64,000 nt of DNA from Bradyrhizobium diazoefficiens. Its GTDB lineage: Bacteria > Pseudomonadota > Alphaproteobacteria > Rhizobiales > Xanthobacteraceae. A model generated the notes under the pieces. The model saw only the letters and a program-made list of their open reading frames with translations. It had not been told where the DNA came from and did no database searches. The DNA lies in assembly GCF_016616425.1 (NCBI RefSeq), contig NZ_CP067101.1:868001-932000 (forward strand). The letters run 5' to 3'. The position numbers were made by a program, and so were the translations under genes. Below are positions 1 through 64,000 of this stretch, one piece after another. Each line of letters opens with the position of its first letter. Position 1 is the stretch's first letter.

Positions 1-154
1 TGTTCCAGATCACGACGCGGCGCTTCGGGTCGATCACGAAGGTCGGCACCACCAGATGCTGCATCAGCCGCACGGCATAGGAATCCGCAACGTCGACGGT
101 CTTGGCCGGCGTCCTGCTTGAAGTGCTTCTTGATCTCGTCGCTGATTTCGTCAT
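1..154 (-). CDS. PAS-domain signalling protein, N-terminal fragment (probable diguanylate cyclase)
   Basis: Only the first 51 codons lie in the window; the gene runs off the left edge. The start codon ATG overlaps the TGA of the upstream GGDEF-EAL gene as TGATG, a classic translational-coupling junction. After a Ser/Thr/Arg-rich lead the protein reads LVVPTFVIDPKRRVVIWN, the typical opening of a PAS sensor domain (hydrophobic strand, then D-x-x-x-R-V-V-x-W-N). In rhizobial proteins this opening is usually followed by a GGDEF domain, so a diguanylate cyclase is likely, but the catalytic part cannot be seen. Coupling to a dual-domain cyclic-di-GMP enzyme supports a shared signalling role. Confidence 0.7.
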   Translation of the reverse strand, partial: MTKSATRSRSTSSRTPAKTVDVADSYAVRLMQHLVVPTFVIDPKRRVVIWN

Positions 155-3100
155 CAGGCCACCGCCGCCTCCGGCATGACGTCCCGGCTGAACAGTCTTC
201 GTACTTCGCTGGCCGGCTTCGGCGCGCTGAACAGATAGCCCTGCATCTGCGTGCAGCCGAGCGCGCGCAGCATCTCGCGCTGCGCCTCGGTCTCGACGCC
301 TTCGGCCACCGTGGTCATGCTGCTGGCGGCCGCGATGTTCACCACCGCCTGCACGATCACGGGTGCGCCGCTCGTCTCCGCGATGTCGGCGACGAAGCAG
401 CGGTCGATCTTGATCTTGTCGAACGGGAAGCGCTTGAGATAGCTGAGCGAGGAATAGCCGGTGCCGAAATCGTCGAGCGCGATGCGCACGCCGATCGAAC
501 GGAGCTGGTGCAGGATCGAGAGCGCAGCGTCGTCGTCGCGGATCAGCACGGCCTCTGTGATCTCCAGCTCGAGCCGGCGCGGGTCCAGCCCGGAGGCCGC
601 GAGTGCACCCGCGATCCGCAGCGCCAGCGTGTCGCATTTGAGCTGCACCGGCGAAACGTTGACCGCGACGTGCACATGCGTGGGCCATGTCGCGGCCTCG
701 TTGCAGGCCATGCGCAGCACCCAGTCGCCGAGCTCGTTGATCAGGCCGGTGTCCTCGGCGACGGGAATGAACTCGGCCGGCGACACCATGCCGCGCTCGG
801 GGTGCCGCCAGCGCAGCAGCGCCTCGCAGCCCGACACCTCGTTGGTGCGCAGGTCGACCAGCGGCTGATAGTGAATCTCGAAACCGCCGTTCAGCAGGGC
901 CTGCCGCAGGTCCTGCTCCATGCTGAGGCGCGCCCTGGCGCATGCATCCATTTCCGGCTCGAAGAAGCGGTGGGTGCGACGCCCCCCGGCCTTGGCGCCG
1001 TACATCGCGAGGTCGGCGTTCTTGACGAGCTGGTCGAGATCGGTGCCGTCCTGCGGCGCCAGCGCGATCCCGATGCTCGCGTCGGTGGAGAGCTGATGGC
1101 CGAGACAATGATAGGGCTGTCGGATTGCATCATAGATCCGTGTCACGAAGGACAGCACGTCGGCAGGCGACTGGATTGCCGTCTGGATCACGGCGAACTC
1201 GTCGCCGCCGAGCCGCGCGATCAGGTCACCCTGCTTGAGGCAGCCGCGGAGGCGGCCCGCGATCGCCTTCAACAGCTCGTCGCCGACATGGTGGCCGAGC
1301 GAATCGTTGATGCCCTTGAATTCGTCGACGTCGATGTAGAGCAGCGCGAACTGACCGCCGCCGGCGACCTTCGCCAGCTCCCGTTCGATCTGCTCGCGGA
1401 ACAGCGTCCGGTTCGGCAGGTCGGTCAGCGCATCGTAATGCGCCATATGTGCGATCTTCTCGTGGGCGCGGCGCCGCTCGGTGACGTCCTCGACGACGTT
1501 GATGAGGTAGCGCGGTTCGCCGGACTCGTCCCGGATGCCGATTCGCGTGGAGGTGACATAGCGCAGCCCCTTGGCCTGGCTCGCCCAGGGATGTTCGTCC
1601 TTGAACAATCCCTTGTCCTTCTGCAGCGCCATGCTGTCGTCCTCCATGACGAGCCTGGCGGAGTTCTCCGGATAGATGTCCCATGGGGTCTTGCCGACGA
1701 CGGTTTCGCGCGATTGGCCGAATTCCTCCTCGGCCGTCCGGTTGATCAGCAGATATTGCCGCGTTCGGGCGTCCTTCACCATGATCTGCGAAGGGATGTG
1801 ATCGATGATCTCGCGCAGGAACGTGTAGTTGCGGTCGCGTTCCTGCTCCAGATTGCGCCGATCGGTGATCTCCTCGATCGTGGCGACCCAGCCGCCCCGT
1901 GCCAGCGGGGTGTTGATGACCTCGAAGGCGCGGCCGTCGGCCAGCTGATGAGTTCTCGTGGACACCGTACCCTCGGCGACGACCCTCATGACGTCGGCGC
2001 AAAATTCCTCGACGTCGCCGTCAAACGCGCCGCGCTCCTTGCGATGATACATCGCATCCAGAATGTGACAGCCGGGCTTGATGACGTCGTGGGATAGGCC
2101 GAACATGTCGGCGTATCGCCGGTTGCATGTGACGATGTATCCGGCGGCGTCGTACAGGATCAGCCCCTGGGTCATGTTGTTCAAGGCGGTGTCGAGCCGC
2201 AATCGCTCCGCTTCCAGCCGTTCCTGCGCTTCGCGGTTCTGCCGGTTGATAAGGCGAATGATCAGATAGAGGATCAGCGCGATGACGACAGCCGAAAGTG
2301 CGGCGGTGGTCACCATGAAGCCGGTCTGCTGTCGCCAGTCGGCAAGCGCTGCAGCCGTGGTGTCGGTGGCGACGATGACCAGCGGGAAGTGCGTCAGCAA
2401 CGCGGCGGAGCCGAGCCGCTCCTCGCCGTCAACCGGACTGTTGCCGCGGAGCGTCAGCCGGCCGCCGCTGGCCAGCACCTTCTGCATCAGCGGCGTATCC
2501 TTGAAGCTCCGCCCGATCAGTGCTTCGACATGCGGATAGCGCGCCAGCATCTTGCCTTCGCGATCGAACAGCGAGATGGCCGTGCCCTCGGCAAGCGCGA
2601 CAGATGCGAAATAATGCTGGTAGCTGTCCGGATTGATCCGGCGGACCATCGCGCCGAGGAAAGTGCCGTCCGCCCCGTTCAGCCGGCGCGCGACGATCGT
2701 GGTCCATTTGTTGATGATGAAGCTGCGGACGGATTCCAGCAGCACCGGTTCGGACCGTGGATTCGTCTTGAACGTCTGAAAGTAGGCCCGGGACGAAACG
2801 TTGATCTTGGGCAGCGGCTGGGCCCGCGACCAGTTGATCAGTGCGCCTTCGGCATCGTAGATTGCGATATCGCCGAGATAGGACACGGAGCTGCTGACCT
2901 TGCTCCGCAGCATCTGGTTCGTCGCGGGCCCGGCCATGCGCTCGCGGAACATCGCCGGCGAGGTGATCTCCGCCAGGTTCATCTGCCCGATCAGATCGGC
3001 GGCGACGACGTCGGAATCTTCGAATTGCTGATCGAAATGCCGCGCGATCAGCTGCACGGTTTTTTCCAGCTCGCGTTCGCGATTGGCCAGGGTGCGCTCG

Positions 3101-3264
3101 CGAAATTCGCCGACGGCCATGGCGGTCACGGCGAAGATACCTGCAACCAGCAACACGCCGCACAGGGTCAGCCACAGGACCGGACCACGCCGCGCCAGGA
3201 CCTCCCAGCCGTTCCTTGCGGCTAGAGACGTTCCGGTTGCGACCGTGGAAAAGACCTGACGCAT
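154..3264 (-). CDS. Membrane-bound Cache-PAS-PAS-GGDEF-EAL cyclic-di-GMP enzyme
   Basis: Predicted bifunctional diguanylate cyclase/phosphodiesterase of 1036 residues. The ATG at 3264 is preferred over an upstream in-frame start because GGGAGA precedes it. Order: transmembrane helix at about 27-52, periplasmic dCache-like sensor to about 300, second helix at about 318-340, a PAS-7-type domain (about 355-470), a second PAS (about 480-600), GGDEF at 686-690, EAL at 814-816 (CEALLRW), and the DDFGTG metal-binding loop at 931-936. Both catalytic signatures are intact, so both activities are possible. The inhibitory I-site position reads KQGD rather than RxxD, suggesting weak product feedback. It is coupled by TGATG to the next PAS protein and follows another GGDEF-EAL gene on the same strand. 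Confidence 0.93.
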   Translation of the reverse strand: MRQVFSTVATGTSLAARNGWEVLARRGPVLWLTLCGVLLVAGIFAVTAMAVGEFRERTLANRERELEKTVQLIARHFDQQFEDSDVVAADLIGQMNLAEITSPAMFRERMAGPATNQMLRSKVSSSVSYLGDIAIYDAEGALINWSRAQPLPKINVSSRAYFQTFKTNPRSEPVLLESVRSFIINKWTTIVARRLNGADGTFLGAMVRRINPDSYQHYFASVALAEGTAISLFDREGKMLARYPHVEALIGRSFKDTPLMQKVLASGGRLTLRGNSPVDGEERLGSAALLTHFPLVIVATDTTAAALADWRQQTGFMVTTAALSAVVIALILYLIIRLINRQNREAQERLEAERLRLDTALNNMTQGLILYDAAGYIVTCNRRYADMFGLSHDVIKPGCHILDAMYHRKERGAFDGDVEEFCADVMRVVAEGTVSTRTHQLADGRAFEVINTPLARGGWVATIEEITDRRNLEQERDRNYTFLREIIDHIPSQIMVKDARTRQYLLINRTAEEEFGQSRETVVGKTPWDIYPENSARLVMEDDSMALQKDKGLFKDEHPWASQAKGLRYVTSTRIGIRDESGEPRYLINVVEDVTERRRAHEKIAHMAHYDALTDLPNRTLFREQIERELAKVAGGGQFALLYIDVDEFKGINDSLGHHVGDELLKAIAGRLRGCLKQGDLIARLGGDEFAVIQTAIQSPADVLSFVTRIYDAIRQPYHCLGHQLSTDASIGIALAPQDGTDLDQLVKNADLAMYGAKAGGRRTHRFFEPEMDACARARLSMEQDLRQALLNGGFEIHYQPLVDLRTNEVSGCEALLRWRHPERGMVSPAEFIPVAEDTGLINELGDWVLRMACNEAATWPTHVHVAVNVSPVQLKCDTLALRIAGALAASGLDPRRLELEITEAVLIRDDDAALSILHQLRSIGVRIALDDFGTGYSSLSYLKRFPFDKIKIDRCFVADIAETSGAPVIVQAVVNIAAASSMTTVAEGVETEAQREMLRALGCTQMQGYLFSAPKPASEVRRLFSRDVMPEAAVA

Positions 3265-3488
3265 TCCGTCTCCCTGGAGGAATACGAATACACCGCACAA
3301 ATGGCCTAAACCTTAGGAAAGCCAGTTACCTAAGCATTAATCCGGCTGCGCAGTCGCATCCGCATGCATGGGAGCGGGAATCGCGTCTTGCTTGTGCGGC
3401 GCGCGCAGCAATCGCGCGTTGCATCATTAATCGCGACCTAATGCGAGCTGCCGCCACTCTTGTCGGCGGCGGGATTGCGCAGCCGGCC

Positions 3489-5234
3489 CTACCTTCGATA
3501 TCCGCTCGCCCGCGAATAGCCCTGGCGGTTCTGCTGGTATGGGCGGCTTGCCACGCTGCCACGCACCTCGCTGGAAGCGGGCGTTGCGAGCTTCAGCTCT
3601 TCCAGAAAGATCGGCCGGGAGAAGTAATAGCCCTGCGCGTAGCGGATCTTGGTTGCGGCCTGGAGATAGGCGAACTCCTCGTGGGATTCGAGGCCCTCGG
3701 CAATCACGGTCATGCCGAGCGCTTCGCTCAAGGATTCGATCGCGCGCAAGATGCCCTGGCTGCGCGGGCGCTTATGAATGTCGGTGATGAAGGAGCGGTC
3801 GATCTTGATCTCGTCGGCGGTGATGTCGGCCAGCGCCGAGAGCGAGGAATAGCCGGTGCCGAAATCGTCGATCGAGACGCCGACGCCGAGCTTGCGGAAC
3901 ATCGGCAGAATCTCGGCCTGGAAATGATTTTTGGCGACGAAGGCGTCTTCCGTCACCTCGATCATGAAACGCTGGGGGAAGCCGGTGTCGTCCAGCGCCC
4001 GCGCAAAGCTGCGCATGAACTCGGGACTGCCGGCCTGCTTGGCCGCGACGTTGATGCTGATGGTCGCTTCCGCGCCGAAGGTCTCGTTGATCAGGTCGAT
4101 CGACTTGACGATCTCGGCGAGCACCAGATGGGTCAGCTCGTCGATCAGCCCGAGTTCGCTGGCCAGATTGATGAACGAGCCGGGCGCCTGGATCACGCCT
4201 TCGTCGTCGCGCAGCCGCACCAGGGCTTCGATGCCCTTCACGGCCTGCGTGCGGATGTCGACCTTGGACTGGAAGGCGCAGCAGAAGCGTTTTTCCAGGA
4301 TGGCGAGCCGGAGCGACTGCTCGACTTTCGTGCGTGCCAGCGCGTCGCGCTCCATGCTGGCGTCGAAAAACGCCGCCGATCCCTTGCCGTCGTTCTTGAT
4401 GCAGTACATCGCGATGTCGGCGTTCTGTCGCAACGTCTCGAAGCTGCTTCCGTGATCGGGATAGAGGCTGATGCCGACGGAGGTGGAAGCGAAGACTTCT
4501 GAATTATCGATGAAGAACGGCGCCGTCAGCCGCTCCAGCGTCGACTGCATGAATTCGGCGACCTCGTCCTGGCTCTGGATCGGCGAGAGCAGCAGCAGAA
4601 ATTCGTCGCCGGAGATACGCGAGAGCATGTCGGATTCGCGCAGGTCGCGCCCGAGCCGCTTCGACAGCTCGACCAGCAGCGCATCGCCTACCGTGTGGCC
4701 GTAATAGTCGTTGATGTGCTTGAAATTGTCGACGTCGAGGAAAGCCAGCGCGAAACGCTCGCCGCCGCGGTCGGCCGCAAGCAGATTGTTGACACGATGT
4801 TCGATCACCCGCCGCGAGGGCAATCCGGTCAACTCGTCGAAATAGGCCGAGCGGAACAGCTGGTCCTCGAAATTCTTCTGCTCGGTGATGTCGGAGGACG
4901 CCGAGATCAGGAGCTCGCGTCCGGCGAGGCGAACGGGACGATGGGTCGTGAGCAGAACCTGACGTGCGGCGCCGCCGTGGAGCGCCTCTTCGGTGACGAC
5001 GGCCCGGCCGGCGCTCAGGGCCTGGCGGCAGGCTTCGCGGCGCGGCGCCAGATCGGGCGAGGGGCGGCTGCCGTCCATGCCGAGCTGCGCGGCCGCGGCA
5101 TCGTTAACCAGCAGAAGCTCGCCATGCGCATCCTGCACGGTCAGGCCGGCCGGCAGCATTCTAACGATTTCCTTGAGAAAACCGAGCTCGGCTTCACTCG
5201 CGCTGGAATATTTGTTGTCGTTCACAGAAGTCAT
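3489..5234 (-). CDS. Cytoplasmic PAS-GGDEF-EAL cyclic-di-GMP enzyme
   Basis: A 581-residue soluble protein with no membrane segment. A PAS domain lies at about 15-125, followed by a GGDEF domain whose motif is SGDEF (208-212), a variant that can remain active. An RESD I-site sits exactly five residues before it (199-202), so product inhibition is expected. The EAL domain is intact (EALVRL at 336, DDFGTGYSS later). The ATG at 5234 starts MTSVNDNKY; an alternative start lies 18 codons upstream, and neither has a strong ribosome site. Same strand as the larger GGDEF-EAL gene downstream, with a 224-base gap, so the pair may be co-expressed. Net cyclase or phosphodiesterase activity cannot be predicted from sequence. 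Confidence 0.9.
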   Translation of the reverse strand: MTSVNDNKYSSASEAELGFLKEIVRMLPAGLTVQDAHGELLLVNDAAAAQLGMDGSRPSPDLAPRREACRQALSAGRAVVTEEALHGGAARQVLLTTHRPVRLAGRELLISASSDITEQKNFEDQLFRSAYFDELTGLPSRRVIEHRVNNLLAADRGGERFALAFLDVDNFKHINDYYGHTVGDALLVELSKRLGRDLRESDMLSRISGDEFLLLLSPIQSQDEVAEFMQSTLERLTAPFFIDNSEVFASTSVGISLYPDHGSSFETLRQNADIAMYCIKNDGKGSAAFFDASMERDALARTKVEQSLRLAILEKRFCCAFQSKVDIRTQAVKGIEALVRLRDDEGVIQAPGSFINLASELGLIDELTHLVLAEIVKSIDLINETFGAEATISINVAAKQAGSPEFMRSFARALDDTGFPQRFMIEVTEDAFVAKNHFQAEILPMFRKLGVGVSIDDFGTGYSSLSALADITADEIKIDRSFITDIHKRPRSQGILRAIESLSEALGMTVIAEGLESHEEFAYLQAATKIRYAQGYYFSRPIFLEELKLATPASSEVRGSVASRPYQQNRQGYSRASGYRR

Positions 5235-5446
5235 GAATCTTGTTGTTTCAGCGCGCTTTTGCAATGGACGCGATCTTGCGCAGTTCACTCTTAAAGTTGG
5301 TTAAGGGGTCAGGAGAAATACGGGGGTGTTTTGGAGGAAACTTGCGACGCTGCGACGCGCGCTGACGATCGTCATTAACAGAGGGTCAACAGCGCATGCG
5401 AAACTGCGGGCGAGAGGGGCGCGGGTGGGAGCGAGCTCGCTTGTGG

Positions 5447-5580
5447 CCCATCCTCGAGACGACCGCCTTTGGCGGGCCCTCAGGATGAGGATCAGTGCAG
5501 AGCTTAAAGGTTTGGCGAAGCCGATGTTGCTTAGCCTCATCCTGAGGAGACCGCGAAGCGGTCGTCTCGGAGGGCGAGGC
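5447..5580. repeat. Palindromic intergenic repeat, family H
   Basis: Two related arms face each other: 5449-5490 (CATCCTCGAGACGACCGCC onward to CAGGATGAGG) and 5535-5579 (CCTCATCCTGAGGAGACCGC onward to GGGCGAGG). Each arm also holds a small inner hairpin such as GACCGCgaaGCGGTC. This looks like the short palindromic elements scattered through Bradyrhizobium and Rhodopseudomonas intergenic DNA. It occupies most of the 431-base gap between the HWE kinase and the soluble GGDEF-EAL gene, where I see no other gene. It could fold in RNA and separate the two transcripts. Confidence 0.7.
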
Positions 5581-5665
5581 GCGCGCTCCGGTCGCGCAAA
5601 GTGCCATATGCGAAGGCCCTACCCGCAAGCGGAGGAGGGAGCACACCTCTCACGTTGCGGCGGTT

Positions 5666-6631
5666 CTATTCGCCTCGCGGGATTCGACACTGCATGATGC
5701 AATGCAGCCCGGTCTTCAAGTAAGAGATCTCGGTTCTGCCATCGAAGGCCGACAGCGCCGATTTCAGCAGCTTGGTGCCGAAGCCGGGCGCGGACACCTC
5801 GTCCACACTCGGCCCCCCGGTTTCGTCCCAGGTGATGGTCAGGCGGTCGTCGCTGACGGTCCACGACACCTGCAACAGACCGCGGGGTGCGGAGAATGCG
5901 CCGTATTTCCCCGCATTGGTGGCGAGCTCGTGAAACATCAATGACAGCGTGACCGCAAGCTTCGACGGCAGGAACAGTCGATCGCCGTTGAGAGTGAAGC
6001 GGACATGGCCGTAGGGGCCGAGCTCCGAAATCAGGAGATCGCGGATGTCGCAGCCAGCCTTGTCGATGCGCGAGATCAAATCGTCGGTCGCTGCCAGTGA
6101 GCGCAGCCGCGGATCGACCCGGGCCCAGACCAGCGGCTGGTCATGCAGCACCTGATGCAGCACGGCATGCACCGTCGACAGCTTGTTCTTCAGCCGGTGC
6201 TGGAGCTCGTCGACCAGCAGCTTGCGATAATCTTCTTCCTCGATCAGGCGCCTCGAGATCCGGCGCTGCTCCGCGAGCATGGTGCGATAGTGCTCGACGC
6301 CCCAGATGGTGAGCGCACAAACCGTCCAATAGATTGCCAGCAGGGCAAACCGCGCGCGATCGGCAAAGGCATCGCCGAAATTCACGACGACGCCGAGCAC
6401 GCCGCCGACGAGCGCAGTCACGATTCCGATCCGGAAGCCTCCAAATGCGGCGGCAAAGAACACGGCTGGAAAATAGGGGGTGAAGTAGACGTCGGGCCGC
6501 ATATGGGCGAGACCCCAGCGCGCCAGCGTCGCAACCAGCAGGCAGGCCACCGCAAACGCAAGGCTCAGACCGAGCGATGGCGCAGCCACACCCTGCCAGA
6601 CCTTGCGGAATTCGTCGATCAGCTTCCCCAT
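5666..6631 (-). CDS. HWE-family sensor histidine kinase with DUF4118 membrane domain
   Basis: A 321-residue kinase. Residues about 18-110 form four hydrophobic segments with the YFTPYFPAVFFAA signature of the DUF4118 membrane sensor. The dimerisation/phosphoacceptor box is ELQHRLKNKL with His145, followed by the N-box FHELATNAGKYG (about 233-244) and WDE at 268-270, the W-x-E hallmark of HWE kinases. HWE kinases usually signal to single-domain or PhyR-type response regulators, but none lies beside this gene. The cyclic-di-GMP genes follow on the same strand after a repeat element. The input signal is unknown. Confidence 0.9.
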   Translation of the reverse strand: MGKLIDEFRKVWQGVAAPSLGLSLAFAVACLLVATLARWGLAHMRPDVYFTPYFPAVFFAAAFGGFRIGIVTALVGGVLGVVVNFGDAFADRARFALLAIYWTVCALTIWGVEHYRTMLAEQRRISRRLIEEEDYRKLLVDELQHRLKNKLSTVHAVLHQVLHDQPLVWARVDPRLRSLAATDDLISRIDKAGCDIRDLLISELGPYGHVRFTLNGDRLFLPSKLAVTLSLMFHELATNAGKYGAFSAPRGLLQVSWTVSDDRLTITWDETGGPSVDEVSAPGFGTKLLKSALSAFDGRTEISYLKTGLHCIMQCRIPRGE

Positions 6632-6810
6632 GCGCAGCCCAGTTACGATACGTGCTCGAAAATCGAGCGGCCCGTGAGGATGTTACGCATCCCGTCCGCA
6701 CAAGCATAGCTTGCCTTGTCGAAAGCGGGCAGGGATAGTGGCCCCCGCGGCAATGGCAGCGGCCAATGTTCGCCATTTGTGATCAAATCGTTCGAAAACA
6801 GGAACATTCC

Positions 6811-7653
6811 ATGGGCAGGCTGGACGGCAAGGTCGCGGTGATCACGGGGGCAACGAGCGGGATCGGATTGCGCACTGCGGAAGTCTTCGTTGCCGAAGGT
6901 GCCAAAATTGTGATCGCGGGACGGCGTCTACCGGAAGGCGAGGCGCTGGCGAAGCAGCTCGGGGCCAATTGCATCTTCCGCCAGACCGACGTGACGGTCG
7001 AAGCGCAGATGCAGGCCCTGATCGCGCTCGCCGCGGACAAGTTTGGCCGGATCGACTGCCTGTTCAACAACGCCGGCGGCCCGGCGCAGACCGGCGGCGT
7101 CGAGGGTCTCGAGGTCGAGCGCTTCGATGCGGCAATGGCAACGCTGGTGCGCAGCGTCATGCTCGGCATGAAGCACGCCGCGCCTCACATGAAAGCGCAG
7201 GGATGCGGCAGCATCATCAACAACGGCAGCATCGCCGGTCGTCTCGCCGGCTTTTCCTCCTCGATGGTCTATGGGGCGGCCAAGGCCGCGGTGATCCACC
7301 TCACCAAATGCGTGGCGATGGAGCTCGGCGAGTCCAATGTGCGCGTCAACTCGATCTCGCCCGGCGCGATCGCGACCGGCATCTTCGGCAAGGCGCTCGG
7401 GCTTTCGACCGATGCCGCGGAGAAGACGCCGGCGGTGATGCGAGAGGTCTACAAGACCGCGCAGCCGATCCCGCGTGCCGGCCTTCCCGATGACATCGCC
7501 CAGGCCGCAGTGTTCCTGGCCAGCGACGAATCCAGCTTCATCAATGGCCATGACCTCGTCGTCGACGGCGCCATGACCGGCGGCCGCAACTGGAGCCAGC
7601 AGCAGCAGGGCTATGTGGCGCTGCGCAAGGCGTTCGATCAAGGGGCCGGGTAG
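6811..7653 (+). CDS. SDR-family NAD(P)-dependent oxidoreductase
   Basis: A classical short-chain dehydrogenase of 280 residues. The cofactor loop TGATSGIG is at 12-19, NNAG at 86-89, Ser140 in the NNGSIAG segment, and the catalytic YGAAK with Tyr154 and Lys158. The ATG at 6811 follows AGGAAC; an upstream in-frame ATG at 6766 lacks a ribosome site. The basic residues GRR after the second strand suggest NADP(H) may be accepted. A C-terminal extension after the usual DGAMTGG end is about 25 residues. Substrate unknown; alcohol/ketone oxidation is expected. It is near, but convergent with, a cytochrome P450. Confidence 0.93.
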   Translation: MGRLDGKVAVITGATSGIGLRTAEVFVAEGAKIVIAGRRLPEGEALAKQLGANCIFRQTDVTVEAQMQALIALAADKFGRIDCLFNNAGGPAQTGGVEGLEVERFDAAMATLVRSVMLGMKHAAPHMKAQGCGSIINNGSIAGRLAGFSSSMVYGAAKAAVIHLTKCVAMELGESNVRVNSISPGAIATGIFGKALGLSTDAAEKTPAVMREVYKTAQPIPRAGLPDDIAQAAVFLASDESSFINGHDLVVDGAMTGGRNWSQQQQGYVALRKAFDQGAG

Positions 7654-7655
7654 AT

Positions 7656-7804
7656 CTCGTGCCCCGGACGCAGCGCAGCGCTCCCGGCGATGCGAAGCAT
7701 CGTCCGGTGCGGTGCGCTGCAGAGCCGGGGCCCATCCCCTCCAAGCTGAGCGTGTTGGAGATTCTGGATCCCGGCTCGCGCTTTGCGCGTCCGGGACACG
7801 CGAG
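7656..7804. repeat. Palindromic intergenic repeat, family E (copy 1)
   Basis: Begins CTCGTGCCCCGGACGC and ends CGTCCGGGACACGCGAG, so its ends are near-complementary; inner sub-palindromes include GCGATGCGAAGCATCG. It fills the gap between the convergent SDR and P450 genes and extends to the P450 stop codon. A shorter relative with the same ends is at 53304-53366. Confidence 0.65.
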
Positions 7805-7806
7805 GC

Positions 7807-9183
7807 TCACACTGCCCTCACCCTGACCTTCAACCCGTCCCGCGGCTTCGGGATCGGCCACATCTGCCAGTCCGGCTTGTAATCCGGCTCCAGCGACACC
7901 TCGATGTTCTGCAGGAAGTGCCGCGCGAAGCATTTCGCCTGCATGTAGGCGAAGTGCAGGCCGAGACACATATGGGCGCCGCCGCCGAACGGCACCCAGG
8001 CGAAGCGGTGACGGTTGCGCTGTGCTTCCTCGGTGAAGCGCAGCGGATCGAAGCGATCCGGCTCCGGCCAGATGTCCTTCATGTGATGCGTATAGAGCGG
8101 ATTGACGCCGATCGCAGTGCCGGCTGGAATCGTAAAGCCCTTGAAGGTGAAATCGCGCATGGCGCGGCGCGGCATCGAGGGTACCGGCGGCTTGATCCGC
8201 AGCGCTTCCTTGAATGCCATCTCGGACAGCGGCATCCTTTCGAGAGCGTCGAAGCTGCTCGGCGCATCCGCCGCAAGCCCGAGCGCAAGAACTTCCGCGC
8301 GCAGCCTGTCCTGCCAGTCCGGGTTGGCGGCGAGCTCGCCGATGAAGGAAGTCAGCGACGAGGTCAGAGTATCGTGCGCCGCCATCATCAGGAAGCTCAT
8401 ATGGTCGATGATGTCCTGCTCGGACAGCAGCGCACCGTCCTCATGAGTGGCGCGGCAGAGCTGCGAGAACAGATCGTCTCCGCCGTAGTTGCCGCGTCGC
8501 AGCGGGATCTGTTCGCGGAAATAGGCGACGATGCGTTTGCGTCCCTTCACCCCTCGCGCCATCTGGGTGCCGGGCAGGGGGCGGCGGATCGGTGCGACGG
8601 CTGCCGCGACCATATCGACGAAGGCGCGGTTGATCTCGTCGACCTCCGGTCCGATGTCGGCGCCGAGGAACGAGGCCGCGGCGAGATCGAGCGTGAGCTG
8701 CTTCATCGCCGGGTAGAGCTGCATCTCGCCGGGCTTGGCCTTCCACTGCGCGACCCGCGCTGCGATGCCGCGGTCCAGATCGCCGAGATACGATTTCATC
8801 GGCCCGGACTTGAACGCGACGGACAGCGCCTTGCGGTGCAGCCGGTGCTCGTCGAAATCGAGCAGCATCAATCCGCGCGGAAACAGCAGGCCGAGCACGT
8901 GGTTCCAGCCGTGGGTCGAGGAGAACAGCTTTTGCTGGTCGAACATCACGAGCTCGTTGGCCTCGGGCCCGAGCAGCACGACGTTGGTCTCGCCGAAAAC
9001 ATGCGTGCGGTAGACCGGGCCATATTTGGCGGCGTTGGCCTCGATGTGGCCCTTGGGATCGGCCAGCACCTGGAAGGTCTTGCCGATGACCGGCCAGCCT
9101 TCGTCACCGGGAATGTGCGTCAGGACGTTGCGCTTGGGCGCTCTGAAGTCGGGCGCCGTTCCGGCCACACTCTGCATCGACAT
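7807..9183 (-). CDS. Cytochrome P450
   Basis: A 458-residue soluble P450. The I-helix oxygen-activation motif is AAHDTLTS (Ala268-His269-Asp270-Thr271 region), the K-helix ExxR is E326-A-L-R329, and the haem loop FGGGAHMCLG carries the proximal ligand Cys406. A ribosome site CGGAGC precedes the ATG at 9183; a second ATG two codons in is also possible. There is no signal or anchor helix. The PGDEGWPVIGKT opening and the lipid-like I-helix resemble CYP26/CYP120-type enzymes, which hydroxylate terpenoid or retinoid substrates, but assignment to a CYP family needs alignment. No ferredoxin or reductase gene is adjacent, so redox partners must be encoded elsewhere. Confidence 0.95.
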   Translation of the reverse strand: MSMQSVAGTAPDFRAPKRNVLTHIPGDEGWPVIGKTFQVLADPKGHIEANAAKYGPVYRTHVFGETNVVLLGPEANELVMFDQQKLFSSTHGWNHVLGLLFPRGLMLLDFDEHRLHRKALSVAFKSGPMKSYLGDLDRGIAARVAQWKAKPGEMQLYPAMKQLTLDLAAASFLGADIGPEVDEINRAFVDMVAAAVAPIRRPLPGTQMARGVKGRKRIVAYFREQIPLRRGNYGGDDLFSQLCRATHEDGALLSEQDIIDHMSFLMMAAHDTLTSSLTSFIGELAANPDWQDRLRAEVLALGLAADAPSSFDALERMPLSEMAFKEALRIKPPVPSMPRRAMRDFTFKGFTIPAGTAIGVNPLYTHHMKDIWPEPDRFDPLRFTEEAQRNRHRFAWVPFGGGAHMCLGLHFAYMQAKCFARHFLQNIEVSLEPDYKPDWQMWPIPKPRDGLKVRVRAV

Positions 9184-9248
9184 GACGATTGCTCCGGTTG
9201 GCAGGCCTGTGCGATCAGCTTAGCACAGCTGGGGCCGAAACGATGTGG

Positions 9249-9381
9249 TTCACCTCTCCCGTAGGGAGAGGTCGCATCGCATCGAAAGATGCGATGCGGG
9301 TGAGGGGTAACGGTCTCACCGCTGCGGCCCCTCACCCGGATTGCTCCGCAATCCGACCTCTCCCCGCTGGGGAGAGGTGAA
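9249..9381. repeat. Palindromic intergenic repeat, family A (copy 1)
   Basis: Starts TTCACCTCTCCC and ends GGGGAGAGGTGAA, with internal hairpins GCATCGCatcgaaaGATGCGATGC and GGATTGCTCCGCAATCC. Copies with the same ends are at 35047-35168, 46530-46650 and 49019-49145. It sits between the P450 promoter and the stop codon of the flavin monooxygenase upstream on the same strand. Confidence 0.85.
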
Positions 9382-9419
9382 CCCAGCCAACCGATCGCAT
9401 TCTCTTACGTCGCTGAGGC

Positions 9420-10655
9420 CTACCGCTTCGCCGCTTCCTTCTGCAGGTCCGGGGCATTGACGGCGGGAATCGCGACGCGGCCGGGGCCGGTCACTTTCAG
9501 CGCCTCGGCGGCCTTTTCGTTCTCCATGATCTTGGCCATCACGGCCTGGCCTGCGCGCTCGAAAATCGCGCGGTTCTCGATCACGAATTTCTGCGACCTG
9601 CGCAGGCCGTCGATATAACCGTTGACCTCCGGCACGACGTAGCGCGCCACCATGTCCCAGCTCCGGCGCGTATTTTCCGGATTGGCCCAGTCGTGCACGA
9701 AACCGATGATGGCGCCGACGCCGCCGGAGACCTGCATCACGTTCTTGATGGTTTTGACGAGATCATCGGGCGTGCCGATGGTGGACGCCGCGCCCTCGAC
9801 AAAGGCGGTCTTGTCCACGGCCTCGTCGGGCGAGGAGAACGCGGTCAGCCCCGGCCGCTGCAGCGTGCCGACATTATATTCGTTGTGCCAGCGCATCAGC
9901 CCTGCGCCGGCCTCCTTGCGCGCCTGCTCGCGGGTCTCGGCGATGTGGAAGGTCAGGAGCACGCGCCAGTCGGCGCGGTTCACCGTCGTGCCGTGCTTCC
10001 TGGCCGCATCCTCCGCAAACTGCCACTGCTGCTGCAGCGACATCAACCCCTGCGTCGTCATCGAGCCCAGCGAGATGATGCCGATGCCGTATTTTCCGGC
10101 GAGCGTCATGCCGGAGGGCGAGATCTGCGAGGCCACGACGAACGGCATCTCCTCCTGCAACGGCAGGATCTGCAGCGCGGCGTCGTTCATGGTGAACCAG
10201 TCGCTCCTGGCGGTGACACGCTCGCCGTTGAAGAGCCGGCGGATCACGCCGATCGCCTCGTCCTGCCGGTCGCGCTGCGTCATCGGGTCGATGCCGAGCG
10301 TGTGCGCGTCGGAGGCGAGCGCCCCCGGGCCCGAGCCGAAGATGGCGCGGCCGCCTGTCATGTGATCGAGCTGCACCATGCGCTGGGCGACGTTGTAGGG
10401 ATGATGATAGGGCAGCGACACCACGCCGGTGCCGAGCTTGATCCGCTTGGTACGCTCGCCGGCTGCAGCCAGGAACATCTCGGGCGAGGCGATCGTCTCC
10501 CAGCCCGAGGAATGATGCTCGCCGCACCAGAACTCGTCATAGCCGAGCGCGTCGAGCTGCTCGACCAAATCGAGGTCGCGCCGGAACTGGAGCATCGGAT
10601 GCTCCCCGATCGGATGATGCGGAGCAAGGAAGGCTCCGAATTTCAGGCGCGCCAT
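9420..10655 (-). CDS. LLM-class flavin-dependent monooxygenase
   Basis: A 411-residue bacterial luciferase-like protein (FMNH2 or F420 dependent TIM barrel). It opens LKFGAFLAPHHPIGEHP, followed by DEFWCGEHHSSGWE, a signature shared with alkanal and limonene monooxygenase-type proteins, and includes GSGPGALASDAHTLG. GGAGAA precedes the ATG at 10655. The family oxidises small hydrophobic substrates using reduced flavin supplied by a separate reductase, which is not encoded nearby. Same strand as the P450, separated by a 236-base gap filled by a repeat. Substrate is not predictable. Confidence 0.92.
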   Translation of the reverse strand: MARLKFGAFLAPHHPIGEHPMLQFRRDLDLVEQLDALGYDEFWCGEHHSSGWETIASPEMFLAAAGERTKRIKLGTGVVSLPYHHPYNVAQRMVQLDHMTGGRAIFGSGPGALASDAHTLGIDPMTQRDRQDEAIGVIRRLFNGERVTARSDWFTMNDAALQILPLQEEMPFVVASQISPSGMTLAGKYGIGIISLGSMTTQGLMSLQQQWQFAEDAARKHGTTVNRADWRVLLTFHIAETREQARKEAGAGLMRWHNEYNVGTLQRPGLTAFSSPDEAVDKTAFVEGAASTIGTPDDLVKTIKNVMQVSGGVGAIIGFVHDWANPENTRRSWDMVARYVVPEVNGYIDGLRRSQKFVIENRAIFERAGQAVMAKIMENEKAAEALKVTGPGRVAIPAVNAPDLQKEAAKR

Positions 10656-10977
10656 GGCGTTTTCTCCGGCTTTGATTTTTGTTTGTTGAGACGGTGAGGC
10701 TACGTGCCGGAGGGCACGAACGCAATCGCGCCATGTCCCGTGTTACGGAATGCAGGCATGCGTGTGACTTCTTCCTCTCGTTCTTGCGTGGAGCGCTTCC
10801 GCACCGTCATGCCCCAGGGGACAAGCCCGGCCGTGACGATCCCTTGCAATTGGTCAGACGCGATTGTCCTTCTGCAGGCGGAGGGGCGAAGAGCGCGCGA
10901 ATCCTACCTCCGAGGTAATCGCCGGACATCATCCGATTTGAAATCATCCGGCGCCGACGTCGCGAAAGGCCCGCCCG
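10656..10977. other. Divergent intergenic region upstream of LLM oxygenase and MFS genes
   Basis: A 322-base gap without a convincing gene. It must hold the promoters of both divergent genes. Visible structures are a small hairpin CGTGCCggagGGCACG near 10700 and a compact dyad/direct repeat at 10921-10952 described separately. I see no sigma-70 consensus I would defend. Confidence 0.5.
10921..10952. promoter_or_regulatory. Candidate operator upstream of the MFS gene
   Basis: Twenty-five bases before the MFS start are outer arms GCCGGA (10921-10926) and TCCGGC (10947-10952), an inner 11-base palindrome GATTTGAAATC (10935-10945), and a direct repeat ATCATCCG at 10928 and 10943. The nested symmetry suggests a regulator site. 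No regulator gene is adjacent to claim it. Confidence 0.35.
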
Positions 10978-12384
10978 ATGCATCAAATCGTCACACAACA
11001 AATCGATTCCTCCCGCCGCTGGTCGGTGCTGGCGATCGTCGTGGCCGCCCAGTTCATGTTCGGCGTCGATGCCTTCGTGGTCAACGTCGCCATTCCCACC
11101 ATCGCGGTCGAGCTGCACGCAACGCCGGCCGAGATCGAATCCGTGATCGCGATCTATTTGATCGCGTATGCCACGCTGGTCGTCACCGGCGGCCGTCTCG
11201 GCGACATCCACGGCACCAGGACCGTGTTCCTGGCCGGCGTGCTCGGCTTCACGCTAACGTCACTGTGGTGCGGCCTGGCGCAATCCGGCGCGGAGCTGAT
11301 CGTCGCCCGGTTGGCGCAGGGCGCCACGGCAGCGCTGATGGTGCCCCAGGTGCTGGCGACGCTGCATCTGTTGTTCACGGACGAATCGCGCAGCCGCGCG
11401 TTCGCCATCTACGGTGTCGTGCTCGGGCTGGCCGGCGCCGCAGGCTTCCTGCTCGGCGGTCTGCTCGTCACGGTTGATCTTGCCGGCACGAGCTGGCGTT
11501 CGGTGTTCTTCGTCAACGTGCCCTGCGGCCTCGTCATTGCGGCTGCCGCCTGGCACATCATGCCGTCGGTGCCGCGCCGGGCCGGCATCCGGCTCGACAT
11601 CAAGGGCGGCGTGGTCCTGTTCGCAGGATTGCTCTGCCTGATCGGCCCGCTGCTGTTCGGTCACGATGTCGGCTGGGCGCCGTGGCTGTGGGCCGTGATG
11701 GCCATCGGCGGCGTCGTCCTGACAGCGTTCCTGAAGCTGGAACATGCGGTCGCGCGCGCCGGCGGCATGCCCTTGATCGACCTGACGCTGCTGACGGATG
11801 CCGCCTTCCTTCGCGGGCTTGGCGCCGCCTTCTTTTTCTTCGTTGCCAATCTCTCCTTCTATCTGGTCATGACGCTGTTCATGCAACGTGGCCTGAAGAT
11901 TCCACCGCTCTCAGCCGGCATGGCCTTCATTCCGCTCGCGCTCGCCTTCGTGGCGGCGTCGCGCCACAGCGGCGCGCGGACACGCCATCGCGGCACCAAG
12001 GTGTTGATCGAAGGCTGCGCGCTCCAGATCTCAGGCCTCGTCGCGCTCGCGCTTGTTGCGTTCTGTGTCGATGCGCCGTCGCCGCTCCTGCTCGCGCTCA
12101 CCATGATCATCTTCGGCTACGGTCAGGGACTGGTGATGGCGCCACTCTCCGGCGCCGTGCTCGCGACGGTCAAGCCCGTCGCCGCAGGTTCGGCGTCAGG
12201 CATGTACGGCACCATTGTGCAGATCGGAAATGCGGCCGGAGTGGCCGCAATCGGCGCGGTGTTCTTCGCCGTCGAATCGTTGCAATCGGCGCGCGCAGGA
12301 TTTCTTGCCTCGCTTGTGCTGTTTGTGACATTAATCATGATCTGCGCCGCATTTTTGTCGTGGCTGCGCCGCGCATCGGCATGA
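10978..12384 (+). CDS. MFS transporter, DHA2-type drug exporter
   Basis: A 468-residue inner-membrane protein with about 14 hydrophobic helices. It shows the DHA2 opening MFGVDAFVVNVAIPTIAVEL, motif A-like GGRLGDIHGTR after helix 2, and the helix 5 motif AIYGVVLGLAGAAGFLLGG. GAAAGG precedes the ATG at 10978. Proton-driven export of small hydrophobic compounds is expected. It is divergent from the flavin monooxygenase gene, so it could export a product or substrate of that cluster, though this is inference. Confidence 0.9.
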   Translation: MHQIVTQQIDSSRRWSVLAIVVAAQFMFGVDAFVVNVAIPTIAVELHATPAEIESVIAIYLIAYATLVVTGGRLGDIHGTRTVFLAGVLGFTLTSLWCGLAQSGAELIVARLAQGATAALMVPQVLATLHLLFTDESRSRAFAIYGVVLGLAGAAGFLLGGLLVTVDLAGTSWRSVFFVNVPCGLVIAAAAWHIMPSVPRRAGIRLDIKGGVVLFAGLLCLIGPLLFGHDVGWAPWLWAVMAIGGVVLTAFLKLEHAVARAGGMPLIDLTLLTDAAFLRGLGAAFFFFVANLSFYLVMTLFMQRGLKIPPLSAGMAFIPLALAFVAASRHSGARTRHRGTKVLIEGCALQISGLVALALVAFCVDAPSPLLLALTMIIFGYGQGLVMAPLSGAVLATVKPVAAGSASGMYGTIVQIGNAAGVAAIGAVFFAVESLQSARAGFLASLVLFVTLIMICAAFLSWLRRASA

Positions 12385-12519
12385 AGCTGAGGCACTGCGG
12401 TTAATGCGTCTGATTTCCCGCAATTTTCGCTGGATTGACAGCGCACGGTCTTTTTATTTCGCAATGCAGCAACTATCTGGTTTGGCTGAACGTTGAAAGT
12501 CGCCCACCAGGAAGTTGCC

Positions 12520-13701
12520 GTGTCGTTAGCCAGAAATATCGATCTGTTGAGACGTCTGCCCAGGCTGGACGGTCTGCGCTTTGCCGAGTTCGGCCGCAGC
12601 GCCGATGCGCCCAGTCCATTGGAAGAGATCACAGGCTTCGGCGACAACCCCGGAGCCTTGCGCATGTTCGCGTTCGTGCCGGCGCAATTGCAGAAGCCGC
12701 GCGCTCTGGTGGTCGTGCTGCATGGCTGCGGGCAGACGGCCGCCAGCTACGATCTCGGTGCGGGCTGGTCGACGCTCGCGAAGCATTATGGCTTCGCGCT
12801 GTTGATGCCCGAGCAGCAGCGCATCAACAACGGCAACACGTGTTTCAACTGGTTCAATCCGGAAGACACCGCGCGGGACAGCGGCGAGGCGCATTCGATC
12901 CGGGAGATGATTGCGCACATGGTCGACGCGCACCGCATCGATCCCAGGCGAATCTTCATCACCGGTCTGTCCGCCGGCGGCGGCATGACGTCGGTGATGC
13001 TCGCAACCTATCCGGAAGTCTTCGCGGCCGGTGCGGTCATTGCCGGACTGCCCTACGGCATCGCCTCGAACCTGCGCGAGGCGCTGGGCGGCATGTTTCA
13101 TTCCCCGGCGCGTCCCGCGCGCGAGCTCGGCGATCTCGTACGCAACGCCTCTGATCATCGCGGTCCCTGGCCGAAAATCTCGGTGTGGCACGGCAGCGCC
13201 GACCGCACCGTCAATCCCGGCAACGCCAACGAGATCGTCAAACAGTGGCTCGATTTGCACGATCTGCCGGAAGCGCCCATGGCAGAGACCAATGTCGATG
13301 GATATCCGCGCCAGGCCTGGTGGGACAAGGACGGCGAAACGCTGGTCGAGTCCTATGCCATCACCGACATGGCGCATGGCACGCCGCTCGGCCTCGCCGA
13401 CAACGACCAGCGCTACGGCGTGGAAGGCGCGTTCCTGATCGAGGCCGGCATTTCCTCGTCCTATCACATCGCAAAGTTCTTCGGCCTCACCGGCTGGATT
13501 GCAGACGCTGCAAAGGCGGAACCCAAGCCTGCAACCGAGCCTGCAACGAAGACGGCAGTTTCGCCCGCGCCACATCTCGCCCGCTCGATCCGCTCGGCGG
13601 TCGCCGAACAGCCGGCCGAGCCGAAGCGCAAGGAGGCTCGCGGCTTCGATCTCGGCCGGATCATCACGCGCGCGCTGACCGCGGCGGGGTTGATGAAGTA
13701 G
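12520..13701 (+). CDS. PHB depolymerase-family esterase
   Basis: A 393-residue alpha/beta hydrolase of the esterase/PHB-depolymerase family. The start is GTG at 12520, chosen because AGGAAG lies six bases upstream. Oxyanion-hole motif LHGCGQTAASY begins at 67, the nucleophile elbow GLSAGG gives Ser151, and likely Asp228 (WHGSADRTV) and His286 (DMAHGTPLG) complete the triad. No signal peptide is visible, so it is probably intracellular. The Pro/Ala/Lys-rich tail after about 325 looks disordered. It may act on short polyesters, feruloyl esters or other esters; a true PHA substrate is unproven. It ends one base before the convergent stop of the next gene. Confidence 0.9.
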   Translation: MSLARNIDLLRRLPRLDGLRFAEFGRSADAPSPLEEITGFGDNPGALRMFAFVPAQLQKPRALVVVLHGCGQTAASYDLGAGWSTLAKHYGFALLMPEQQRINNGNTCFNWFNPEDTARDSGEAHSIREMIAHMVDAHRIDPRRIFITGLSAGGGMTSVMLATYPEVFAAGAVIAGLPYGIASNLREALGGMFHSPARPARELGDLVRNASDHRGPWPKISVWHGSADRTVNPGNANEIVKQWLDLHDLPEAPMAETNVDGYPRQAWWDKDGETLVESYAITDMAHGTPLGLADNDQRYGVEGAFLIEAGISSSYHIAKFFGLTGWIADAAKAEPKPATEPATKTAVSPAPHLARSIRSAVAEQPAEPKRKEARGFDLGRIITRALTAAGLMK

Positions 13702-13702
13702 C

Positions 13703-14005
13703 TCAGGCCGTCTGGTCGATCCATTCGACCGGCGTCGCCGTCACCTCACCGCCGGCGACCTTCCGCGTCATCTCCTGGTAGGCCTTGAAGAATTCGCGCG
13801 ATTGCAGCGCCCTTTGCGCGGCATCGTCGCTGACGCTGGCGAGGTGAAAGTAACTGCCGTCGTCGCGGTTCTTCAGGACACGATAGCCGATCCGTCCTTT
13901 CAGCTCCGGATCGCCGTCGATCGCCTTGATGAAACGGCTGACCTCCTGGTGCCAGGCCTCCCTCGTGCCGTTCCTGAATTCATACTTGATCATGAAGTGC
14001 TTCAT
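13703..14005 (-). CDS. Small dimeric alpha/beta-barrel protein (monooxygenase/stress-responsive type)
   Basis: A 100-residue protein beginning MKHFMIKYEFRNGT after GGGAG. Size and the pattern of a beta strand, helix, RVLKNRDDGSYFHLASV strand and AQRALQSREFFKAYQEMTRKVAG helix fit the antibiotic-biosynthesis-monooxygenase/dimeric ferredoxin-like fold. No catalytic residue can be named. It is divergent from an HxlR-type regulator with 142 bases between starts, the usual arrangement of an HxlR regulator and its target. It could be a quinone- or stress-related oxygenase. Confidence 0.75.
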   Translation of the reverse strand: MKHFMIKYEFRNGTREAWHQEVSRFIKAIDGDPELKGRIGYRVLKNRDDGSYFHLASVSDDAAQRALQSREFFKAYQEMTRKVAGGEVTATPVEWIDQTA

Positions 14006-14062
14006 GTGACGCTCCCTGTTCGTGGTGTGCGTCATCATCTGCGGCGTGCAAGCGATCCTGCA

Positions 14063-14089
14063 AGTATGGACAAAATTGATAGTATGGAC
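14063..14089. promoter_or_regulatory. Direct-repeat candidate operator for the HxlR regulator
   Basis: The nonamer AGTATGGAC occurs at 14063-14071 and 14081-14089, spaced 18 bases start to start, with AT-rich DNA between (AAAATTGAT). It lies between the divergent starts of the small monooxygenase-like gene and the HxlR gene. Repeats of this spacing fit a dimeric winged-helix regulator binding side by side on one face. Confidence 0.5.
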
Positions 14090-14147
14090 TTTTTCGCTGT
14101 CTTTCCTATTCTCTCATCAAACTTGGCTGGCGCATGGAGGAGACGAG

Positions 14148-14516
14148 ATGGCGAAGGCAATCCCGCTGCGCAGCTGTCCGGTCGCTGCCTTTCAAAAGAT
14201 GATCAGCGGCAAGTACAAGCTTCGCATCGTCTGGGACCTCAAGGACGGCCCGCGCCGCTATGGCGAAATCAGGAGCGGCCTGTTGCGCGGCACGGCCGGC
14301 AGCGCGGAGATCACACCGCGCGTGCTCAGCCGCGAACTGAAGGCGCTGACGCAAAGCGGCTTGATCGACCGCAAGGATTTTGGCGAGGTGCCGCCGAAGG
14401 TCGAATATCGCCTGACCCGCAAGGGCAAGAGTTTTGTCCCCGTCGTCGCCGCGATCCGGCAATGGGGCGAGCGCAATCTCGGTGAGGCGGCGGCGCTCGC
14501 GGAGGCCGCCGAGTAG
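14148..14516 (+). CDS. HxlR-family winged-helix transcriptional regulator
   Basis: A 122-residue regulator. The family signature is clear: CPVAAFQKMISGKYKLRIVW (Cys at 10), then DLKDGPRRYGEI and the recognition region ITPRVLSRELKALTQSGLIDRK. GGAGGAGACGAG precedes the ATG at 14148, discarding an upstream in-frame ATG with no ribosome site. HxlR proteins often sense aldehydes, quinones or thiol stress through the N-terminal cysteine and control a divergent gene. That matches the divergent small monooxygenase and the direct repeat between them. The next gene, a glyoxalase-II-like hydrolase, converges on it with a two-base gap. Confidence 0.93.
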   Translation: MAKAIPLRSCPVAAFQKMISGKYKLRIVWDLKDGPRRYGEIRSGLLRGTAGSAEITPRVLSRELKALTQSGLIDRKDFGEVPPKVEYRLTRKGKSFVPVVAAIRQWGERNLGEAAALAEAAE

Positions 14517-14518
14517 GC

Positions 14519-15187
14519 TCACATTTCGCCGGTGATGAACGGATTGGTCATCCGTTCCTGGCCGATGCTCGAGCCTGCGCCGTGGCCGCAGATGAAGCCG
14601 ATGTCGTCGCCGAGCGGCAGCAGCTTGGTCAGAATAGAGTCGATCAGCGTCGCGTGATTGCCGCCGGGCAGGTCGGTACGCCCGACCGAGCCGGCAAACA
14701 GCACATCGCCGACATGGGCGAAACGCAATTGCTTGTTGAAGAACACCACGCTGCCCGGCGAATGGCCGGGGCAGTGCAGAATATCGAACTGCAAATCGCC
14801 GATCGACACGCTGTCGCCCTCGTCGAGCCAGCGGTCCGGCTCGAAATTGCGCCCGCCGGTCATGCCAAAGCGCGCGCCGCTCTCCACGACATTGTCGAGC
14901 AGAAACTTATCAGCGGCATGCGGGCCCTCGATCGGCACCTTCAGTGCATCGCGCAATTCGGCCGCGCCGCCGACATGGTCGATATGACCGTGGGTCAGCC
15001 AGATCTTCTCCACGGTGACACCGGTCTGCTCGATCGCGTCCAGGATCTTCGGCACGTCTCCGCCGGGATCGATCACCACGGCCCTCTTGCCGGGTTCGTC
15101 CCAGATGATGGTGCAGTTCTGCTCGAACAGCGTCACGGGAACGATGATCGCGCCCGCCTTGGCTTTCGTGTCATTTTGCTCGGTCAT
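14519..15187 (-). CDS. MBL-fold hydrolase, glyoxalase II-like (YcbL type)
   Basis: A 222-residue metallo-beta-lactamase-fold protein. The metal motif THGHIDHVGG (HxHxDH) is intact, with a later His in HCPGHSPGS, Asp in HVGDVLFAGSVGRTD and His in CGHGAGSS, the full bimetal ligand set. Short length and FAGSVGRTDLPGG point to the YcbL/glyoxalase II-like branch acting on S-lactoylglutathione or related thioesters. The ATG at 15187 begins MTEQNDTKA. It shares a convergent end with the HxlR gene. The same frame stays open far upstream, but that is only a shadow of the alpha-glucosidase gene. Confidence 0.92.
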   Translation of the reverse strand: MTEQNDTKAKAGAIIVPVTLFEQNCTIIWDEPGKRAVVIDPGGDVPKILDAIEQTGVTVEKIWLTHGHIDHVGGAAELRDALKVPIEGPHAADKFLLDNVVESGARFGMTGGRNFEPDRWLDEGDSVSIGDLQFDILHCPGHSPGSVVFFNKQLRFAHVGDVLFAGSVGRTDLPGGNHATLIDSILTKLLPLGDDIGFICGHGAGSSIGQERMTNPFITGEM

Positions 15188-15370
15188 GGCCACACAATGC
15201 CGATTTTTGCCATGCCGCCAAGCAAAAGATTCGGCCCAAAGACCTGGAATGCGACCAGGAACAGTCATCCCCGCCGTCACACGGCTGGCCCAATTGGCTC
15301 GCCAATTTGAACCGGAGCGCTGCTGTCGCGTTCTTCCGCGCGGGATACGGATTTGGATGGGTTCTCCGGC

Positions 15371-16969
<1,599 letters not shown>

Positions 16970-17008
16970 CGATCGTCGAAACGGTGCGCAAGCGAACGCA
17001 TCTCGACG

Positions 17009-18706
17009 TCATCCGGAATGCTTCTTCCCCCGCACCGTCCCGTCGATGTCGCTCCGCTTGAGCAGATAATCCAGCCCGCCGACCCGATACCAGCGATACC
17101 CATACGGCTCCAGCACGACGCGGTGCTGGCCGCGCTTATCGGCATGGCTGTGGTCCTCTGCGAGCAAATTGATCAGGTGCGCGCCCGCATCGTCAGGCAA
17201 GCCGGCGGAGAACGCGATCTCGCGCGGCTTCTCGTCCAGATTGTGCACGAACAGCACCGAATTGTTGCGCCAGTCATAACGCATGATGAACACGGCGGGA
17301 TCGCGCGTCGGGACCACGGCGAAATCGCCCCAGCCGACCTCCGGCACCTCCTTGCGCATGCGGACGATGCGCTCGGTCCAGTTCAGCATGGAGTTGGGAT
17401 CGCGCCTTTGTTTTGCGACGTTGACGTGCGGATAGCCATACGGTCCCTTGTCGATGACAGGGCAGGCCGGCTTGTCGTTCTTGGTGAAGCCGCCATGCGG
17501 CTCGGTCGACCATTGCATCGGCGTGCGCGCGCAATTGCGCTCGGGCAGCGACAGGTCGTCGCCCATCGCGATCTCGTCGCCATAGCGGATGACGGGCGTT
17601 CCTGGCAGCGTGCACATCAGGCTGTAGGCGAGCTCGAGCCGCCTGCGGTCGCCGCCCAGCATCGGCGCGAGACGGCGGCGAATGCCGCGGTCGTAGAGCT
17701 GCATGTCCTTGTCGGGACCGAACGATTTGAACACGACATCGCGCTGCGCCTTGGTCAGGCGCCCGAGATCGAGCTCGTCGTGATTGCGCAGGAACAGGCC
17801 CCATTGCGCGCTTGCCGGCCGTGGCTTGGTCGCCTTCAGCGCCTTTGCCAGCGGGCGCGAATCGGCGGAGGCCAGCGCGTAGAACAGATGCTGGTTGACG
17901 TGGAAGTTGAACATCATGTGCATGCGGTCGGCGTCGCGGCCGAAATATTCCATGTCCGTTTCCGGCAGCACATTGGCTTCGGCAAGGATGATGGCATCGC
18001 CCTGTCGCCATTGCAGGAATTCGCGGAACGCGCGCAGCATGTCATACTGCTCGACCGGCTTCTTCACCTTCGCGCCCTTGGTCGCGATCACGAACGGCAC
18101 CGCATCCATGCGGAATCCGGAGACGCCGAGCTGGATCCAGAAGCCCATGATCTTGAGAATTTCCGCCTGCACATGCGGGTTCGACGTGTTGAGATCGGGT
18201 TGGAAATCGTAAAAGCGATGGAAGTAATACGCGCCGGCTTCCTTGTCGCGCGTCCAGGTCGATTTCTGCACGCCGGGAAACACCATGCCCTTGTTGGCGC
18301 CGGCGGGCTTCTTGTCGGACCACACATACCAATCGCGATAGGGCGAGGTCTTGTCGCGCCGCGCCTCCTTGAACCAGTGATGCTGGTCCGAGGTGTGGTT
18401 GATGACGAGGTCGATGATGACGCGGATGCCGCGCTGCTTGCAGCCATGGGCGAACTCGACGAAGTCGCCGAGCGTGCCGTAGCGGGCATCGACGCTGTAA
18501 TAGTCCGCGATGTCATAGCCGGCGTCGCGGCCCGGCGAGGTCTGGAACGGCATCAGCCAGATCGTGGTGATGCCGAGGCCATGCAGGTAGTCGAGCCGCC
18601 GCAAGAGGCCCTTGAAGTCGCCGACGCCGTCGCCGTTGGCGTCCATATAGGAGCCGACGGACAGGCAGTAGATCACGCCGTTCTTGTACCAGAGATCGTC
18701 GATCAT
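17009..18706 (-). CDS. treS: GH13 trehalose synthase-type enzyme (maltose alpha-D-glucosyltransferase)
   Basis: A 565-residue GH13 protein. Nucleophile Asp201 (SGFRMDAVPFV), Glu243 (ILAEANVLPE) and Asp310 (FLRNHDELDLG) are intact; the LRNHDEL form and the GSYMDANGDGVGDF opening resemble trehalose synthases, which interconvert maltose and trehalose. RYGDEIAMGDDLSLPERN and ARTPMQW fit as well. It lacks the fused maltokinase domain found in some TreS proteins. A related intracellular alpha-amylase/glucosidase is possible. Convergent with the alpha-glucosidase; 146 bases separate its start from the divergent mmcB gene. Trehalose is an osmoprotectant in bradyrhizobia. Confidence 0.82.
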   Translation of the reverse strand: MIDDLWYKNGVIYCLSVGSYMDANGDGVGDFKGLLRRLDYLHGLGITTIWLMPFQTSPGRDAGYDIADYYSVDARYGTLGDFVEFAHGCKQRGIRVIIDLVINHTSDQHHWFKEARRDKTSPYRDWYVWSDKKPAGANKGMVFPGVQKSTWTRDKEAGAYYFHRFYDFQPDLNTSNPHVQAEILKIMGFWIQLGVSGFRMDAVPFVIATKGAKVKKPVEQYDMLRAFREFLQWRQGDAIILAEANVLPETDMEYFGRDADRMHMMFNFHVNQHLFYALASADSRPLAKALKATKPRPASAQWGLFLRNHDELDLGRLTKAQRDVVFKSFGPDKDMQLYDRGIRRRLAPMLGGDRRRLELAYSLMCTLPGTPVIRYGDEIAMGDDLSLPERNCARTPMQWSTEPHGGFTKNDKPACPVIDKGPYGYPHVNVAKQRRDPNSMLNWTERIVRMRKEVPEVGWGDFAVVPTRDPAVFIMRYDWRNNSVLFVHNLDEKPREIAFSAGLPDDAGAHLINLLAEDHSHADKRGQHRVVLEPYGYRWYRVGGLDYLLKRSDIDGTVRGKKHSG

Positions 18707-18852
18707 GCGCGAGCAGCCTCGATGCGTCCCGCCGAGGTGCGGCGGCTGCGTGATAAGTGCGTGGGGAAGGGGAGGTTCCGCGCCTTCTCGGCCGGGCTCG
18801 CGCGGCGCGCGCTCGGAATGACGGGCACAATGGAATCGGCTAAGCTCCGGGC

Positions 18853-19341
18853 ATGGACAACACCGCCCGCATCACCCTCGTGCCGCCGCCGGATCGCCGC
18901 CAGTCGGAGACGGCGCTTGCGGTCGCGCGCGGGACGGCGCGGCTGCTGCGCTCGCTCGGCTTCTCCTGCATCAGCGAATTGCCGCTGCCCTCCGGCCGGC
19001 GCGCCGATCTGGTGGCGCTGAACGAGCGCGGCGAGATCTGGATCGTCGAGATCAAGTCATCGGTGGAAGACTTGCGCGCCGACCAGAAATGGCACGAATA
19101 CCGCGCCCATTGCGACCGGCTGTTCTTCGCCTTCACGCAGGACCTGCCGTGCGAGATATTTCCTGAAGACACCGGCCTGATCATCGCAGACGCCTATGGC
19201 GCGCACATGCATTGCGAAGCGCCCGAGCACAAGCTTGCTGCCGCGACGCGCAAGCAGATGACGGTGCGCTTTGCGATGGCGGCGGGCTTGCGGATCAACC
19301 GGCTGATCGACCCGCAGGGACATGCGGATTTCTGGGAATGA
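18853..19341 (+). CDS. mmcB: MmcB family DNA repair protein
   Basis: A 162-residue protein matching the DUF1052/MmcB family of alphaproteobacteria. A PD-(D/E)xK nuclease-like core is visible: GRRADLVALNERGEIWIVEIKSS, with Asp, Glu and Lys in order, then DQKWHEYRAHCDRLFFAF. The family was linked to DNA repair in Caulobacter, where it belongs to the LexA regulon. I see no clean GTTC-N7-GTTC LexA box in the 146-base gap upstream. Start ATG 18853; no strong ribosome site. Its 3' end meets a long inverted repeat, beyond which regR converges. Confidence 0.88.
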   Translation: MDNTARITLVPPPDRRQSETALAVARGTARLLRSLGFSCISELPLPSGRRADLVALNERGEIWIVEIKSSVEDLRADQKWHEYRAHCDRLFFAFTQDLPCEIFPEDTGLIIADAYGAHMHCEAPEHKLAAATRKQMTVRFAMAAGLRINRLIDPQGHADFWE

Positions 19342-19345
19342 ATCT

Positions 19346-19433
19346 GTAGGATGGGTAGAGCGAAGCGAAACCCATCAGTGCGCTCTGCGAATCTGCGAAG
19401 AAGATGGGTTTCGCTTCGCTCTACCCATCCTAC
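19346..19433. repeat. Perfect 31-bp inverted repeat, family D
   Basis: Arms 19346-19376 and 19403-19433 are exact reverse complements over 31 bases, with a 26-base spacer. The left arm starts GTAGGATGGGTAGAGCGAAG. As RNA it would form a very stable hairpin on either strand. It lies between the convergent mmcB and regR genes, so it can end both transcripts, although no U-run follows. The long perfect arms look like a mobile miniature element or a recent repeat insertion. Confidence 0.85.
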
Positions 19434-19467
19434 GAAACTGCGTCCGGGGCACGCGAGCGGCCGGCAC

Positions 19468-20022
19468 TTACCGCGGCGCGCGCTTGGCCAGAATCCGCTG
19501 CAAGGTGCGGCGGTGCATGTTGAGCCTGCGCGCCGTCTCCGAGACGTTGCGGTTGCACATCTCGTAAATGCGCTGGATGTGCTCCCAGCGGACGCGGTCG
19601 GCCGACATGGGGTTGGTCGGCAGCTCGGATTTCTCCGCACTCGTCGACAGCAGCGCCGCGACGACGTCGTCGGCATCGGCGGGCTTGGAGAGATAATCGA
19701 TCGCGCCCATCTTCACCGCAGTGACGGCGGTGGCAATGTTGCCATAGCCGGTCAGCACGATCGCGCGCGCATCCGGGCGCTTCTTCTTCAGCGCCGAGAC
19801 CACGTCGAGGCCGTTGCCGTCGCCGAGCCGCAAGTCCACCACGGCGAATGCCGGCGCCGCCTTGCCGATCTGCGCCAGTCCGTCCGAGACGGAATCGCAC
19901 GACGTCACCGCAAAGCCGCGCGTTTCCATGGCGCGCGACAACCGCTCCAGGAACGGCTTGTCGTCCTCCACGATGAGCAGCGAGCGGTCGGTCCGTTCGT
20001 TCAGTTCGGCGATGGCGTTCAA
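19468..20022 (-). CDS. regR: RegR/ActR/PrrA-type redox response regulator
   Basis: A 184-residue response regulator. The receiver shows LLIVEDDKPF, phosphoacceptor Asp71 in an ATG-started numbering (Asp63 from the TTG start), TGYGNIATAV and the KP pair. The C-terminal Fis-type helix-turn-helix reads NVSETARRLNMHRRTLQRIL. The start is taken as TTG at 20022 because GGAGAGAGGAC lies upstream at good spacing; the ATG eight codons earlier lacks one. RegR and its homologues ActR, PrrA and RegA control nitrogen fixation, respiratory oxidase and other redox genes. The cognate kinase regS is upstream on the same strand, with a repeat between. Confidence 0.95.
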   Translation of the reverse strand: MNAIAELNERTDRSLLIVEDDKPFLERLSRAMETRGFAVTSCDSVSDGLAQIGKAAPAFAVVDLRLGDGNGLDVVSALKKKRPDARAIVLTGYGNIATAVTAVKMGAIDYLSKPADADDVVAALLSTSAEKSELPTNPMSADRVRWEHIQRIYEMCNRNVSETARRLNMHRRTLQRILAKRAPR

Positions 20023-20169
20023 GGTTTTGTCCTCTCTCCAACGCATCTACATATGGCCTCGCAATCGGGCGGCGCCAAGGCCGCCGATAGTCGATCGGCC
20101 CTGTCGTGCGACGCAAGGTCGCGGATTTGGGCGCGACGAAGCGTCGTCGCGCTCAAATTCCTGTTTTAG

Positions 20170-20214
20170 GCATGATCCTTTCGGAAAACCGCTGCACACT
20201 TTTCCGGATCATGC
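20170..20214. repeat. Short palindromic repeat, family F, between regS and regR
   Basis: GCATGATCC at 20170-20178 pairs with GGATCATGC at 20206-20214, and the inner CGGAAAA/TTTTCCG arms extend the stem. This looks like a common Bradyrhizobium intergenic repeat. It sits in the 193-base gap of the regS-regR transcription unit, where it could form an mRNA stem-loop and uncouple kinase and regulator levels. Confidence 0.75.
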
Positions 20215-20215
20215 T

Positions 20216-21535
20216 TTATCTTATTGCTTCTTCGAACGTCTCGATAGCCTCAAATCGCGCTCTCGGCCACGTGATCTGGACCACGGCTCCGTGTTCCGGG
20301 AAGATTCGGTTGGTAAACGAGACCTTGGCGCCGGTGCGTTCGAGCAGGGTGCGCGCGATGAACACACCGAGCCCGAGACCACCGCCAGCATCCTGGTTGG
20401 GCCGCCGCGACAAATAGGGTTCGCCGATCCGGTTGAGGATATCGGGCGGAATGCCGGGGCCGTCGTCGGAGATCACAAGCTCGATATCGTCCTTGCTCCA
20501 CCATGCGTTGACCTCGACGGTGGTGCGAGCGAAATCGACCGCGTTCTCGACGATGTTGCCGAAGCCGTAGAGGATCGCCGGGTTGCGCGAGCCGACCGGC
20601 TCGGCGAAGGCGGCGACCGCGATCCGCACCTTGATCTCGACGCCGAAATCGCGGTGCGGAGCCACCACTTCCTCGATCAGCTCCGACAGCTTCATGCGGT
20701 CGAACGGCGCGCCGGTGGAGGAGAGCTGGGTGATCTTGCTCAGGATATCGCGGCAGCGTTGGGTCTGCTCGCGCAGGGTCTTCAGATCGGCGGCAAAACT
20801 CGGCTCCTTCACCGTCTTTTCCAGCTCGCGCGCGATCAAAAAGATCGTAGCGAGCGGCGTGCCGAGCTCGTGCGCGGCTGCGGCTGCAAGGCCGTCGAGC
20901 TGAGTCAGGTGCTGCTCGCGGGTCAGCACCAGCTCGGTCGCGGCCAGCGCGTCCGCAAGCTTGCGCGCCTCTTCCGTCACCTGGAACGAGTAGAGGCTGG
21001 TGACGCCGATCGCGAGCGCGATCGAGAGCCAGACGCCGACGAGATAGATCGGCGGCAGCACCAGCGGATCTTCGGAATCCCAGGGCAGCGGCAGGTGGAA
21101 GAAGAACAGCACCGAGGCGCAGGCTACCGCGAGCAGGCCGAGGCCGAACGTGATGCGCGCTGGCAGCGCCGTGGCTGAAATCAGCACCGGCGCGAGGAAT
21201 AGGAACGAGAACGGGTTCTGCAGCCCGCCGGTGAAGAACAACAGGCCAGCCAGTTCCACGATGTTCAGCGCGAGCAGTCCGGCCGCCTGCATCGGCTCCA
21301 GCCGGTGCATCGGATTGGCCGCGGTCTGAAGCGCCAGATTCAGTGATGCCGACAGGGCGATGATGCTGACGCAGGGGACGATCTCGACATCGAACTCCAG
21401 CCCCTGCGCCACGATGAAGATCGCGGCGAGCTGGCCCAGCACCGCGAGCCAGCGTAGCCGCAGGATCGTGTCCAGGCGGATATGCCGCTGCGCGTGGCGG
21501 AAGTCGGAGGCGGCGATTTCTGTCATGTCGGCCAA
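20216..21535 (-). CDS. regS: RegS/RegB/PrrB-type redox sensor histidine kinase
   Basis: A 439-residue kinase with six hydrophobic helices (about 28-185). The quinone-site motif GGLQNPFSF begins at 103, matching the GGxxNPF of RegB. The H-box is AAAAHELGTPLATI with His222. Cys261 (QRCRDIL) lies 39 residues after it, the spacing of the redox-active cysteine of RegB. N, G1 (DDGPGIP) and G2 (GLGLGVF) boxes follow. It should autophosphorylate under reducing conditions and phosphorylate RegR. Divergent from an ABC exporter gene, with 97 bases between starts. Confidence 0.95.
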   Translation of the reverse strand: MADMTEIAASDFRHAQRHIRLDTILRLRWLAVLGQLAAIFIVAQGLEFDVEIVPCVSIIALSASLNLALQTAANPMHRLEPMQAAGLLALNIVELAGLLFFTGGLQNPFSFLFLAPVLISATALPARITFGLGLLAVACASVLFFFHLPLPWDSEDPLVLPPIYLVGVWLSIALAIGVTSLYSFQVTEEARKLADALAATELVLTREQHLTQLDGLAAAAAHELGTPLATIFLIARELEKTVKEPSFAADLKTLREQTQRCRDILSKITQLSSTGAPFDRMKLSELIEEVVAPHRDFGVEIKVRIAVAAFAEPVGSRNPAILYGFGNIVENAVDFARTTVEVNAWWSKDDIELVISDDGPGIPPDILNRIGEPYLSRRPNQDAGGGLGLGVFIARTLLERTGAKVSFTNRIFPEHGAVVQITWPRARFEAIETFEEAIR

Positions 21536-21632
21536 TGTGGCGGTGCCTTCTAGGGTCGCAAATGCCGGGCTTGTGGAACCACCGGATTACAAGCCTTGCG
21601 CTCCCTGCCGCAATAGCAGAAGAACGCTCAGC

Positions 21633-22436
21633 ATGACCGAGAATGGCAAGGCTTCAAGTCGGCCGACTGTCGCGGATCGAGGCGCCTCCGCGGCGATCGC
21701 GGTCGATCATCTCGTCAAGGTCTACAAGCAGACCCGCGCCGTCGACGACATCTCCTTTTCGCTGCCGCGCGGCAGCATCACCGGCCTTCTGGGCGGCAAC
21801 GGCGCCGGCAAGACCACGACCATCGCGATGATCATGGGCCTGGTGCTGCCGACCTCCGGCCGCGTGCAGGTGCTCGGGCACCCGATGCCCGAGGAAAGCG
21901 CTTCCGTGCTCGGGCGGATGAATTTCGAGAGCCCCTATGTCGACATGCCGATGCGGCTCACGGTGCGGCAGAACCTCACCGTGTTCGGCAAGCTCTATGC
22001 AGTGAAGAACCTCGCCGGCCGCATCGCCGACCTCGCGGACGATCTCGATCTCACCGAGTTCATCGACCGGGCCAATGGCAAGCTGTCCGCCGGGCAGAAG
22101 ACCCGCGTCGCACTTGCGAAGGCACTGATCAACCGACCCGAGCTGCTGCTTCTGGACGAGCCGACCGCCTCGCTCGACCCTGATACCGCCGACTGGGTGC
22201 GGGCGCATCTGGAGCGCTATCGCAAGGAGAACAACGCCACCATCCTCCTGGCCTCGCACAACATGCTCGAGGTCGAGCGGCTCTGCGACCGCGTCATCAT
22301 CATGAAGCGCGGCCGCATCGAGGACGACGACACGCCGGAGGCGATCATGGCGCGCTACAACCGCACCACGCTGGAGGAGGTGTTTCTGGACGTCGCACGC
22401 GGCCGGGTGAACGGCGCGAAGGAGGCGGCGAGGTGA
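21633..22436 (+). CDS. ABC transporter ATP-binding protein (ABC-2 exporter type)
   Basis: A 267-residue ATPase. Walker A is GGNGAGKTTT, the signature is LSAGQKTRV, Walker B is LLLLDEPTASLD, and the H-loop is LLASHNMLEVE. It resembles CcmA/NodI-type subunits of ABC-2 exporters. The ATG at 21633 is used. The permease follows on the same strand after 157 bases that include a repeat element. Divergent from regS. The substrate is unknown; candidates are lipid, polysaccharide or drug-type molecules, as for most ABC-2 systems. Confidence 0.92.
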   Translation: MTENGKASSRPTVADRGASAAIAVDHLVKVYKQTRAVDDISFSLPRGSITGLLGGNGAGKTTTIAMIMGLVLPTSGRVQVLGHPMPEESASVLGRMNFESPYVDMPMRLTVRQNLTVFGKLYAVKNLAGRIADLADDLDLTEFIDRANGKLSAGQKTRVALAKALINRPELLLLDEPTASLDPDTADWVRAHLERYRKENNATILLASHNMLEVERLCDRVIIMKRGRIEDDDTPEAIMARYNRTTLEEVFLDVARGRVNGAKEAAR

Positions 22437-22458
22437 GAAGGCAGCGGGCGCTCCTTTC

Positions 22459-22543
22459 GTCATTGCGAGCGAAGCGAACCAATCCGGAATCTTTCTGCGG
22501 AAGGACTCTGGATTGCTCCGTCGCAAGGGCTCCTCGCAATGAC
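22459..22543. repeat. Palindromic intergenic repeat, family C
   Basis: Begins CGTCATTGCGAGCGAAGCG and ends CTCGCAATGAC, with an inner CCGGAATCTTTC/GAAGGACTCTGG pair. It lies between the ATPase and permease genes of one transporter, inside a probable operon. It resembles a very common Bradyrhizobium intergenic repeat. A fold here could reduce or protect the downstream message. Confidence 0.75.
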
Positions 22544-22593
22544 CTCTTGGATAGACCGTGCGCGGTATTTCCCTCGCTGTACGGGAGGGCACC

Positions 22594-23412
22594 ATGACCG
22601 ATCTCTCCCTCCACCGGGGCATTTCCGTGCAGCGCATCGGCGCGATGATCCTGCGCTATTGGTATCTGCTGATGTCGTCCTGGCCGCGGCTGCTCGAACT
22701 CTTGTACTGGCCGGCGCTTCAGGTCATCACCTGGGGTTTCATCCAGTATTACATCGCGCAGAACGCCAGCTTTTTCGCCCGCGCCGGCGGCACGCTGATC
22801 GGCGCCGTCATCCTCTGGGACATCCTGTTTCGCGGCCAGCTCGGCTTCTCCATCTCGTTTCTGGAAGAGATGTGGGCGCGCAACCTCGGCAACCTCATGA
22901 TGAGCCCCTTGAGGCCGATCGAGTTTCTGCTGTCGCTGACGGTCATGAGCCTGATCCGGCTCGCGATCGGGGTCATCCCGATGACGCTGCTGGCGCTGTT
23001 CCTGTTTCACTTCAACGTCTATGCGCTCGGCCTGCCCTTGATCGCGTTCTTCTGCAATCTGATCTTCACGAGCTGGTCGGTCGGCATCTTCGTCTCGGGT
23101 CTCGTACTGCGGAACGGCCTTGGCGCCGAGAGCATCGTCTGGACCTTGATGTTCGCGATCATGCCGCTCGCCTGCATCTACTATCCCGTCAGCGTGCTGC
23201 CGGTCTTTCTGCAATACGTCGCCTGGACGCTGCCACCGACCTATGTGTTCGAAGGAATGCGCGCGCTCCTGATCGAGAACACCTTCCGCACCGACTTGAT
23301 GCTGGATGCACTGGCCATCAATGTGGGCCTTCTGGTTGCATCCTTTGCGGCATTCCTTGCCCTTTTGCGCAGTGCCAAGAAGAATGGCTCGCTGCTCTCG
23401 GGCGGCGAATAG
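22594..23412 (+). CDS. ABC-2 type transporter permease
   Basis: A 272-residue membrane protein with about six helices, beginning MTDLSLHRGISVQRIG. GGGAGGGCACC precedes the ATG at 22594. Features of ABC-2 permeases include the amphipathic N-terminal region, WDILFRGQLGFSISFLEEMWARNLGNL and the late helix PLACIYYPVSVLP. It pairs with the ATPase upstream as a dimeric exporter. No accessory periplasmic protein lies nearby, so an export role limited to the inner membrane is expected. Confidence 0.92.
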   Translation: MTDLSLHRGISVQRIGAMILRYWYLLMSSWPRLLELLYWPALQVITWGFIQYYIAQNASFFARAGGTLIGAVILWDILFRGQLGFSISFLEEMWARNLGNLMMSPLRPIEFLLSLTVMSLIRLAIGVIPMTLLALFLFHFNVYALGLPLIAFFCNLIFTSWSVGIFVSGLVLRNGLGAESIVWTLMFAIMPLACIYYPVSVLPVFLQYVAWTLPPTYVFEGMRALLIENTFRTDLMLDALAINVGLLVASFAAFLALLRSAKKNGSLLSGGE

Positions 23413-23501
23413 CGTCACTTTTCTCGTGGATTCAGGCTGCTTTGGCCGTCTCGGCTACGTATATGTACGGGGCCATGCATTGACGCAATATTGCGCATTC
23501 G

Positions 23502-23513
23502 GCAGTATGCTGC
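23502..23513. promoter_or_regulatory. Candidate dyad operator upstream of PHA depolymerase
   Basis: GCAGTATGCTGC is an interrupted palindrome (GCAG-N4-CTGC) flanked by TGCGCAT on the left and ATGCGA on the right, which extends the symmetry. It lies 22 bases before the phaZ start. A second palindrome, GCAATATTGC, precedes it. PhaR regulators of PHA metabolism bind GC-box dyads, but this site does not match a consensus I can confirm. Confidence 0.35.
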
Positions 23514-23534
23514 GATGCGAAGAGGAATATAGCG

Positions 23535-24863
23535 ATGCCCATTGGTGAGTTTGGCGGCGCGCCGCCCCTGGCGGCTGAAGGCAGTCCGGTCCTGACGACG
23601 CCGATGTACTGGATGTACGAGATGGCGCACGCCTCCCTCAATCCGGCCCGTGCGGTCACTGACGCGACCAAGCTGCTGTTTCAGAATCCGCTTAATCCCT
23701 GGGCTCGCACCGAGGTCGGCAAGTCGGTCGCCGCGGCCTGCGAACTGTTCGAGCGCACCACGCGCCGCTACGGCAAGCCGGAATGGGGCCTGCACGACAC
23801 CGAGGTCAACGGCATCCGCGTGCCTGTCGAAGTCCGCTCGGTCTGGGAAAAGCCGTTCTGTAAGCTGCTTTACTTCGATCGCAAATTCGCCCGTCCTTTG
23901 CGCAGCCCGCAGCCGCGCGTCCTGATCGTCGCGCCAATGTCGGGCCATTATGCGACGCTGCTGCGCGGCACGGTCGAGGCCTTCCTGCCCGCCCATGAGG
24001 TCTACATCACCGATTGGGCCGATGCCCGCATGGTGCCGCTCAGCGAAGGCCGCTTCGATCTCGACGACTATATCGACTACATCGTCGAGATGCTGCACGT
24101 TCTCGGCGGCAACACCCATGTCATGGCGGTGTGCCAGCCCTCCGTGCCCGTTGTCGCCGCCGTCTCGGTCATGGAAGCGCGGCGTGATCCCTTCGTGCCG
24201 ATCTCGATGACGCTGATGGGCGGCCCGATCGACACCCGTCGCAATCCGACCGCGGTGAACAACCTCGCGCAGGAGCGCGGCATCGACTGGTTCCGCAACC
24301 ACGTCATCACCAAGGTGCCGTTCCCGCATCCGGGCATGATGCGCGACGTCTATCCGGGATTCTTGCAGCTCAACGGCTTCATCAGCATGAATCTCGACCG
24401 GCATATGGACGCCCACAAGCAGCTGTTTGCTCATCTCGTGAAGGGCGACGGCGACTTGGCCGATAAGCATCGCGAGTTCTATGACGAATATCTCGCCGTG
24501 ATGGACCTCCCCGCAGAGTATTACCTGCAGACGGTCGACACCGTGTTCGTGAAGCACTCGCTGCCGAAGGGCGAGATGACCCATCGCGGAACACGCATCG
24601 ATCCCTCCAAGGTCACGCGCGTGGCGTTGATGACGGTCGAAGGCGAGAACGACGACATCTCCGGTCTCGGCCAGACCGAAGCAACGCACACATTGTGCAG
24701 TTCGATCCCCGATCATCGCCGCATTCATTACGTCCAGAAGGGCGTCGGACATTACGGCGTGTTCAACGGCTCGCGCTTCAGGTCGGAAATCGTGCCGCGG
24801 ATCCATGACTTCATGGTTTCGGCGGCGAATCCGAGCTCGTTGCAGGCGCGCGCTGCCGAATAG
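23535..24863 (+). CDS. phaZ: Intracellular polyhydroxyalkanoate depolymerase
   Basis: A 442-residue protein of the intracellular PHB depolymerase family (PhaZ1 type). The nucleophile region MAVCQPSVPVVAAV carries Cys200, the cysteine used in place of serine by this family. Asp373 (GENDDISG) and His406 (GVGHYGVFNG) complete the triad. The N-terminal MYWMYEMAHASLNPAR is typical. GAGGAAT precedes the ATG at 23535. It should hydrolyse stored native PHA granules to hydroxybutyrate. No PHA synthase or phasin is in the window. A repeat with a hairpin follows the stop. Confidence 0.93.
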   Translation: MPIGEFGGAPPLAAEGSPVLTTPMYWMYEMAHASLNPARAVTDATKLLFQNPLNPWARTEVGKSVAAACELFERTTRRYGKPEWGLHDTEVNGIRVPVEVRSVWEKPFCKLLYFDRKFARPLRSPQPRVLIVAPMSGHYATLLRGTVEAFLPAHEVYITDWADARMVPLSEGRFDLDDYIDYIVEMLHVLGGNTHVMAVCQPSVPVVAAVSVMEARRDPFVPISMTLMGGPIDTRRNPTAVNNLAQERGIDWFRNHVITKVPFPHPGMMRDVYPGFLQLNGFISMNLDRHMDAHKQLFAHLVKGDGDLADKHREFYDEYLAVMDLPAEYYLQTVDTVFVKHSLPKGEMTHRGTRIDPSKVTRVALMTVEGENDDISGLGQTEATHTLCSSIPDHRRIHYVQKGVGHYGVFNGSRFRSEIVPRIHDFMVSAANPSSLQARAAE

Positions 24864-24955
24864 AGCGTTTTCGAGCGAATTGGTGAGCGGTTCGCGCAAG
24901 GAAAACGTGTCAGGATATGAATCTGGAGCCGTTCCGATTTTCATCGGGACGGCTC
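24864..24955. repeat. Intergenic repeat, family G, with terminal hairpin
   Basis: Starts AGCGTTTTCGAGCGAA directly after the phaZ stop codon. Its right end is a 13-base stem: GAGCCGTTCCGAT (24926-24938) with ATCGGGACGGCTC (24943-24955), pairing fully in RNA with one G-U. The hairpin probably serves as the phaZ transcript end, although a U-run is lacking. The sequence resembles a widespread Bradyrhizobium element. Confidence 0.7.
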
Positions 24956-25258
24956 TCGTCGCATTTTCGGCTTTCCCGTCGAAAATTCAGGCCCCGCCGG
25001 CGCCTCCGGCTGGGCCCGATTCCTTGCAGATTCGCGGTATTCAGGTAGCTTTATAGGAGTGAGTCGAGCCTCACCCTTTGGGGGTGCCGCATGCGTCCAG
25101 CGGGGGCGAAAAAAGCCGGTTCCAACCCCAGTCTGTAGGGCCTCCTGGACGTCGGACCGCTGTATATTGGGCAAATGATTTGTTTTTGCGCCGAGCGCTT
25201 TCCCTGGCGGCGGTTATGGCAGAATCCGGGCGCCCTCCTGCCCTCCGGACTGACAGAC
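24956..25258. other. Unassigned intergenic stretch between phaZ and the WLM peptidase gene
   Basis: No gene is convincing here. A GC-rich palindrome (GCCCCGCCGGCGCCTCCGGCTGGGCC region near 24990) and an AGGAG-like run near 25055 without a following start are visible. The part from about 25060 to 25170 has several short stems and could be a structured RNA, but it matches no family I recognise. A 77-codon minus-strand frame across it (24941-25174) looks like chance. Confidence 0.3.
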
Positions 25259-26014
25259 ATGGCCACTCGCGCGCTCCTCTATCGGCGGCCCCACGAACCG
25301 AAGACCCTCGTCATCACCCACGGATCGCAGTTTTTTGCGATCCGATTGCGCCGGCACCGCCGCGCGCGCCGTTACACGCTTAGAATTCATCCGAGCGACC
25401 GCGAAGCCATCCTCACCATGCCGCCGCGTGGCACGCTCGCCGATGCCAAAGATTTCGCGCAGCGCCACGGCGCCTGGATCGCCGCGCGTCTTGGCCGCTT
25501 GCCGAAGGCCGCGCCGTTCCAGCCGGGCACGGTGATACCACTGCGCGGCACGCCGCATCGCATCGTTCATCGCGCCGGCACGCGTGGCACGGTGTGGACC
25601 GAGGTGCGCGACAGCGGTGAACGCATCCTCTGCGTCGCCGGCGGGCTCGAACATGTCGATCGCCGCGTCAGCGACTTCCTCAAGCGCGAGGCGCGCCGCG
25701 ATCTCCAGCGTTCGGCCGAGGCCTACGCAGCCGAGCTCGGCGTCAGGGTCAAGCGGCTCTCGATCCGCGATCAGTCGAGCCGCTGGGGTTCCTGCACCTC
25801 GGCCGGCTCGCTGTCGTTCTCGTGGCGCCTGATCCTCGCGCCGCCCTTCGTGCTCGACTACCTCGCCGCGCACGAGGTCGCCCACCTCGTCGAGATGAAC
25901 CACTCGGCGCGGTTCTGGCGCGTCTGCGGAAGAGTCTGCCCATCGATGGAGCGCGCCAAGAAGTGGCTCGACACATATGGCAATGATCTGCACCGCTACG
26001 GCGTCGAGGATTAG
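25259..26014 (+). CDS. YgjP/WLM-family metallopeptidase (DUF45)
   Basis: A 251-residue protein with the zinc-peptidase motif HEVAH (His205, Glu206, His209) and downstream H215 in MNHSARFW. The conserved DQSSRWGSCTSAGSLSFSWRL segment is the family hallmark. It is related to the SprT/WLM group. The ATG at 25259 gives the usual length; 28 upstream codons are open but the family start fits here. No signal peptide, so a cytoplasmic enzyme. Physiological substrate is unknown. It converges with a penicillin-binding protein gene across a 412-base repeat-rich gap. Confidence 0.88.
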   Translation: MATRALLYRRPHEPKTLVITHGSQFFAIRLRRHRRARRYTLRIHPSDREAILTMPPRGTLADAKDFAQRHGAWIAARLGRLPKAAPFQPGTVIPLRGTPHRIVHRAGTRGTVWTEVRDSGERILCVAGGLEHVDRRVSDFLKREARRDLQRSAEAYAAELGVRVKRLSIRDQSSRWGSCTSAGSLSFSWRLILAPPFVLDYLAAHEVAHLVEMNHSARFWRVCGRVCPSMERAKKWLDTYGNDLHRYGVED

Positions 26015-26426
26015 GGTGGGCTGCTAATGTCCTGAAACGTGTCATCGTCCGGCTTGCCGTCTTCGCTAAAGCTTCGCCGGCCGAGCACCACTTGTGGGCC
26101 CGGCGTAGCCTCGCGGAGACGGGACCGGACGATCCAGTACTCCGAGACGGCATTGATGAATCGAGAGGCTGCGGCGTACTGGATTGCCCGCCTTCGCGGG
26201 GAATGACAGCGGAGAGTGGAGCAGCTGGTGTTTTTGCTTTCGGGGGAGTAGCTCACCTCGCCTGATCTTGCCGCGATAAGTAGGACTTGTGGCGGAGCTG
26301 ACTTCCCGTCGCTCTTCAGGCGTCTGTGCCACCCGCGCAAGCCGTTGATTTCGTTATCCTCGGCTACTGTGCATGGGGTTGTTTTCGCAGTTTTGTCCTG
26401 AGGCCACACGGAACCTCAAACCAAAC
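26015..26426. repeat. Repeat-remnant intergenic region
   Basis: A 412-base gap between convergent genes with no credible gene. The piece at about 26060-26210 (CGGCCGAGCACCACTTGTGG through GATCCAGTACTCCGAG and CGTACTGGATTGCCC to GGGGAATGACAG) has the feel of decayed copies of Bradyrhizobium intergenic repeats, with GTACT-GGAT arms facing one another. The remainder (26220-26426) shows nothing I can name. Confidence 0.45.
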
Positions 26427-28640
26427 CTACCGATTTCCGCCAAAAAGCCGGTCCATCAGCCAGCCATCGAGCCCTGCCGCAGCCTCCGGCCGTGCATTGG
26501 CGTGCGTCGGCGGTGGGCGATAGCCGCCGGTGTTCGCCGCTGCCGGTCCGGGCGCGACCGCTGTCGGCGGCGAGACCTGCGAGGCCGCCTGCGCGAGGTT
26601 TGAGAGACCCCAGCCGCCCGGCGAACTCGGCAGGGCCGCCACCGGCACACCTTCGTGCGCTATGCGCATGAAGCGGGACCAGACTTCCACCGGCAGGCCG
26701 CCGCCGGTGGCCTTCCTGGTCGGCGAGTTGTCGTCATTGCCGAGCCAGACGCCGGTGACGAGGTTGGCGGTGTAGCCGATAAACCAGGCGTCGCGGTAAT
26801 CCTGGCTGGTGCCGGTCTTGCCGGCCGCGGGCCAGCCCGGAATCTCCGCCTTCTTGGCGGTGCCTGATATCAGCGTTTCCCGCATCATCGCGTTCATCAT
26901 GCCGACATAGCGGGGAGCGATGACCTGATTGCGTTCGTCCGGCTGGCGCATGTAGAGCAGCTTGCCGCTGAGCGTCGTGATGCGTGTGACGACATGCGGC
27001 GCCACCGCGAAGCCGCCATTGGCGAAGGGCGCATAGGCGCCGACCAGCTCGACGACCGAGACTTCCGAGGTGCCGAGCGCGATCGAGGCATTGGGCTCGA
27101 GCTTGGAGGAGATGCCGAGCCGGTGCGCGGTGCGCACCACGTTCTTCGGCCCGACCTCGAGGCCGAGGCGGATGGCGACGGTGTTGAGCGACATCGCCAG
27201 CGCCTGGGTCAGCGTCACCGCGCCGAAATATTCGTGGGTGTAGTTCTCGGGTCTCCAGCCCTTGACCTCGATCGGCGCGTCCTGGCGCACCGTGTCCGGC
27301 GTCAGGCCCTGCTCGAGCGCGGTGAGGTACACGAACGGCTTGAACGAGGAGCCGGGCTGGCGTTTGGCGGTCACCGCGCGGTTGTACTGGCTCTCGGAAT
27401 AGTTCCGCCCGCCCACCATGGCCCGCACCGCGCCGTCCGGCGTCATCGCCACCAGCGCCCCCTGGCTGACGTTGAACTTGACGCTCTTGGCCGCGAGCTC
27501 GTCGATGATGGCGGCTTCCGCCACGCTCTGGAGCTTCGGATCGATCGTGGTCTCGACCTTGATGCTCTCATCGATCTGGCCGACCAGATCATCCAGCACC
27601 TCGCCGATCCAGTCCGCCACGTAGTTGATGGTCCCGGCGCCGACCGGCTTCACATTGTAGGAGGCATGGCCGATCGAGGCCTTTGCCTGCGCGTCGGTGA
27701 TGAACTTTGCATCCGCCATCGCCGCGAGCACGATTTGCGCGCGCGCCTCCGCGCCTTCGGGGTTGCGGTTCGGCGCAAGGCGCGACGGCGACTTGACGAG
27801 GCCGGCGAGCATCGCGGCTTCGGCAATCGTCACGTTCTTGGCCGACTTGCCGAAATATCTCTGCGCCGCCGCCTCGACGCCATAGGCGCCCGAGCCGAAA
27901 TAGACGCGGTTGAGATAGAGCTCCAGGATCTCGTTCTTGGAATGATTGCGCTCCAGCCAGATCGCGAGCTCCGCTTCCTGCAGCTTGCGCTGCACGGTGC
28001 GCTCCTGGGTCAGGAACAGGTTCTTGGCGAGCTGCTGCGTCAGCGTCGAGCCCCCCTGCGACACGCCGCGATGGAGCAAATTGGTGACGAGGGCGCGCAG
28101 GATGCCGACCGGATCGATGCCGAAATGCGAATAGAACCGGCGGTCCTCGATGGCGATGAACGCCTTGGGCAAATAAGGCGGCAGGTCCTTCAGCGCGACA
28201 TTCGCGCCGGCCATCTCGCCGCGCTGCGCCAGCATGCTGCCGTCGATGCCGACGATCTGGATCGTCGGCGGGCGCTTCGGAATCTCCAGTGACTGGATCG
28301 GGGGCAGATGGGCGCCGACATAGATCACGACGCCGATCACGGCGATCAGGCCCCACAGGCTCAGCACCGCGCCCCAATAGACCAGGCGGCCGAGGCTGAA
28401 GCCACCACGCGACTTCGACCGGCGCTTGGCGCCGCTGCGGCTGGCTTGCGCCTTCCGCTCGCGCGGCGGCTCCCCGCCGGCATCATGGCTCTTGCGCTTG
28501 ACGGATGATTTCGCCGACTTCGTGGGCTTGCTCTCGCCGCCGGGAATGCGGTCCGCCGCGGTCAGGCGCAGATCGGCGAGCGCCGCGGGCAAGCCGAACA
28601 GCGGCTCCTTCCGCCCACCCTTTTTCTTTCCCCACGCCAT
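26427..28640 (-). CDS. Class A penicillin-binding protein (PBP1A family)
   Basis: A 737-residue bifunctional peptidoglycan synthase. A long basic cytoplasmic tail precedes one transmembrane helix (about 86-111). The GT51 transglycosylase domain has AIEDRRFYSHFGID with catalytic Glu165 and GGSTLTQQLAKNLFL. The transpeptidase domain has SSFK with Ser431 in QPGSSFKPF, SLNTVAI (SxN) and GKTGTSQDY (KTG). The C-terminal 60 residues are Pro/Ala-rich. The ATG at 28640 is the start; the codon two earlier is TTG. It builds and cross-links glycan strands in the periplasm. Confidence 0.95.
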   Translation of the reverse strand: MAWGKKKGGRKEPLFGLPAALADLRLTAADRIPGGESKPTKSAKSSVKRKSHDAGGEPPRERKAQASRSGAKRRSKSRGGFSLGRLVYWGAVLSLWGLIAVIGVVIYVGAHLPPIQSLEIPKRPPTIQIVGIDGSMLAQRGEMAGANVALKDLPPYLPKAFIAIEDRRFYSHFGIDPVGILRALVTNLLHRGVSQGGSTLTQQLAKNLFLTQERTVQRKLQEAELAIWLERNHSKNEILELYLNRVYFGSGAYGVEAAAQRYFGKSAKNVTIAEAAMLAGLVKSPSRLAPNRNPEGAEARAQIVLAAMADAKFITDAQAKASIGHASYNVKPVGAGTINYVADWIGEVLDDLVGQIDESIKVETTIDPKLQSVAEAAIIDELAAKSVKFNVSQGALVAMTPDGAVRAMVGGRNYSESQYNRAVTAKRQPGSSFKPFVYLTALEQGLTPDTVRQDAPIEVKGWRPENYTHEYFGAVTLTQALAMSLNTVAIRLGLEVGPKNVVRTAHRLGISSKLEPNASIALGTSEVSVVELVGAYAPFANGGFAVAPHVVTRITTLSGKLLYMRQPDERNQVIAPRYVGMMNAMMRETLISGTAKKAEIPGWPAAGKTGTSQDYRDAWFIGYTANLVTGVWLGNDDNSPTRKATGGGLPVEVWSRFMRIAHEGVPVAALPSSPGGWGLSNLAQAASQVSPPTAVAPGPAAANTGGYRPPPTHANARPEAAAGLDGWLMDRLFGGNR

Positions 28641-28814
28641 ACGCAAAACGCCCGGTCAGCCCGCCCCGCCGCACGCTAGCGGTCGCTGTTTAAGGCCCGG
28701 TTACCCCGACCTTAACGCGTGATTAGGAGGTGGGGCATTCGCCGGCCGCAGTTCCGCATCCTGGGCGCCGGAGCTAGGATCAGCTATAAAGAGACAGGCA
28801 TAAGAGGAGCGCTT

Positions 28815-29240
28815 ATGGGCCATATCGATCCGACCAAGGAGATCTTCGCGCAGTTCCGGGAGAACGATCGCCCGGGCCCGATCCACATGCTCAACCTGGT
28901 GCGGTTGCGCAAGGACGCGGCCTATCCGGACGGACGCAAGGCGAGCGGTGCGGAAGCCTATGCGGCCTATGGCCGCGAGAGCGGGCCGGTGTTCGAGCGC
29001 CTTGGCGGCCGCATCGTCTGGCAGGGCAGGTTCGAGCTGATGCTGATCGGACCGCAGGACGAGCGCTGGGATCATTGCTTCATCGCCGAATATCCGAGTG
29101 TCGGAGCCTTCGTCGAGATGATCCGCGATCCCGTCTATCGCGACGCCGTGAAGCACCGCCAGGCCGCGGTGGAGGATTCGCGGCTGATCCGGCACGCGGC
29201 GCTGCCGGTGGGCAAGAACTTTGGGGAGGTACCGACGTAA
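28815..29240 (+). CDS. DUF1330 domain-containing protein
   Basis: A 141-residue protein. The pattern GPIHMLNLVRLRKDAAYPDG, EAYAAYGRESGPVFERLGGRIVWQG and DHCFIAEYPSVGAFVEMIRDPVYRDAVKHRQAAVEDSRL fits DUF1330, a dimeric ferredoxin-like fold. AGAGGAGC precedes the ATG at 28815. No catalytic residue or substrate can be given. It is divergent from the PBP gene and convergent with a binding-protein gene across a hairpin. Confidence 0.85.
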   Translation: MGHIDPTKEIFAQFRENDRPGPIHMLNLVRLRKDAAYPDGRKASGAEAYAAYGRESGPVFERLGGRIVWQGRFELMLIGPQDERWDHCFIAEYPSVGAFVEMIRDPVYRDAVKHRQAAVEDSRLIRHAALPVGKNFGEVPT

Positions 29241-29252
29241 CCTCCGACAGCA

Positions 29253-29281
29253 AGATCGGCGGTCCCGGGGACCGCCGATCT
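29253..29281. terminator. Bidirectional hairpin between convergent genes
   Basis: Arms 29253-29265 (AGATCGGCGGTCC) and 29269-29281 (GGACCGCCGATCT) form a perfect 13-base stem with a 3-base loop. It lies 12 bases after the DUF1330 stop and 19 bases from the stop of the converging gene. Neither side has a clear U-run, so a Rho-independent role is plausible but not certain. Confidence 0.7.
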
Positions 29282-29300
29282 CGATTCAAAGGCTCAAAAA

Positions 29301-30527
29301 CTAACCCGCCGGGCCGGCATCGCGCATGATCGGGCCGAACAGCTCCCAGCGCTCGCCGTTGAACTTCATCATCTGAAGCTCCTTGTTGACGCGGTAGTCG
29401 GTGGGACTCGTGTTGATCTTCATGCCGGGCAGGCTGAGATCGAGCACGACGTTCTTCAGGTTGGCAGCCTGCTTCATGACGTTCTCGCGCGTGAGATTGT
29501 CACCGCATTGCTTCAGCACTTGAACCAGCAGCTGCGCTGTCGAATAGCCATAGGTATTGACCGTGTTCATCTTGTCGCCTTCAGGGAAATACTTGGCCAT
29601 GAAGTCGAGGTACTTCTTCAGGCCTGGATCGTCCTTCCAGGTCGGATCGGCCGGGTCCTTGCCGTAGTTGACGCTGATCACGCCCTTGGACGCTTCGAGA
29701 CCCGCCGGCTTCAGCGTCGCGCTGACCGGGCTGGCGTTGATGTCGAGGATGTGGACGGGATGCCAGCCGAGTTCGTGGATCTTGCGGATCGCTTGCGCGG
29801 CTGCTTTCGGTGTCGAAGCGCTATAGAACAGGTCGGCGCCCGCATCCTTGATCTTGAGCACCTGGGAGTCGATGGTCGGGTCGGAAACCTCGTACGAGGC
29901 TTCAGTCACGATCATCTTCGCCGCCTTGTCGCCAAGGCCGGCCTTCAGCCCGTTCACATAGTCCTTGCCCAGATCGTCGTTCTGATAGAGGACGCCGATC
30001 TTGGCGTTCGGGTGCTCCTTCAGAATGTACTGGCCGTAGATCCGGCCTTCGACGAAATAGTTGGGATTGTAGCCCATCGTCCATGGATATTCCTTGGGAT
30101 CGCTGAACCTGGACGCACCGGTGGCGGCGAAGAGCTGCGGCACCTTCTTGGAATTGAGATATTTCTCCACGGCGGCATTGGCCGCGGTGCCGATGAGCTG
30201 GAAGGTGAACAGCACCTCGTCGCTTTCGACGAGCTTGCGCACCTGCTCAACCGTCTTCGGCGGCGAATAGGCGTCGTCATACTGGATCAGGTTGATCTTG
30301 CGGCCGTTGATGCCTCCTTGATCGTTGATCATCTTCATGTAGGCCGCCTGCGTCTTGCCGATATTGGCATAGACGGAATAGGGCCCTGAGAACGGGACGG
30401 TCTGGCCGATCTTGATCTCGGTGTCGGTCGCGCCGGGGTCGTATTTCTTCTGGGCGAGGGCTTGGCTCGCGGAGAATGCGAAGGCGAGCGCCGCCGCGGC
30501 AGTTATCAAGGCTCTGCTGTTGTTCAT
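29301..30527 (-). CDS. ABC transporter substrate-binding protein, branched-chain amino-acid type
   Basis: A 408-residue periplasmic binding protein. The signal peptide (MNNSRALITAAAALAFAF through ASQALAQ) is cut before KKYDPG. The mature protein has EIKIGQTVPFSGPYSVYANIG, YQNDDLGKDYVNGLK and a DINASPVSATLKPAGLEASKG segment typical of LivJ-like Peripla_BP_6 proteins. GGAGGAACG precedes the ATG at 30527. No permease or ATPase gene is adjacent, so it is an orphan that may supply shared permeases or act in sensing. Substrate could be an amino acid, amide or aromatic compound. Confidence 0.92.
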   Translation of the reverse strand: MNNSRALITAAAALAFAFSASQALAQKKYDPGATDTEIKIGQTVPFSGPYSVYANIGKTQAAYMKMINDQGGINGRKINLIQYDDAYSPPKTVEQVRKLVESDEVLFTFQLIGTAANAAVEKYLNSKKVPQLFAATGASRFSDPKEYPWTMGYNPNYFVEGRIYGQYILKEHPNAKIGVLYQNDDLGKDYVNGLKAGLGDKAAKMIVTEASYEVSDPTIDSQVLKIKDAGADLFYSASTPKAAAQAIRKIHELGWHPVHILDINASPVSATLKPAGLEASKGVISVNYGKDPADPTWKDDPGLKKYLDFMAKYFPEGDKMNTVNTYGYSTAQLLVQVLKQCGDNLTRENVMKQAANLKNVVLDLSLPGMKINTSPTDYRVNKELQMMKFNGERWELFGPIMRDAGPAG

Positions 30528-30837
30528 GTTGGGTCGTTCCTCCTGACGGAATTTCGATCGATGGTCTTTTTCCGTTGATTGCAACGGTCGCCATCGCTGC
30601 CGAGGATTGTGGAGGAAGGTTCGCCACAGCGCAAGGATCGCGGCGCCGCGCCGTAGCGTCTCAGGCCAATACGTCTCGGGCCACGGGTGCTGACGGTCGC
30701 GGCGCCATAGACGCCGGCCAGGACATTGGCGATCAGGATCAAGGTGAGCTCCCCCAAAGCGTCAGCTTTCGGGTGGACGTTAGCATGGCCGGCGTGGCAA
30801 GTGCGATGGGGGCGAGTTTCGATGCAATGGTGCCGCA
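30528..30837. other. Divergent intergenic region without a gene
   Basis: A 310-base gap between divergent starts, holding both promoters. A minus-strand frame of about 109 codons crosses it and includes a hydrophobic run, LTLILIANVLAGVYGAATV, but has no ribosome site and no family I recognise, so I do not call it a gene. No repeat element is visible here. Confidence 0.4.
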
Positions 30838-31368
30838 ATGGCCAGCCGATCAACCAAACCTTCTGTAAGCTTCGGCCTCGATCGCCTGACGACGCCGATC
30901 GGGACCGCCTTGCTCGTCACGGATGCCGAGGGTGCGCTGCGCGCGCTCGACTGGGAAGACTACGAGCACCGCATGCGCGAGCTCCTGCGCCTGCACTACG
31001 GCGCGGTGGACCTGCGTGATCGACCTGCGCCGACGGAGATGCGGACGGCGCTGTCGGGCTATTTCGAGGGTGATCTCGGCCAGCTTTCAGCCATCGCATG
31101 GCGTGTCGCCGGCACGCCGTTCCAGCAGAAGGTCTGGAACGCGTTGGCGCACATTCCCGTCGGCACCACGATGAGCTATGGCGCGCTCGCCGCGCAGATC
31201 GACGCGCCCAAGGCCATTCGCGCTGTCGGCCATGCCAACGGCTCCAACCCGATCAGCGTGGTGCTGCCCTGCCATCGGCTGATCGGCGCGGATGGGTCGC
31301 TGGTGAAATATGGCGGCGGCCTGGAGCGCAAGCGCTGGCTGCTGCGGCACGAGGGGGTGGAGGTTTAG
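30838..31368 (+). CDS. ogt: Methylated-DNA--protein-cysteine S-methyltransferase
   Basis: A 176-residue O6-alkylguanine-DNA alkyltransferase. The suicide-cysteine motif is VVLPCHRLIG with Cys145, followed by YGGGLERKRWLL. The DNA-binding part FQQKVWNALAHIPVGTTMSYGALA is intact. It removes O6-alkyl groups from guanine in one step without a cofactor. The N-terminal Ada domain is absent, so it is the constitutive Ogt type. The ribosome site at ATG 30838 is weak. Divergent from the binding-protein gene. Confidence 0.94.
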   Translation: MASRSTKPSVSFGLDRLTTPIGTALLVTDAEGALRALDWEDYEHRMRELLRLHYGAVDLRDRPAPTEMRTALSGYFEGDLGQLSAIAWRVAGTPFQQKVWNALAHIPVGTTMSYGALAAQIDAPKAIRAVGHANGSNPISVVLPCHRLIGADGSLVKYGGGLERKRWLLRHEGVEV

Positions 31369-31380
31369 GTCTCTCTCCTC

Positions 31381-31484
31381 GTCATTCCGGGGCGCCGCGC
31401 AAGCCGCGAACCCGGAATCCATCGAGCCACCGACCCCACGGATGAATGGATTCCGGGTTCGCGCTATGCGCGCCCCGGAATGAC
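31381..31484. repeat. Palindromic intergenic repeat, family B (copy 1)
   Basis: Perfect 14-base ends: GTCATTCCGGGGCG (31381-31394) and CGCCCCGGAATGAC (31471-31484). An inner pair GAACCCGGAATCCAT / ATGGATTCCGGGTTC forms a second long stem. It lies between the convergent ogt and glnD genes. Relatives are at 36022-36123 and 40315-40414. Confidence 0.85.
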
Positions 31485-31492
31485 AAGCTAGA

Positions 31493-34282
31493 TCACGCCG
31501 CCGGCTGCACCGCCTTCTCGCCGGCCATCACATGGGTCAGCGCGCTCTTGATCGCGGCCTGCCGTGTCGGCGCGTTGATCTGTGCGCCCAGGAGGTCGGT
31601 GACGTAGAACACGTCGCGCGCGCGCTCGCCGAAGGTCGCGACATGGGCCGACGCGATGTTGAGGTTGAGCTTCGAGATCGCGGTCGTCAGCTCGTAGAGC
31701 AGGCCGGGCCGGTCGAGGCCGGAGACCTCGATCACGGTGTAGCGGTCGGACCATTGGTTGTTGATGGTCACTTCCGGCTCGATCACGAAGGGCCGCGCCT
31801 TGCTGCGCACGGTGCGTCGCGCCACCGCTTCGGGCAGGCGCAGCTTGCCTTCCAGAACGTCCTCGATCATCTCGCCGATGCGCGTGGCGCGCCTTCCCTC
31901 GTCCTCGTCACGGTCGTATTCCCTGGAGATAGAGATCGTGTCGAGCGCGCGGCCGTCGGTCGTGGTGTAGATCTGGGCGTCGACGATGTTGGCGCCGGCC
32001 GAGGCGCAGGCGCCCGCGATGATCGAGAGCAGCCAGGGATGGTCGGCGGCGAAGATCGTGAGCTCGGTGACGCCGCGCACCTCGTCGAAGCCGACATTGA
32101 TCGCAAGCTTGTGGCCGGCCTGCTCGCTGGAGCGGACGAAACGGGCATGGCGAATCTTGCGCGGCAGCTCGACCTTGAGCCAATAGGCCGGATAGTGCCG
32201 GCCGATATAGGCATCGAGCTCGTTCTCCGGCCATTCGGCGAATGCCATGCGAAATTCGGCGTACGCGGCCGCGAGGCGTTTTCCCCGGTCGACCTCCGAG
32301 AAGCCTCCGGTCAGCACCGGCTCGGTCTCGTAATAGAGCGAGCGCAGCAGCTGCGCCTTCCAGCCGTTCCACACGCCGGGGCCGACGCCGCGAATGTCGG
32401 CCGTGGTCAGGATGGTCAAGAGCTTCATCTGCTCGACCGACTGCACCACGGCGGCGAAATTCTCGATGGTCTTGCGATCCGACAGGTCGCGCGACTGCGC
32501 GACCGTGGACATCGTCAGATGCTCCTCGATCAGCCAGGCCACGAGCTCGGTGTCGGCGGGGCTGAAGCCGAGCCGCGGGCAGAGCCGGCGCGCCACCTTG
32601 GCGCCGGCGATGGAGTGATCCTCGGGCCGGCCCTTGGCGACGTCGTGCAGCAGCGTTGCGATGTAGATCACGGCGCGGTGCTCGGGCCGGGACTTGCGCA
32701 TGAGATCGCTGGCGAGGGCGAACTCCTCGATGCCGCCGCGCTCGATGTCCTGGAGGAAGCCGATGCAGCGGATCAGATGCTCGTCGACGGTGTAGTGATG
32801 ATACATGTTGAACTGCATCATCGAGACGATTTTGCCGAAGGCGCGGATGAAATGACCGAGCACGCCGGTCTCGTTCATCCGCCGCAGCACGGTCTCGGCA
32901 TCGTTGGAGGTCAGGATCTCCATGAACAGCCGGTTGGCCTCCGGATTTTCGCGAAGCTGCGCGTTGACCAGGCCAAGCGACCGTGTCACGTCGCGCATCG
33001 CATCCGGATGGAAGGCAAGATTGTTCTTCTGGGCAAGGCGGAAGATGCGGATCAGATTGACCGGATCGTGCTTGAAAACGTCGGGCGCGGCGACGTTGAT
33101 GCGGTTGTTGTCGACGATGAAATCGTCGCTGTCGGGGACACGCCGCTTTACCGGGGTCGGCCGCAGCCGGGCCATCATCCGGCTCAGCACCGGCGCAGGC
33201 TTGGCCTGCTGGTCCTCGAGCTTGGCGCAGAGGATGGCGGTGAGATTGCCAACTTCCTTCGCGACCAGGAAGTAGTGCTTCATGAAGCGCTCGACATCCT
33301 GCATGCCGGGATGCGAGGTGTAGCCGAGCCGCACCGCGATCTCGCGCTGGAGGTCGAAGGAGAGGCGCTCTTCGGCACGATTGCAGTAGAAATGCAGATT
33401 GCAGCGCACCGACCAGAGGAAATCGGCGCAGCGGCGGAAGCTGCGATATTCCTGCGCGTCGAACACGCCGCGCTCGACCAGCTCGCTGGTGTCGCGCACG
33501 CGGTAGACATATTTGGCGATCCAGAACAGCGTGTGCAGGTCGCGTAGCGCGCCCTTGCCGTCCTTGACGTTGGGCTCGACCAGATAGCGCGACTGGCCGC
33601 CGCGGCGATGCCGCTCCTCGCGCTCGGCGAGCTTTGCAGTGACGAAATCCGACGCGGTGCCCTGCACCACCTCCTTGTCGAAGCGGGCGACCAGCTCGTC
33701 ATAGAGCGGCTTGTCGCCGGTAAGGAAGCGCGTCTCCAGGATTGCGGTGCGGATGGTCATGTCGCCGCGCGCCTGCCGGATCGACTCGTCCACCGATCGG
33801 GTGGCGTGGCCGACCTTCAACCCCATGTCCCAGAGGCAATAGAGGATCGCTTCGGCGACCTGCTCGCCCCAGGCGGTCTGCTTGTAGGGCAGGATGAACA
33901 GCAGATCGATGTCGGATTCGGGCGCCATCAGACCGCGGCCATAGCCGCCGGTCGCGACGACCGCCATGCGCTCGGCGCCGCTCGGGATCGGCGAGCGGTA
34001 GAGATGACGGGTCGCCGCAGAATACAGGATGCGGATGATCTCGTCCTGGACGTGACATAGCCGCTCGGCGCAGCGACGGCCGTGGCGGTCCTTCAGGAGG
34101 ATCGCCTGGGCCGCGGCGCGCGCGGCGATCAGTTCCGCCTTGAGCAATTGCGCCATGGCGCTCCGGAACGCGTCCTCGCGTCCTTGATGCTTTTCCGCAA
34201 GCGCATCGATCGCGGCGGTGATCCGCGCGGTGTCAAAACGATCGTCCACCTCGGCTTTGTGCTCAGTCGCGACGCTGTCCAT
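31493..34282 (-). CDS. glnD: [Protein-PII] uridylyltransferase
   Basis: A 929-residue bifunctional nitrogen sensor. The nucleotidyltransferase signature GGYGRGLMAPESDIDLLFI begins at 112, with Asp124 and Asp126 as metal ligands. A GlnD helical region follows, then an HD hydrolase domain (LLHDVAKGRPEDHS, about 520-535) and two C-terminal ACT domains (about 725-800 and 835-915) that bind glutamine. It adds UMP to PII proteins under nitrogen limitation and removes it when glutamine is high. The ATG at 34282 gives full family length. Single-gene unit here. Confidence 0.97.
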   Translation of the reverse strand: MDSVATEHKAEVDDRFDTARITAAIDALAEKHQGREDAFRSAMAQLLKAELIAARAAAQAILLKDRHGRRCAERLCHVQDEIIRILYSAATRHLYRSPIPSGAERMAVVATGGYGRGLMAPESDIDLLFILPYKQTAWGEQVAEAILYCLWDMGLKVGHATRSVDESIRQARGDMTIRTAILETRFLTGDKPLYDELVARFDKEVVQGTASDFVTAKLAEREERHRRGGQSRYLVEPNVKDGKGALRDLHTLFWIAKYVYRVRDTSELVERGVFDAQEYRSFRRCADFLWSVRCNLHFYCNRAEERLSFDLQREIAVRLGYTSHPGMQDVERFMKHYFLVAKEVGNLTAILCAKLEDQQAKPAPVLSRMMARLRPTPVKRRVPDSDDFIVDNNRINVAAPDVFKHDPVNLIRIFRLAQKNNLAFHPDAMRDVTRSLGLVNAQLRENPEANRLFMEILTSNDAETVLRRMNETGVLGHFIRAFGKIVSMMQFNMYHHYTVDEHLIRCIGFLQDIERGGIEEFALASDLMRKSRPEHRAVIYIATLLHDVAKGRPEDHSIAGAKVARRLCPRLGFSPADTELVAWLIEEHLTMSTVAQSRDLSDRKTIENFAAVVQSVEQMKLLTILTTADIRGVGPGVWNGWKAQLLRSLYYETEPVLTGGFSEVDRGKRLAAAYAEFRMAFAEWPENELDAYIGRHYPAYWLKVELPRKIRHARFVRSSEQAGHKLAINVGFDEVRGVTELTIFAADHPWLLSIIAGACASAGANIVDAQIYTTTDGRALDTISISREYDRDEDEGRRATRIGEMIEDVLEGKLRLPEAVARRTVRSKARPFVIEPEVTINNQWSDRYTVIEVSGLDRPGLLYELTTAISKLNLNIASAHVATFGERARDVFYVTDLLGAQINAPTRQAAIKSALTHVMAGEKAVQPAA

Positions 34283-34531
34283 GTCTCACCGGATATAAGA
34301 GGTGACAGGCGCTGTCACGAGACTTCATGAGAGGGCGACAGATGAACCTGGTGACACAGATGGGAAGGTCGCGGCGCCGTGCTCGACAAGCTGTCGTAAC
34401 ATCATGAATATGTTGCGTTTTCTGATTTTGGTTCCGGCCGGTCATGGCAGCTTCCATCAATCGTGGGCTGACACGAAACGGATCGGCTTCTATACCGCTC
34501 GTCAGATGCGATACGCCGGGAGAGAACGAAG

Positions 34532-35041
34532 ATGGACGCCGCCCAATTGCGCCAGATGCAGGCTCCGATCAAGGAGCGCTACAAGACCGCCCCCGAGACC
34601 GCGCTGATCACGCTGAAGGTCAGGGGCTCCACCGACGGCGAAGGCATCGCCTGCAAGGTCGAGACTGGTCGCGCCATCGCACTGGCGGGCCTGCATCCAG
34701 GTGCTGGCGGCTCCGGCCTCGAGCTCTGTTCCGGCGACATGCTCCTCGAAGCCTTGGTCGCCTGTGCCGGCGTCACGTTGAAATCGGTCGCGACCGCGAT
34801 CGAGGTGCCCTTGAAGACCGGCAACGTCTATGCCGAGGGCGATCTCGATTTTCGCGGCACGCTCGGCATCGACAAGGAGACCCCGGTCGGTTTCGCCGAG
34901 ATCCGGCTGCGCTTCGAGGTCGACACGGATGCACCGCAGGACAAGCTCGATCTCCTGCTCAAGCTGACCGAGCGCTATTGCGTGGTCTATCAAACCATCA
35001 AGAACGGCCCGAAAGTATCGGTGTCGATGCAGCGGATGTAA
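34532..35041 (+). CDS. OsmC family peroxiredoxin-like protein
   Basis: A 169-residue OsmC/Ohr-superfamily protein. The two redox cysteines lie in VACAGVTLKSV and ERYCVVYQTI. Conserved SGDMLLEALVACAG is present. These proteins reduce organic hydroperoxides with thiols, or serve related detoxifying roles; this one lacks the Ohr-specific PC motif, so it belongs to the general OsmC-like group. GGGAGAGAACG precedes the ATG at 34532. A family A repeat follows the stop. Confidence 0.9.
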   Translation: MDAAQLRQMQAPIKERYKTAPETALITLKVRGSTDGEGIACKVETGRAIALAGLHPGAGGSGLELCSGDMLLEALVACAGVTLKSVATAIEVPLKTGNVYAEGDLDFRGTLGIDKETPVGFAEIRLRFEVDTDAPQDKLDLLLKLTERYCVVYQTIKNGPKVSVSMQRM

Positions 35042-35046
35042 CTGCC

Positions 35047-35168
35047 CACCTCTCCCATAGGGAGAGGTCGCGCCGAAGGCGCGGGTGAGGGGCGGCGCTC
35101 GCTCGCGGGACTTGAAGCCCTCACCCGATTTGCTGCGCAAATCGACCTCTCCCTCCGGGAGAGGTGAA
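35047..35168. repeat. Palindromic intergenic repeat, family A (copy 2)
   Basis: Starts CACCTCTCCC and ends GGGAGAGGTGAA, with internal GCGCCGAAGGCGC and GATTTGCTGCGCAAATC hairpins, as in the other three copies. It separates the OsmC and membrane-protein genes. Its right end contains a GTG that could be mistaken for a start of the next gene. Confidence 0.85.
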
Positions 35169-35211
35169 CGAGCCCGCGGAAAAATCCCTCGATAATAATA
35201 TCCCGCGTCAA

Positions 35212-36015
35212 ATGTCCCCCGACCTCCACTTCCTCCTCTTCCTTGTCCTGCGCATGGCGATCGCGGCGGCGTTCGTCGTGACGGCGTCGATCATCACTGA
35301 ACGCGCGGGGCCGGTGATCGGTGCGCTGGTCGCGACCTTGCCGGTGTCGGCCGGTCCGTCCTACGTCTTCCTTGCGCTCGACCATGACGCCGCCTTCATC
35401 GCGCAGGGTGCACTGTCGAGCCTTCCGGTCAACGCGGCGACGATCGTGCTTGGCCTCTCTTATGTCGTGCTGGCGCAGCGGAACAATCTGCTGGTGAGTG
35501 CCGGCAGCGCGATCGCCGTGTGGATCGTGCTGGCCTCCATCATCCGCCTGTTCGACTGGACCTTGACGGCCGGACTCGCCGTGAACCTGATTGCCTTCGG
35601 CATCTGCATTCCGCTGCTCGCCAAGTACCGCCATGTGAAGATGCCGTTGGTCACCCGTCGCTGGTACGACATTCCGTTCCGCGCCGCGCTGGTGGCGACG
35701 CTCGTCGCGATCGTGGTTTCGACTTCGGGCTGGGTCGGCCCGCGGGTCAGCGGCGTCATCGCGCTCTACCCGATCGTGTTCACCAGCATGATGGCGATCC
35801 TGCATCCGCGCATCGGCGGCCCGCCGACCGCCGCGGTGCTCGCCAATTCCGCCTGGGGCCTCCTCGGGTTCGGTATGGCGATTGCGGTGATGCATGTCGG
35901 CGCCGCAAACGTCGGCTCCGCGATCGGCCTCAGCATGGGGCTCGCCACCTGCATCGCCTGGAATCTGACGCTGTGGTGGAACGGGCGAAGGAAGAAAGTC
36001 GTGCCGGCGGAGTAG
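35212..36015 (+). CDS. Multi-pass inner-membrane protein of unknown function
   Basis: A 267-residue protein with about eight hydrophobic helices and few loops. TERAGPVIGALVATLPVSAGPSYVF and the related GPRVSGVIALYPIVFTSMMAILHPRIGGP suggest an internally duplicated four-helix unit, each half beginning G-P-x-[IV]-x-[GS]. I do not recognise a named family. The ATG at 35212 is preferred over a GTG at 35164 because the GTG falls inside a repeat element. Neither start has a clear ribosome site. Confidence 0.75.
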   Translation: MSPDLHFLLFLVLRMAIAAAFVVTASIITERAGPVIGALVATLPVSAGPSYVFLALDHDAAFIAQGALSSLPVNAATIVLGLSYVVLAQRNNLLVSAGSAIAVWIVLASIIRLFDWTLTAGLAVNLIAFGICIPLLAKYRHVKMPLVTRRWYDIPFRAALVATLVAIVVSTSGWVGPRVSGVIALYPIVFTSMMAILHPRIGGPPTAAVLANSAWGLLGFGMAIAVMHVGAANVGSAIGLSMGLATCIAWNLTLWWNGRRKKVVPAE

Positions 36016-36021
36016 CTTGCA

Positions 36022-36123
36022 GTCATTCCGGGGCGATGCGCAGCATCGAACTATGGTGCGCAATTGCGCACCTGAGAATCTCGAGATTCCGGGTCCTGGT
36101 CCTTCGGACCATCCCGGAATGAC
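36022..36123. repeat. Palindromic intergenic repeat, family B (copy 2)
   Basis: GTCATTCCGGGGCGATGCG at the left faces CCCGGAATGAC at the right. An inner core, GGTGCGCAATTGCGCACC, is a perfect 18-base palindrome, followed by ATCTCGAGAT. It shares this core with the copy at 40315-40414. It lies between the convergent membrane-protein and mutS genes. Confidence 0.85.
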
Positions 36124-36129
36124 GAACCA

Positions 36130-38871
36130 TCACTGCTTCGGCAGCTTCGCCTTCAATGCATACAACGCATCGAGCGCCTCGCGCGGCGACATCTCGTCGG
36201 GGTGCAGCGCCTTCACGGCTTCCATCAGCAGCTCCGCCTCGCTCGGCGGTGCGGCTTCCGCCGCGGCGCGCGAGGGCACGGCGAACAGCGGCAGATCGTC
36301 CACCAGCGCGCGCGCGGTCTGGCCGCGGTCCTGCGCCTCCAGCTTGGAGAGCACTGCCTTCGCGCGCGTGATCACCGCAGGCGGCAGGCCGGCGAGTTTC
36401 GCCACCTGGATGCCGTAGGAGCGGTCGGCCGAGCCCGGCAGCACCTCGTGCAGGAACACGACATTGCCCTGCCACTCCTTCACCCGCACGGTGGCGTTGA
36501 ACATCCGCGGCAGTCTTGCCGAGAGCGCGGTCAGCTCGTGATAATGCGTGGCGAACAGGGTGCGGCAGCGATTGCTTTCGTGCAGATGCTCGATCGCGGC
36601 CCAGGCGATCGACAGGCCGTCGAATGTCGCGGTGCCGCGGCCGATCTCGTCCAGGATCACGAGCGAACGCTCGCCGGCCTGATTCAGGATCGCCGCGGTC
36701 TCGACCATCTCCACCATGAAGGTGGAGCGGCCGCGGGCGAGATCGTCGGCGGCGCCGACGCGCGAGAACAGGCGGTCGATGACGCCGATCCGCGCACGCG
36801 TTGCCGGCACGAAGCTGCCGATCTGGGCGAGCAACGCAATCAGCGCGTTCTGGCGCAGGAAGGTCGATTTACCGGCCATGTTCGGACCGGTCAGCAGCCA
36901 GAGCTGCCCGGACTTTTGCGCAGGGCTCGGTGACAGGTCGCACGCATTGGCGATGAAGGGCTCGCCATTGCGCTTCAGGGCCTGCTCCACCACGGGATGG
37001 CGGCCGGCCTCGATAGCGAAATTGAGGGAGTCGTCCACCTCCGGCCGCACATAATTCTCGTCGACCGCGAGTTTTGCGAGTGATGTCGCGACGTCGAGCA
37101 AGGCAAAGGCGTGGGCGGCGGCGCGCAGATCGTCGCTGATCGCCATGGCCTTCGCTGACAGCCGCTCGAAAATCTCGAGCTCGAGTCCGAGCGCGCGGTC
37201 GCCGGCATTGGCGATCTTGGCCTCGATCTCGCCCAGTTCCGAGGTGGTGAAGCGGACCTGCCCCGCCAGCGTCTGGCGATGGATGAAGGTGGCGTTCAGC
37301 GGTGCCGACATCAGCTTGTCGCCGTGCTGCGCGGTGACCTCGACGAAATAGCCGAGCACGTTGTTGTGCCGGATCTTGAGGCCTTTCACCGAGGTCGCGT
37401 CGGCATAGCGGGCCTGCATCGAGGCCACCACGAGACGCGAGGCGTCGCGCAGGTTTCGCGCTTCGTCGAGGGCAGGCTCATAGCCCTGTCGAACGAAGCC
37501 GCCATCGCGCTTGATCAGCGGCAGCTGCTCGTCGAGCGCACTGGCAAATTCCGCCGCGAGCTCGCGCGATGGTCGCTGCAGCGCTGCCATCACCGCTGCG
37601 ATCTCCTGCGGCGGCCGGTCGAGCTCGCCGAGCCGCGTCAGCACCTGGTCGGCCGCGATGATGCCGTCGCGGATGCCTGCGAGGTCGCGCGGTCCGCCGC
37701 GGCCGACCGAGAGACGGGCCAGCGCCCGCGACATGTCGGGTGCGCTGCGCAATATGCTGCGGATGTCTTCGCGCGCGGCCGAATCGGCGACGAAGGTGCT
37801 GACCGCGTCTAGCCGCCGCGCAATTCCCGAAGCATCCGTCAGCGGTGCCGCCAGCCGCTGCGCCAGCAGGCGCGAGCCCGCCGACGTCACGGTGCAGTCG
37901 ATCGCGTCGAGCAGCGAGCCTCGGCGTTCGCCTGCGAGCGTCCGCGTCAGTTCGAGATTGGCGCGTGTGGCCGGATCGATCGCCATGGTCGCGCCCGAGG
38001 CCTCGCGCGCGGGCGGCGACAGCGGCGGATGCTTGCCGACCTGGGTGCGGTCGACATAGGTGACGGCGGCGGCCGCGGCGGTGGCCTCCAGGCGCGTGAG
38101 CTGGGAGAGCCCGTCCATGGTCGCAACGGCGAAGTAGTCGCACAGCCGCTTCTCGGCGGTGGCGCCGTCGAAGACGTCGCGGGTCAGCGGCGTCACGGCC
38201 GGCAGCTCGCGCAAGGTCTGTCCGAGCTCGTTGTCGCCATAGAGCGCGTCGGTAACGATCGCCTCGTTCGGATTGATGCGCGCCAGCGTCGCGGCGAGCT
38301 CGCCGCCTGAACATTCGGTGACCATGAATTCGGCGGTCGAGATGTCGATCCAGGCGAGACCGAAGCGGTCGCCGCCGGCGGATGACCGTGCCCGCGCGAT
38401 CGCGAGCAGATAATTGTTGGCACGCGCGTCGAGCAGCGTGTCCTCGGTCAGCGTGCCCGGCGTGACCAGCCGCACCACGCCGCGGCGAACCACGCTCTTG
38501 TTGCCGCGCGCTTTCGCGGCGGCGGGATCCTCGGTTTGCTCGCAGACCGCGACGCGGTGTCCGGCCGAGATCAAGCGGTGCAAATAGTCCTCGGAGCGCT
38601 CGACCGGCACGCCGCACATCGGGATGTCGGCGCCCTGATGCTTGCCGCGCTTGGTCAGCACGATACCAAGCGTCCTGGAGGCGATCTCGGCGTCCTCGAA
38701 GAACAATTCGTAGAAATCGCCCATGCGGTAGAACAGCAAGAGGCCCTGATGCGCCGCCTTGATCTCCAGATACTGTTCCATCATCGGCGTGACGCGCGCG
38801 GCGGCCTCCGCTGGCGGTGCGGCGGGCGTGGATTCGGGCTCTGGCGCAGGAATGGGCTGTTGCATTGTCAT
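36130..38871 (-). CDS. mutS: DNA mismatch repair protein MutS
   Basis: A 913-residue MutS. The mismatch-binding F-x-E motif is Phe53-Tyr-Glu55 (GDFYELF). Walker A is GPNMAGKS at 662-669, Walker B is VILDEIG with Asp741-Glu742, and FATHYHEL follows. The C-terminal LKAKLPKQ tail suggests the family tetramerisation region is short. It recognises base mismatches and, with MutL, triggers repair. Start ATG 38871; a second ATG two codons downstream is possible, and neither has a strong ribosome site. Monocistronic here. Confidence 0.97.
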
Positions 38872-39087
38872 CGGCGGCGCAACCTACAAAATTTCGTCCC
38901 ATGCTCCTATCGCTTTGGCCAGCAGGGGGAGGTTTTCCACGTTGTCCGCATTGCGCCATGCGTGGCTGGCGTGCGCCCCCTTCGGAACACGCGCGCATCG
39001 GTCAATTGACCTGCTGCGGGCGCCCTCCTAAAACTCCGCGGTCATTGAAGAATTCTGGCCGAACCGCGGCATTCAGGGAGAACAACG

Positions 39088-40296
<1,209 letters not shown>

Positions 40297-40314
40297 CCGG
40301 CCGCTTGGCGTCCG

Positions 40315-40414
40315 GTCATTCCGGCCGGTGCGCTTGCACCGAACCAGGGTGCGCATTTGCGCACCTGAGGATCTCGAGATTCCGGGTTCGGCCCTGCGGG
40401 CTGCCCCGGAACGA
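40315..40414. repeat. Palindromic intergenic repeat, family B (copy 3)
   Basis: Shares with copy 2 the core GGTGCGCATTTGCGCACC and the following ATCTCGAGATTCCGGGTTC, with outer ends GTCATTCCGG and CCCCGGAACGAC. It lies between pcaF and the pcaH promoter, dividing a functionally linked group. Confidence 0.85.
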
Positions 40415-40444
40415 CAAGCCTCTAAACCGGCTTCCCCAAATTAG

Positions 40445-40457
40445 TTATATCCTATAA
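40445..40457. promoter_or_regulatory. Candidate pcaHG promoter with overlapping palindrome
   Basis: TTATATCCTATAA is a perfect dyad (TTATA-N3-TATAA), 55 bases before the pcaH start. Its right half contains CCTATAATG, an exact TATAAT -10 hexamer. An operator overlapping the -10 would suit an aromatic-acid-responsive repressor. Known PcaQ boxes (ATAACC-type) do not match, so the regulator is unassigned. Confidence 0.4.
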
Positions 40458-40512
40458 TGATTGGCGGAAGCGTTGACCGGCCGGACCACAATGGTCGCGG
40501 GAGGAGTTCGCC

Positions 40513-41214
40513 ATGACGTTCATTTACCCCACTGACAGCAACAAGGCGCATCCGCTGCCGCTGTCGCCCGACTACAAGAGCTCGATCAAGCGTGCGCCGA
40601 ACAAGCCGTTGATCCCGATGCGCCATACGTTGTCGGAGCTGACCGGTCCGGTCTACGGCCACGAGACCGTGCGCGAGGGTGACAACGATCTCACCAGCCA
40701 GCACAGCGGCGAGCCGCTCGGCGAGCGCATCATCGTTCACGGCCATGTGCGCGACGAGGACGGCCGCGGCGTGCCGAACTCGCTCGTCGAGATCTGGCAG
40801 GCCAATTCCTGCGGCCGCTATGTCCATGTCCGCGACCAGCATCCGGCGCCGCTCGATCCGAATTTCACCGGCGCGGGCCGCACCGTGAGCGATGCCGCCG
40901 GTTACTATCGCTTCGTCACGATCAAGCCCGGCGCCTACCCCTGGGGCAATCACCACAATGCGTGGCGGCCGGCGCACATCCATCTGTCGGTGTTCGGCCA
41001 TTCCTTCGTCACGCGCCTCGTGACGCAGATGTACTTCCCGAACGACCCGCTGTTCCCGTTCGATCCGATCTTCAACTCGGTGCCGGACGAGAAGGCGCGG
41101 GCGCGGATGGTCTCGTCGTTCGATCTCGAGAATACCCAGCCGGAATGGGCGCTGTGCTACCGCTTCGACATTGTGCTGCGCGGCAAGAACGCCACCCCCA
41201 TGGAGAACACCTAA
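40513..41214 (+). CDS. pcaH: Protocatechuate 3,4-dioxygenase, beta subunit
   Basis: A 233-residue catalytic subunit. Iron ligands are visible: Tyr in SCGRYVHVRDQH, Tyr in IKPGAYPWGNHHNAWRP, and the His pair in RPAHIHLSVFG. The opening contains the family RAPxxPL and ELTGP motifs. GGGAGGAG precedes the ATG at 40513. It binds Fe3+ and, with PcaG, cleaves protocatechuate between the hydroxyls to 3-carboxy-cis,cis-muconate. Directly followed by pcaG with no gap. Confidence 0.96.
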   Translation: MTFIYPTDSNKAHPLPLSPDYKSSIKRAPNKPLIPMRHTLSELTGPVYGHETVREGDNDLTSQHSGEPLGERIIVHGHVRDEDGRGVPNSLVEIWQANSCGRYVHVRDQHPAPLDPNFTGAGRTVSDAAGYYRFVTIKPGAYPWGNHHNAWRPAHIHLSVFGHSFVTRLVTQMYFPNDPLFPFDPIFNSVPDEKARARMVSSFDLENTQPEWALCYRFDIVLRGKNATPMENT

Positions 41215-41805
41215 GTGCAGGATAACGGAATCACGCCATCGCAGACCGTCGGTCCGTTCTTCAAATACGGCCTGACGCCGAACGGCGAGTACGCCTGGAA
41301 CGACGCGTTCACCAGCTCGACGCTGACGCCCGACGTCACGGGCGACCGCATCCGTGTCGAAGGCCGCGTGTTCGACGGCGACGGCGTTGCCGTGCCGGAT
41401 TGCATGCTGGAGATCTGGCAGGCGGACGCGCAGGGACGCTTTGCCGACCCGCAGGACAAGCGTGCGCTGCCGAATGCGAGCTTCCGCGGCTTTGCCCGCT
41501 GCGGCACCGATAAGGACGGCAATTACGCGTTCGAGACCATCAAGCCGGGCGCGGTGCCGGATCCCGACGGCAAGCCGCAGGCGCCGCACATCCTCCTGGC
41601 CGTGTTCGGCCGCGGCATGCTGCGGCATCTCTACACCCGCATCTATTTCAGCGACGAGGCCGGCAACGCCGCCGATCCCGTGCTGGCGCTGGTGCCCGCG
41701 GAGCGCCGCGCCACGCTGACCGCGATGCGCGCGGTCGGCAAACCGGTCTACCGGCTCGACCTTCGCCTCCAGGGCGATAACGAGACGGTGTTCTTCGACG
41801 TGTGA
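41215..41805 (+). CDS. pcaG: Protocatechuate 3,4-dioxygenase, alpha subunit
   Basis: A 196-residue non-iron-binding subunit. It begins with GTG immediately after the pcaH TAA stop, indicating coupled translation. GITPSQTVGPFFKYGL and the intradiol fold segments LEIWQADAQGRF, APHILLAVFGRGMLRHLYTRIYF and YRLDLRLQGDNETVFFDV are intact. It forms an alpha-beta heteromer with PcaH in the beta-ketoadipate pathway. A strong hairpin follows the stop. Confidence 0.95.
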   Translation: MQDNGITPSQTVGPFFKYGLTPNGEYAWNDAFTSSTLTPDVTGDRIRVEGRVFDGDGVAVPDCMLEIWQADAQGRFADPQDKRALPNASFRGFARCGTDKDGNYAFETIKPGAVPDPDGKPQAPHILLAVFGRGMLRHLYTRIYFSDEAGNAADPVLALVPAERRATLTAMRAVGKPVYRLDLRLQGDNETVFFDV

Positions 41806-41806
41806 A

Positions 41807-41846
41807 GGAAATGCGTGCCGAGGGGGCTTAGCCTCGGCACGAATTT
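41807..41846 (+). terminator. Terminator after pcaHG
   Basis: A 10-base stem CGTGCCGAGG (41814-41823) / CCTCGGCACG (41832-41841) is extended on both sides by GAAAT and ATTTC, giving a long stem with one mismatch. TTTCTCATTC follows. Position just after pcaG and the partial T-run fit a Rho-independent terminator. Confidence 0.8.
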
Positions 41847-42063
41847 CTCATTCGGCGCACCAATGCCGGCGCCGCGTCGCATCAGGCTGAAACGATGCTC
41901 TTTCACGTTTGTGCGTCAGTCTCACTGACTCAAATGCTGATAGCGGGACGTCCAATTCCCGTAATGGTGGGGTTCGCGCGATACAATTCCAGCGGGAGCT
42001 AATCCCGTATTTACCATATGCGTCTAGGGTGGCTGCAGTTTCGACGGTGCCCTGGATTGGTTC

Positions 42064-43752
42064 ATGAAATTTCGTCTGTCGTTGTCCTCTGCGATCATTG
42101 CGTTCGGGATCGTTCTCGCCATCGGTTTCACGGCCGTGGTTTCGACCAGTCTATACGCTTTGAAAGAGCTCAAGGTCGGCGGCCCGCTCTACTCCGAAAT
42201 CAAGCTGGGCAACGACCTCATCGCGGACATTCTGCCGCCGCCGGAATATGTCATCGAGGCCTATCTCGAGGCGACCCTGGCCATGCGCGAGCCGGACCAG
42301 CTTGCGGCCCACGGCGAACGCCTGGTCCAGCTCCGCAAGGACTACGACGAGCGCAAGGCATTCTGGATCTCCTCCAGCCTCTCGACTGATCTGAAGTCTG
42401 CCCTGGTGTCGAAGTCCAACGCCGAGGTGCAGACATTTTGGAAGGCGTCCGATCAGCTCCTGCCTGCCCTCAAGGCCAAGAACGCGGCCGCTTCCGAGCG
42501 CGCCTATGCGCAGCTCAAGGACGCCTACACCGCGCATCGCGCCGTGATCGACAGCATCGTCGAGAGCGCCAACAAGCAGAATGCCGCCATGGAGAAGCTG
42601 GCCGCGGATCGCGACAGCTCGATGCTCTATATCCTCCTCGGCGTCTCCGCCGCCGTCCTGGCCTTCATTGCCGCAGGCCTGCTCGGCGTTGCCCTCGGCG
42701 TGGTGCGCCCGATCGTGCGCATGACGGACACGATGCAGAAGCTGGCGACCGGCGATCTCGCCGCCGACATTCCGTTCGCGCACCGCCAGGACGAGGTCGG
42801 CTCGATGGCCGGCGCGCTTGTGGTGTTCAAGCAGGCGGCGGTCGAGAATTCCCGACTGCGCGAGGAGCAATTGCGGCAGGAGCAGGAGGCCGCGCTCGCC
42901 AAGCGCGGCGCCCTGCACCAGATGGCCGAGATTGTCGAGCGCGAGACCGGCCGTTCGGTCGACACCGCGAGCGCGGCGACGCATGGCGTGGAGCGGGCTG
43001 CTGCAAGCCTGTCCGAGATCGCAAATTCGCTCTCCGCGCAGTCCCAAGCCGTCGCCGCAGCCTCCACCCAGGCCCTCGGCAGTTCGCAGACCGTCTCGGC
43101 GGCGGCCGAAGAGCTGAGCGCCTCGATCCGCGAGATCGCAAGCCAGGTCGCGCGGACCAGCACGGTCACCAAATCTGCGGTCGCCGGCCGCGAGCAGGCG
43201 CGCTCGACTATCCAGACGCTGGCCGGTTCGGTGAAGAAGATCGCCGAGGTCTCCGACCTCATCGGCGGCATCGCCGGCCAGACCAACCTGCTGGCGCTCA
43301 ACGCCACGATCGAGGCGGCGCGCGCCGGGGACGCCGGCCGCGGCTTCGCGGTGGTCGCCGCCGAGGTGAAATCGCTGTCCGATCAGACCGCCAAGTCCAC
43401 GGAGGAGATCGGGCGGCTGATTGCCGAGATCCAGACCTCGACGCAGGCCGCGGTGAATGCCGTCGAGACGATGGGAGGGCATATCGTCGAGATCGACGGG
43501 GTGGCGACCTCGGTTGCCGCGGCGATGGAAGAGCAGGACGCCGCGACGCGGGAGATCACGCGGTCAATTTCCGAATCGGCGACCGCGGCTAAGGAGGTCT
43601 CGGCCAAGATCGGCAATGTCAGCCGCGACGCCGCTTCCGTGAACGAGCGCGCCGCGGAGGTCAGGCAGGCGATCGCCGGCATGTCGGCCAATCTCGAGCA
43701 GCTCCGGTCGGTCGTGGTCAGGACCGTGCGCGACTCGACCGCCGCGGCTTGA
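42064..43752 (+). CDS. Methyl-accepting chemotaxis protein
   Basis: A 562-residue receptor. TM1 spans about 7-28, a periplasmic helical sensor (with [18 protein letters not shown] near 56-75) reaches about 190, TM2 is at about 190-215, and HAMP is at about 215-270. The conserved signalling hairpin includes [19 protein letters not shown] and GFAVVAAEV. The PPPEY-type sensor recurs in bradyrhizobial receptors; its ligand is unknown. Start ATG 42064. No CheA/CheW genes lie nearby, as is usual for scattered receptors. The QxxAAAxEEL methylation-like segments are present. Confidence 0.92.
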
Positions 43753-43792
43753 GCCGGACATCGACTGGTGCCCGGGATTGTGATCGTGCAGT

Positions 43793-44881
43793 ATGGCGCG
43801 GGACGGGGGCATGGTGGCTATGACACCTCCACAACTGCCGGCGGTCGTTGAGCCCGCCCGACTGACGGCGGCGCTGCGCAGAGGCGGCCTGCTCGACGCA
43901 GGCGCCGTCCGAGAAGTGAAGGTGCTGCATCGGCGCGACACCGTCGTGTCACACATCATCCGTCTCGGCCTGCGCTACGTTGGAGAATCCGGTGGCGCTC
44001 CGCAATCTCTGATCCTGAAGACGCCACATGCCGATTTTGCCAAGACGCTCGCGCATGGTGGCCGGCACGAAGTGGACTTCTATACGAAGCTTGCACCGAA
44101 CATGCCGCCGGGGCTGGTGCCGCGTTGCTTTGACGGACACTTCGATGAGGAAAATGCCAGTTGGCATTTGCTGCTCGAAGACCTCACCGATAGCCATGAT
44201 GTCGCGGCCCAGTGGCCCCTGCCGCCATCTCGCGAACAGGTTATGGCTATCGTCACGACGCTCGCGGGCTGGCACGCGGCATGGTGGGACCACCCAGGTC
44301 TCGGCGACACCGTCGGGAGCTGGATGAGCGCCGATGACACGTCAAAGTTGGTGGAGACCTTTGCCGGCCATTATGATCGTTTTGCCGATCTCCTTGGCGA
44401 CCGCTTGAGCGAAGAACGGCGTATCCTCTATCGTCGGTTCATCGAGCAGTCGGATCGTTTGCTTGAGCGCTATCATTCCCATCGGCATCTCTCGATTGCC
44501 CACGGCGATGCCCATACCTGGAATTTCCTGCTGCCGCGCCCCCACGTCGCCGACACCGTGCGCATTTTCGATTTCGATCAGTGGCGCATCAACGTGCCGA
44601 CCCACGATCTCGCCTACATGATGGCGACGCAATGGTATCCGGAGCGCAGGCAGGCGCTCGAGCGCATGCTGCTCAACCGCTATCATGAGACCCTGGCCTC
44701 AAACGGCGTCAGCGGCTACACGCGCGGCGCGCTTGACCAGGACTATCGCCGGTCGGTGCTCTGGCACATCACCAAGCCGGTCTGGCAATGGAGCATCAAC
44801 CTCCCGCCACTGATCTGGTGGAACAATCTGGAGCGGGTGATGATGGCGGTCGAGGATTTGGGGTGCGAGGAGTTGTTGTAG
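43793..44881 (+). CDS. Phosphotransferase family protein (aminoglycoside/choline/ecdysteroid-kinase-like)
   Basis: A 362-residue kinase-like protein. The catalytic loop is IAHGDAHTWNFLL (HGDxxxxN) and the metal-binding motif is IFDFDQW (DFD). An N-lobe with LILKTPHADFA holds the ATP-binding lysine. The C-terminal part with DYRRSVLWHITKPVWQW fits the APH/ecdysteroid-kinase-like group that phosphorylates small hydroxylated molecules. Three ATGs are possible near 43793-43820, none with a clear ribosome site. Substrate unknown. Only 40 bases after the chemoreceptor gene, but no functional link is evident. Confidence 0.85.
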   Translation: MARDGGMVAMTPPQLPAVVEPARLTAALRRGGLLDAGAVREVKVLHRRDTVVSHIIRLGLRYVGESGGAPQSLILKTPHADFAKTLAHGGRHEVDFYTKLAPNMPPGLVPRCFDGHFDEENASWHLLLEDLTDSHDVAAQWPLPPSREQVMAIVTTLAGWHAAWWDHPGLGDTVGSWMSADDTSKLVETFAGHYDRFADLLGDRLSEERRILYRRFIEQSDRLLERYHSHRHLSIAHGDAHTWNFLLPRPHVADTVRIFDFDQWRINVPTHDLAYMMATQWYPERRQALERMLLNRYHETLASNGVSGYTRGALDQDYRRSVLWHITKPVWQWSINLPPLIWWNNLERVMMAVEDLGCEELL

Positions 44882-44905
44882 CAAGTCGCGCGCCCCGGGG
44901 ACTTG

Positions 44906-46462
44906 CTACTCCATCACTGCATGTTCCGGCCCCGCCGCCTGCTTGCGCAGCGTGGCCTTGGTCGAGCCGATCAGCAAAGCGAGCGGGATGGTGCAGAGGA
45001 TGAAGAGCATCACCAGCTGGTAGTCATGCGCGAAGGCGATGATCTGCGCCTGCACGCTGACCATCCTGTCGGCCATGGCGCGGCCGGCATCGGTGGACAG
45101 GTTGATGATGCCGCTGACGTCGGGCATCTGGAGCGCATGGTTGAACGGATTGATGTGCTCGGACAGGATCGCATAGGTCCGCCGCGTTCCCTGCGTCAGT
45201 TGGGCGATGACGACGGAAATGCCGACCGAACTCGCGACGTTGCGCATCAGAGTCAGCATCGCGGTGCCGTCGGTGCGCAGATCGTTCGACAGCGTCAGGA
45301 ACGCCACGGTCGAGAGCGGCACGAACACCAGGCCGAAGCCGAAGCCCTGGATGACGCTGACGGTCACGATCTCCGGCACCTGGGTCAGGTCGGTCCAGCC
45401 GGTCATCTGGAACAGCGAGCCCGCGGTCAGCGTCAGGCCGCAGATGATCAGCGTGCGCGCTTCGAAATAGCGCATCATGCGGCCGACCAGCATCATGGCG
45501 AAGAAGGTGCCGAAGCCGCGGCTCGCCAGCAGCAGGCCGGCGGTAATGATGGGATAGCCGATCACGTTCTGCATGTAGGGCGAGGCCAGCGCCATGGTCG
45601 AGAACAGCACGAGCCCCATCACGATCATGAATACGCAGCCGGTGACGAAGTTGCGATCCCGAAACAACGCAAAACGGATGAACGGCCTCGAGGTCGTGAA
45701 CGAGTGCGCGACGAAGAAATAGAAGGCGACGGCCGAGACGATGAATTCCACCAGGATCTCGTTGGACTCCAGCCAGCCCAATTGCTCGCCGCGGTCGAGC
45801 GCAAGCTGCAGCGCGCCGATCGCGATCGCCAGCGCGGCGAAGCCGAACCAGTCGAATTTGAGACTGAGGTCCTTCCTGGTCTCGTCCATGAAGACGATCA
45901 GCCCGAGCACGGTGATGAGGCCGAACGGCAGGTTGACGAAGAACACCCAGTGCCAGGAATAGGTCTCGGTCAGCCAGGCGCCGAGTGAGGGGCCCATGAT
46001 GGGGCCCATCATCACGCCCATGCCCCAGATCGACATCGCCTTGGCGCGCTCCTGGAGCGTGTAATAATCGAGCATGACCGATTGCGACAGCGGCACCAGG
46101 GCCGCGCCGAACATGCCTTGCAGCAGGCGGAACAACACCATCTGGTCGATGTCCTGCGCGAGGCCGCACAGGACCGAGGCCATGGTGAAGCCGGCCGAGC
46201 AGATGATGAAGATGCGCTTGCGGCCGAAGCGGTTGGCGATCCAGCCTACCGGCGCCGTCATGATCGCAGCGGCGACGATGTAGGAGGTCAGCACCCAGTT
46301 GATCTGATCCTGCGAGGCCGACAGCGTGCCTTGCATGTAGGGCAAGGCGACGTTGGCGATGGTGGTGTCCAGCGCCTGCATGATGGTCGCGGTCATGGCG
46401 CAGATCGTCACCATATTCCGGCGGAGGCCGGGGATCATCAAATTGGCATTAGGACCGGACAT
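44906..46462 (-). CDS. emrB: DHA2-family MFS efflux pump, EmrB type
   Basis: A 518-residue inner-membrane transporter of about 14 helices. The EmrB signature is MQALDTTIANVALPYMQG, with NRFGRKRIFI as motif A and MGPIMGPSLGAWLTETYSWHWVFFVNLPFG as motif C. It lies downstream of an EmrA-like adaptor and a MarR regulator on the same strand, so it is the pump of a tripartite system; the outer-membrane channel is not in the window. A 233-base gap with a repeat separates it from the adaptor gene. Probable substrates are hydrophobic drugs or phenolics. Confidence 0.92.
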   Translation of the reverse strand: MSGPNANLMIPGLRRNMVTICAMTATIMQALDTTIANVALPYMQGTLSASQDQINWVLTSYIVAAAIMTAPVGWIANRFGRKRIFIICSAGFTMASVLCGLAQDIDQMVLFRLLQGMFGAALVPLSQSVMLDYYTLQERAKAMSIWGMGVMMGPIMGPSLGAWLTETYSWHWVFFVNLPFGLITVLGLIVFMDETRKDLSLKFDWFGFAALAIAIGALQLALDRGEQLGWLESNEILVEFIVSAVAFYFFVAHSFTTSRPFIRFALFRDRNFVTGCVFMIVMGLVLFSTMALASPYMQNVIGYPIITAGLLLASRGFGTFFAMMLVGRMMRYFEARTLIICGLTLTAGSLFQMTGWTDLTQVPEIVTVSVIQGFGFGLVFVPLSTVAFLTLSNDLRTDGTAMLTLMRNVASSVGISVVIAQLTQGTRRTYAILSEHINPFNHALQMPDVSGIINLSTDAGRAMADRMVSVQAQIIAFAHDYQLVMLFILCTIPLALLIGSTKATLRKQAAGPEHAVME

Positions 46463-46529
46463 CGGCTTAATCTTTGTCTTGTTAGTTCAAACCGGAATGG
46501 CTTTAGGTTGAATCGATTGCCGCGGCGCG

Positions 46530-46650
46530 TTCACCTCTCCCGCTTGCGGGAGAGGTCGCGCCGAAGGCGCGGGTGAGGGCTTTTTCCTCTTGGGAAGTCT
46601 TCGTTGTTGAGACACCCTCTCCCCGACCCTCTCCCGCAAGCGGGAGAGGG
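46530..46650. repeat. Palindromic intergenic repeat, family A (copy 3)
   Basis: Starts TTCACCTCTCCCGCTTGCGGG and ends CCTCTCCCGCAAGCGGGAGAGG, with an inner GCGCCGAAGGCGC hairpin. Its right half is more diverged than in the other copies. It lies between emrA and emrB inside the efflux operon. Confidence 0.8.
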
Positions 46651-46695
46651 AGCGCACCTCCGTCGCGGCGCCAAGCCAGCCTCATTCATCGTGCT

Positions 46696-47859
46696 TTAGT
46701 CTTTGTCCTGGCTCGCCGTCGCCGACAGGCCGAGCAGGCCGGCGAGCGAGCGCCGGTGGCCGGTGTCGATGGTGGCATAGACACTCATGCCGGCCTTCAG
46801 CTTCCGCACGTATTTGTCGGTCTCGTCGAAATAGATGCGGATCGGCACGCGCTGGACCACCTTGATGAAATTGCCGGTGGCATTCTGCGGCGGCAGGATC
46901 GCGAATTGCGCGCCGGTGCCTGGCGAGAGCGAGCCGATCCTGCCCTTGAAGACGTGGTTCGGGAACGCATCGACCTCGAGCGTGACGGGTTGCCCTTCGG
47001 TGACGTGGGTGAGGTCGCTCTCCTTCGGATTGGCATCGACCCAGGGGTGGGCGACGTCGATGATGGAAAACACCGGCGTGCCGGCGACGACGTAGCGCCC
47101 GAGCTGGATCTGCTCGACCTGCGTCGCTACGCCGTCCATCGGCGCACGCAGCACGGTGTGGTCGAGGTTGCGCTGGGCATCGTCCAGCTTGGCTTTCGCC
47201 TGTGCGTAGGGCGGGAACTGCTCCAGCGGCAAGGCGGGGTCGCCAAGCAACTGCGTCTTGGCGTTGGAGAGCTGCTGCTTGATGTATTGCGCCTGCGCGC
47301 CGGCGGTGACCAGTGCAGTCGAGGCGTTGTCGAGATCGAGCTGCGAGCCGTAATTGTTCTTCACCAGCGCCTGCTTGCGTTCGACGTCGCGCTTTTTCAA
47401 ATCGATGCCCTGCTGGGCCAGATCGAGCATGTCGCCGTAGATCTTGATGTTGGCGACGAGGCTGTCGTAGGTGATGCGGGCCTGGGCGAGCTGCGCCTTG
47501 GCTTCGTCCACGGCGAGGCGAAACGGAACGGGGTCGATCTCGAACAACTCGTCGCCCCGCTTGAGGGACTGGCCTTCCTTCACGACGACCTTCTGGATCT
47601 TGCCGGAGATGTCGGGCGTCACCAGAATTTTTTGCGCGCCGACATAGGCGTCGTCGGTGCCGACATAGCGGCCGCCATGCAGGTAAAAGGTGAGGCCGCC
47701 GACGACGGCAATAACAGGCAGCACGACCAGGAGCAGAAGGCGGCGATAGCGGCGGAGGCCCGCCACGAGGCGGCGGCGCGGATCGGTGCCGGCCTTCTTG
47801 ATAGGTTTGCCGCCTTCGATCTTCTGCTCGGGCTGGAACTTGAGAACTTGATCAGCCAT
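46696..47859 (-). CDS. emrA: HlyD-family membrane-fusion adaptor, EmrA type
   Basis: A 387-residue adaptor. A cytoplasmic N-tail precedes one transmembrane helix (about 39-61), then the barrel/lipoyl part YVGTDDAYVGAQKILVTPDISG with KVVVKEGQSLKRGDELFEIDP, an alpha-helical hairpin (about 110-215) and the return VLRAPMDGVATQVEQIQLGRYV. AAGGAGCAGCGCT precedes the ATG at 47859, which overlaps the MarR gene by eight bases. It should link the EmrB pump to an outer-membrane channel. Confidence 0.93.
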   Translation of the reverse strand: MADQVLKFQPEQKIEGGKPIKKAGTDPRRRLVAGLRRYRRLLLLVVLPVIAVVGGLTFYLHGGRYVGTDDAYVGAQKILVTPDISGKIQKVVVKEGQSLKRGDELFEIDPVPFRLAVDEAKAQLAQARITYDSLVANIKIYGDMLDLAQQGIDLKKRDVERKQALVKNNYGSQLDLDNASTALVTAGAQAQYIKQQLSNAKTQLLGDPALPLEQFPPYAQAKAKLDDAQRNLDHTVLRAPMDGVATQVEQIQLGRYVVAGTPVFSIIDVAHPWVDANPKESDLTHVTEGQPVTLEVDAFPNHVFKGRIGSLSPGTGAQFAILPPQNATGNFIKVVQRVPIRIYFDETDKYVRKLKAGMSVYATIDTGHRRSLAGLLGLSATASQDKD

Positions 47860-48334
47860 AGCGCTGCTCCTTACGTGCTTGTTCCGCGCCGCTGGTCTGG
47901 ATCGCGGAGCGCACGTTTTCCTTGATGGTTTCGAGCTGGGTGAGGAGACGATGGGCGTCCGCCGGCGTGATGCCGTCGAGCGCGTTGGCCGTAAGCTCGG
48001 ATTTCAGCCCGCCCATCCTGCCCAGCAATTGCCGGCCGGCCTTCTTCAGGTACAGGCGATTGACGCGGCGGTCCGAAGCGTCGCTGCGGCGCTCGATCCA
48101 GTCGTTGTCGCAGAGCTTGTCGATCAGGCGGGTCAGCGTGATCGGCTGCATCTCGAGCAGTTCGGCGAGTTCCGACTGCTTCATGCCCTCGCTGCGCTCG
48201 ACCTTGGCCAGCACCGCCCACTGGGCGCGGGTGATGCCGAACCGCGATGCCTCCTTGTCGGCATAGACGCGAAGCAGGCGGTAGAGTTCGCCGAGCGTAA
48301 ACAGGAAGTTCTGGTCCACGGACCCGCGGCTCAT
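47852..48334 (-). CDS. MarR-family transcriptional regulator of the efflux operon
   Basis: A 160-residue winged-helix regulator. ITRAQWAVLAKVERSEGMKQSELAELLEMQPITLTRLIDKL holds the DNA-binding helices and DRRVNRLYLKKAGR the wing with the D-x-R motif. The ATG at 48334 is chosen because GGAGACC lies eight bases upstream; an ATG nine codons earlier falls inside a palindrome that should be operator. MarR proteins usually repress their own operon until a phenolic ligand binds. First gene of the efflux operon and translationally overlapped with emrA. Confidence 0.92.
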   Translation of the reverse strand: MSRGSVDQNFLFTLGELYRLLRVYADKEASRFGITRAQWAVLAKVERSEGMKQSELAELLEMQPITLTRLIDKLCDNDWIERRSDASDRRVNRLYLKKAGRQLLGRMGGLKSELTANALDGITPADAHRLLTQLETIKENVRSAIQTSGAEQARKEQRYG

Positions 48335-48348
48335 GAGCTTGGTCTCCA

Positions 48349-48378
48349 ATAAGCTTGACATATAATAAGCAAGCTTAT
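48349..48378. promoter_or_regulatory. MarR operator of the efflux operon
   Basis: ATAAGCTTG (48349-48357) and CAAGCTTAT (48370-48378) are perfect inverted arms around a 12-base AT-rich spacer. It lies 15 bases upstream of the regulator start, where a MarR dimer would cover the promoter. AT-rich DNA here stands out against the GC-rich background. Confidence 0.75.
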
Positions 48379-48490
48379 GATTATTTCATGGCGAGTTGGC
48401 GCGACGCTGTCCCGCCCCAAGAGCATGGCTGACAGCCGATCGCCGGTCGCGCTTTGGGTTCCGTCAGCGAAATGCTAGAATACCCCTCGC

Positions 48491-48985
48491 ATGACCCTCG
48501 CTAAATCGGCATTTCCCGCGCCCGATCACGATCACGGCCGCTGCACCGCGGATGCGCTGGCGCATGCCGAGGAGGTCTGCGAGCAGCGTGCGCAGAAATT
48601 CACGCCGATTCGCCGCCAGGTGCTGGGCGCGCTGCTCTCCAGCCATCGCCCGCTCGGCGCCTATGAGGTGATCGACGAGCTCGCCAAATCGATGTCGCGG
48701 CCGGCGCCGATCACGGTCTATCGCGCTCTCGATTTCCTGATGGCCAACGGCCTCGTGCACCGCATCGAAAGCCGCAACGCTTATCTCGCCTGCGCCGCCC
48801 ACGACCACGAGGCCACGTCGGCGGTGGCGTTCCTGATCTGCGAGCGCTGCGGCCTGGTCGGCGAGATCCCATCGGCGTCCTTCGCCGGGGATCTCAATGC
48901 CGCAGCGCGCAGCTCGGGCTTTGCTCCCAAATTGTCGGTGGTGGAGATCACGGGCGTCTGCACCCATTGTCAGAAGGCTGCATAG
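48491..48985 (+). CDS. zur: Fur-family transcriptional regulator, Zur-like
   Basis: A 164-residue Fur-fold protein. The winged-helix part is FTPIRRQVLGALLSSHRPLGAYEVIDEL, and the structural zinc site is provided by two CxxC pairs, CERCG and CTHC. A His/Asp-rich N-terminus (DHDHGRC) and AHDHEATSAV add metal ligands. The length and PAPITVYRALDFLMANGLVHRIESRNAYLAC match Zur rather than Fur or Irr. It should repress zinc uptake genes when zinc is ample. No znuABC lies beside it; a DMT exporter follows after a repeat. Divergent from the MarR operon. Confidence 0.85.
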   Translation: MTLAKSAFPAPDHDHGRCTADALAHAEEVCEQRAQKFTPIRRQVLGALLSSHRPLGAYEVIDELAKSMSRPAPITVYRALDFLMANGLVHRIESRNAYLACAAHDHEATSAVAFLICERCGLVGEIPSASFAGDLNAAARSSGFAPKLSVVEITGVCTHCQKAA

Positions 48986-49018
48986 AGAATGCAAACGGTT
49001 GGAGCCAAGGCCGCAGTG

Positions 49019-49145
49019 TTCACCTCTCCCAAAGGGAGAGGTCGCGCCGCAGGCGCGGGTGAGGGGCTTCGCTCTCTCGTGGGACTTGCGGCCCCTCACC
49101 CGATTTGCTGCGCAAATCGACCTCTCCCCGTTGGGGAGAGGTGAA
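49019..49145. repeat. Palindromic intergenic repeat, family A (copy 4)
   Basis: Starts TTCACCTCTCCC and ends GGGGAGAGGTGAA, with GCGCCGCAGGCGC and GATTTGCTGCGCAAATC hairpins. Almost identical in plan to copy 2, and located between zur and the DMT exporter. Confidence 0.85.
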
Positions 49146-49202
49146 GAGCCAACCGTTCGATCGTTCAAGCAACAACGGCGCAAAGCCGGTAGTCGGGAAG
49201 AC

Positions 49203-50156
49203 ATGTCCTCACCACAAGCCAACCAATCCGCCGCACGCCCCCTCAGTGCCGGCGCCATCGCCCTGATGCTCATGCTGTGCCTGACCTGGGGGTTCAACCA
49301 GATCGCGGTGAAGCTGGTTCTTCCGGACATCCCGCCGATGCTCCAGGCCACGATCCGCTCGATGGGCGCGCTGCCGGTGCTGTTCATCATCGGCACGCTT
49401 CGCGGGGTCAAATTCTTCGAGAATGACCGCACGTGGAAACCGGGCCTGGTCGCCGGGCTGATGTTCGGCATCGAATTCGTGCTGATCTTCCAAGGGCTGC
49501 GCTTCACCTCTGCCTCTCGCGCGGTGGTGTTCCTCTATACTGCGCCGTTCTTCGTTGCGCTCGGCTCCTATCAGGTGCTTGGCGAGCGGCTTGGCGCCTC
49601 GCAATGGCTGGGCCTTGCCATCAGCTTTGCCGGCGTCGCCCTCGCCATTGGTGTGCCGCAGCCCAATGTCGATTCGCACGTTCTGCTCGGCGACCTCATG
49701 ATCGTCGGCGGCGCCTCGCTGTGGGCGGCGACGACGCTGGTTGCCAAGGGCACAAGGTTGCGGTTCGCCGCGCCCGAGAAGGCGCTGGGCTATCAGGTCG
49801 CCACCTCGATCCCGATCCTGGGACTGGCGGCCTGGCTGTCCGGCGAAACCATCACGCACACGCCGGCACCACTGTCGCTCGGCCTGATGGCCTTCCAGGC
49901 GATCTGGGTGGTTGGAACCACGTTCACGCTTTGGTTCGCGCTGGTGAAGACCTATTCGGCCAGCAAATTGTCGGCTTTTACCTTCATCACCCCTTTGTTT
50001 GGCGTGGTGGGTAGCTATTTCATCATGCACGACACCTTGAGCCTGGCGTTCGGGGCCGCCGCCGTCCTTGTAATTGCTGGGCTTTTTCTGGTTAACCGTC
50101 CCAGCTCAATGGCTGTGGCGCCGCCCGATGCATTGCTGAACGTCACCAAAACCTGA
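49203..50156 (+). CDS. DMT-superfamily transporter (EamA domains)
   Basis: A 317-residue protein with ten helices in two EamA repeats (about 17-145 and 160-300). LTWGFNQIAVKLVLPDIPPMLQATIRSMGALP and ASRAVVFLYTAPFFVALGSYQVLGERL mark the first repeat; LSAFTFITPLFGVVGSYFIMHD marks the second. The ATG at 49203 follows AGACAT with no strong ribosome site. It should export a metabolite such as an amino acid. It precedes ispG by only 12 bases, so the two may be co-transcribed. Confidence 0.9.
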   Translation: MSSPQANQSAARPLSAGAIALMLMLCLTWGFNQIAVKLVLPDIPPMLQATIRSMGALPVLFIIGTLRGVKFFENDRTWKPGLVAGLMFGIEFVLIFQGLRFTSASRAVVFLYTAPFFVALGSYQVLGERLGASQWLGLAISFAGVALAIGVPQPNVDSHVLLGDLMIVGGASLWAATTLVAKGTRLRFAAPEKALGYQVATSIPILGLAAWLSGETITHTPAPLSLGLMAFQAIWVVGTTFTLWFALVKTYSASKLSAFTFITPLFGVVGSYFIMHDTLSLAFGAAAVLVIAGLFLVNRPSSMAVAPPDALLNVTKT

Positions 50157-50168
50157 TATTTGGACCCC

Positions 50169-51452
50169 ATGAACAAGCCCGAAACCACCATCGATTCCGA
50201 CATCGCGGGGCCCGCGCCGCGCCATCGTACCACCCAGGTCAAGGTCGGCGACGTCGCCGTCGGCGGCGGTGCGCCGATCGTCGTGCAGTCGATGACCAAC
50301 ACCGACACCGCCGACATCGACGGTACCATCGCCCAGGTCGCGGCGCTCGCGCGCGCCGGCTCTGAAATGGTCCGCATCACCGTGGACCGCGAGGAGGCCG
50401 CTGCCGCCGTCCCGCACATTCGCGACGGCCTGCTCAAGCGTGGCATCACCACGCCGCTGATCGGCGATTTTCACTATATCGGCCACAAGCTGCTCGCAGC
50501 TTATCCGGCCTGCGCCGAGGCGCTCGCCAAATATCGCATCAATCCCGGCAATGTCGGCTTCAAGGACAAGCGCGACACCCAGTTTGCCGACATCATCGAG
50601 ATCGCCAACAAGAACGGCAAGCCGGTCCGCATCGGTGCCAATTGGGGCTCGCTCGACCAGGAACTGCTGACCAAGCTGATGGACGAGAACGCTGCCTCGC
50701 CCAATCCGCGCGATGTCCGCGCGGTGACGCGCGAGGCCATGGTGCAGTCCGCGCTGCTCTCGGCCGCGCGCGCCGAAGAGCTCGGCATGCCCAAGGATCG
50801 CATCATTCTCTCCGCAAAGGTCTCGGCGGTGCAGGATCTCATCGCGGTCTACCAGGATCTCGCCAGCCGTTCCGACTACGCCATTCATCTCGGCCTGACC
50901 GAGGCCGGCATGGGCTCGAAGGGCATCGTGGCCTCCTCGGCCGCACTCGGCATCCTGCTTCAGCAGGGCATCGGCGACACCATCCGCATTTCGCTGACGC
51001 CGGAGCCCGGCGGCGACCGCACCCGCGAGGTGCAGGTCGGCCAGGAGCTGTTGCAGACCATGGGCTTTCGCACCTTCGTGCCCCTGGTGGCGGCCTGCCC
51101 CGGCTGCGGCCGCACCACTTCGACCACGTTCCAGGAGCTGGCGCGCTCGATCCAGGATTTCATCCGCGACGAGATGCCGACCTGGAAGACGAAATATCCC
51201 GGCGTCGAAGAGCTCAACGTCGCGGTGATGGGCTGCATCGTCAACGGCCCCGGCGAATCCAAGCACGCCAATATCGGCATCTCGCTGCCCGGCACCGGCG
51301 AAGCGCCGGCCGCGCCCGTGTTCGTCGATGGCAAGAAGTTCCGCACGCTGCGCGGGCCCACGATCTCCGCCGATTTCAAGGCACTGGTGATCGACTACAT
51401 CGACCAGCGCTACGGCCAGGGCGCCAAGATGCCGGTGACGGCGGCGGAGTAG
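50169..51452 (+). CDS. ispG: (E)-4-hydroxy-3-methylbut-2-enyl-diphosphate synthase
   Basis: A 427-residue enzyme of the MEP isoprenoid pathway. The TIM-barrel start is [19 protein letters not shown], and the 4Fe-4S cluster ligands are in [11 protein letters not shown] plus [14 protein letters not shown]. It converts MEcPP to HMBPP using reduced flavodoxin or ferredoxin. ATG 50169 is the start; the TTG nine bases earlier is ignored. It feeds the prenyl diphosphate synthase near 61.2 kb in the same pathway. Confidence 0.96.
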
Positions 51453-51461
51453 TTTTACAGG

Positions 51462-51884
51462 TCAGCATGTAATCGTGCTGACTTGGCCTGTCTCTCCATA
51501 TCTCAACAGCAGGCCATCCCGAGTAATCACGCTCGCGCCAAGGTCGCGAGCGGTTGCAATGATGATTCGATCCGCGGGATCGCGAGGCGGCTCTCCCGGC
51601 AAGAATGACGACGCGATCAGGAGATCAGGCGTGAGTTCGGCGAGCCGTATTCCCTCGACAGCAAGCAGCCGCTGAAACCAGCGTTCTGGTCTTGTGGAGA
51701 GGCCCAATCGGTTGCGTGCAACGAGCAAGCCGACTTCCCATGCCGTAATTGCGGAGACAAAGATTGCCGTTCCCGCACGATAGGCAGCCTCAATCGCCTC
51801 TCTTGCCTCGGGGGCGATGGGCTTGTCCTCTACAATCCAAATCGCCGCGTGCGTATCGAGCAGAAGAGGCGCCACCTCATTCAT
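51462..51884 (-). CDS. vapC: PIN-domain ribonuclease toxin, VapC type
   Basis: A 140-residue PIN protein. The four acidic residues are visible: Asp10 (LLLDTHAAIW), Glu50 (ITAWEVG), Asp102/Asp105 (RDPADRIII) and Asp123 (VITRDG). This is the type II VapC arrangement of an Mg2+-dependent RNase that cuts tRNA or other RNA. Its start overlaps the upstream antitoxin gene by eight bases, a typical toxin-antitoxin junction. A helix AREAIEAAYRAG follows the first strand. Confidence 0.93.
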   Translation of the reverse strand: MNEVAPLLLDTHAAIWIVEDKPIAPEAREAIEAAYRAGTAIFVSAITAWEVGLLVARNRLGLSTRPERWFQRLLAVEGIRLAELTPDLLIASSFLPGEPPRDPADRIIIATARDLGASVITRDGLLLRYGETGQVSTITC

Positions 51885-52266
51885 AGACTTTGCCCCAGTC
51901 GGGATCTGCCGGTTCGGTCAGATCTACGCTCGGTGGAATATGTGCCAATCCTTTGAGCGCGCCGAACAGCGGATGGCGACCAAGCTTCCTGGAGCGCGAG
52001 GGCGAAGGCTCCGCGGAACTCGACTCAACCCGCCGGAACACGACCTTGCGGGCCTTCGTGTCGACCTGCTCGGTACGGAAACCTGCGGCTAGCCAGACCT
52101 TGGTCATGACATTGTTCGTCGGGTTATTGCTCCACCAAGCTGGATATTGAGGTGAGCTGGGGGGCAACTTGCTTCCGATGACCCGCTCGATTTCGGCAAA
52201 GGTCATAGGTACCTCCTTGGTCCGCTGGGACTTCAGAAACTCACCAAGTCGCTCATACTTGCCCAT
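51877..52266 (-). CDS. Probable antitoxin with DUF7662-type N-terminal domain
   Basis: A 129-residue protein, the first gene of the pair. Residues 1-83 read MGKYERLGEFLKSQ, then VPMTFAEIERVIGSKLPPSS, AWWSNN, VMTKVWLAAGFRTEQVDTKA and RKVVFRRV, which resembles the DUF7662 domain rather than the usual AbrB, Phd or RHH antitoxin folds. Residues 84-129 form a basic linker and an acidic tail (DLTEPADPDWGKVYE) suited to fill the toxin active site. A 24-base palindrome lies just upstream of its start, so it probably autoregulates. The antitoxin role is inferred from the eight-base overlap with vapC. Confidence 0.78.
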   Translation of the reverse strand: MGKYERLGEFLKSQRTKEVPMTFAEIERVIGSKLPPSSPQYPAWWSNNPTNNVMTKVWLAAGFRTEQVDTKARKVVFRRVESSSAEPSPSRSRKLGRHPLFGALKGLAHIPPSVDLTEPADPDWGKVYE

Positions 52267-52288
52267 AGCGAACCCTCCACGAGGCCAT

Positions 52289-52312
52289 ACACTATTAAAG
52301 CTTTATAAGTGT
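52289..52312. promoter_or_regulatory. Operator-like palindrome of the toxin-antitoxin pair
   Basis: A 24-base dyad: outer arms ACACT and AGTGT, inner core AAAGCTTT, with ATT/ATA as the only imperfect part. It lies 23 bases upstream of the antitoxin start and probably overlaps the promoter. It is AT-rich, unlike its surroundings. Confidence 0.7.
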
Positions 52313-52399
52313 GTCAAGGAGTTCTGCAGCGATGGCCGTTGCGTCCACGCGCGCAAAGCCTACGATAGGCGACAACGAAGACGTATCGGGAGAACCGCC

Positions 52400-53296
52400 A
52401 TGAGCTCGCTCGCCGGCAAGCAGGGCCCGCGCTATCGCCACATGGCCGAAGACGGCGCGCCGTACGAAACCATCGCGGTCGAAAAGCTCACCCCCATCAT
52501 CGGTGCGGAAATCTCCGGCGTCGATCTCGGCAGGCTCGTCGATGGCGATGGTGGCTCCAATCAACAGATGGACGAGATCCATCGCGCGCTCGCCGAAAAT
52601 CTCGTGATCTTCTTCCGCGACCAGAGCATCACGCCGCAGCAGCATCTCGCCTTCGGCCGCAAGTTCGGCGAGCTGCATTTCCATCCCGCCGCCCCGCATG
52701 AGGACGAAGACCCGGCGTTGATGAAGATCTACGCCGACAAGAACTCGCCGCGCGCGAACGGCGAGGGCTGGCACTCCGACGTGTCCTGCGATCTCGAGCC
52801 GCCGATGGGTTCGATCCTCTACATCAAGCAGTGCCCGCCGCGCGGCGGCGACACGCTGTTTGCCAACATGTATGCCGCCTATGACGCCCTTTCCGACCGC
52901 ATGAAGGCCTATCTCGATGGACTCACCGCGCTGCACGATGGCGAGCCGATCTATCGCGGCCTCTACGCCAATTATGGCGTCGCCGATCGTTCCTCTTATC
53001 CCCATGCCGAGCACCCCGTGGTGCGTACACATCCGGTCACCGGCAGGAAGGCGCTCTACGTCAACCGCGGCTTCACCCGCCATATCAACGGCATCCCTCG
53101 CGACGAGAGCGATGCGATGCTGGCCTATCTCTACCAGCACGCCGAAAACCCGCTGTTCCAGTGCCGCTTCCGCTGGACCGAGAACGCCATCGCGTTCTGG
53201 GACAACCGCTGCACCCAGCACCGCGCGATGTGGGACTACTGGCCGCACACGCGGTCAGGAACGCGGGTGACTGTGAAGGGCGAGCGGCCGGTGTGA
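52400..53296 (+). CDS. TauD/TfdA-family Fe(II)/2-oxoglutarate dioxygenase
   Basis: A 298-residue dioxygenase. The iron triad is His125, Asp127 (GWHSDVS) and His274 (CTQHRAMWDYWPH), with a 2-oxoglutarate-binding Arg in SGTRVTV near the end. IIGAEISGVDLGRL and LVIFFRDQSITPQQHLAF are typical of TauD. GGGAGAACC precedes the ATG at 52400. It hydroxylates a small organic substrate such as taurine, a herbicide-like acid or a sulfonate; TauD itself cannot be claimed. A Rieske oxygenase follows on the same strand after a short repeat. Confidence 0.93.
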   Translation: MSSLAGKQGPRYRHMAEDGAPYETIAVEKLTPIIGAEISGVDLGRLVDGDGGSNQQMDEIHRALAENLVIFFRDQSITPQQHLAFGRKFGELHFHPAAPHEDEDPALMKIYADKNSPRANGEGWHSDVSCDLEPPMGSILYIKQCPPRGGDTLFANMYAAYDALSDRMKAYLDGLTALHDGEPIYRGLYANYGVADRSSYPHAEHPVVRTHPVTGRKALYVNRGFTRHINGIPRDESDAMLAYLYQHAENPLFQCRFRWTENAIAFWDNRCTQHRAMWDYWPHTRSGTRVTVKGERPV

Positions 53297-53303
53297 CGTA
53301 ACT

Positions 53304-53366
53304 CTCGTGCCCCGGATCCGGCGCAGCGTCGCGTCATTTCACGCCGCGCCGCTTCCGGGACACGAG
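53304..53366. repeat. Palindromic intergenic repeat, family E (copy 2)
   Basis: CTCGTGCCCCGGATCCGG at the left faces CTTCCGGGACACGAG at the right, the same ends as copy 1 but half its length. It lies between the TauD-like and Rieske genes. Confidence 0.65.
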
Positions 53367-53427
53367 CGTCGTTGACGTCTCCCCGCTCCCGCGCCAGTCT
53401 TGCGGAAAATATTCGGGAGGATCAGCC

Positions 53428-54765
53428 ATGCTCCGCGCCGAGGACAACAAATTCCTGACCGAGGCCGGTCCTGGGACGGGCATGGGCGAATTGTTGCGCC
53501 GCTTCTGGATTCCGGTCCTGCTCTCCGAAGAACTCCCCGAGCCTGACGGTGAGCCAAAAAAGATCATCGTGCTCGGCGAGGAGTTGCTCGCCTTCCGCGA
53601 CACTCGCGGCGTGGTCGGTATCATCGACCAGTACTGCCCGCATCGCGGCGCCAATCTCTGGCTCGGACGCAACGAGGAATGCGGCATCCGCTGCGTCTAT
53701 CACGGCTGGAAGTTCGACACCGACGGGCGCTGCCTCGACATGCCGACCTCCTATCCCGATCTCAACGCCAAGGACCTGATCCGCATCAAGTCCTACCCGG
53801 TGCGCGAATGGGGCGAGATGATCTGGGCCTATATGGGCCCGCTCGAAGCGATGCCCGAGCTGCCCGATCTCGAAATGGCGCTGCTGCCGCCCTCGCACCG
53901 CTACGTCAGCAAGAAATGGCAGGACTGCAACTGGGTGCAGGCGCTGGAAGGCTCGATCGACACCGCGCATTTCACCTTCGCCCATCTCTCCTTCGACAAG
54001 GAGGAGAACGAGGTCCTGGATATCAAGAAGCACTTTGTGAATCCGATCGCGCGGATGTCGAGCGATCATATGCGCTGGATCGCGGAGGACCCACGTCCTA
54101 TCATCAAGATCAGTCCGCACGAGGCGGGCCTGACCATTGCCGGCGGCCGGCTTACCGGCGGCGACAACATCTACTGGCGCATCGCGCAGTTCCTGATGCC
54201 GTTCCACGCCTATGCGCCGAGCGCGATGCCGGGCGAGAACATCTTCGGGCAGACTTTCGTGCCGGTTACCGACACCAATTGCTGGATCTACACCTATGCC
54301 TGGAATCCGGAGCGGCCGCTGACGCAAGGAGAGCGCGACGCTTATGACCGCGGCAACGGCGTGGTCGCGGAGGTCGACGACAATTACGTGCCGTTGCGTC
54401 ACAAGGGCAACGACTATCTGATCGACCGCAAGCTCCAGAAGACCCGAAGCTACACCGGCATCAAAGGCGTTTCCGAGCAGGACGCCGCCGTGCAGGACAG
54501 CCAGGGGCCGATCGCCGACCGCACCCGCGAGCATCTCGGGCCGACCGATCTCGGCATCATGCATTTCCGGAAAACCGTGATGGATCTGGCGCGGGCACTC
54601 CAGCGGGGCGAACCGCCGCCGCAGGCCGCGCATCAGGACCGCTATGCGGTGCGCTCCGGCGCCTGCGTGACCAGCAAGTCCAAGGATCTGGCCGCGGTGA
54701 TGGTGGAACGTTTTGGCGACGTCGCGGGCTTCGTCGGCCGTCCCAGGATTGCGGCAGCGGAGTAA
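53428..54765 (+). CDS. Rieske non-haem iron aromatic ring-hydroxylating oxygenase, alpha subunit
   Basis: A 445-residue oxygenase. The Rieske cluster ligands are Cys70-His72 (CPHRG) and Cys89-His92 (CVYHGW). The mononuclear iron site is Asp178, His181 and His186 (GSIDTAHFTFAH). The phthalate 4,5-dioxygenase-like branch is suggested by the opening FLTEAGPGTGMGELLRRFWIP. It needs a ferredoxin reductase not present here. A strong ribosome site GGGAGGA precedes the ATG at 53428. It ends four bases before the amidase start. Confidence 0.93.
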   Translation: MLRAEDNKFLTEAGPGTGMGELLRRFWIPVLLSEELPEPDGEPKKIIVLGEELLAFRDTRGVVGIIDQYCPHRGANLWLGRNEECGIRCVYHGWKFDTDGRCLDMPTSYPDLNAKDLIRIKSYPVREWGEMIWAYMGPLEAMPELPDLEMALLPPSHRYVSKKWQDCNWVQALEGSIDTAHFTFAHLSFDKEENEVLDIKKHFVNPIARMSSDHMRWIAEDPRPIIKISPHEAGLTIAGGRLTGGDNIYWRIAQFLMPFHAYAPSAMPGENIFGQTFVPVTDTNCWIYTYAWNPERPLTQGERDAYDRGNGVVAEVDDNYVPLRHKGNDYLIDRKLQKTRSYTGIKGVSEQDAAVQDSQGPIADRTREHLGPTDLGIMHFRKTVMDLARALQRGEPPPQAAHQDRYAVRSGACVTSKSKDLAAVMVERFGDVAGFVGRPRIAAAE

Positions 54766-54768
54766 CGC

Positions 54769-55584
54769 TTGCGGCCATCGCGCAGCATCATCGCCGGACT
54801 GGTCGCCTCGATCCTGTTGTCGTCGCTTGCGCCTGTCGACCGCAGCGAGGCCGCAGCTGCGCGAAAGGCTGCGAAGGCCAGGCCGAAACAGCCGCAGTCA
54901 TCGGCCAGATGCGAGATGCCGAAATTCCGGATCGTCGTCGATGTCGGGCATACCCCGGACTCCTACGGCGCGTTGAGCGCGCGCAATGATCCGGAGTTCG
55001 GCTTCAACTTCCGCCTCGCAAGACTGATCACGGCGAAACTGAAGTCCGAAGGCTTTGCCGCAACCCGCCTGCTGGTCACGGACGGCAAGGCGCGGCCGAG
55101 CCTGTTCAAGCGCGTCGGCAGCGCCAATGAGGCGCATGCCGATCTCTTCCTGTCGATTCATCATGATTCGGTGCCGGACAAGCTGCTCGAGACCTGGGAA
55201 TTTGACGGGGCAAGAAGCTATTTCAGCGACCGCTTTTCGGGCCACTCGCTGTTCGTGTCGCGGCAGAATTCGCACTTCGCCGCCAGCCTGATGCTCGCCC
55301 GGATGATCGGCAGGCAGTTGAAGGAGCAGGGCCTGCACTATGCCAGCCAGTACACCTTGCCGGTGATGGGCCGCTACCGACACCAGTTGCTCGACAAGGA
55401 CGTCGGTGTCTACCGCTATGACGGGCTCGTCGTGCTCTCGCGGACAAGCAGTGCCGCGGTGCTGCTCGAAGCCGGCTCCATCATCAACCGCGACGAGGAA
55501 ATGGCGATGAACTCGCCGGAGCGGCACGAGACGATCGCGGCGGCTGTCGCGGCGGCAATAGAGGAGTTTTGCGCAAGGCGGTAG
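54769..55584 (+). CDS. N-acetylmuramoyl-L-alanine amidase (Amidase_3), secreted
   Basis: A 271-residue amidase starting at TTG 54769, three bases after the Rieske stop. A signal peptide (SIIAGLVASILLSSLAP) precedes a basic low-complexity stretch. The zinc site is suggested by His in VVDVGHTPDSYG, Glu in NDPEFGFN, His in SIHHDS, and catalytic Glu in VLLEAGSIINRDEE. It should cut the amide between muramic acid and the peptide in the periplasm. The TTG start is supported by the signal peptide frame, but the ribosome site is poor. Co-transcription with the oxygenase is probable though functionally odd. Confidence 0.85.
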   Translation: MRPSRSIIAGLVASILLSSLAPVDRSEAAAARKAAKARPKQPQSSARCEMPKFRIVVDVGHTPDSYGALSARNDPEFGFNFRLARLITAKLKSEGFAATRLLVTDGKARPSLFKRVGSANEAHADLFLSIHHDSVPDKLLETWEFDGARSYFSDRFSGHSLFVSRQNSHFAASLMLARMIGRQLKEQGLHYASQYTLPVMGRYRHQLLDKDVGVYRYDGLVVLSRTSSAAVLLEAGSIINRDEEMAMNSPERHETIAAAVAAAIEEFCARR

Positions 55585-55592
55585 TCTGTGCC

Positions 55593-57203
55593 CTACAGCG
55601 GTGCCCCGCGATACTCCCGATTCGCCAGGCTTGCCTCCTCCAGATCCAGATCGCGCTCGATCCGCCGCCGCGTCTCGTCGGTGATCTGGCCGTCGCGCAG
55701 GAGGTTATGGATGAATCTGCGCTCGGCGATGATCAGGTCGCGAGTCAGGGCGATGCCGGCGGCAGAGACGTCGTGGTGGGTGGGATCGAGCGAGTCCGGG
55801 AGCTGATTGATGCGGATTTCGTGCCGTGCGCGCAGGAGCCGCATCACTTCTTCGGATACTTCCTTCTCCTCGGTCAGCGCGTCGAGCGATTTCAGCGCAG
55901 CATCCAGCGCCTGGCGTCGTGCCATGATCTCGGCCTCGTGCTCGGCGGCATGCTCGTTGCGGCCGGCCTCTGCGACACCGAGCCAGCGCACCACCGGCGG
56001 CAGCGTCAGGCCGATGCCGATCAGCGTGATGAAGATGACGCCGAAGGCCACGAACAGGATCAGGTCGCGATACGGAAACGCTTCGCCGCCGGGCAACGTG
56101 AACGGCAGCGCCAGCGCGGCCGCGAGCGACACCGCGCCGCGCACGCCGGTGAAGGCGAGCACGAACGGCCATTGCCATGGTGGCGACGGATCGCGCTCGC
56201 GCAACGGCTTGCTGAACATCCGCGGCAGGTAGGTTGCGGGATAGAGCCAGGCGAACCGCGCGACCACGACGATCATCAGGACCACGGCGGTCGCGATCAG
56301 GATGTCGTCGAGCGGAAACGCCTTCGATTTCTCGTAGAGCGCGCGCATCTGGAAGCCGGTGAGCAGGAACAGCAAGCCCTCGATCAGGTAGATCACGAGG
56401 TCCCAGAAGAAGATGCCTTGCAGGCGCGTCGCCGACGAGATCAGCAACGGGCCGTTCCAGCTCACATAGAGGCCGCAGGCGACGGTGGCGATCACGCCGG
56501 AGCCGCCGACATGCTCGGGCAGCCAGTAGGAGACGTACGGCGTGATCAGCGACAACGTCAGCTCGACTTGCGGATCCCCGGACCATTTGCGGAGGCGCAG
56601 GGAGAGCCAGCCGACCCCGATGCCGAAGGCGATCTCGCTGGCGACGATGAGGACGAACTCGCCGGCCGCGAGCGGCAGCGAGAAATGTCCGACCATGATT
56701 GCCGCGAGCGCGAAACGGTAGAGGATCAGCGCAGTGGCATCATTGGCGAGCCCTTCGCCCTCGAGGATGACCAGCAACCGGCGCGGCATGTTAAGACGGC
56801 GCGCGATCGCGAGAGGCGCCACCACGTCGGGCGGCGCGACGATGGCCCCGAGCAGGAAGGCGATGGTCCAGGGCAGGCCGATCATGTAGTGCGTGGCGGT
56901 CGCCACCATCGCTGCGGTGAAGATCACCGCGCCGACCGCAAGCAGCACGATGGGGCGCAAATTGTTCTTGAACTCGCGCCAGCTCATGGCGACGCTCGCC
57001 GAGTAGATCAGCGGCGGCAGCACCATCAGCAGCACCAGTTCCGGCGGCAATTCCACCGGAGGCATGCCCGGCACGAAGGCGAGGCCGACACCGGACAGCA
57101 TCAGGAGAATGGCTGGCGCGACATTGAAGCGGCGCGCGGCAAGTGCGGTGCCCGCCAGCACGGCGAGCAGGATGAGAAAGGTCTGAAACTTCGCCTCGAT
57201 CAT
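55593..57203 (-). CDS. CPA1-family Na+/H+ antiporter
   Basis: A 536-residue monovalent cation/proton antiporter with about 12 helices (to about 420) and a 110-residue cytoplasmic helical tail. The ion-binding ND pair is in ILEGEGLANDATAL, and FTGVRGAVSLAAALALPF is a late conserved helix. PPLIYSASVAMSWREF is typical of CPA1. It regulates internal pH and sodium. The amidase gene converges on it, with an eight-base gap. Upstream lie a beta-lactamase-like fragment and an NTF2-like gene. Confidence 0.92.
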   Translation of the reverse strand: MIEAKFQTFLILLAVLAGTALAARRFNVAPAILLMLSGVGLAFVPGMPPVELPPELVLLMVLPPLIYSASVAMSWREFKNNLRPIVLLAVGAVIFTAAMVATATHYMIGLPWTIAFLLGAIVAPPDVVAPLAIARRLNMPRRLLVILEGEGLANDATALILYRFALAAIMVGHFSLPLAAGEFVLIVASEIAFGIGVGWLSLRLRKWSGDPQVELTLSLITPYVSYWLPEHVGGSGVIATVACGLYVSWNGPLLISSATRLQGIFFWDLVIYLIEGLLFLLTGFQMRALYEKSKAFPLDDILIATAVVLMIVVVARFAWLYPATYLPRMFSKPLRERDPSPPWQWPFVLAFTGVRGAVSLAAALALPFTLPGGEAFPYRDLILFVAFGVIFITLIGIGLTLPPVVRWLGVAEAGRNEHAAEHEAEIMARRQALDAALKSLDALTEEKEVSEEVMRLLRARHEIRINQLPDSLDPTHHDVSAAGIALTRDLIIAERRFIHNLLRDGQITDETRRRIERDLDLEEASLANREYRGAPL

Positions 57204-57249
57204 GGCCTGTCTTGGCCCGGAAGCGGCCGAGAGGTCAATGCGCGGCGCT

Positions 57250-57410
57250 CAGGCCAGCCGCTCGGCCACCAAGCGCCCGATACGGGCGAACGCCGCCCCG
57301 ATTTACGCGGTGCTCGCTGTGCCGTCCTGGGTGTAGGCGGTGATGAGGGGCGGAGCGTGCGGCTTGGTCCAGACGACCGCGATATCGCCCAACGCGTCAG
57401 GCCCTAAATC
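57250..57410 (-). pseudogene. Decayed C-terminal fragment resembling class A beta-lactamase
   Basis: One minus-strand frame reads DALGDIAVVWTKPHAPPLIT, then AYTQDGTASTA, a TAA stop (57303-57305), and, still in the same frame, IGAAFARIGRLVAERLA ending at TGA. The pattern D-I-A-V-V-W, P-P-L-I-T-A-Y and a final AAFARIGRLVAE helix matches the last strand pair and C-terminal helix of class A beta-lactamases. The catalytic SxxK, SDN and KTG parts are absent upstream. The call is by eye, without alignment. Confidence 0.5.
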
Positions 57411-57484
57411 CTGGCCCCAGCTCGCAATGAGGGAAGATGGATATCGAGCGCGGCGGATATTGGGCAGCGGAAGGTCGAGGCCCC

Positions 57485-57859
57485 TCACTCCCTGAGATCG
57501 TACCGATACGATTTCGACACGATCTGCCAGCCGTCGGCGAGCTTCATCGCCACCAGGTAATCGGTGAAGAAGCGCGGCGGAAGCTGGCATTTGACCTTGA
57601 TGAAGGCGGTCTTGTCGTCGGAACGGTCGATGGTGACGATGAAATCCTCGCGCGGCTTGCCTTCGGCCTTGGCGGATGCACGCTTGCGGACGCGGTCGAG
57701 CCAGTCTGGCACGGTCAGCACCTGCAATTCACCATTCTCGACCCAGCGCAAATCAGCGGAGGGATGGAAGATGGCGCCGAGCTTTTCGGCGTCGCCCTCG
57801 TAAAGACCATCAAAATAGGACTGTACGACGGCTTCGACACTCGAACGGTTCTGGCTCAT
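57485..57859 (-). CDS. NTF2-like (SnoaL-type) protein
   Basis: A 124-residue protein with the NTF2 opening SSVEAVVQSYFDGLYEGDAEKLGAIFHPSADLRWVENGELQ, a helix and strand fold enclosing a pocket. The closing strand WQIVSKSYRYDLRE is typical. AGGGGATGACCC precedes the ATG at 57859. It could be a small-molecule-binding or isomerase-like enzyme; no catalytic residue can be assigned. Divergent from the GFA-family gene with 95 bases between starts. Confidence 0.85.
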   Translation of the reverse strand: MSQNRSSVEAVVQSYFDGLYEGDAEKLGAIFHPSADLRWVENGELQVLTVPDWLDRVRKRASAKAEGKPREDFIVTIDRSDDKTAFIKVKCQLPPRFFTDYLVAMKLADGWQIVSKSYRYDLRE

Positions 57860-57954
57860 GGGTCATCCCCTTGCATGACGGCCTGTGGCGAACTTAGTCG
57901 CAGACATCAAAATGCGCTATGGGTGTCTCTCGCCAATTGCGCAGGGATGCTGGA

Positions 57955-58383
57955 ATGACCGGATCAGAAATTTCGAGCGCTCGTGTCCTGATCGGCGAAT
58001 GCTACTGCCGCACCGTGCGCTTTGAGGTGGCCGACGCGTTCTGCTATGCAATGAACTGCCACTGTTCGAACTGCCGTCGCACCACCGGCTCCGCCTTCAA
58101 GCCGTTCGCCGGCATCGCGCAAGACAAGCTCCGCATTGTCCAGGGTGAAGACCAGCGGATGATTTTCGGCGACGACACCAGTCATGACGCCCATTGTGGC
58201 CGATGCGGCTCGCTGCTTTATTCCCGGGTGCGCGAAGGACAATGGATCCATGTCGCCATGGGAACCCTGGTCGATGCCCCCTCCATCCGGCCGAGCGCCC
58301 ACATTTTCGTGGCCTCGAAGGCGCCTTGGCACGAAATTACGGACAATCTGCCGCAATATCGGGGGCATATCGGCGATGGCTAG
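57955..58383 (+). CDS. GFA family protein (glutathione-dependent formaldehyde-activating enzyme-like)
   Basis: A 142-residue zinc protein. Zinc ligands are in GECYCRTVRF, MNCHCSNCRRTTGSAF and CGRCGSLLYSR, the typical GFA set. GCAGGGATGC precedes the ATG at 57955; an earlier ATG is 12 codons upstream. Family members bind glutathione or carry out related small-molecule reactions; most are uncharacterised. The opening residues MTGSEISSAR are not conserved. Confidence 0.9.
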   Translation: MTGSEISSARVLIGECYCRTVRFEVADAFCYAMNCHCSNCRRTTGSAFKPFAGIAQDKLRIVQGEDQRMIFGDDTSHDAHCGRCGSLLYSRVREGQWIHVAMGTLVDAPSIRPSAHIFVASKAPWHEITDNLPQYRGHIGDG

Positions 58384-58568
58384 AGGAACCCGCTCTGCAT
58401 GCCCCGCCTGGCAGCGAACCGCGACGGCGCTGGCGCGACAAACAACATGGGGGCTTTCGGGTTTGTCGTTCGCGCGGCCTTCGTGACCTCCATCACAGGC
58501 GCCGACACCAGATCCTGCTAAAGCAGTCCCAAAGGGCTCGAAACATCTCGAACCTCGGAAGTCGTGTC

Positions 58569-60404
58569 ATGCGCAATCTGCTCAGACTCTGCCCACTTCT
58601 CCTCGCCGCCGCGCTGCTGTTTGGCACGGATTCCGCTTTCGCGGGCAACCGCGTCGCGCTGGTGATTGCCAACTCGGCCTATCAGCACGCGCCCTCGCTC
58701 GCCAATCCCGTCAACGACGGTGCGGTGATGGCGAAGACGCTGAAAGCGGCCGGTTTCGATACCGTCGATTTCCGGCACGACCTGTCGGCCCTGGAGACAC
58801 GGCGCGCGCTGCGCGACTTTGCCGATGCGACCCGCAATGCCGACATCGCTGTAGTTTACTATGCCGGTCACGGCATCGAGGTCGAGGGCTCGAATTACCT
58901 GATCCCTGTCGATGCCAAGCTCGAGCGCGACACCGACGTCTATGATGAGGCGCTTTCGCTCGACCGCGTGCTGGTTGCCGTCGAGCCCGCCAAGCAGCTT
59001 CGCCTGGTGATCCTGGATGCCTGCCGCGACAATCCGTTCGGCAAGACCATGAAGCGCACGGTGGCCTCGCGCGGCATTGGCCGGGGCCTCGCCCAGGTCG
59101 AGCCGACCAGCCCCAACACGCTGATTGCCTATTCGGCGAAGGCCGGCTTCACGGCCCAGGACGGCGACGGCGCCAACAGCCCCTTTACGGTCGCGCTGTC
59201 GAAGCATCTGACGACACCGGGCCTCGACGTCCGCCGCGCCTTCGGCTTCGTGCGCGACGACGTGCTCAAGTCGACCGGTAACAAGCAGGAGCCGTTCGTC
59301 TACGGCTCGCTCGGCGGCGAGGATGTGCCGCTGGTTCCGGTCAAGGTGACGGCCGCAGCAGCGGTTGCGCCTGCGCCGAACCCGCAGGCCGACATCCGCC
59401 GTGATTACGAGCTCGCGCTCCAGGTCGGCAACAAGGCGGCATGGGATGCCTTCCTTGCCCAGCACCCCGACGGCTTCTATGCAAGCCTTGCCAAGCTCCA
59501 GGTCGAGAAGATAGCTGCCGAGCAGGCTCACGCAGCGGCGATCGCGAAGGCGAAGCAGGCGGAAGCCGAGCGCGATCGCCTCGCCGCCCTCGGCGCGCAG
59601 AAGGATGCCCAGGCCAAGGCTGCGGCCGACGCCAAGGCCGCCGAGCAGGCGCAGCTTGCCGCGCAGAAGGCCAAGGAGCAGGCGCAGCAGCAGGCTGCCG
59701 CCGCCGAGCAGCAGCGGGTCAACCTCGCCGCTGCGGCCCCGAGCGCGGCGCCGGCCAGCACGGCGAGCCCTGCAGGCAGCAATGTCGCCTCGCTGACCCC
59801 GGCGATCACGCCGGCCGATCTCAGCCGCTCAGTGCAGGCCGAGCTCGGGCGCGTCGGCTGCTTCTCAGGCGCAGCCGACGGCAACTGGAATACGTCCTCG
59901 CAGCGCTCGCTGTCGCAGTTCAACCGCTATGCCGGCACCAAGCTCGACGTGAAGGTGGCAAGCACCGATGCGCTGGATGCGGTCAAGGCCAAGCCGTCGC
60001 GCGTCTGCCCGCTGGTCTGCGAGCACGGCTTCAAGGCTGATGGCGACAAGTGCACGAAGATCGTCTGCCGTGAGGGCTATGCGGTCAACGACGACAATGA
60101 GTGCGAGAAGCAGCGCGCCGCCAAGCCTGCCAAGTCTGCGCCTGCCAAGTCTGCGCCCGCCAAGCCCGCGACCGCGAAGCGCGACGACAGCGATGAGCGT
60201 CCTGCACGGCAGCGTCGCCAGGCCGGTGGCGCGGCGGCAGGCTATGGTGCTGCGGCGGCCGCCGGCGCGGGTCGCGCCTCGGCCGGCAGCGGTCAGATTT
60301 TTTGCAACGATCTCCTTTGCCGGCCGGTCAGGCCCGGCTGTCACCTCGTATATCGCGGTGGCGGCGGCCCTCACGTCGATGCCAACGCCGAGGTCTGCAA
60401 CTGA
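58569..60404 (+). CDS. Secreted caspase-like (peptidase C14) protein with Cys-rich C-terminus
   Basis: A 611-residue protein. A signal peptide (LCPLLLAAALLFG to SAFA) gives a periplasmic location. The caspase p20-like domain spans about 27-255, with dyad His101 (YYAGHGIE) and Cys152 (LDACRDNPFG). An alpha-helical Ala/Gln/Lys-rich coiled coil follows (about 310-385), then a peptidoglycan-binding-like segment (about 412-470), a Cys-rich piece (CPLVCEHGFKADGDKC) and a Lys/Ala/Pro-rich tail ending in a small Cys-rich module (CNDLLC). The dyad is intact. Substrate is unknown. It ends in a hairpin facing the convergent DUF1345 gene. Confidence 0.9.
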   Translation: MRNLLRLCPLLLAAALLFGTDSAFAGNRVALVIANSAYQHAPSLANPVNDGAVMAKTLKAAGFDTVDFRHDLSALETRRALRDFADATRNADIAVVYYAGHGIEVEGSNYLIPVDAKLERDTDVYDEALSLDRVLVAVEPAKQLRLVILDACRDNPFGKTMKRTVASRGIGRGLAQVEPTSPNTLIAYSAKAGFTAQDGDGANSPFTVALSKHLTTPGLDVRRAFGFVRDDVLKSTGNKQEPFVYGSLGGEDVPLVPVKVTAAAAVAPAPNPQADIRRDYELALQVGNKAAWDAFLAQHPDGFYASLAKLQVEKIAAEQAHAAAIAKAKQAEAERDRLAALGAQKDAQAKAAADAKAAEQAQLAAQKAKEQAQQQAAAAEQQRVNLAAAAPSAAPASTASPAGSNVASLTPAITPADLSRSVQAELGRVGCFSGAADGNWNTSSQRSLSQFNRYAGTKLDVKVASTDALDAVKAKPSRVCPLVCEHGFKADGDKCTKIVCREGYAVNDDNECEKQRAAKPAKSAPAKSAPAKPATAKRDDSDERPARQRRQAGGAAAGYGAAAAAGAGRASAGSGQIFCNDLLCRPVRPGCHLVYRGGGGPHVDANAEVCN

Positions 60405-60417
60405 GAAGGGCACTGCT

Positions 60418-60458
60418 TCCCCGACATCGTCCTGGCCGAGCCGGAACAATGTCGGGGA
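60418..60458. terminator. Hairpin between convergent caspase-like and DUF1345 genes
   Basis: CCCCGACAT (60419-60427) pairs with ATGTCGGGG (60449-60457), and the flanking T/A extends the stem to ten pairs. An inner GGCCGAGCC can add a small stem. It lies 14 bases after the caspase stop and abuts the DUF1345 stop, so it may serve both transcripts. No clear U-run. Confidence 0.6.
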
Positions 60459-61151
60459 TCACGCCGCAATCGCGCTCGCCGCGATGTTCACCGTCAATGC
60501 CAGCAAGGCCGTATTGTAGATGAACGATGCGATTCCATGCGCCGTGGCCGTGCGGCGGATCGTCTTGTCGGTGATGCCGACGTCGGAGACCTGCGCGGTC
60601 ATGCCGATCACGAACGAGAAATAGACGAAGTCCCAATAGTCGGCGTGGTCTTCCTTGTCACCGCTCGGAAACTGAAGACCGCCCGGTGCAGCATGTCGGT
60701 AATAGTCATGGGCGTAATGCAGTGCGAAGATCGTGTGCACCGCAGCCCATGACAATGCGATGGTGGTGATCGCGATCGTGAGCTCCGACACGCCACGATG
60801 CGGCGTGCCGAGCTCGGAGACGATCGCCGCGATGCTGGCGAAGGCGCCGGTTGCCGTCACCAGCAGGATCACGAAACGGCCGTCGTCCTGCATCGCGGCG
60901 GCACGGCGGATGTGCTGGTGGTCGTTGCAAAGCATCATCGCATAGACCAGCACGAGATAGACCGCGATCAGCGCGTCCCACCCGAACAAGAGCCGCGTCA
61001 CCAGCCGGTGCGTGCCCGGCAGCAGCAGGCAGACGAGGATGCCGAAAGCGAGTGCAATGAACATTCGCGGCCGTGCATAGATCAGCCGCATCGGCCGCGA
61101 CATCTGGCGGAAGCGGGCGAGGGTGGGATCCTCTTTGCTGCCTGCCGCCAT
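60459..61151 (-). CDS. DUF1345 membrane protein
   Basis: A 230-residue protein with about six helices. The family core HYAHDYYRHAAPGGLQFPSG and DYWDFVYFSFVIGMTAQVSDVGI is intact, as is the early MMLCNDHQHIRRAAAMQDDG. Function is unknown. Its ATG at 61151 is nine bases after the stop of the prenyl diphosphate synthase gene on the same strand, so the two are probably co-transcribed. Confidence 0.9.
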   Translation of the reverse strand: MAAGSKEDPTLARFRQMSRPMRLIYARPRMFIALAFGILVCLLLPGTHRLVTRLLFGWDALIAVYLVLVYAMMLCNDHQHIRRAAAMQDDGRFVILLVTATGAFASIAAIVSELGTPHRGVSELTIAITTIALSWAAVHTIFALHYAHDYYRHAAPGGLQFPSGDKEDHADYWDFVYFSFVIGMTAQVSDVGITDKTIRRTATAHGIASFIYNTALLALTVNIAASAIAA

Positions 61152-61160
61152 CGACGCGCG

Positions 61161-62084
61161 TCAGCTCTTCCGTTCGGCGACGAAATGCGCCGCGGCCTGC
61201 AGCACGGCGGCGCGGTCGCCGAAGATCGACACCGCGCTGTCCGCCCGCGCGAGCAAATCGCGCACGCGCTGCTTGGCGCCTTCGATGCCGAGCTGGGTGA
61301 CGAAGGTGGTCTTGCCGAGCGCGGCATCCTGGCCCGACGGCTTGCCGAGCGCGGCGGCATCGCCCTCGACGTCGAGCAGATCGTCGGCGATCTGGAAGGC
61401 TTCGCCGAGCGCGCGACCGTAATCGTCGAGGGCCCTGTATTCCGCACTCGACGCCTGGCCGAGGATCGCGCCGGCGATGCAGCCATAGCGCAGAAGCGCG
61501 CCGGTCTTCATCTGCTGCAGGCGCGCGACATCGACCGGCTCGCGGTCGCCGAAGCGGCCTTCGCCGGCGAGATCGAGAATCTGGCCGCCGACCATGCCGC
61601 CGATGCCGGCGCAGCGCGCCAGCGCCCGCGTCAGCAACAGCCGTACATTGGCGTCGCGATGGATCTCGTCGCGGGTGATGATGTCGAAGGCGAGCGTCAA
61701 CAGGCCGTCGCCGGCGAGGATCGCGGTGGCGTCATCGGTCTTCTTGTGCAGGGTGGGGCGGCCACGGCGAAGGTCCGAATTGTCCATCGCCGGCAGGTCG
61801 TCGTGGATCAGCGAATAGCAGTGGATGCATTCGAGGGCCGCGCCTGCGAGCAGCGCGGCGTCGCGGGGCACGCCGAACACGGCCGCGCTCTCGACCACCA
61901 GAAACGGCCGCAGGCGCTTGCCGCCGTTCAGACTTGAATAGCGCATTGCGTCCATCAGTCGCTTGGGCCGGGCGATCTCATCGGGCAGGATGTCGTCCGA
62001 CAACAGGCGCCCGAGCAGGGCCTCGGTGTCATCAGCGGTCTTGTCCAGACGTTTGGCGAAATCGGACGGGGACGTGCCGGTCAT
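61161..62084 (-). CDS. ispA: Polyprenyl (farnesyl/geranylgeranyl) diphosphate synthase
   Basis: A 307-residue trans-prenyltransferase. The first Asp-rich motif is [12 protein letters not shown] and the second is [21 protein letters not shown] at the start and [12 protein letters not shown] match the IspA family, which condenses IPP with DMAPP or GPP. Chain length cannot be read confidently; farnesyl diphosphate is typical. The ATG at 62084 begins MTGTSPSDF. It uses product of the MEP pathway, in which ispG acts. Confidence 0.93.
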
Positions 62085-62248
62085 CAAGAAAGGCTCCAGA
62101 ACTAAAATTCGGCCGGACAATCCTTTATGCGTCCGCCTCAGTCAATCGTTTGGAAGGCGGCTTAAAAAGTGCTGGAAAAGACCCGAATTATCACGGACTT
62201 AATGGCCTAGCCTGTGGCCGCGTTTCATTTTGCGTCAGAAAGGTCGAT

Positions 62249-62923
62249 TTGCGCATCGTCAAAATCCCTCTCCTGGTGCTCGCGGTCGCGGCTCTCGTGC
62301 CCTATGCGATCGCGCCGTTCTACCGCACCGGCCATCCCGTTTCGACGTTGATGGTGTGGCGCTCGCTTCGCGGCGCGCCAATGCAGCGGGAATGGATCGA
62401 TCTTGCGGCGATGTCGCCCCATCTGCCGCGATCGGTGATCGCAGCCGAGGACGCTCATTTCTGCAAGCATCACGGCATCGATTGGGGCGCGCTGCGAGAA
62501 GCGATCGACGACGCCCAAGAGGACGGCACGCCGTTCCGTGGCGCCTCCACGATCACCCAGCAGGTCGCGAAAAATCTGTTCCTCTGGCAGGGCCGGGATT
62601 TCGTCCGCAAGGCGCTCGAATTTCCGCTGGCGCTCTGGATTGATCTCGTCCTGCCCAAGCCACGGATCCTGGAGATTTACCTCAACATCGCCGAGTTCGG
62701 TCCGCGGGGCCAGTTTGGCGTCGAGGCCGGCAGCGCCTATGCCTTTGGCAAATCGGCCGCCAGCCTCTCCCCGCGTGAGGCGGCGCTTCTGGCCTCGGTC
62801 CTGCCGAATCCAGTCAAACGCAGCGCCAAAACCCCCGGGCCGGGTGTCCGGCGGCTGGCGGCGACCTATAGGGCGCGGGGCCAGGCGAGCTCGCTTGCGA
62901 CCTGCTGGCGGGAAAATCGCTGA
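62249..62923 (+). CDS. mtgA: Monofunctional biosynthetic peptidoglycan transglycosylase
   Basis: A 224-residue GT51 enzyme anchored by one N-terminal helix (about 4-26). Catalytic Glu67 is in [16 protein letters not shown], and [16 protein letters not shown] follows. The transpeptidase domain of class A PBPs is missing, as expected for MtgA. The start is TTG at 62249, because AGAAAGG lies just upstream and no ATG is available before the helix. It polymerises lipid II into glycan strands. Divergent from the prenyl synthase gene. Confidence 0.92.
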
Positions 62924-63092
62924 TTTTGAGCCCATTTCGGGCGTATTTTCCGGCCCAAGAGCCTAGCTTTACGGCCAACCTTCCTCTATAAGCCCGGCCT
63001 TGATCGGCATTCAGCTCGCCTCCTGTTGCGGGTGCTGAGCCGTCCCTTCGCGGACGATGCCCTGATAACACCAATCCCTAGAGGATATTGAA

Positions 63093-63275
63093 ATGGCCGT
63101 TCCGAGAAGAAAAACCTCGCCGTCGCGTCGTGGCATGCGCCGCTCGGCGGACGCCATCAAGAAGCCGACCTATGTGGAAGACAAGGATTCCGGCGAGCTC
63201 CGTCGTCCGCACCATCTCGACCTCAAGACCGGCATGTACAAGGGCCGCCAGGTCCTGAAGAAGAAAGAGTCCTGA
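63093..63275 (+). CDS. rpmF: 50S ribosomal protein L32
   Basis: A 60-residue L32. [20 protein letters not shown] is the family N-terminus, and [21 protein letters not shown] ends it. The zinc-binding cysteines of some L32 types are absent, as in alphaproteobacteria. AGAGGATATTG precedes the ATG at 63093. Located 169 bases after mtgA and before a membrane-protein gene. Confidence 0.97.
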
Positions 63276-63417
63276 GTTAAGGACCTTTCTTTGGGCAGGA
63301 TGATTTTGCCTGCCTTGTTTCGGCCCACCCATGAGATAGACGGTGACGGCGGCGGAGCGAATGCTTCGCCGCTGCATTGTTCTGTCCGGATCTCTTGATC
63401 AAGAAGGCATTTTGCCG

Positions 63418-64000
63418 ATGGTTGGTTTCCCGCTGCTTCTGATTCCGCTCGCGGTCTACAACATCATCGCCTTCCTGATGCCGACCGTGTCCTTTACGGA
63501 CGTGCTGTTCAAGATCCCGATGATGTCCGGCGAGGCCTGGCCGGTCACGCTCGCCGATCTCCTGCTTGCGCTCGGCGTGGTGCTGCTGCTCCTCGAAGTG
63601 GTCAAGGGGGCACGGCCTGGCGCCAAGTTCCTCATGGATCACTTGCTGTCGCTGATCCTGTTTGGCGCCGCCGCCGCCGAATTCGTGATGTGGCCCAAAT
63701 TCGGCAACTCTACCTATTTCCTGCTGGTGCTGCTCGCGATGGCGGATTTCCTCGGGGGCATTGCCCAGCGCACGCGCCGTCGCGTCACCTATGTCGCCGA
63801 GACAACAGTGCCGGCGCCCCGCAAGGCCAGGCGTCAGGCCGACACGCTGGCGGAGGACGTGGCGTCCGAACGCAAGTTCGAGCCGGGGATTGCGCAGCAG
63901 CCGGTGCCGGCGGAGCCGCCCGCCCCCTCGGCGCAATCCGTCGCCGAATCCGAGCCGATGAATCATCCTGCGCCAAAGCCCGTGCAGGACGCGCCCTCGC
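63418..64000 (+). CDS. Membrane protein, 3' end beyond the window
   Basis: Open from ATG 63418 to the right edge, 194 codons so far. The sequence begins MVGFPLLLIPLAVYNIIAFL and shows four hydrophobic segments (about 1-20, 40-60, 75-95, 100-120), then a hydrophilic Pro/Ala-rich tail from about 125. It looks like a small four-helix inner-membrane protein with a long disordered C-terminus. No family is recognised. AAGAAGG lies ten bases upstream of the start. The gene is incomplete here. Confidence 0.75.
   Translation, partial: MVGFPLLLIPLAVYNIIAFLMPTVSFTDVLFKIPMMSGEAWPVTLADLLLALGVVLLLLEVVKGARPGAKFLMDHLLSLILFGAAAAEFVMWPKFGNSTYFLLVLLAMADFLGGIAQRTRRRVTYVAETTVPAPRKARRQADTLAEDVASERKFEPGIAQQPVPAEPPAPSAQSVAESEPMNHPAPKPVQDAPS

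Follow-up and report, generated by a model that had tools for sequence, protein, structure and literature searches.

The window analysed, a stretch of 64,000 nucleotides from the genome of Bradyrhizobium diazoefficiens, contains a pair of small genes on the minus strand, flanked by two genes on the plus strand: the gene for GcpE (ispG), which reaches up to position 51452, and that of a TauD-family dioxygenase, starting near position 52400 (both assigned by Pfam). The upstream gene of the pair (51877-52266) encodes a protein of 129 residues with the domain DUF7662, and the downstream one (51462-51884) a PIN-domain, VapC-like protein of 140 residues. These open reading frames bear out the 8-nucleotide overlap between both genes that had been pointed out in a preliminary description of this DNA. 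The names antitoxin and toxin, used from here on for the two proteins, stand for predicted roles. The toxin matches the PIN family PF01850 with 59.6 bits (cut-off 23.6), and its acidic residues D10, E50, D102, D105 and D123 were invariant in an alignment of 24 sequences. No PDB chain was found for the PIN protein, either with its profile at E ≤ 1e-5 or with the sequence at E ≤ 1, and no model of NCBIfam or PADLOC matched either protein at E ≤ 1.

The N-terminal part of the antitoxin, originally described as similar to DUF7662, is a clear member of this family (PF24698; residues 4-79, positions 52030-52257 of the minus strand), scoring 57 bits where 26 are required. As no other Pfam family appeared at E ≤ 1, the protein has no match to an AbrB, RHH or Phd/YefM DNA-binding domain, and its profile retrieved no PDB chain at E ≤ 10. 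An AlphaFold2 model of DUF7662 shows a winged-helix topology; its structural matches to solved winged helices were weak, the comparison lists being headed by RepE, the pi initiator, CtsR, CodY and AbfR. Two short elements of this model are relevant for what follows, both encoded on the minus strand: a loop and short helices that precede the last helix of the domain (residues 36-43, positions 52138-52161), and the start of that last helix, presumably the recognition helix (residues 52-54, positions 52105-52113). The C-terminal tail (residues 98-124, HPLFGALKG...VDLTEPADPDW, positions 51895-51975 of the minus strand) would be the part that neutralises the toxin. It had been presented as an acidic tail ending in DPDWGKVYE; the ending is as described, but the tail is only mildly acidic.

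A scan of named GTDB genomes, with an alignment of tail-bearing proteins as the query, yielded at least 232 relatives, of which the best 80 were kept. In all of these best 80 a PIN gene lies directly downstream of the DUF7662 gene, the PIN domain beginning between 22 nt before and 30 nt after the end of the antitoxin; 76 of the 80 loci belong to Alphaproteobacteria by NCBI rank, and 22 genus names, of which one (Frankia) is doubtful, are spread over 41 of the loci, the other 39 having no genus name. Since tail-bearing proteins served both to search and to rank, the count of 80 out of 80 is silent on tail-less copies, and further samples were for this reason drawn by the Pfam domain alone. Within the genus, 88 of 117 genomes contained DUF7662, with 116 matches that were all inspected: 83 of a type that is short and common, 19 more without a tail and 11 with it, together with two (L035 and L215) that a loose pattern had flagged as tailed, which lack such a tail and were counted as tail-less; one sub-threshold match was not recognised and was left out of these counts. 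A PIN gene adjoined every tail-bearing copy (11/11) and none of the 104 tail-less ones, as judged with a PIN profile built from five toxins of the subfamily, which a distant PIN type could escape. The next open reading frames of the genus loci inspected first (all but 80) showed no PIN by eye either. Outside the genus, class and phylum samples drawn by the domain alone gave 21 DUF7662 copies, 12 of them adjoining a PIN gene: eight with this same tail and four with other tails (L010, L012, L043 and L045, the PIN match of the last one being below the Pfam cut-off). In these four cases (L005 and L012 being one locus) DUF7662 is fused to a different C-terminal tail, and in each case the next gene encodes a different PIN protein.

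From these counts, the pairing withstands the first objection foreseen in the early description, that of DUF7662 genes rarely adjoining toxin genes, but with a correction: it holds for the tail-bearing proteins, with 11 of 11 in the genus and 80 of 80 among the best 80 of at least 232, and is absent from the 104 tail-less copies of the genus. The idea of DUF7662 as a general antitoxin family was consequently rejected, because the tail-less copies of the genus do not occur next to this toxin. As tailed and tail-less copies behave in opposite ways, the class is defined by DUF7662 plus the C-terminal tail (GxxKG...VDLTEPADPDW), and not by DUF7662 alone; sequence comparisons make this combination a predicted antitoxin class.

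The domain itself is found in a broader panorama of contexts. The short common type of the genus (NDYDALRDYLMRQKQ type, 83 of the 116 copies) is a single-domain protein that does not adjoin this PIN toxin and is possibly a plain regulator; the B. diazoefficiens genome studied here encodes one of them (L002, C1:1529198-1529431), of about 88 residues counting the domain and its ends. In two other loci (L047 and L011) DUF7662 occupies the end of a longer open frame, and in two plasmid matches (H6 and H13) it coincides with features whose annotation is HNH endonuclease or DUF4268. Because of these longer frames and plasmid features, DUF7662 looks like a general module. Plasmids of Thermococcus and Deinococcus also match the domain, and stand-alone DUF7662 proteins of 83-100 residues occur on viral contigs (L238, L239 and L240). 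None of the matches of the antitoxin on three viral contigs and in 13 plasmid records extended past residue 79 of the query, which indicates that the viral and plasmid DUF7662 proteins lack this tail.

The tail could also be followed on its own, with the consensus HPxFGCMKGTVTIxxGVDLTxPADPDW. A tail profile run over 150 genomes of the order gave 18 matches in 17 genomes. Fifteen of them were on DUF7662 proteins, and a PIN gene was found for 14 of these 15, the exception being L255, for which our filter gave none; two more were response regulators, taken as chance matches, and at one locus (L250) the tail stands on a protein that lacks DUF7662, no adjoining PIN gene being found. Against the PDB, the tail profile found only RecB chains at E 1, likewise taken as chance. 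The toxin profile was used in turn to inspect other PIN genes, of lower similarity, at 11 loci, and in ten of these there is an upstream partner. Four of these ten partners carry related tails (L149 with 25.8 bits, L150 with 18.6, L151 with 19.9 and L153 with 15.8), three scored between 5.8 and 8.9 bits and three gave no match, the best of 1000 shuffles reaching 6.7 bits. L151 and L153 are Phd/YefM proteins, both over the Pfam cut-off, and L149 and L150, one in each of two genomes, are proteins that we call RHH-like, a label of our own: L149 has no Pfam family at E ≤ 0.01 and L150 has only matches below the cut-off, to PSK_trans_fac and VapB_antitoxin. Three proteins of 187-192 residues among the 120 relatives listed (P0015, P0032 and P0047) contain two copies of the tail, an arrangement absent from the 121 tail-bearing open reading frames of related loci.

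Just before the antitoxin gene there is a 24-bp imperfect palindrome (52289-52312; ACACTTATAAAGCTTTAATAGTGT on the minus strand), with 10 of 12 base pairs matching and 18 of 24 bases being A or T, in agreement with what had been initially described as an AT-rich palindrome of 24 bases. A feature overlooked at that time is a perfect TTGACA, a -35-like box on the minus strand (52317-52312), at whose last base the palindrome begins, so that the presumed operator sits between this box and the start codon. The palindrome contains, 17 nt after TTGACA, a weak -10-like hexamer, TAGTGT (52294-52289, minus strand), with a 3/6 match to TATAAT; a sigma-70 scan did not call this pair of boxes a promoter. 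A Shine-Dalgarno-like GGAGGG (52273-52278, minus strand) lies 6 nt before the ATG. The strength of the palindrome was reached by none of 60 dinucleotide shuffles (z 3.4). No second copy with up to three mismatches occurs in the window (nor in 100 shuffles), and at the same tolerance its 20-base core is found a single time in the 7.14-Mb genome; the core is seen again upstream of the genes of close relatives. The upstream regions of related loci differ in the palindromes or repeats that they hold in the vicinity of a TTGAC box. Of 77 non-redundant loci 42 have this box, mostly at 49-66 nt before the start codon, where mononucleotide shuffles give 5.1. With dinucleotide shuffles, a palindrome at p ≤ 0.05 was detected in 24 of the 77 non-redundant upstream regions versus 24 of 152 control upstream regions drawn from the 80 named loci, themselves the best 80 of at least 232 (Fisher p 0.01), which is a modest enrichment over real upstream regions.

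To see which protein columns vary along with the promoter, a covariation test was carried out on 69 non-redundant loci, using the 7-mer similarity of the promoters, with PIN identity regressed out and with no definition of a motif. Ten of 60 DUF7662 columns passed z 4, namely 42, 39, 52, 38, 41 and 40 (z from 7.6 to 5.6), followed by 5, 32, 36 and 37 (4.8 to 4.3), whereas no column among the 116 of the PIN domain or the 28 of the tail rose above z 2.9; with 8-mers, one PIN column reached z 3.6. Control stretches carry some lineage signal: for DNA far upstream the best column was DUF7662 73 (z 4.0), and for DNA downstream of the toxin DUF7662 39 (z 5.7), DUF7662 73 (z 5.4) and PIN 126 (z 5.0). 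Both controls rank columns 39 and 40 among their top ten and neither does so with columns 38, 41, 42 and 52, so these last four are the promoter-specific columns. With motif classes made by hand and written after reading the sequences, a GTAAC/GTAC-type motif was present in 18 of 19 loci with S52 and in 6 of 51 without it, and an AGCTKTA motif in 8 of 10 loci with P53 and in 4 of 60 without it (70 non-redundant loci); exceptions to the S52 rule exist, among them loci where a GTAAC site accompanies N52. On the toxin tree, the few independent pairs with support show switches of residue 52 and of operator class that agree, a trend below significance. In the AlphaFold model the covarying columns map to the loop before, and to the start of, the last helix, residues 52 and 53 among them, which is where, judging by known folds, a helix-turn-helix would read DNA. 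The predicted winged-helix topology, with its weak fold matches, and the covariation with the promoter both support the initial suggestion that DUF7662 may be the DNA-binding module of the protein.

Gene order, conserved pairing, strict linkage of tail and toxin, promoter palindromes and promoter-DUF7662 covariation, all computed directly, point in the same direction, and we consider it highly probable, on the basis of the sequences, that the two genes form a VapBC-like type II toxin-antitoxin operon with a DUF7662 reader and a toxin-blocking tail. The downstream PIN protein would be the toxin, presumably an RNase, and the upstream protein an antitoxin with two working parts. Its N-terminal DUF7662, probably as a dimer, would bind the palindrome that follows the -35 box, ahead of the start codon, shutting the operon's own promoter, and its tail (GxxKGxxxI-xxxVDLTEPADPDW) would lie on the toxin and block it. 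A more detailed proposal, which we favour by a small margin only, is that DUF7662 is a portable winged-helix operator reader, whose residues 36-42 and 52-54 set the site (S52 for GTAAC/GTAC, P53 for AGCTKTA), joined to at least three different neutralising tails with a separate PIN toxin for each, and that reader, tail and toxin have been exchanged as blocks.

The antitoxin could also be organized in another way, with DUF7662 holding the toxin or only dimerising, and with DNA bound by a different surface or by the toxin itself. There is a precedent for the latter in VapC-1 of Haemophilus influenzae, mentioned in a passage of a 2016 review (PMC4803016), and the weakness of the winged-helix matches would fit as well. 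However, the promoter covaries with DUF7662 columns above any column of the PIN domain or the tail, and the absence of this PIN type next to all 104 tail-less copies of the genus sample argues that toxin pairing goes with the tail, which makes this organization improbable when compared with a DUF7662 reader and a blocking tail.

The pair is present in 11 of the 117 genus genomes. Of 17 loci that belong to the genus or bear a label close to it, a set that includes several genomes twice, across collections, 16 have the pair next to ispG and/or the TauD-family gene. The exception (L030) has neither gene within 1.5 kb, and its longer duplicate (L103) neither within 2.5 kb. An ispG match was obtained in 58 of 60 genus genomes, and the 29 best-matching other genomes were inspected. 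In 26 of them a distance of 140-478 bp separates the ispG and TauD-family genes, and neither DUF7662 nor a PIN gene is present, so that positions 51453-52384 of the window have no counterpart in any of these 26 informative genomes; in the other three the TauD-family gene was not found within the stretch inspected around ispG. One otherwise vacant ispG-TauD site (L285, about 2988-3113) keeps a decayed antitoxin tail, a relic that makes repeated loss likelier than insertion. Mobile insertion at scattered sites was considered as well and is not supported in the genus, where 16 of the 17 loci share the same site. A distribution as patchy and decaying as this suits a toxin-antitoxin locus better than a recent insertion. 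As for the locus titled Frankia sp. RB7 (L068), it is Bradyrhizobium-like, with 96% identity in ispG and 94% in the TauD-family gene, and therefore it was probably mislabelled, or else comes from a mixed assembly.

Alternatively, the two genes could be a regulator-nuclease pair, with DUF7662 as the repressor of a PIN RNase that serves in housekeeping or in defence against phages, a reading left room by the predicted nature of the PIN protein's toxicity and by the occurrence of DUF7662 alone and on other proteins. Against it stand the similarity of the tail to some antitoxins of PIN toxins, the overlap of the genes, the patchy presence in 11 of 117 genomes and the decayed relic at a vacant site; moreover, no PADLOC defence model matched at E ≤ 1, with which an undescribed defence role would still be compatible. 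Altogether, we regard a regulator-nuclease pair as slightly less probable still than an antitoxin with another DNA-binding surface. That the pairing or the palindrome is an accident is hardly credible, since, even if this toxin is missing beside the majority of DUF7662 genes in the genus, the tail-bearing copies were paired in 80 of 80 (the best 80 of at least 232) and in 11 of 11, and the palindrome core, found once in the genome, is seen again upstream of close relatives.

The toxin-antitoxin operon with a DUF7662 reader would give a likely function to an uncharacterised domain and add a DNA-binding class to the antitoxins of PIN toxins, with a concrete prediction about which few DUF7662 residues choose the operator. 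Because the presumed sites change together with these few residues, the reader hypothesis is directly testable. Our literature search, whose coverage left most subscription papers and preprints outside, returned no paper with DUF7662 or PF24698, and among the titles and opening lines of abstracts on winged-helix VapB, novel PIN antitoxins, antitoxin folds, VapC tails, pseudo-palindromic tails and Bradyrhizobium VapC none named this pair. The 2016 review divides the DNA-binding domains of antitoxins into HTH, RHH and SpoVT/AbrB, and its table also contains Phd/YefM (PMC4803016). The partners of PIN toxins named in the pertinent passages of Makarova 2009 are RHH, AbrB, PHD, COG2442, COG2886, MerR, Xre and others, DUF7662 not being among them (PMC2701414). 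TASmania, as summarised in part of its description, predicts new antitoxins by neighbourhood, collecting the neighbours of known toxins as unnamed candidates, and automated surveys of this type may already contain some of these pairs. What is new here is the putative reader domain DUF7662, a specificity code that lends itself to testing and, inside a single domain family, the strict linkage between tail and toxin.

In the order of helices and strands, the DUF7662 model resembles the winged-helix domains of RepE, the pi initiator, CtsR, CodY and AbfR, always with weak matches. A close parallel is offered by the COG2442 (DUF433) proteins, predicted by neighbourhood as antitoxins of PIN toxins and referred to, in the same passages of Makarova 2009, as a DNA-binding domain of the winged-HTH superfamily (PMC2701414); unlike them, this antitoxin has no DUF433 match, only DUF7662 at E ≤ 1 in Pfam. 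The Phd/YefM antitoxins of PIN toxins share with it the GALKGxVxI... tails of L151 and L153 (which the DUF7662 tail profile scores at 19.9 and 15.8 bits), but here DUF7662 stands in place of the N-terminal Phd fold, and other Phd-like partners gave a weak tail match or none. In the VapBC of Shigella flexneri, according to portions of its report, the VapB tail wraps VapC and the operators overlap the -35 box and polymerase sites (PMC3384007). With the type II VapBC systems whose VapB is of the AbrB, RHH or Phd/YefM type, the pair has in common a PIN toxin with conserved acids, a small antitoxin gene that comes first and overlaps the toxin gene, an N-terminal part predicted to bind DNA followed by a C-terminal tail, and a palindrome over the promoter; it differs from all of them in that the presumed DNA-binding part is DUF7662.
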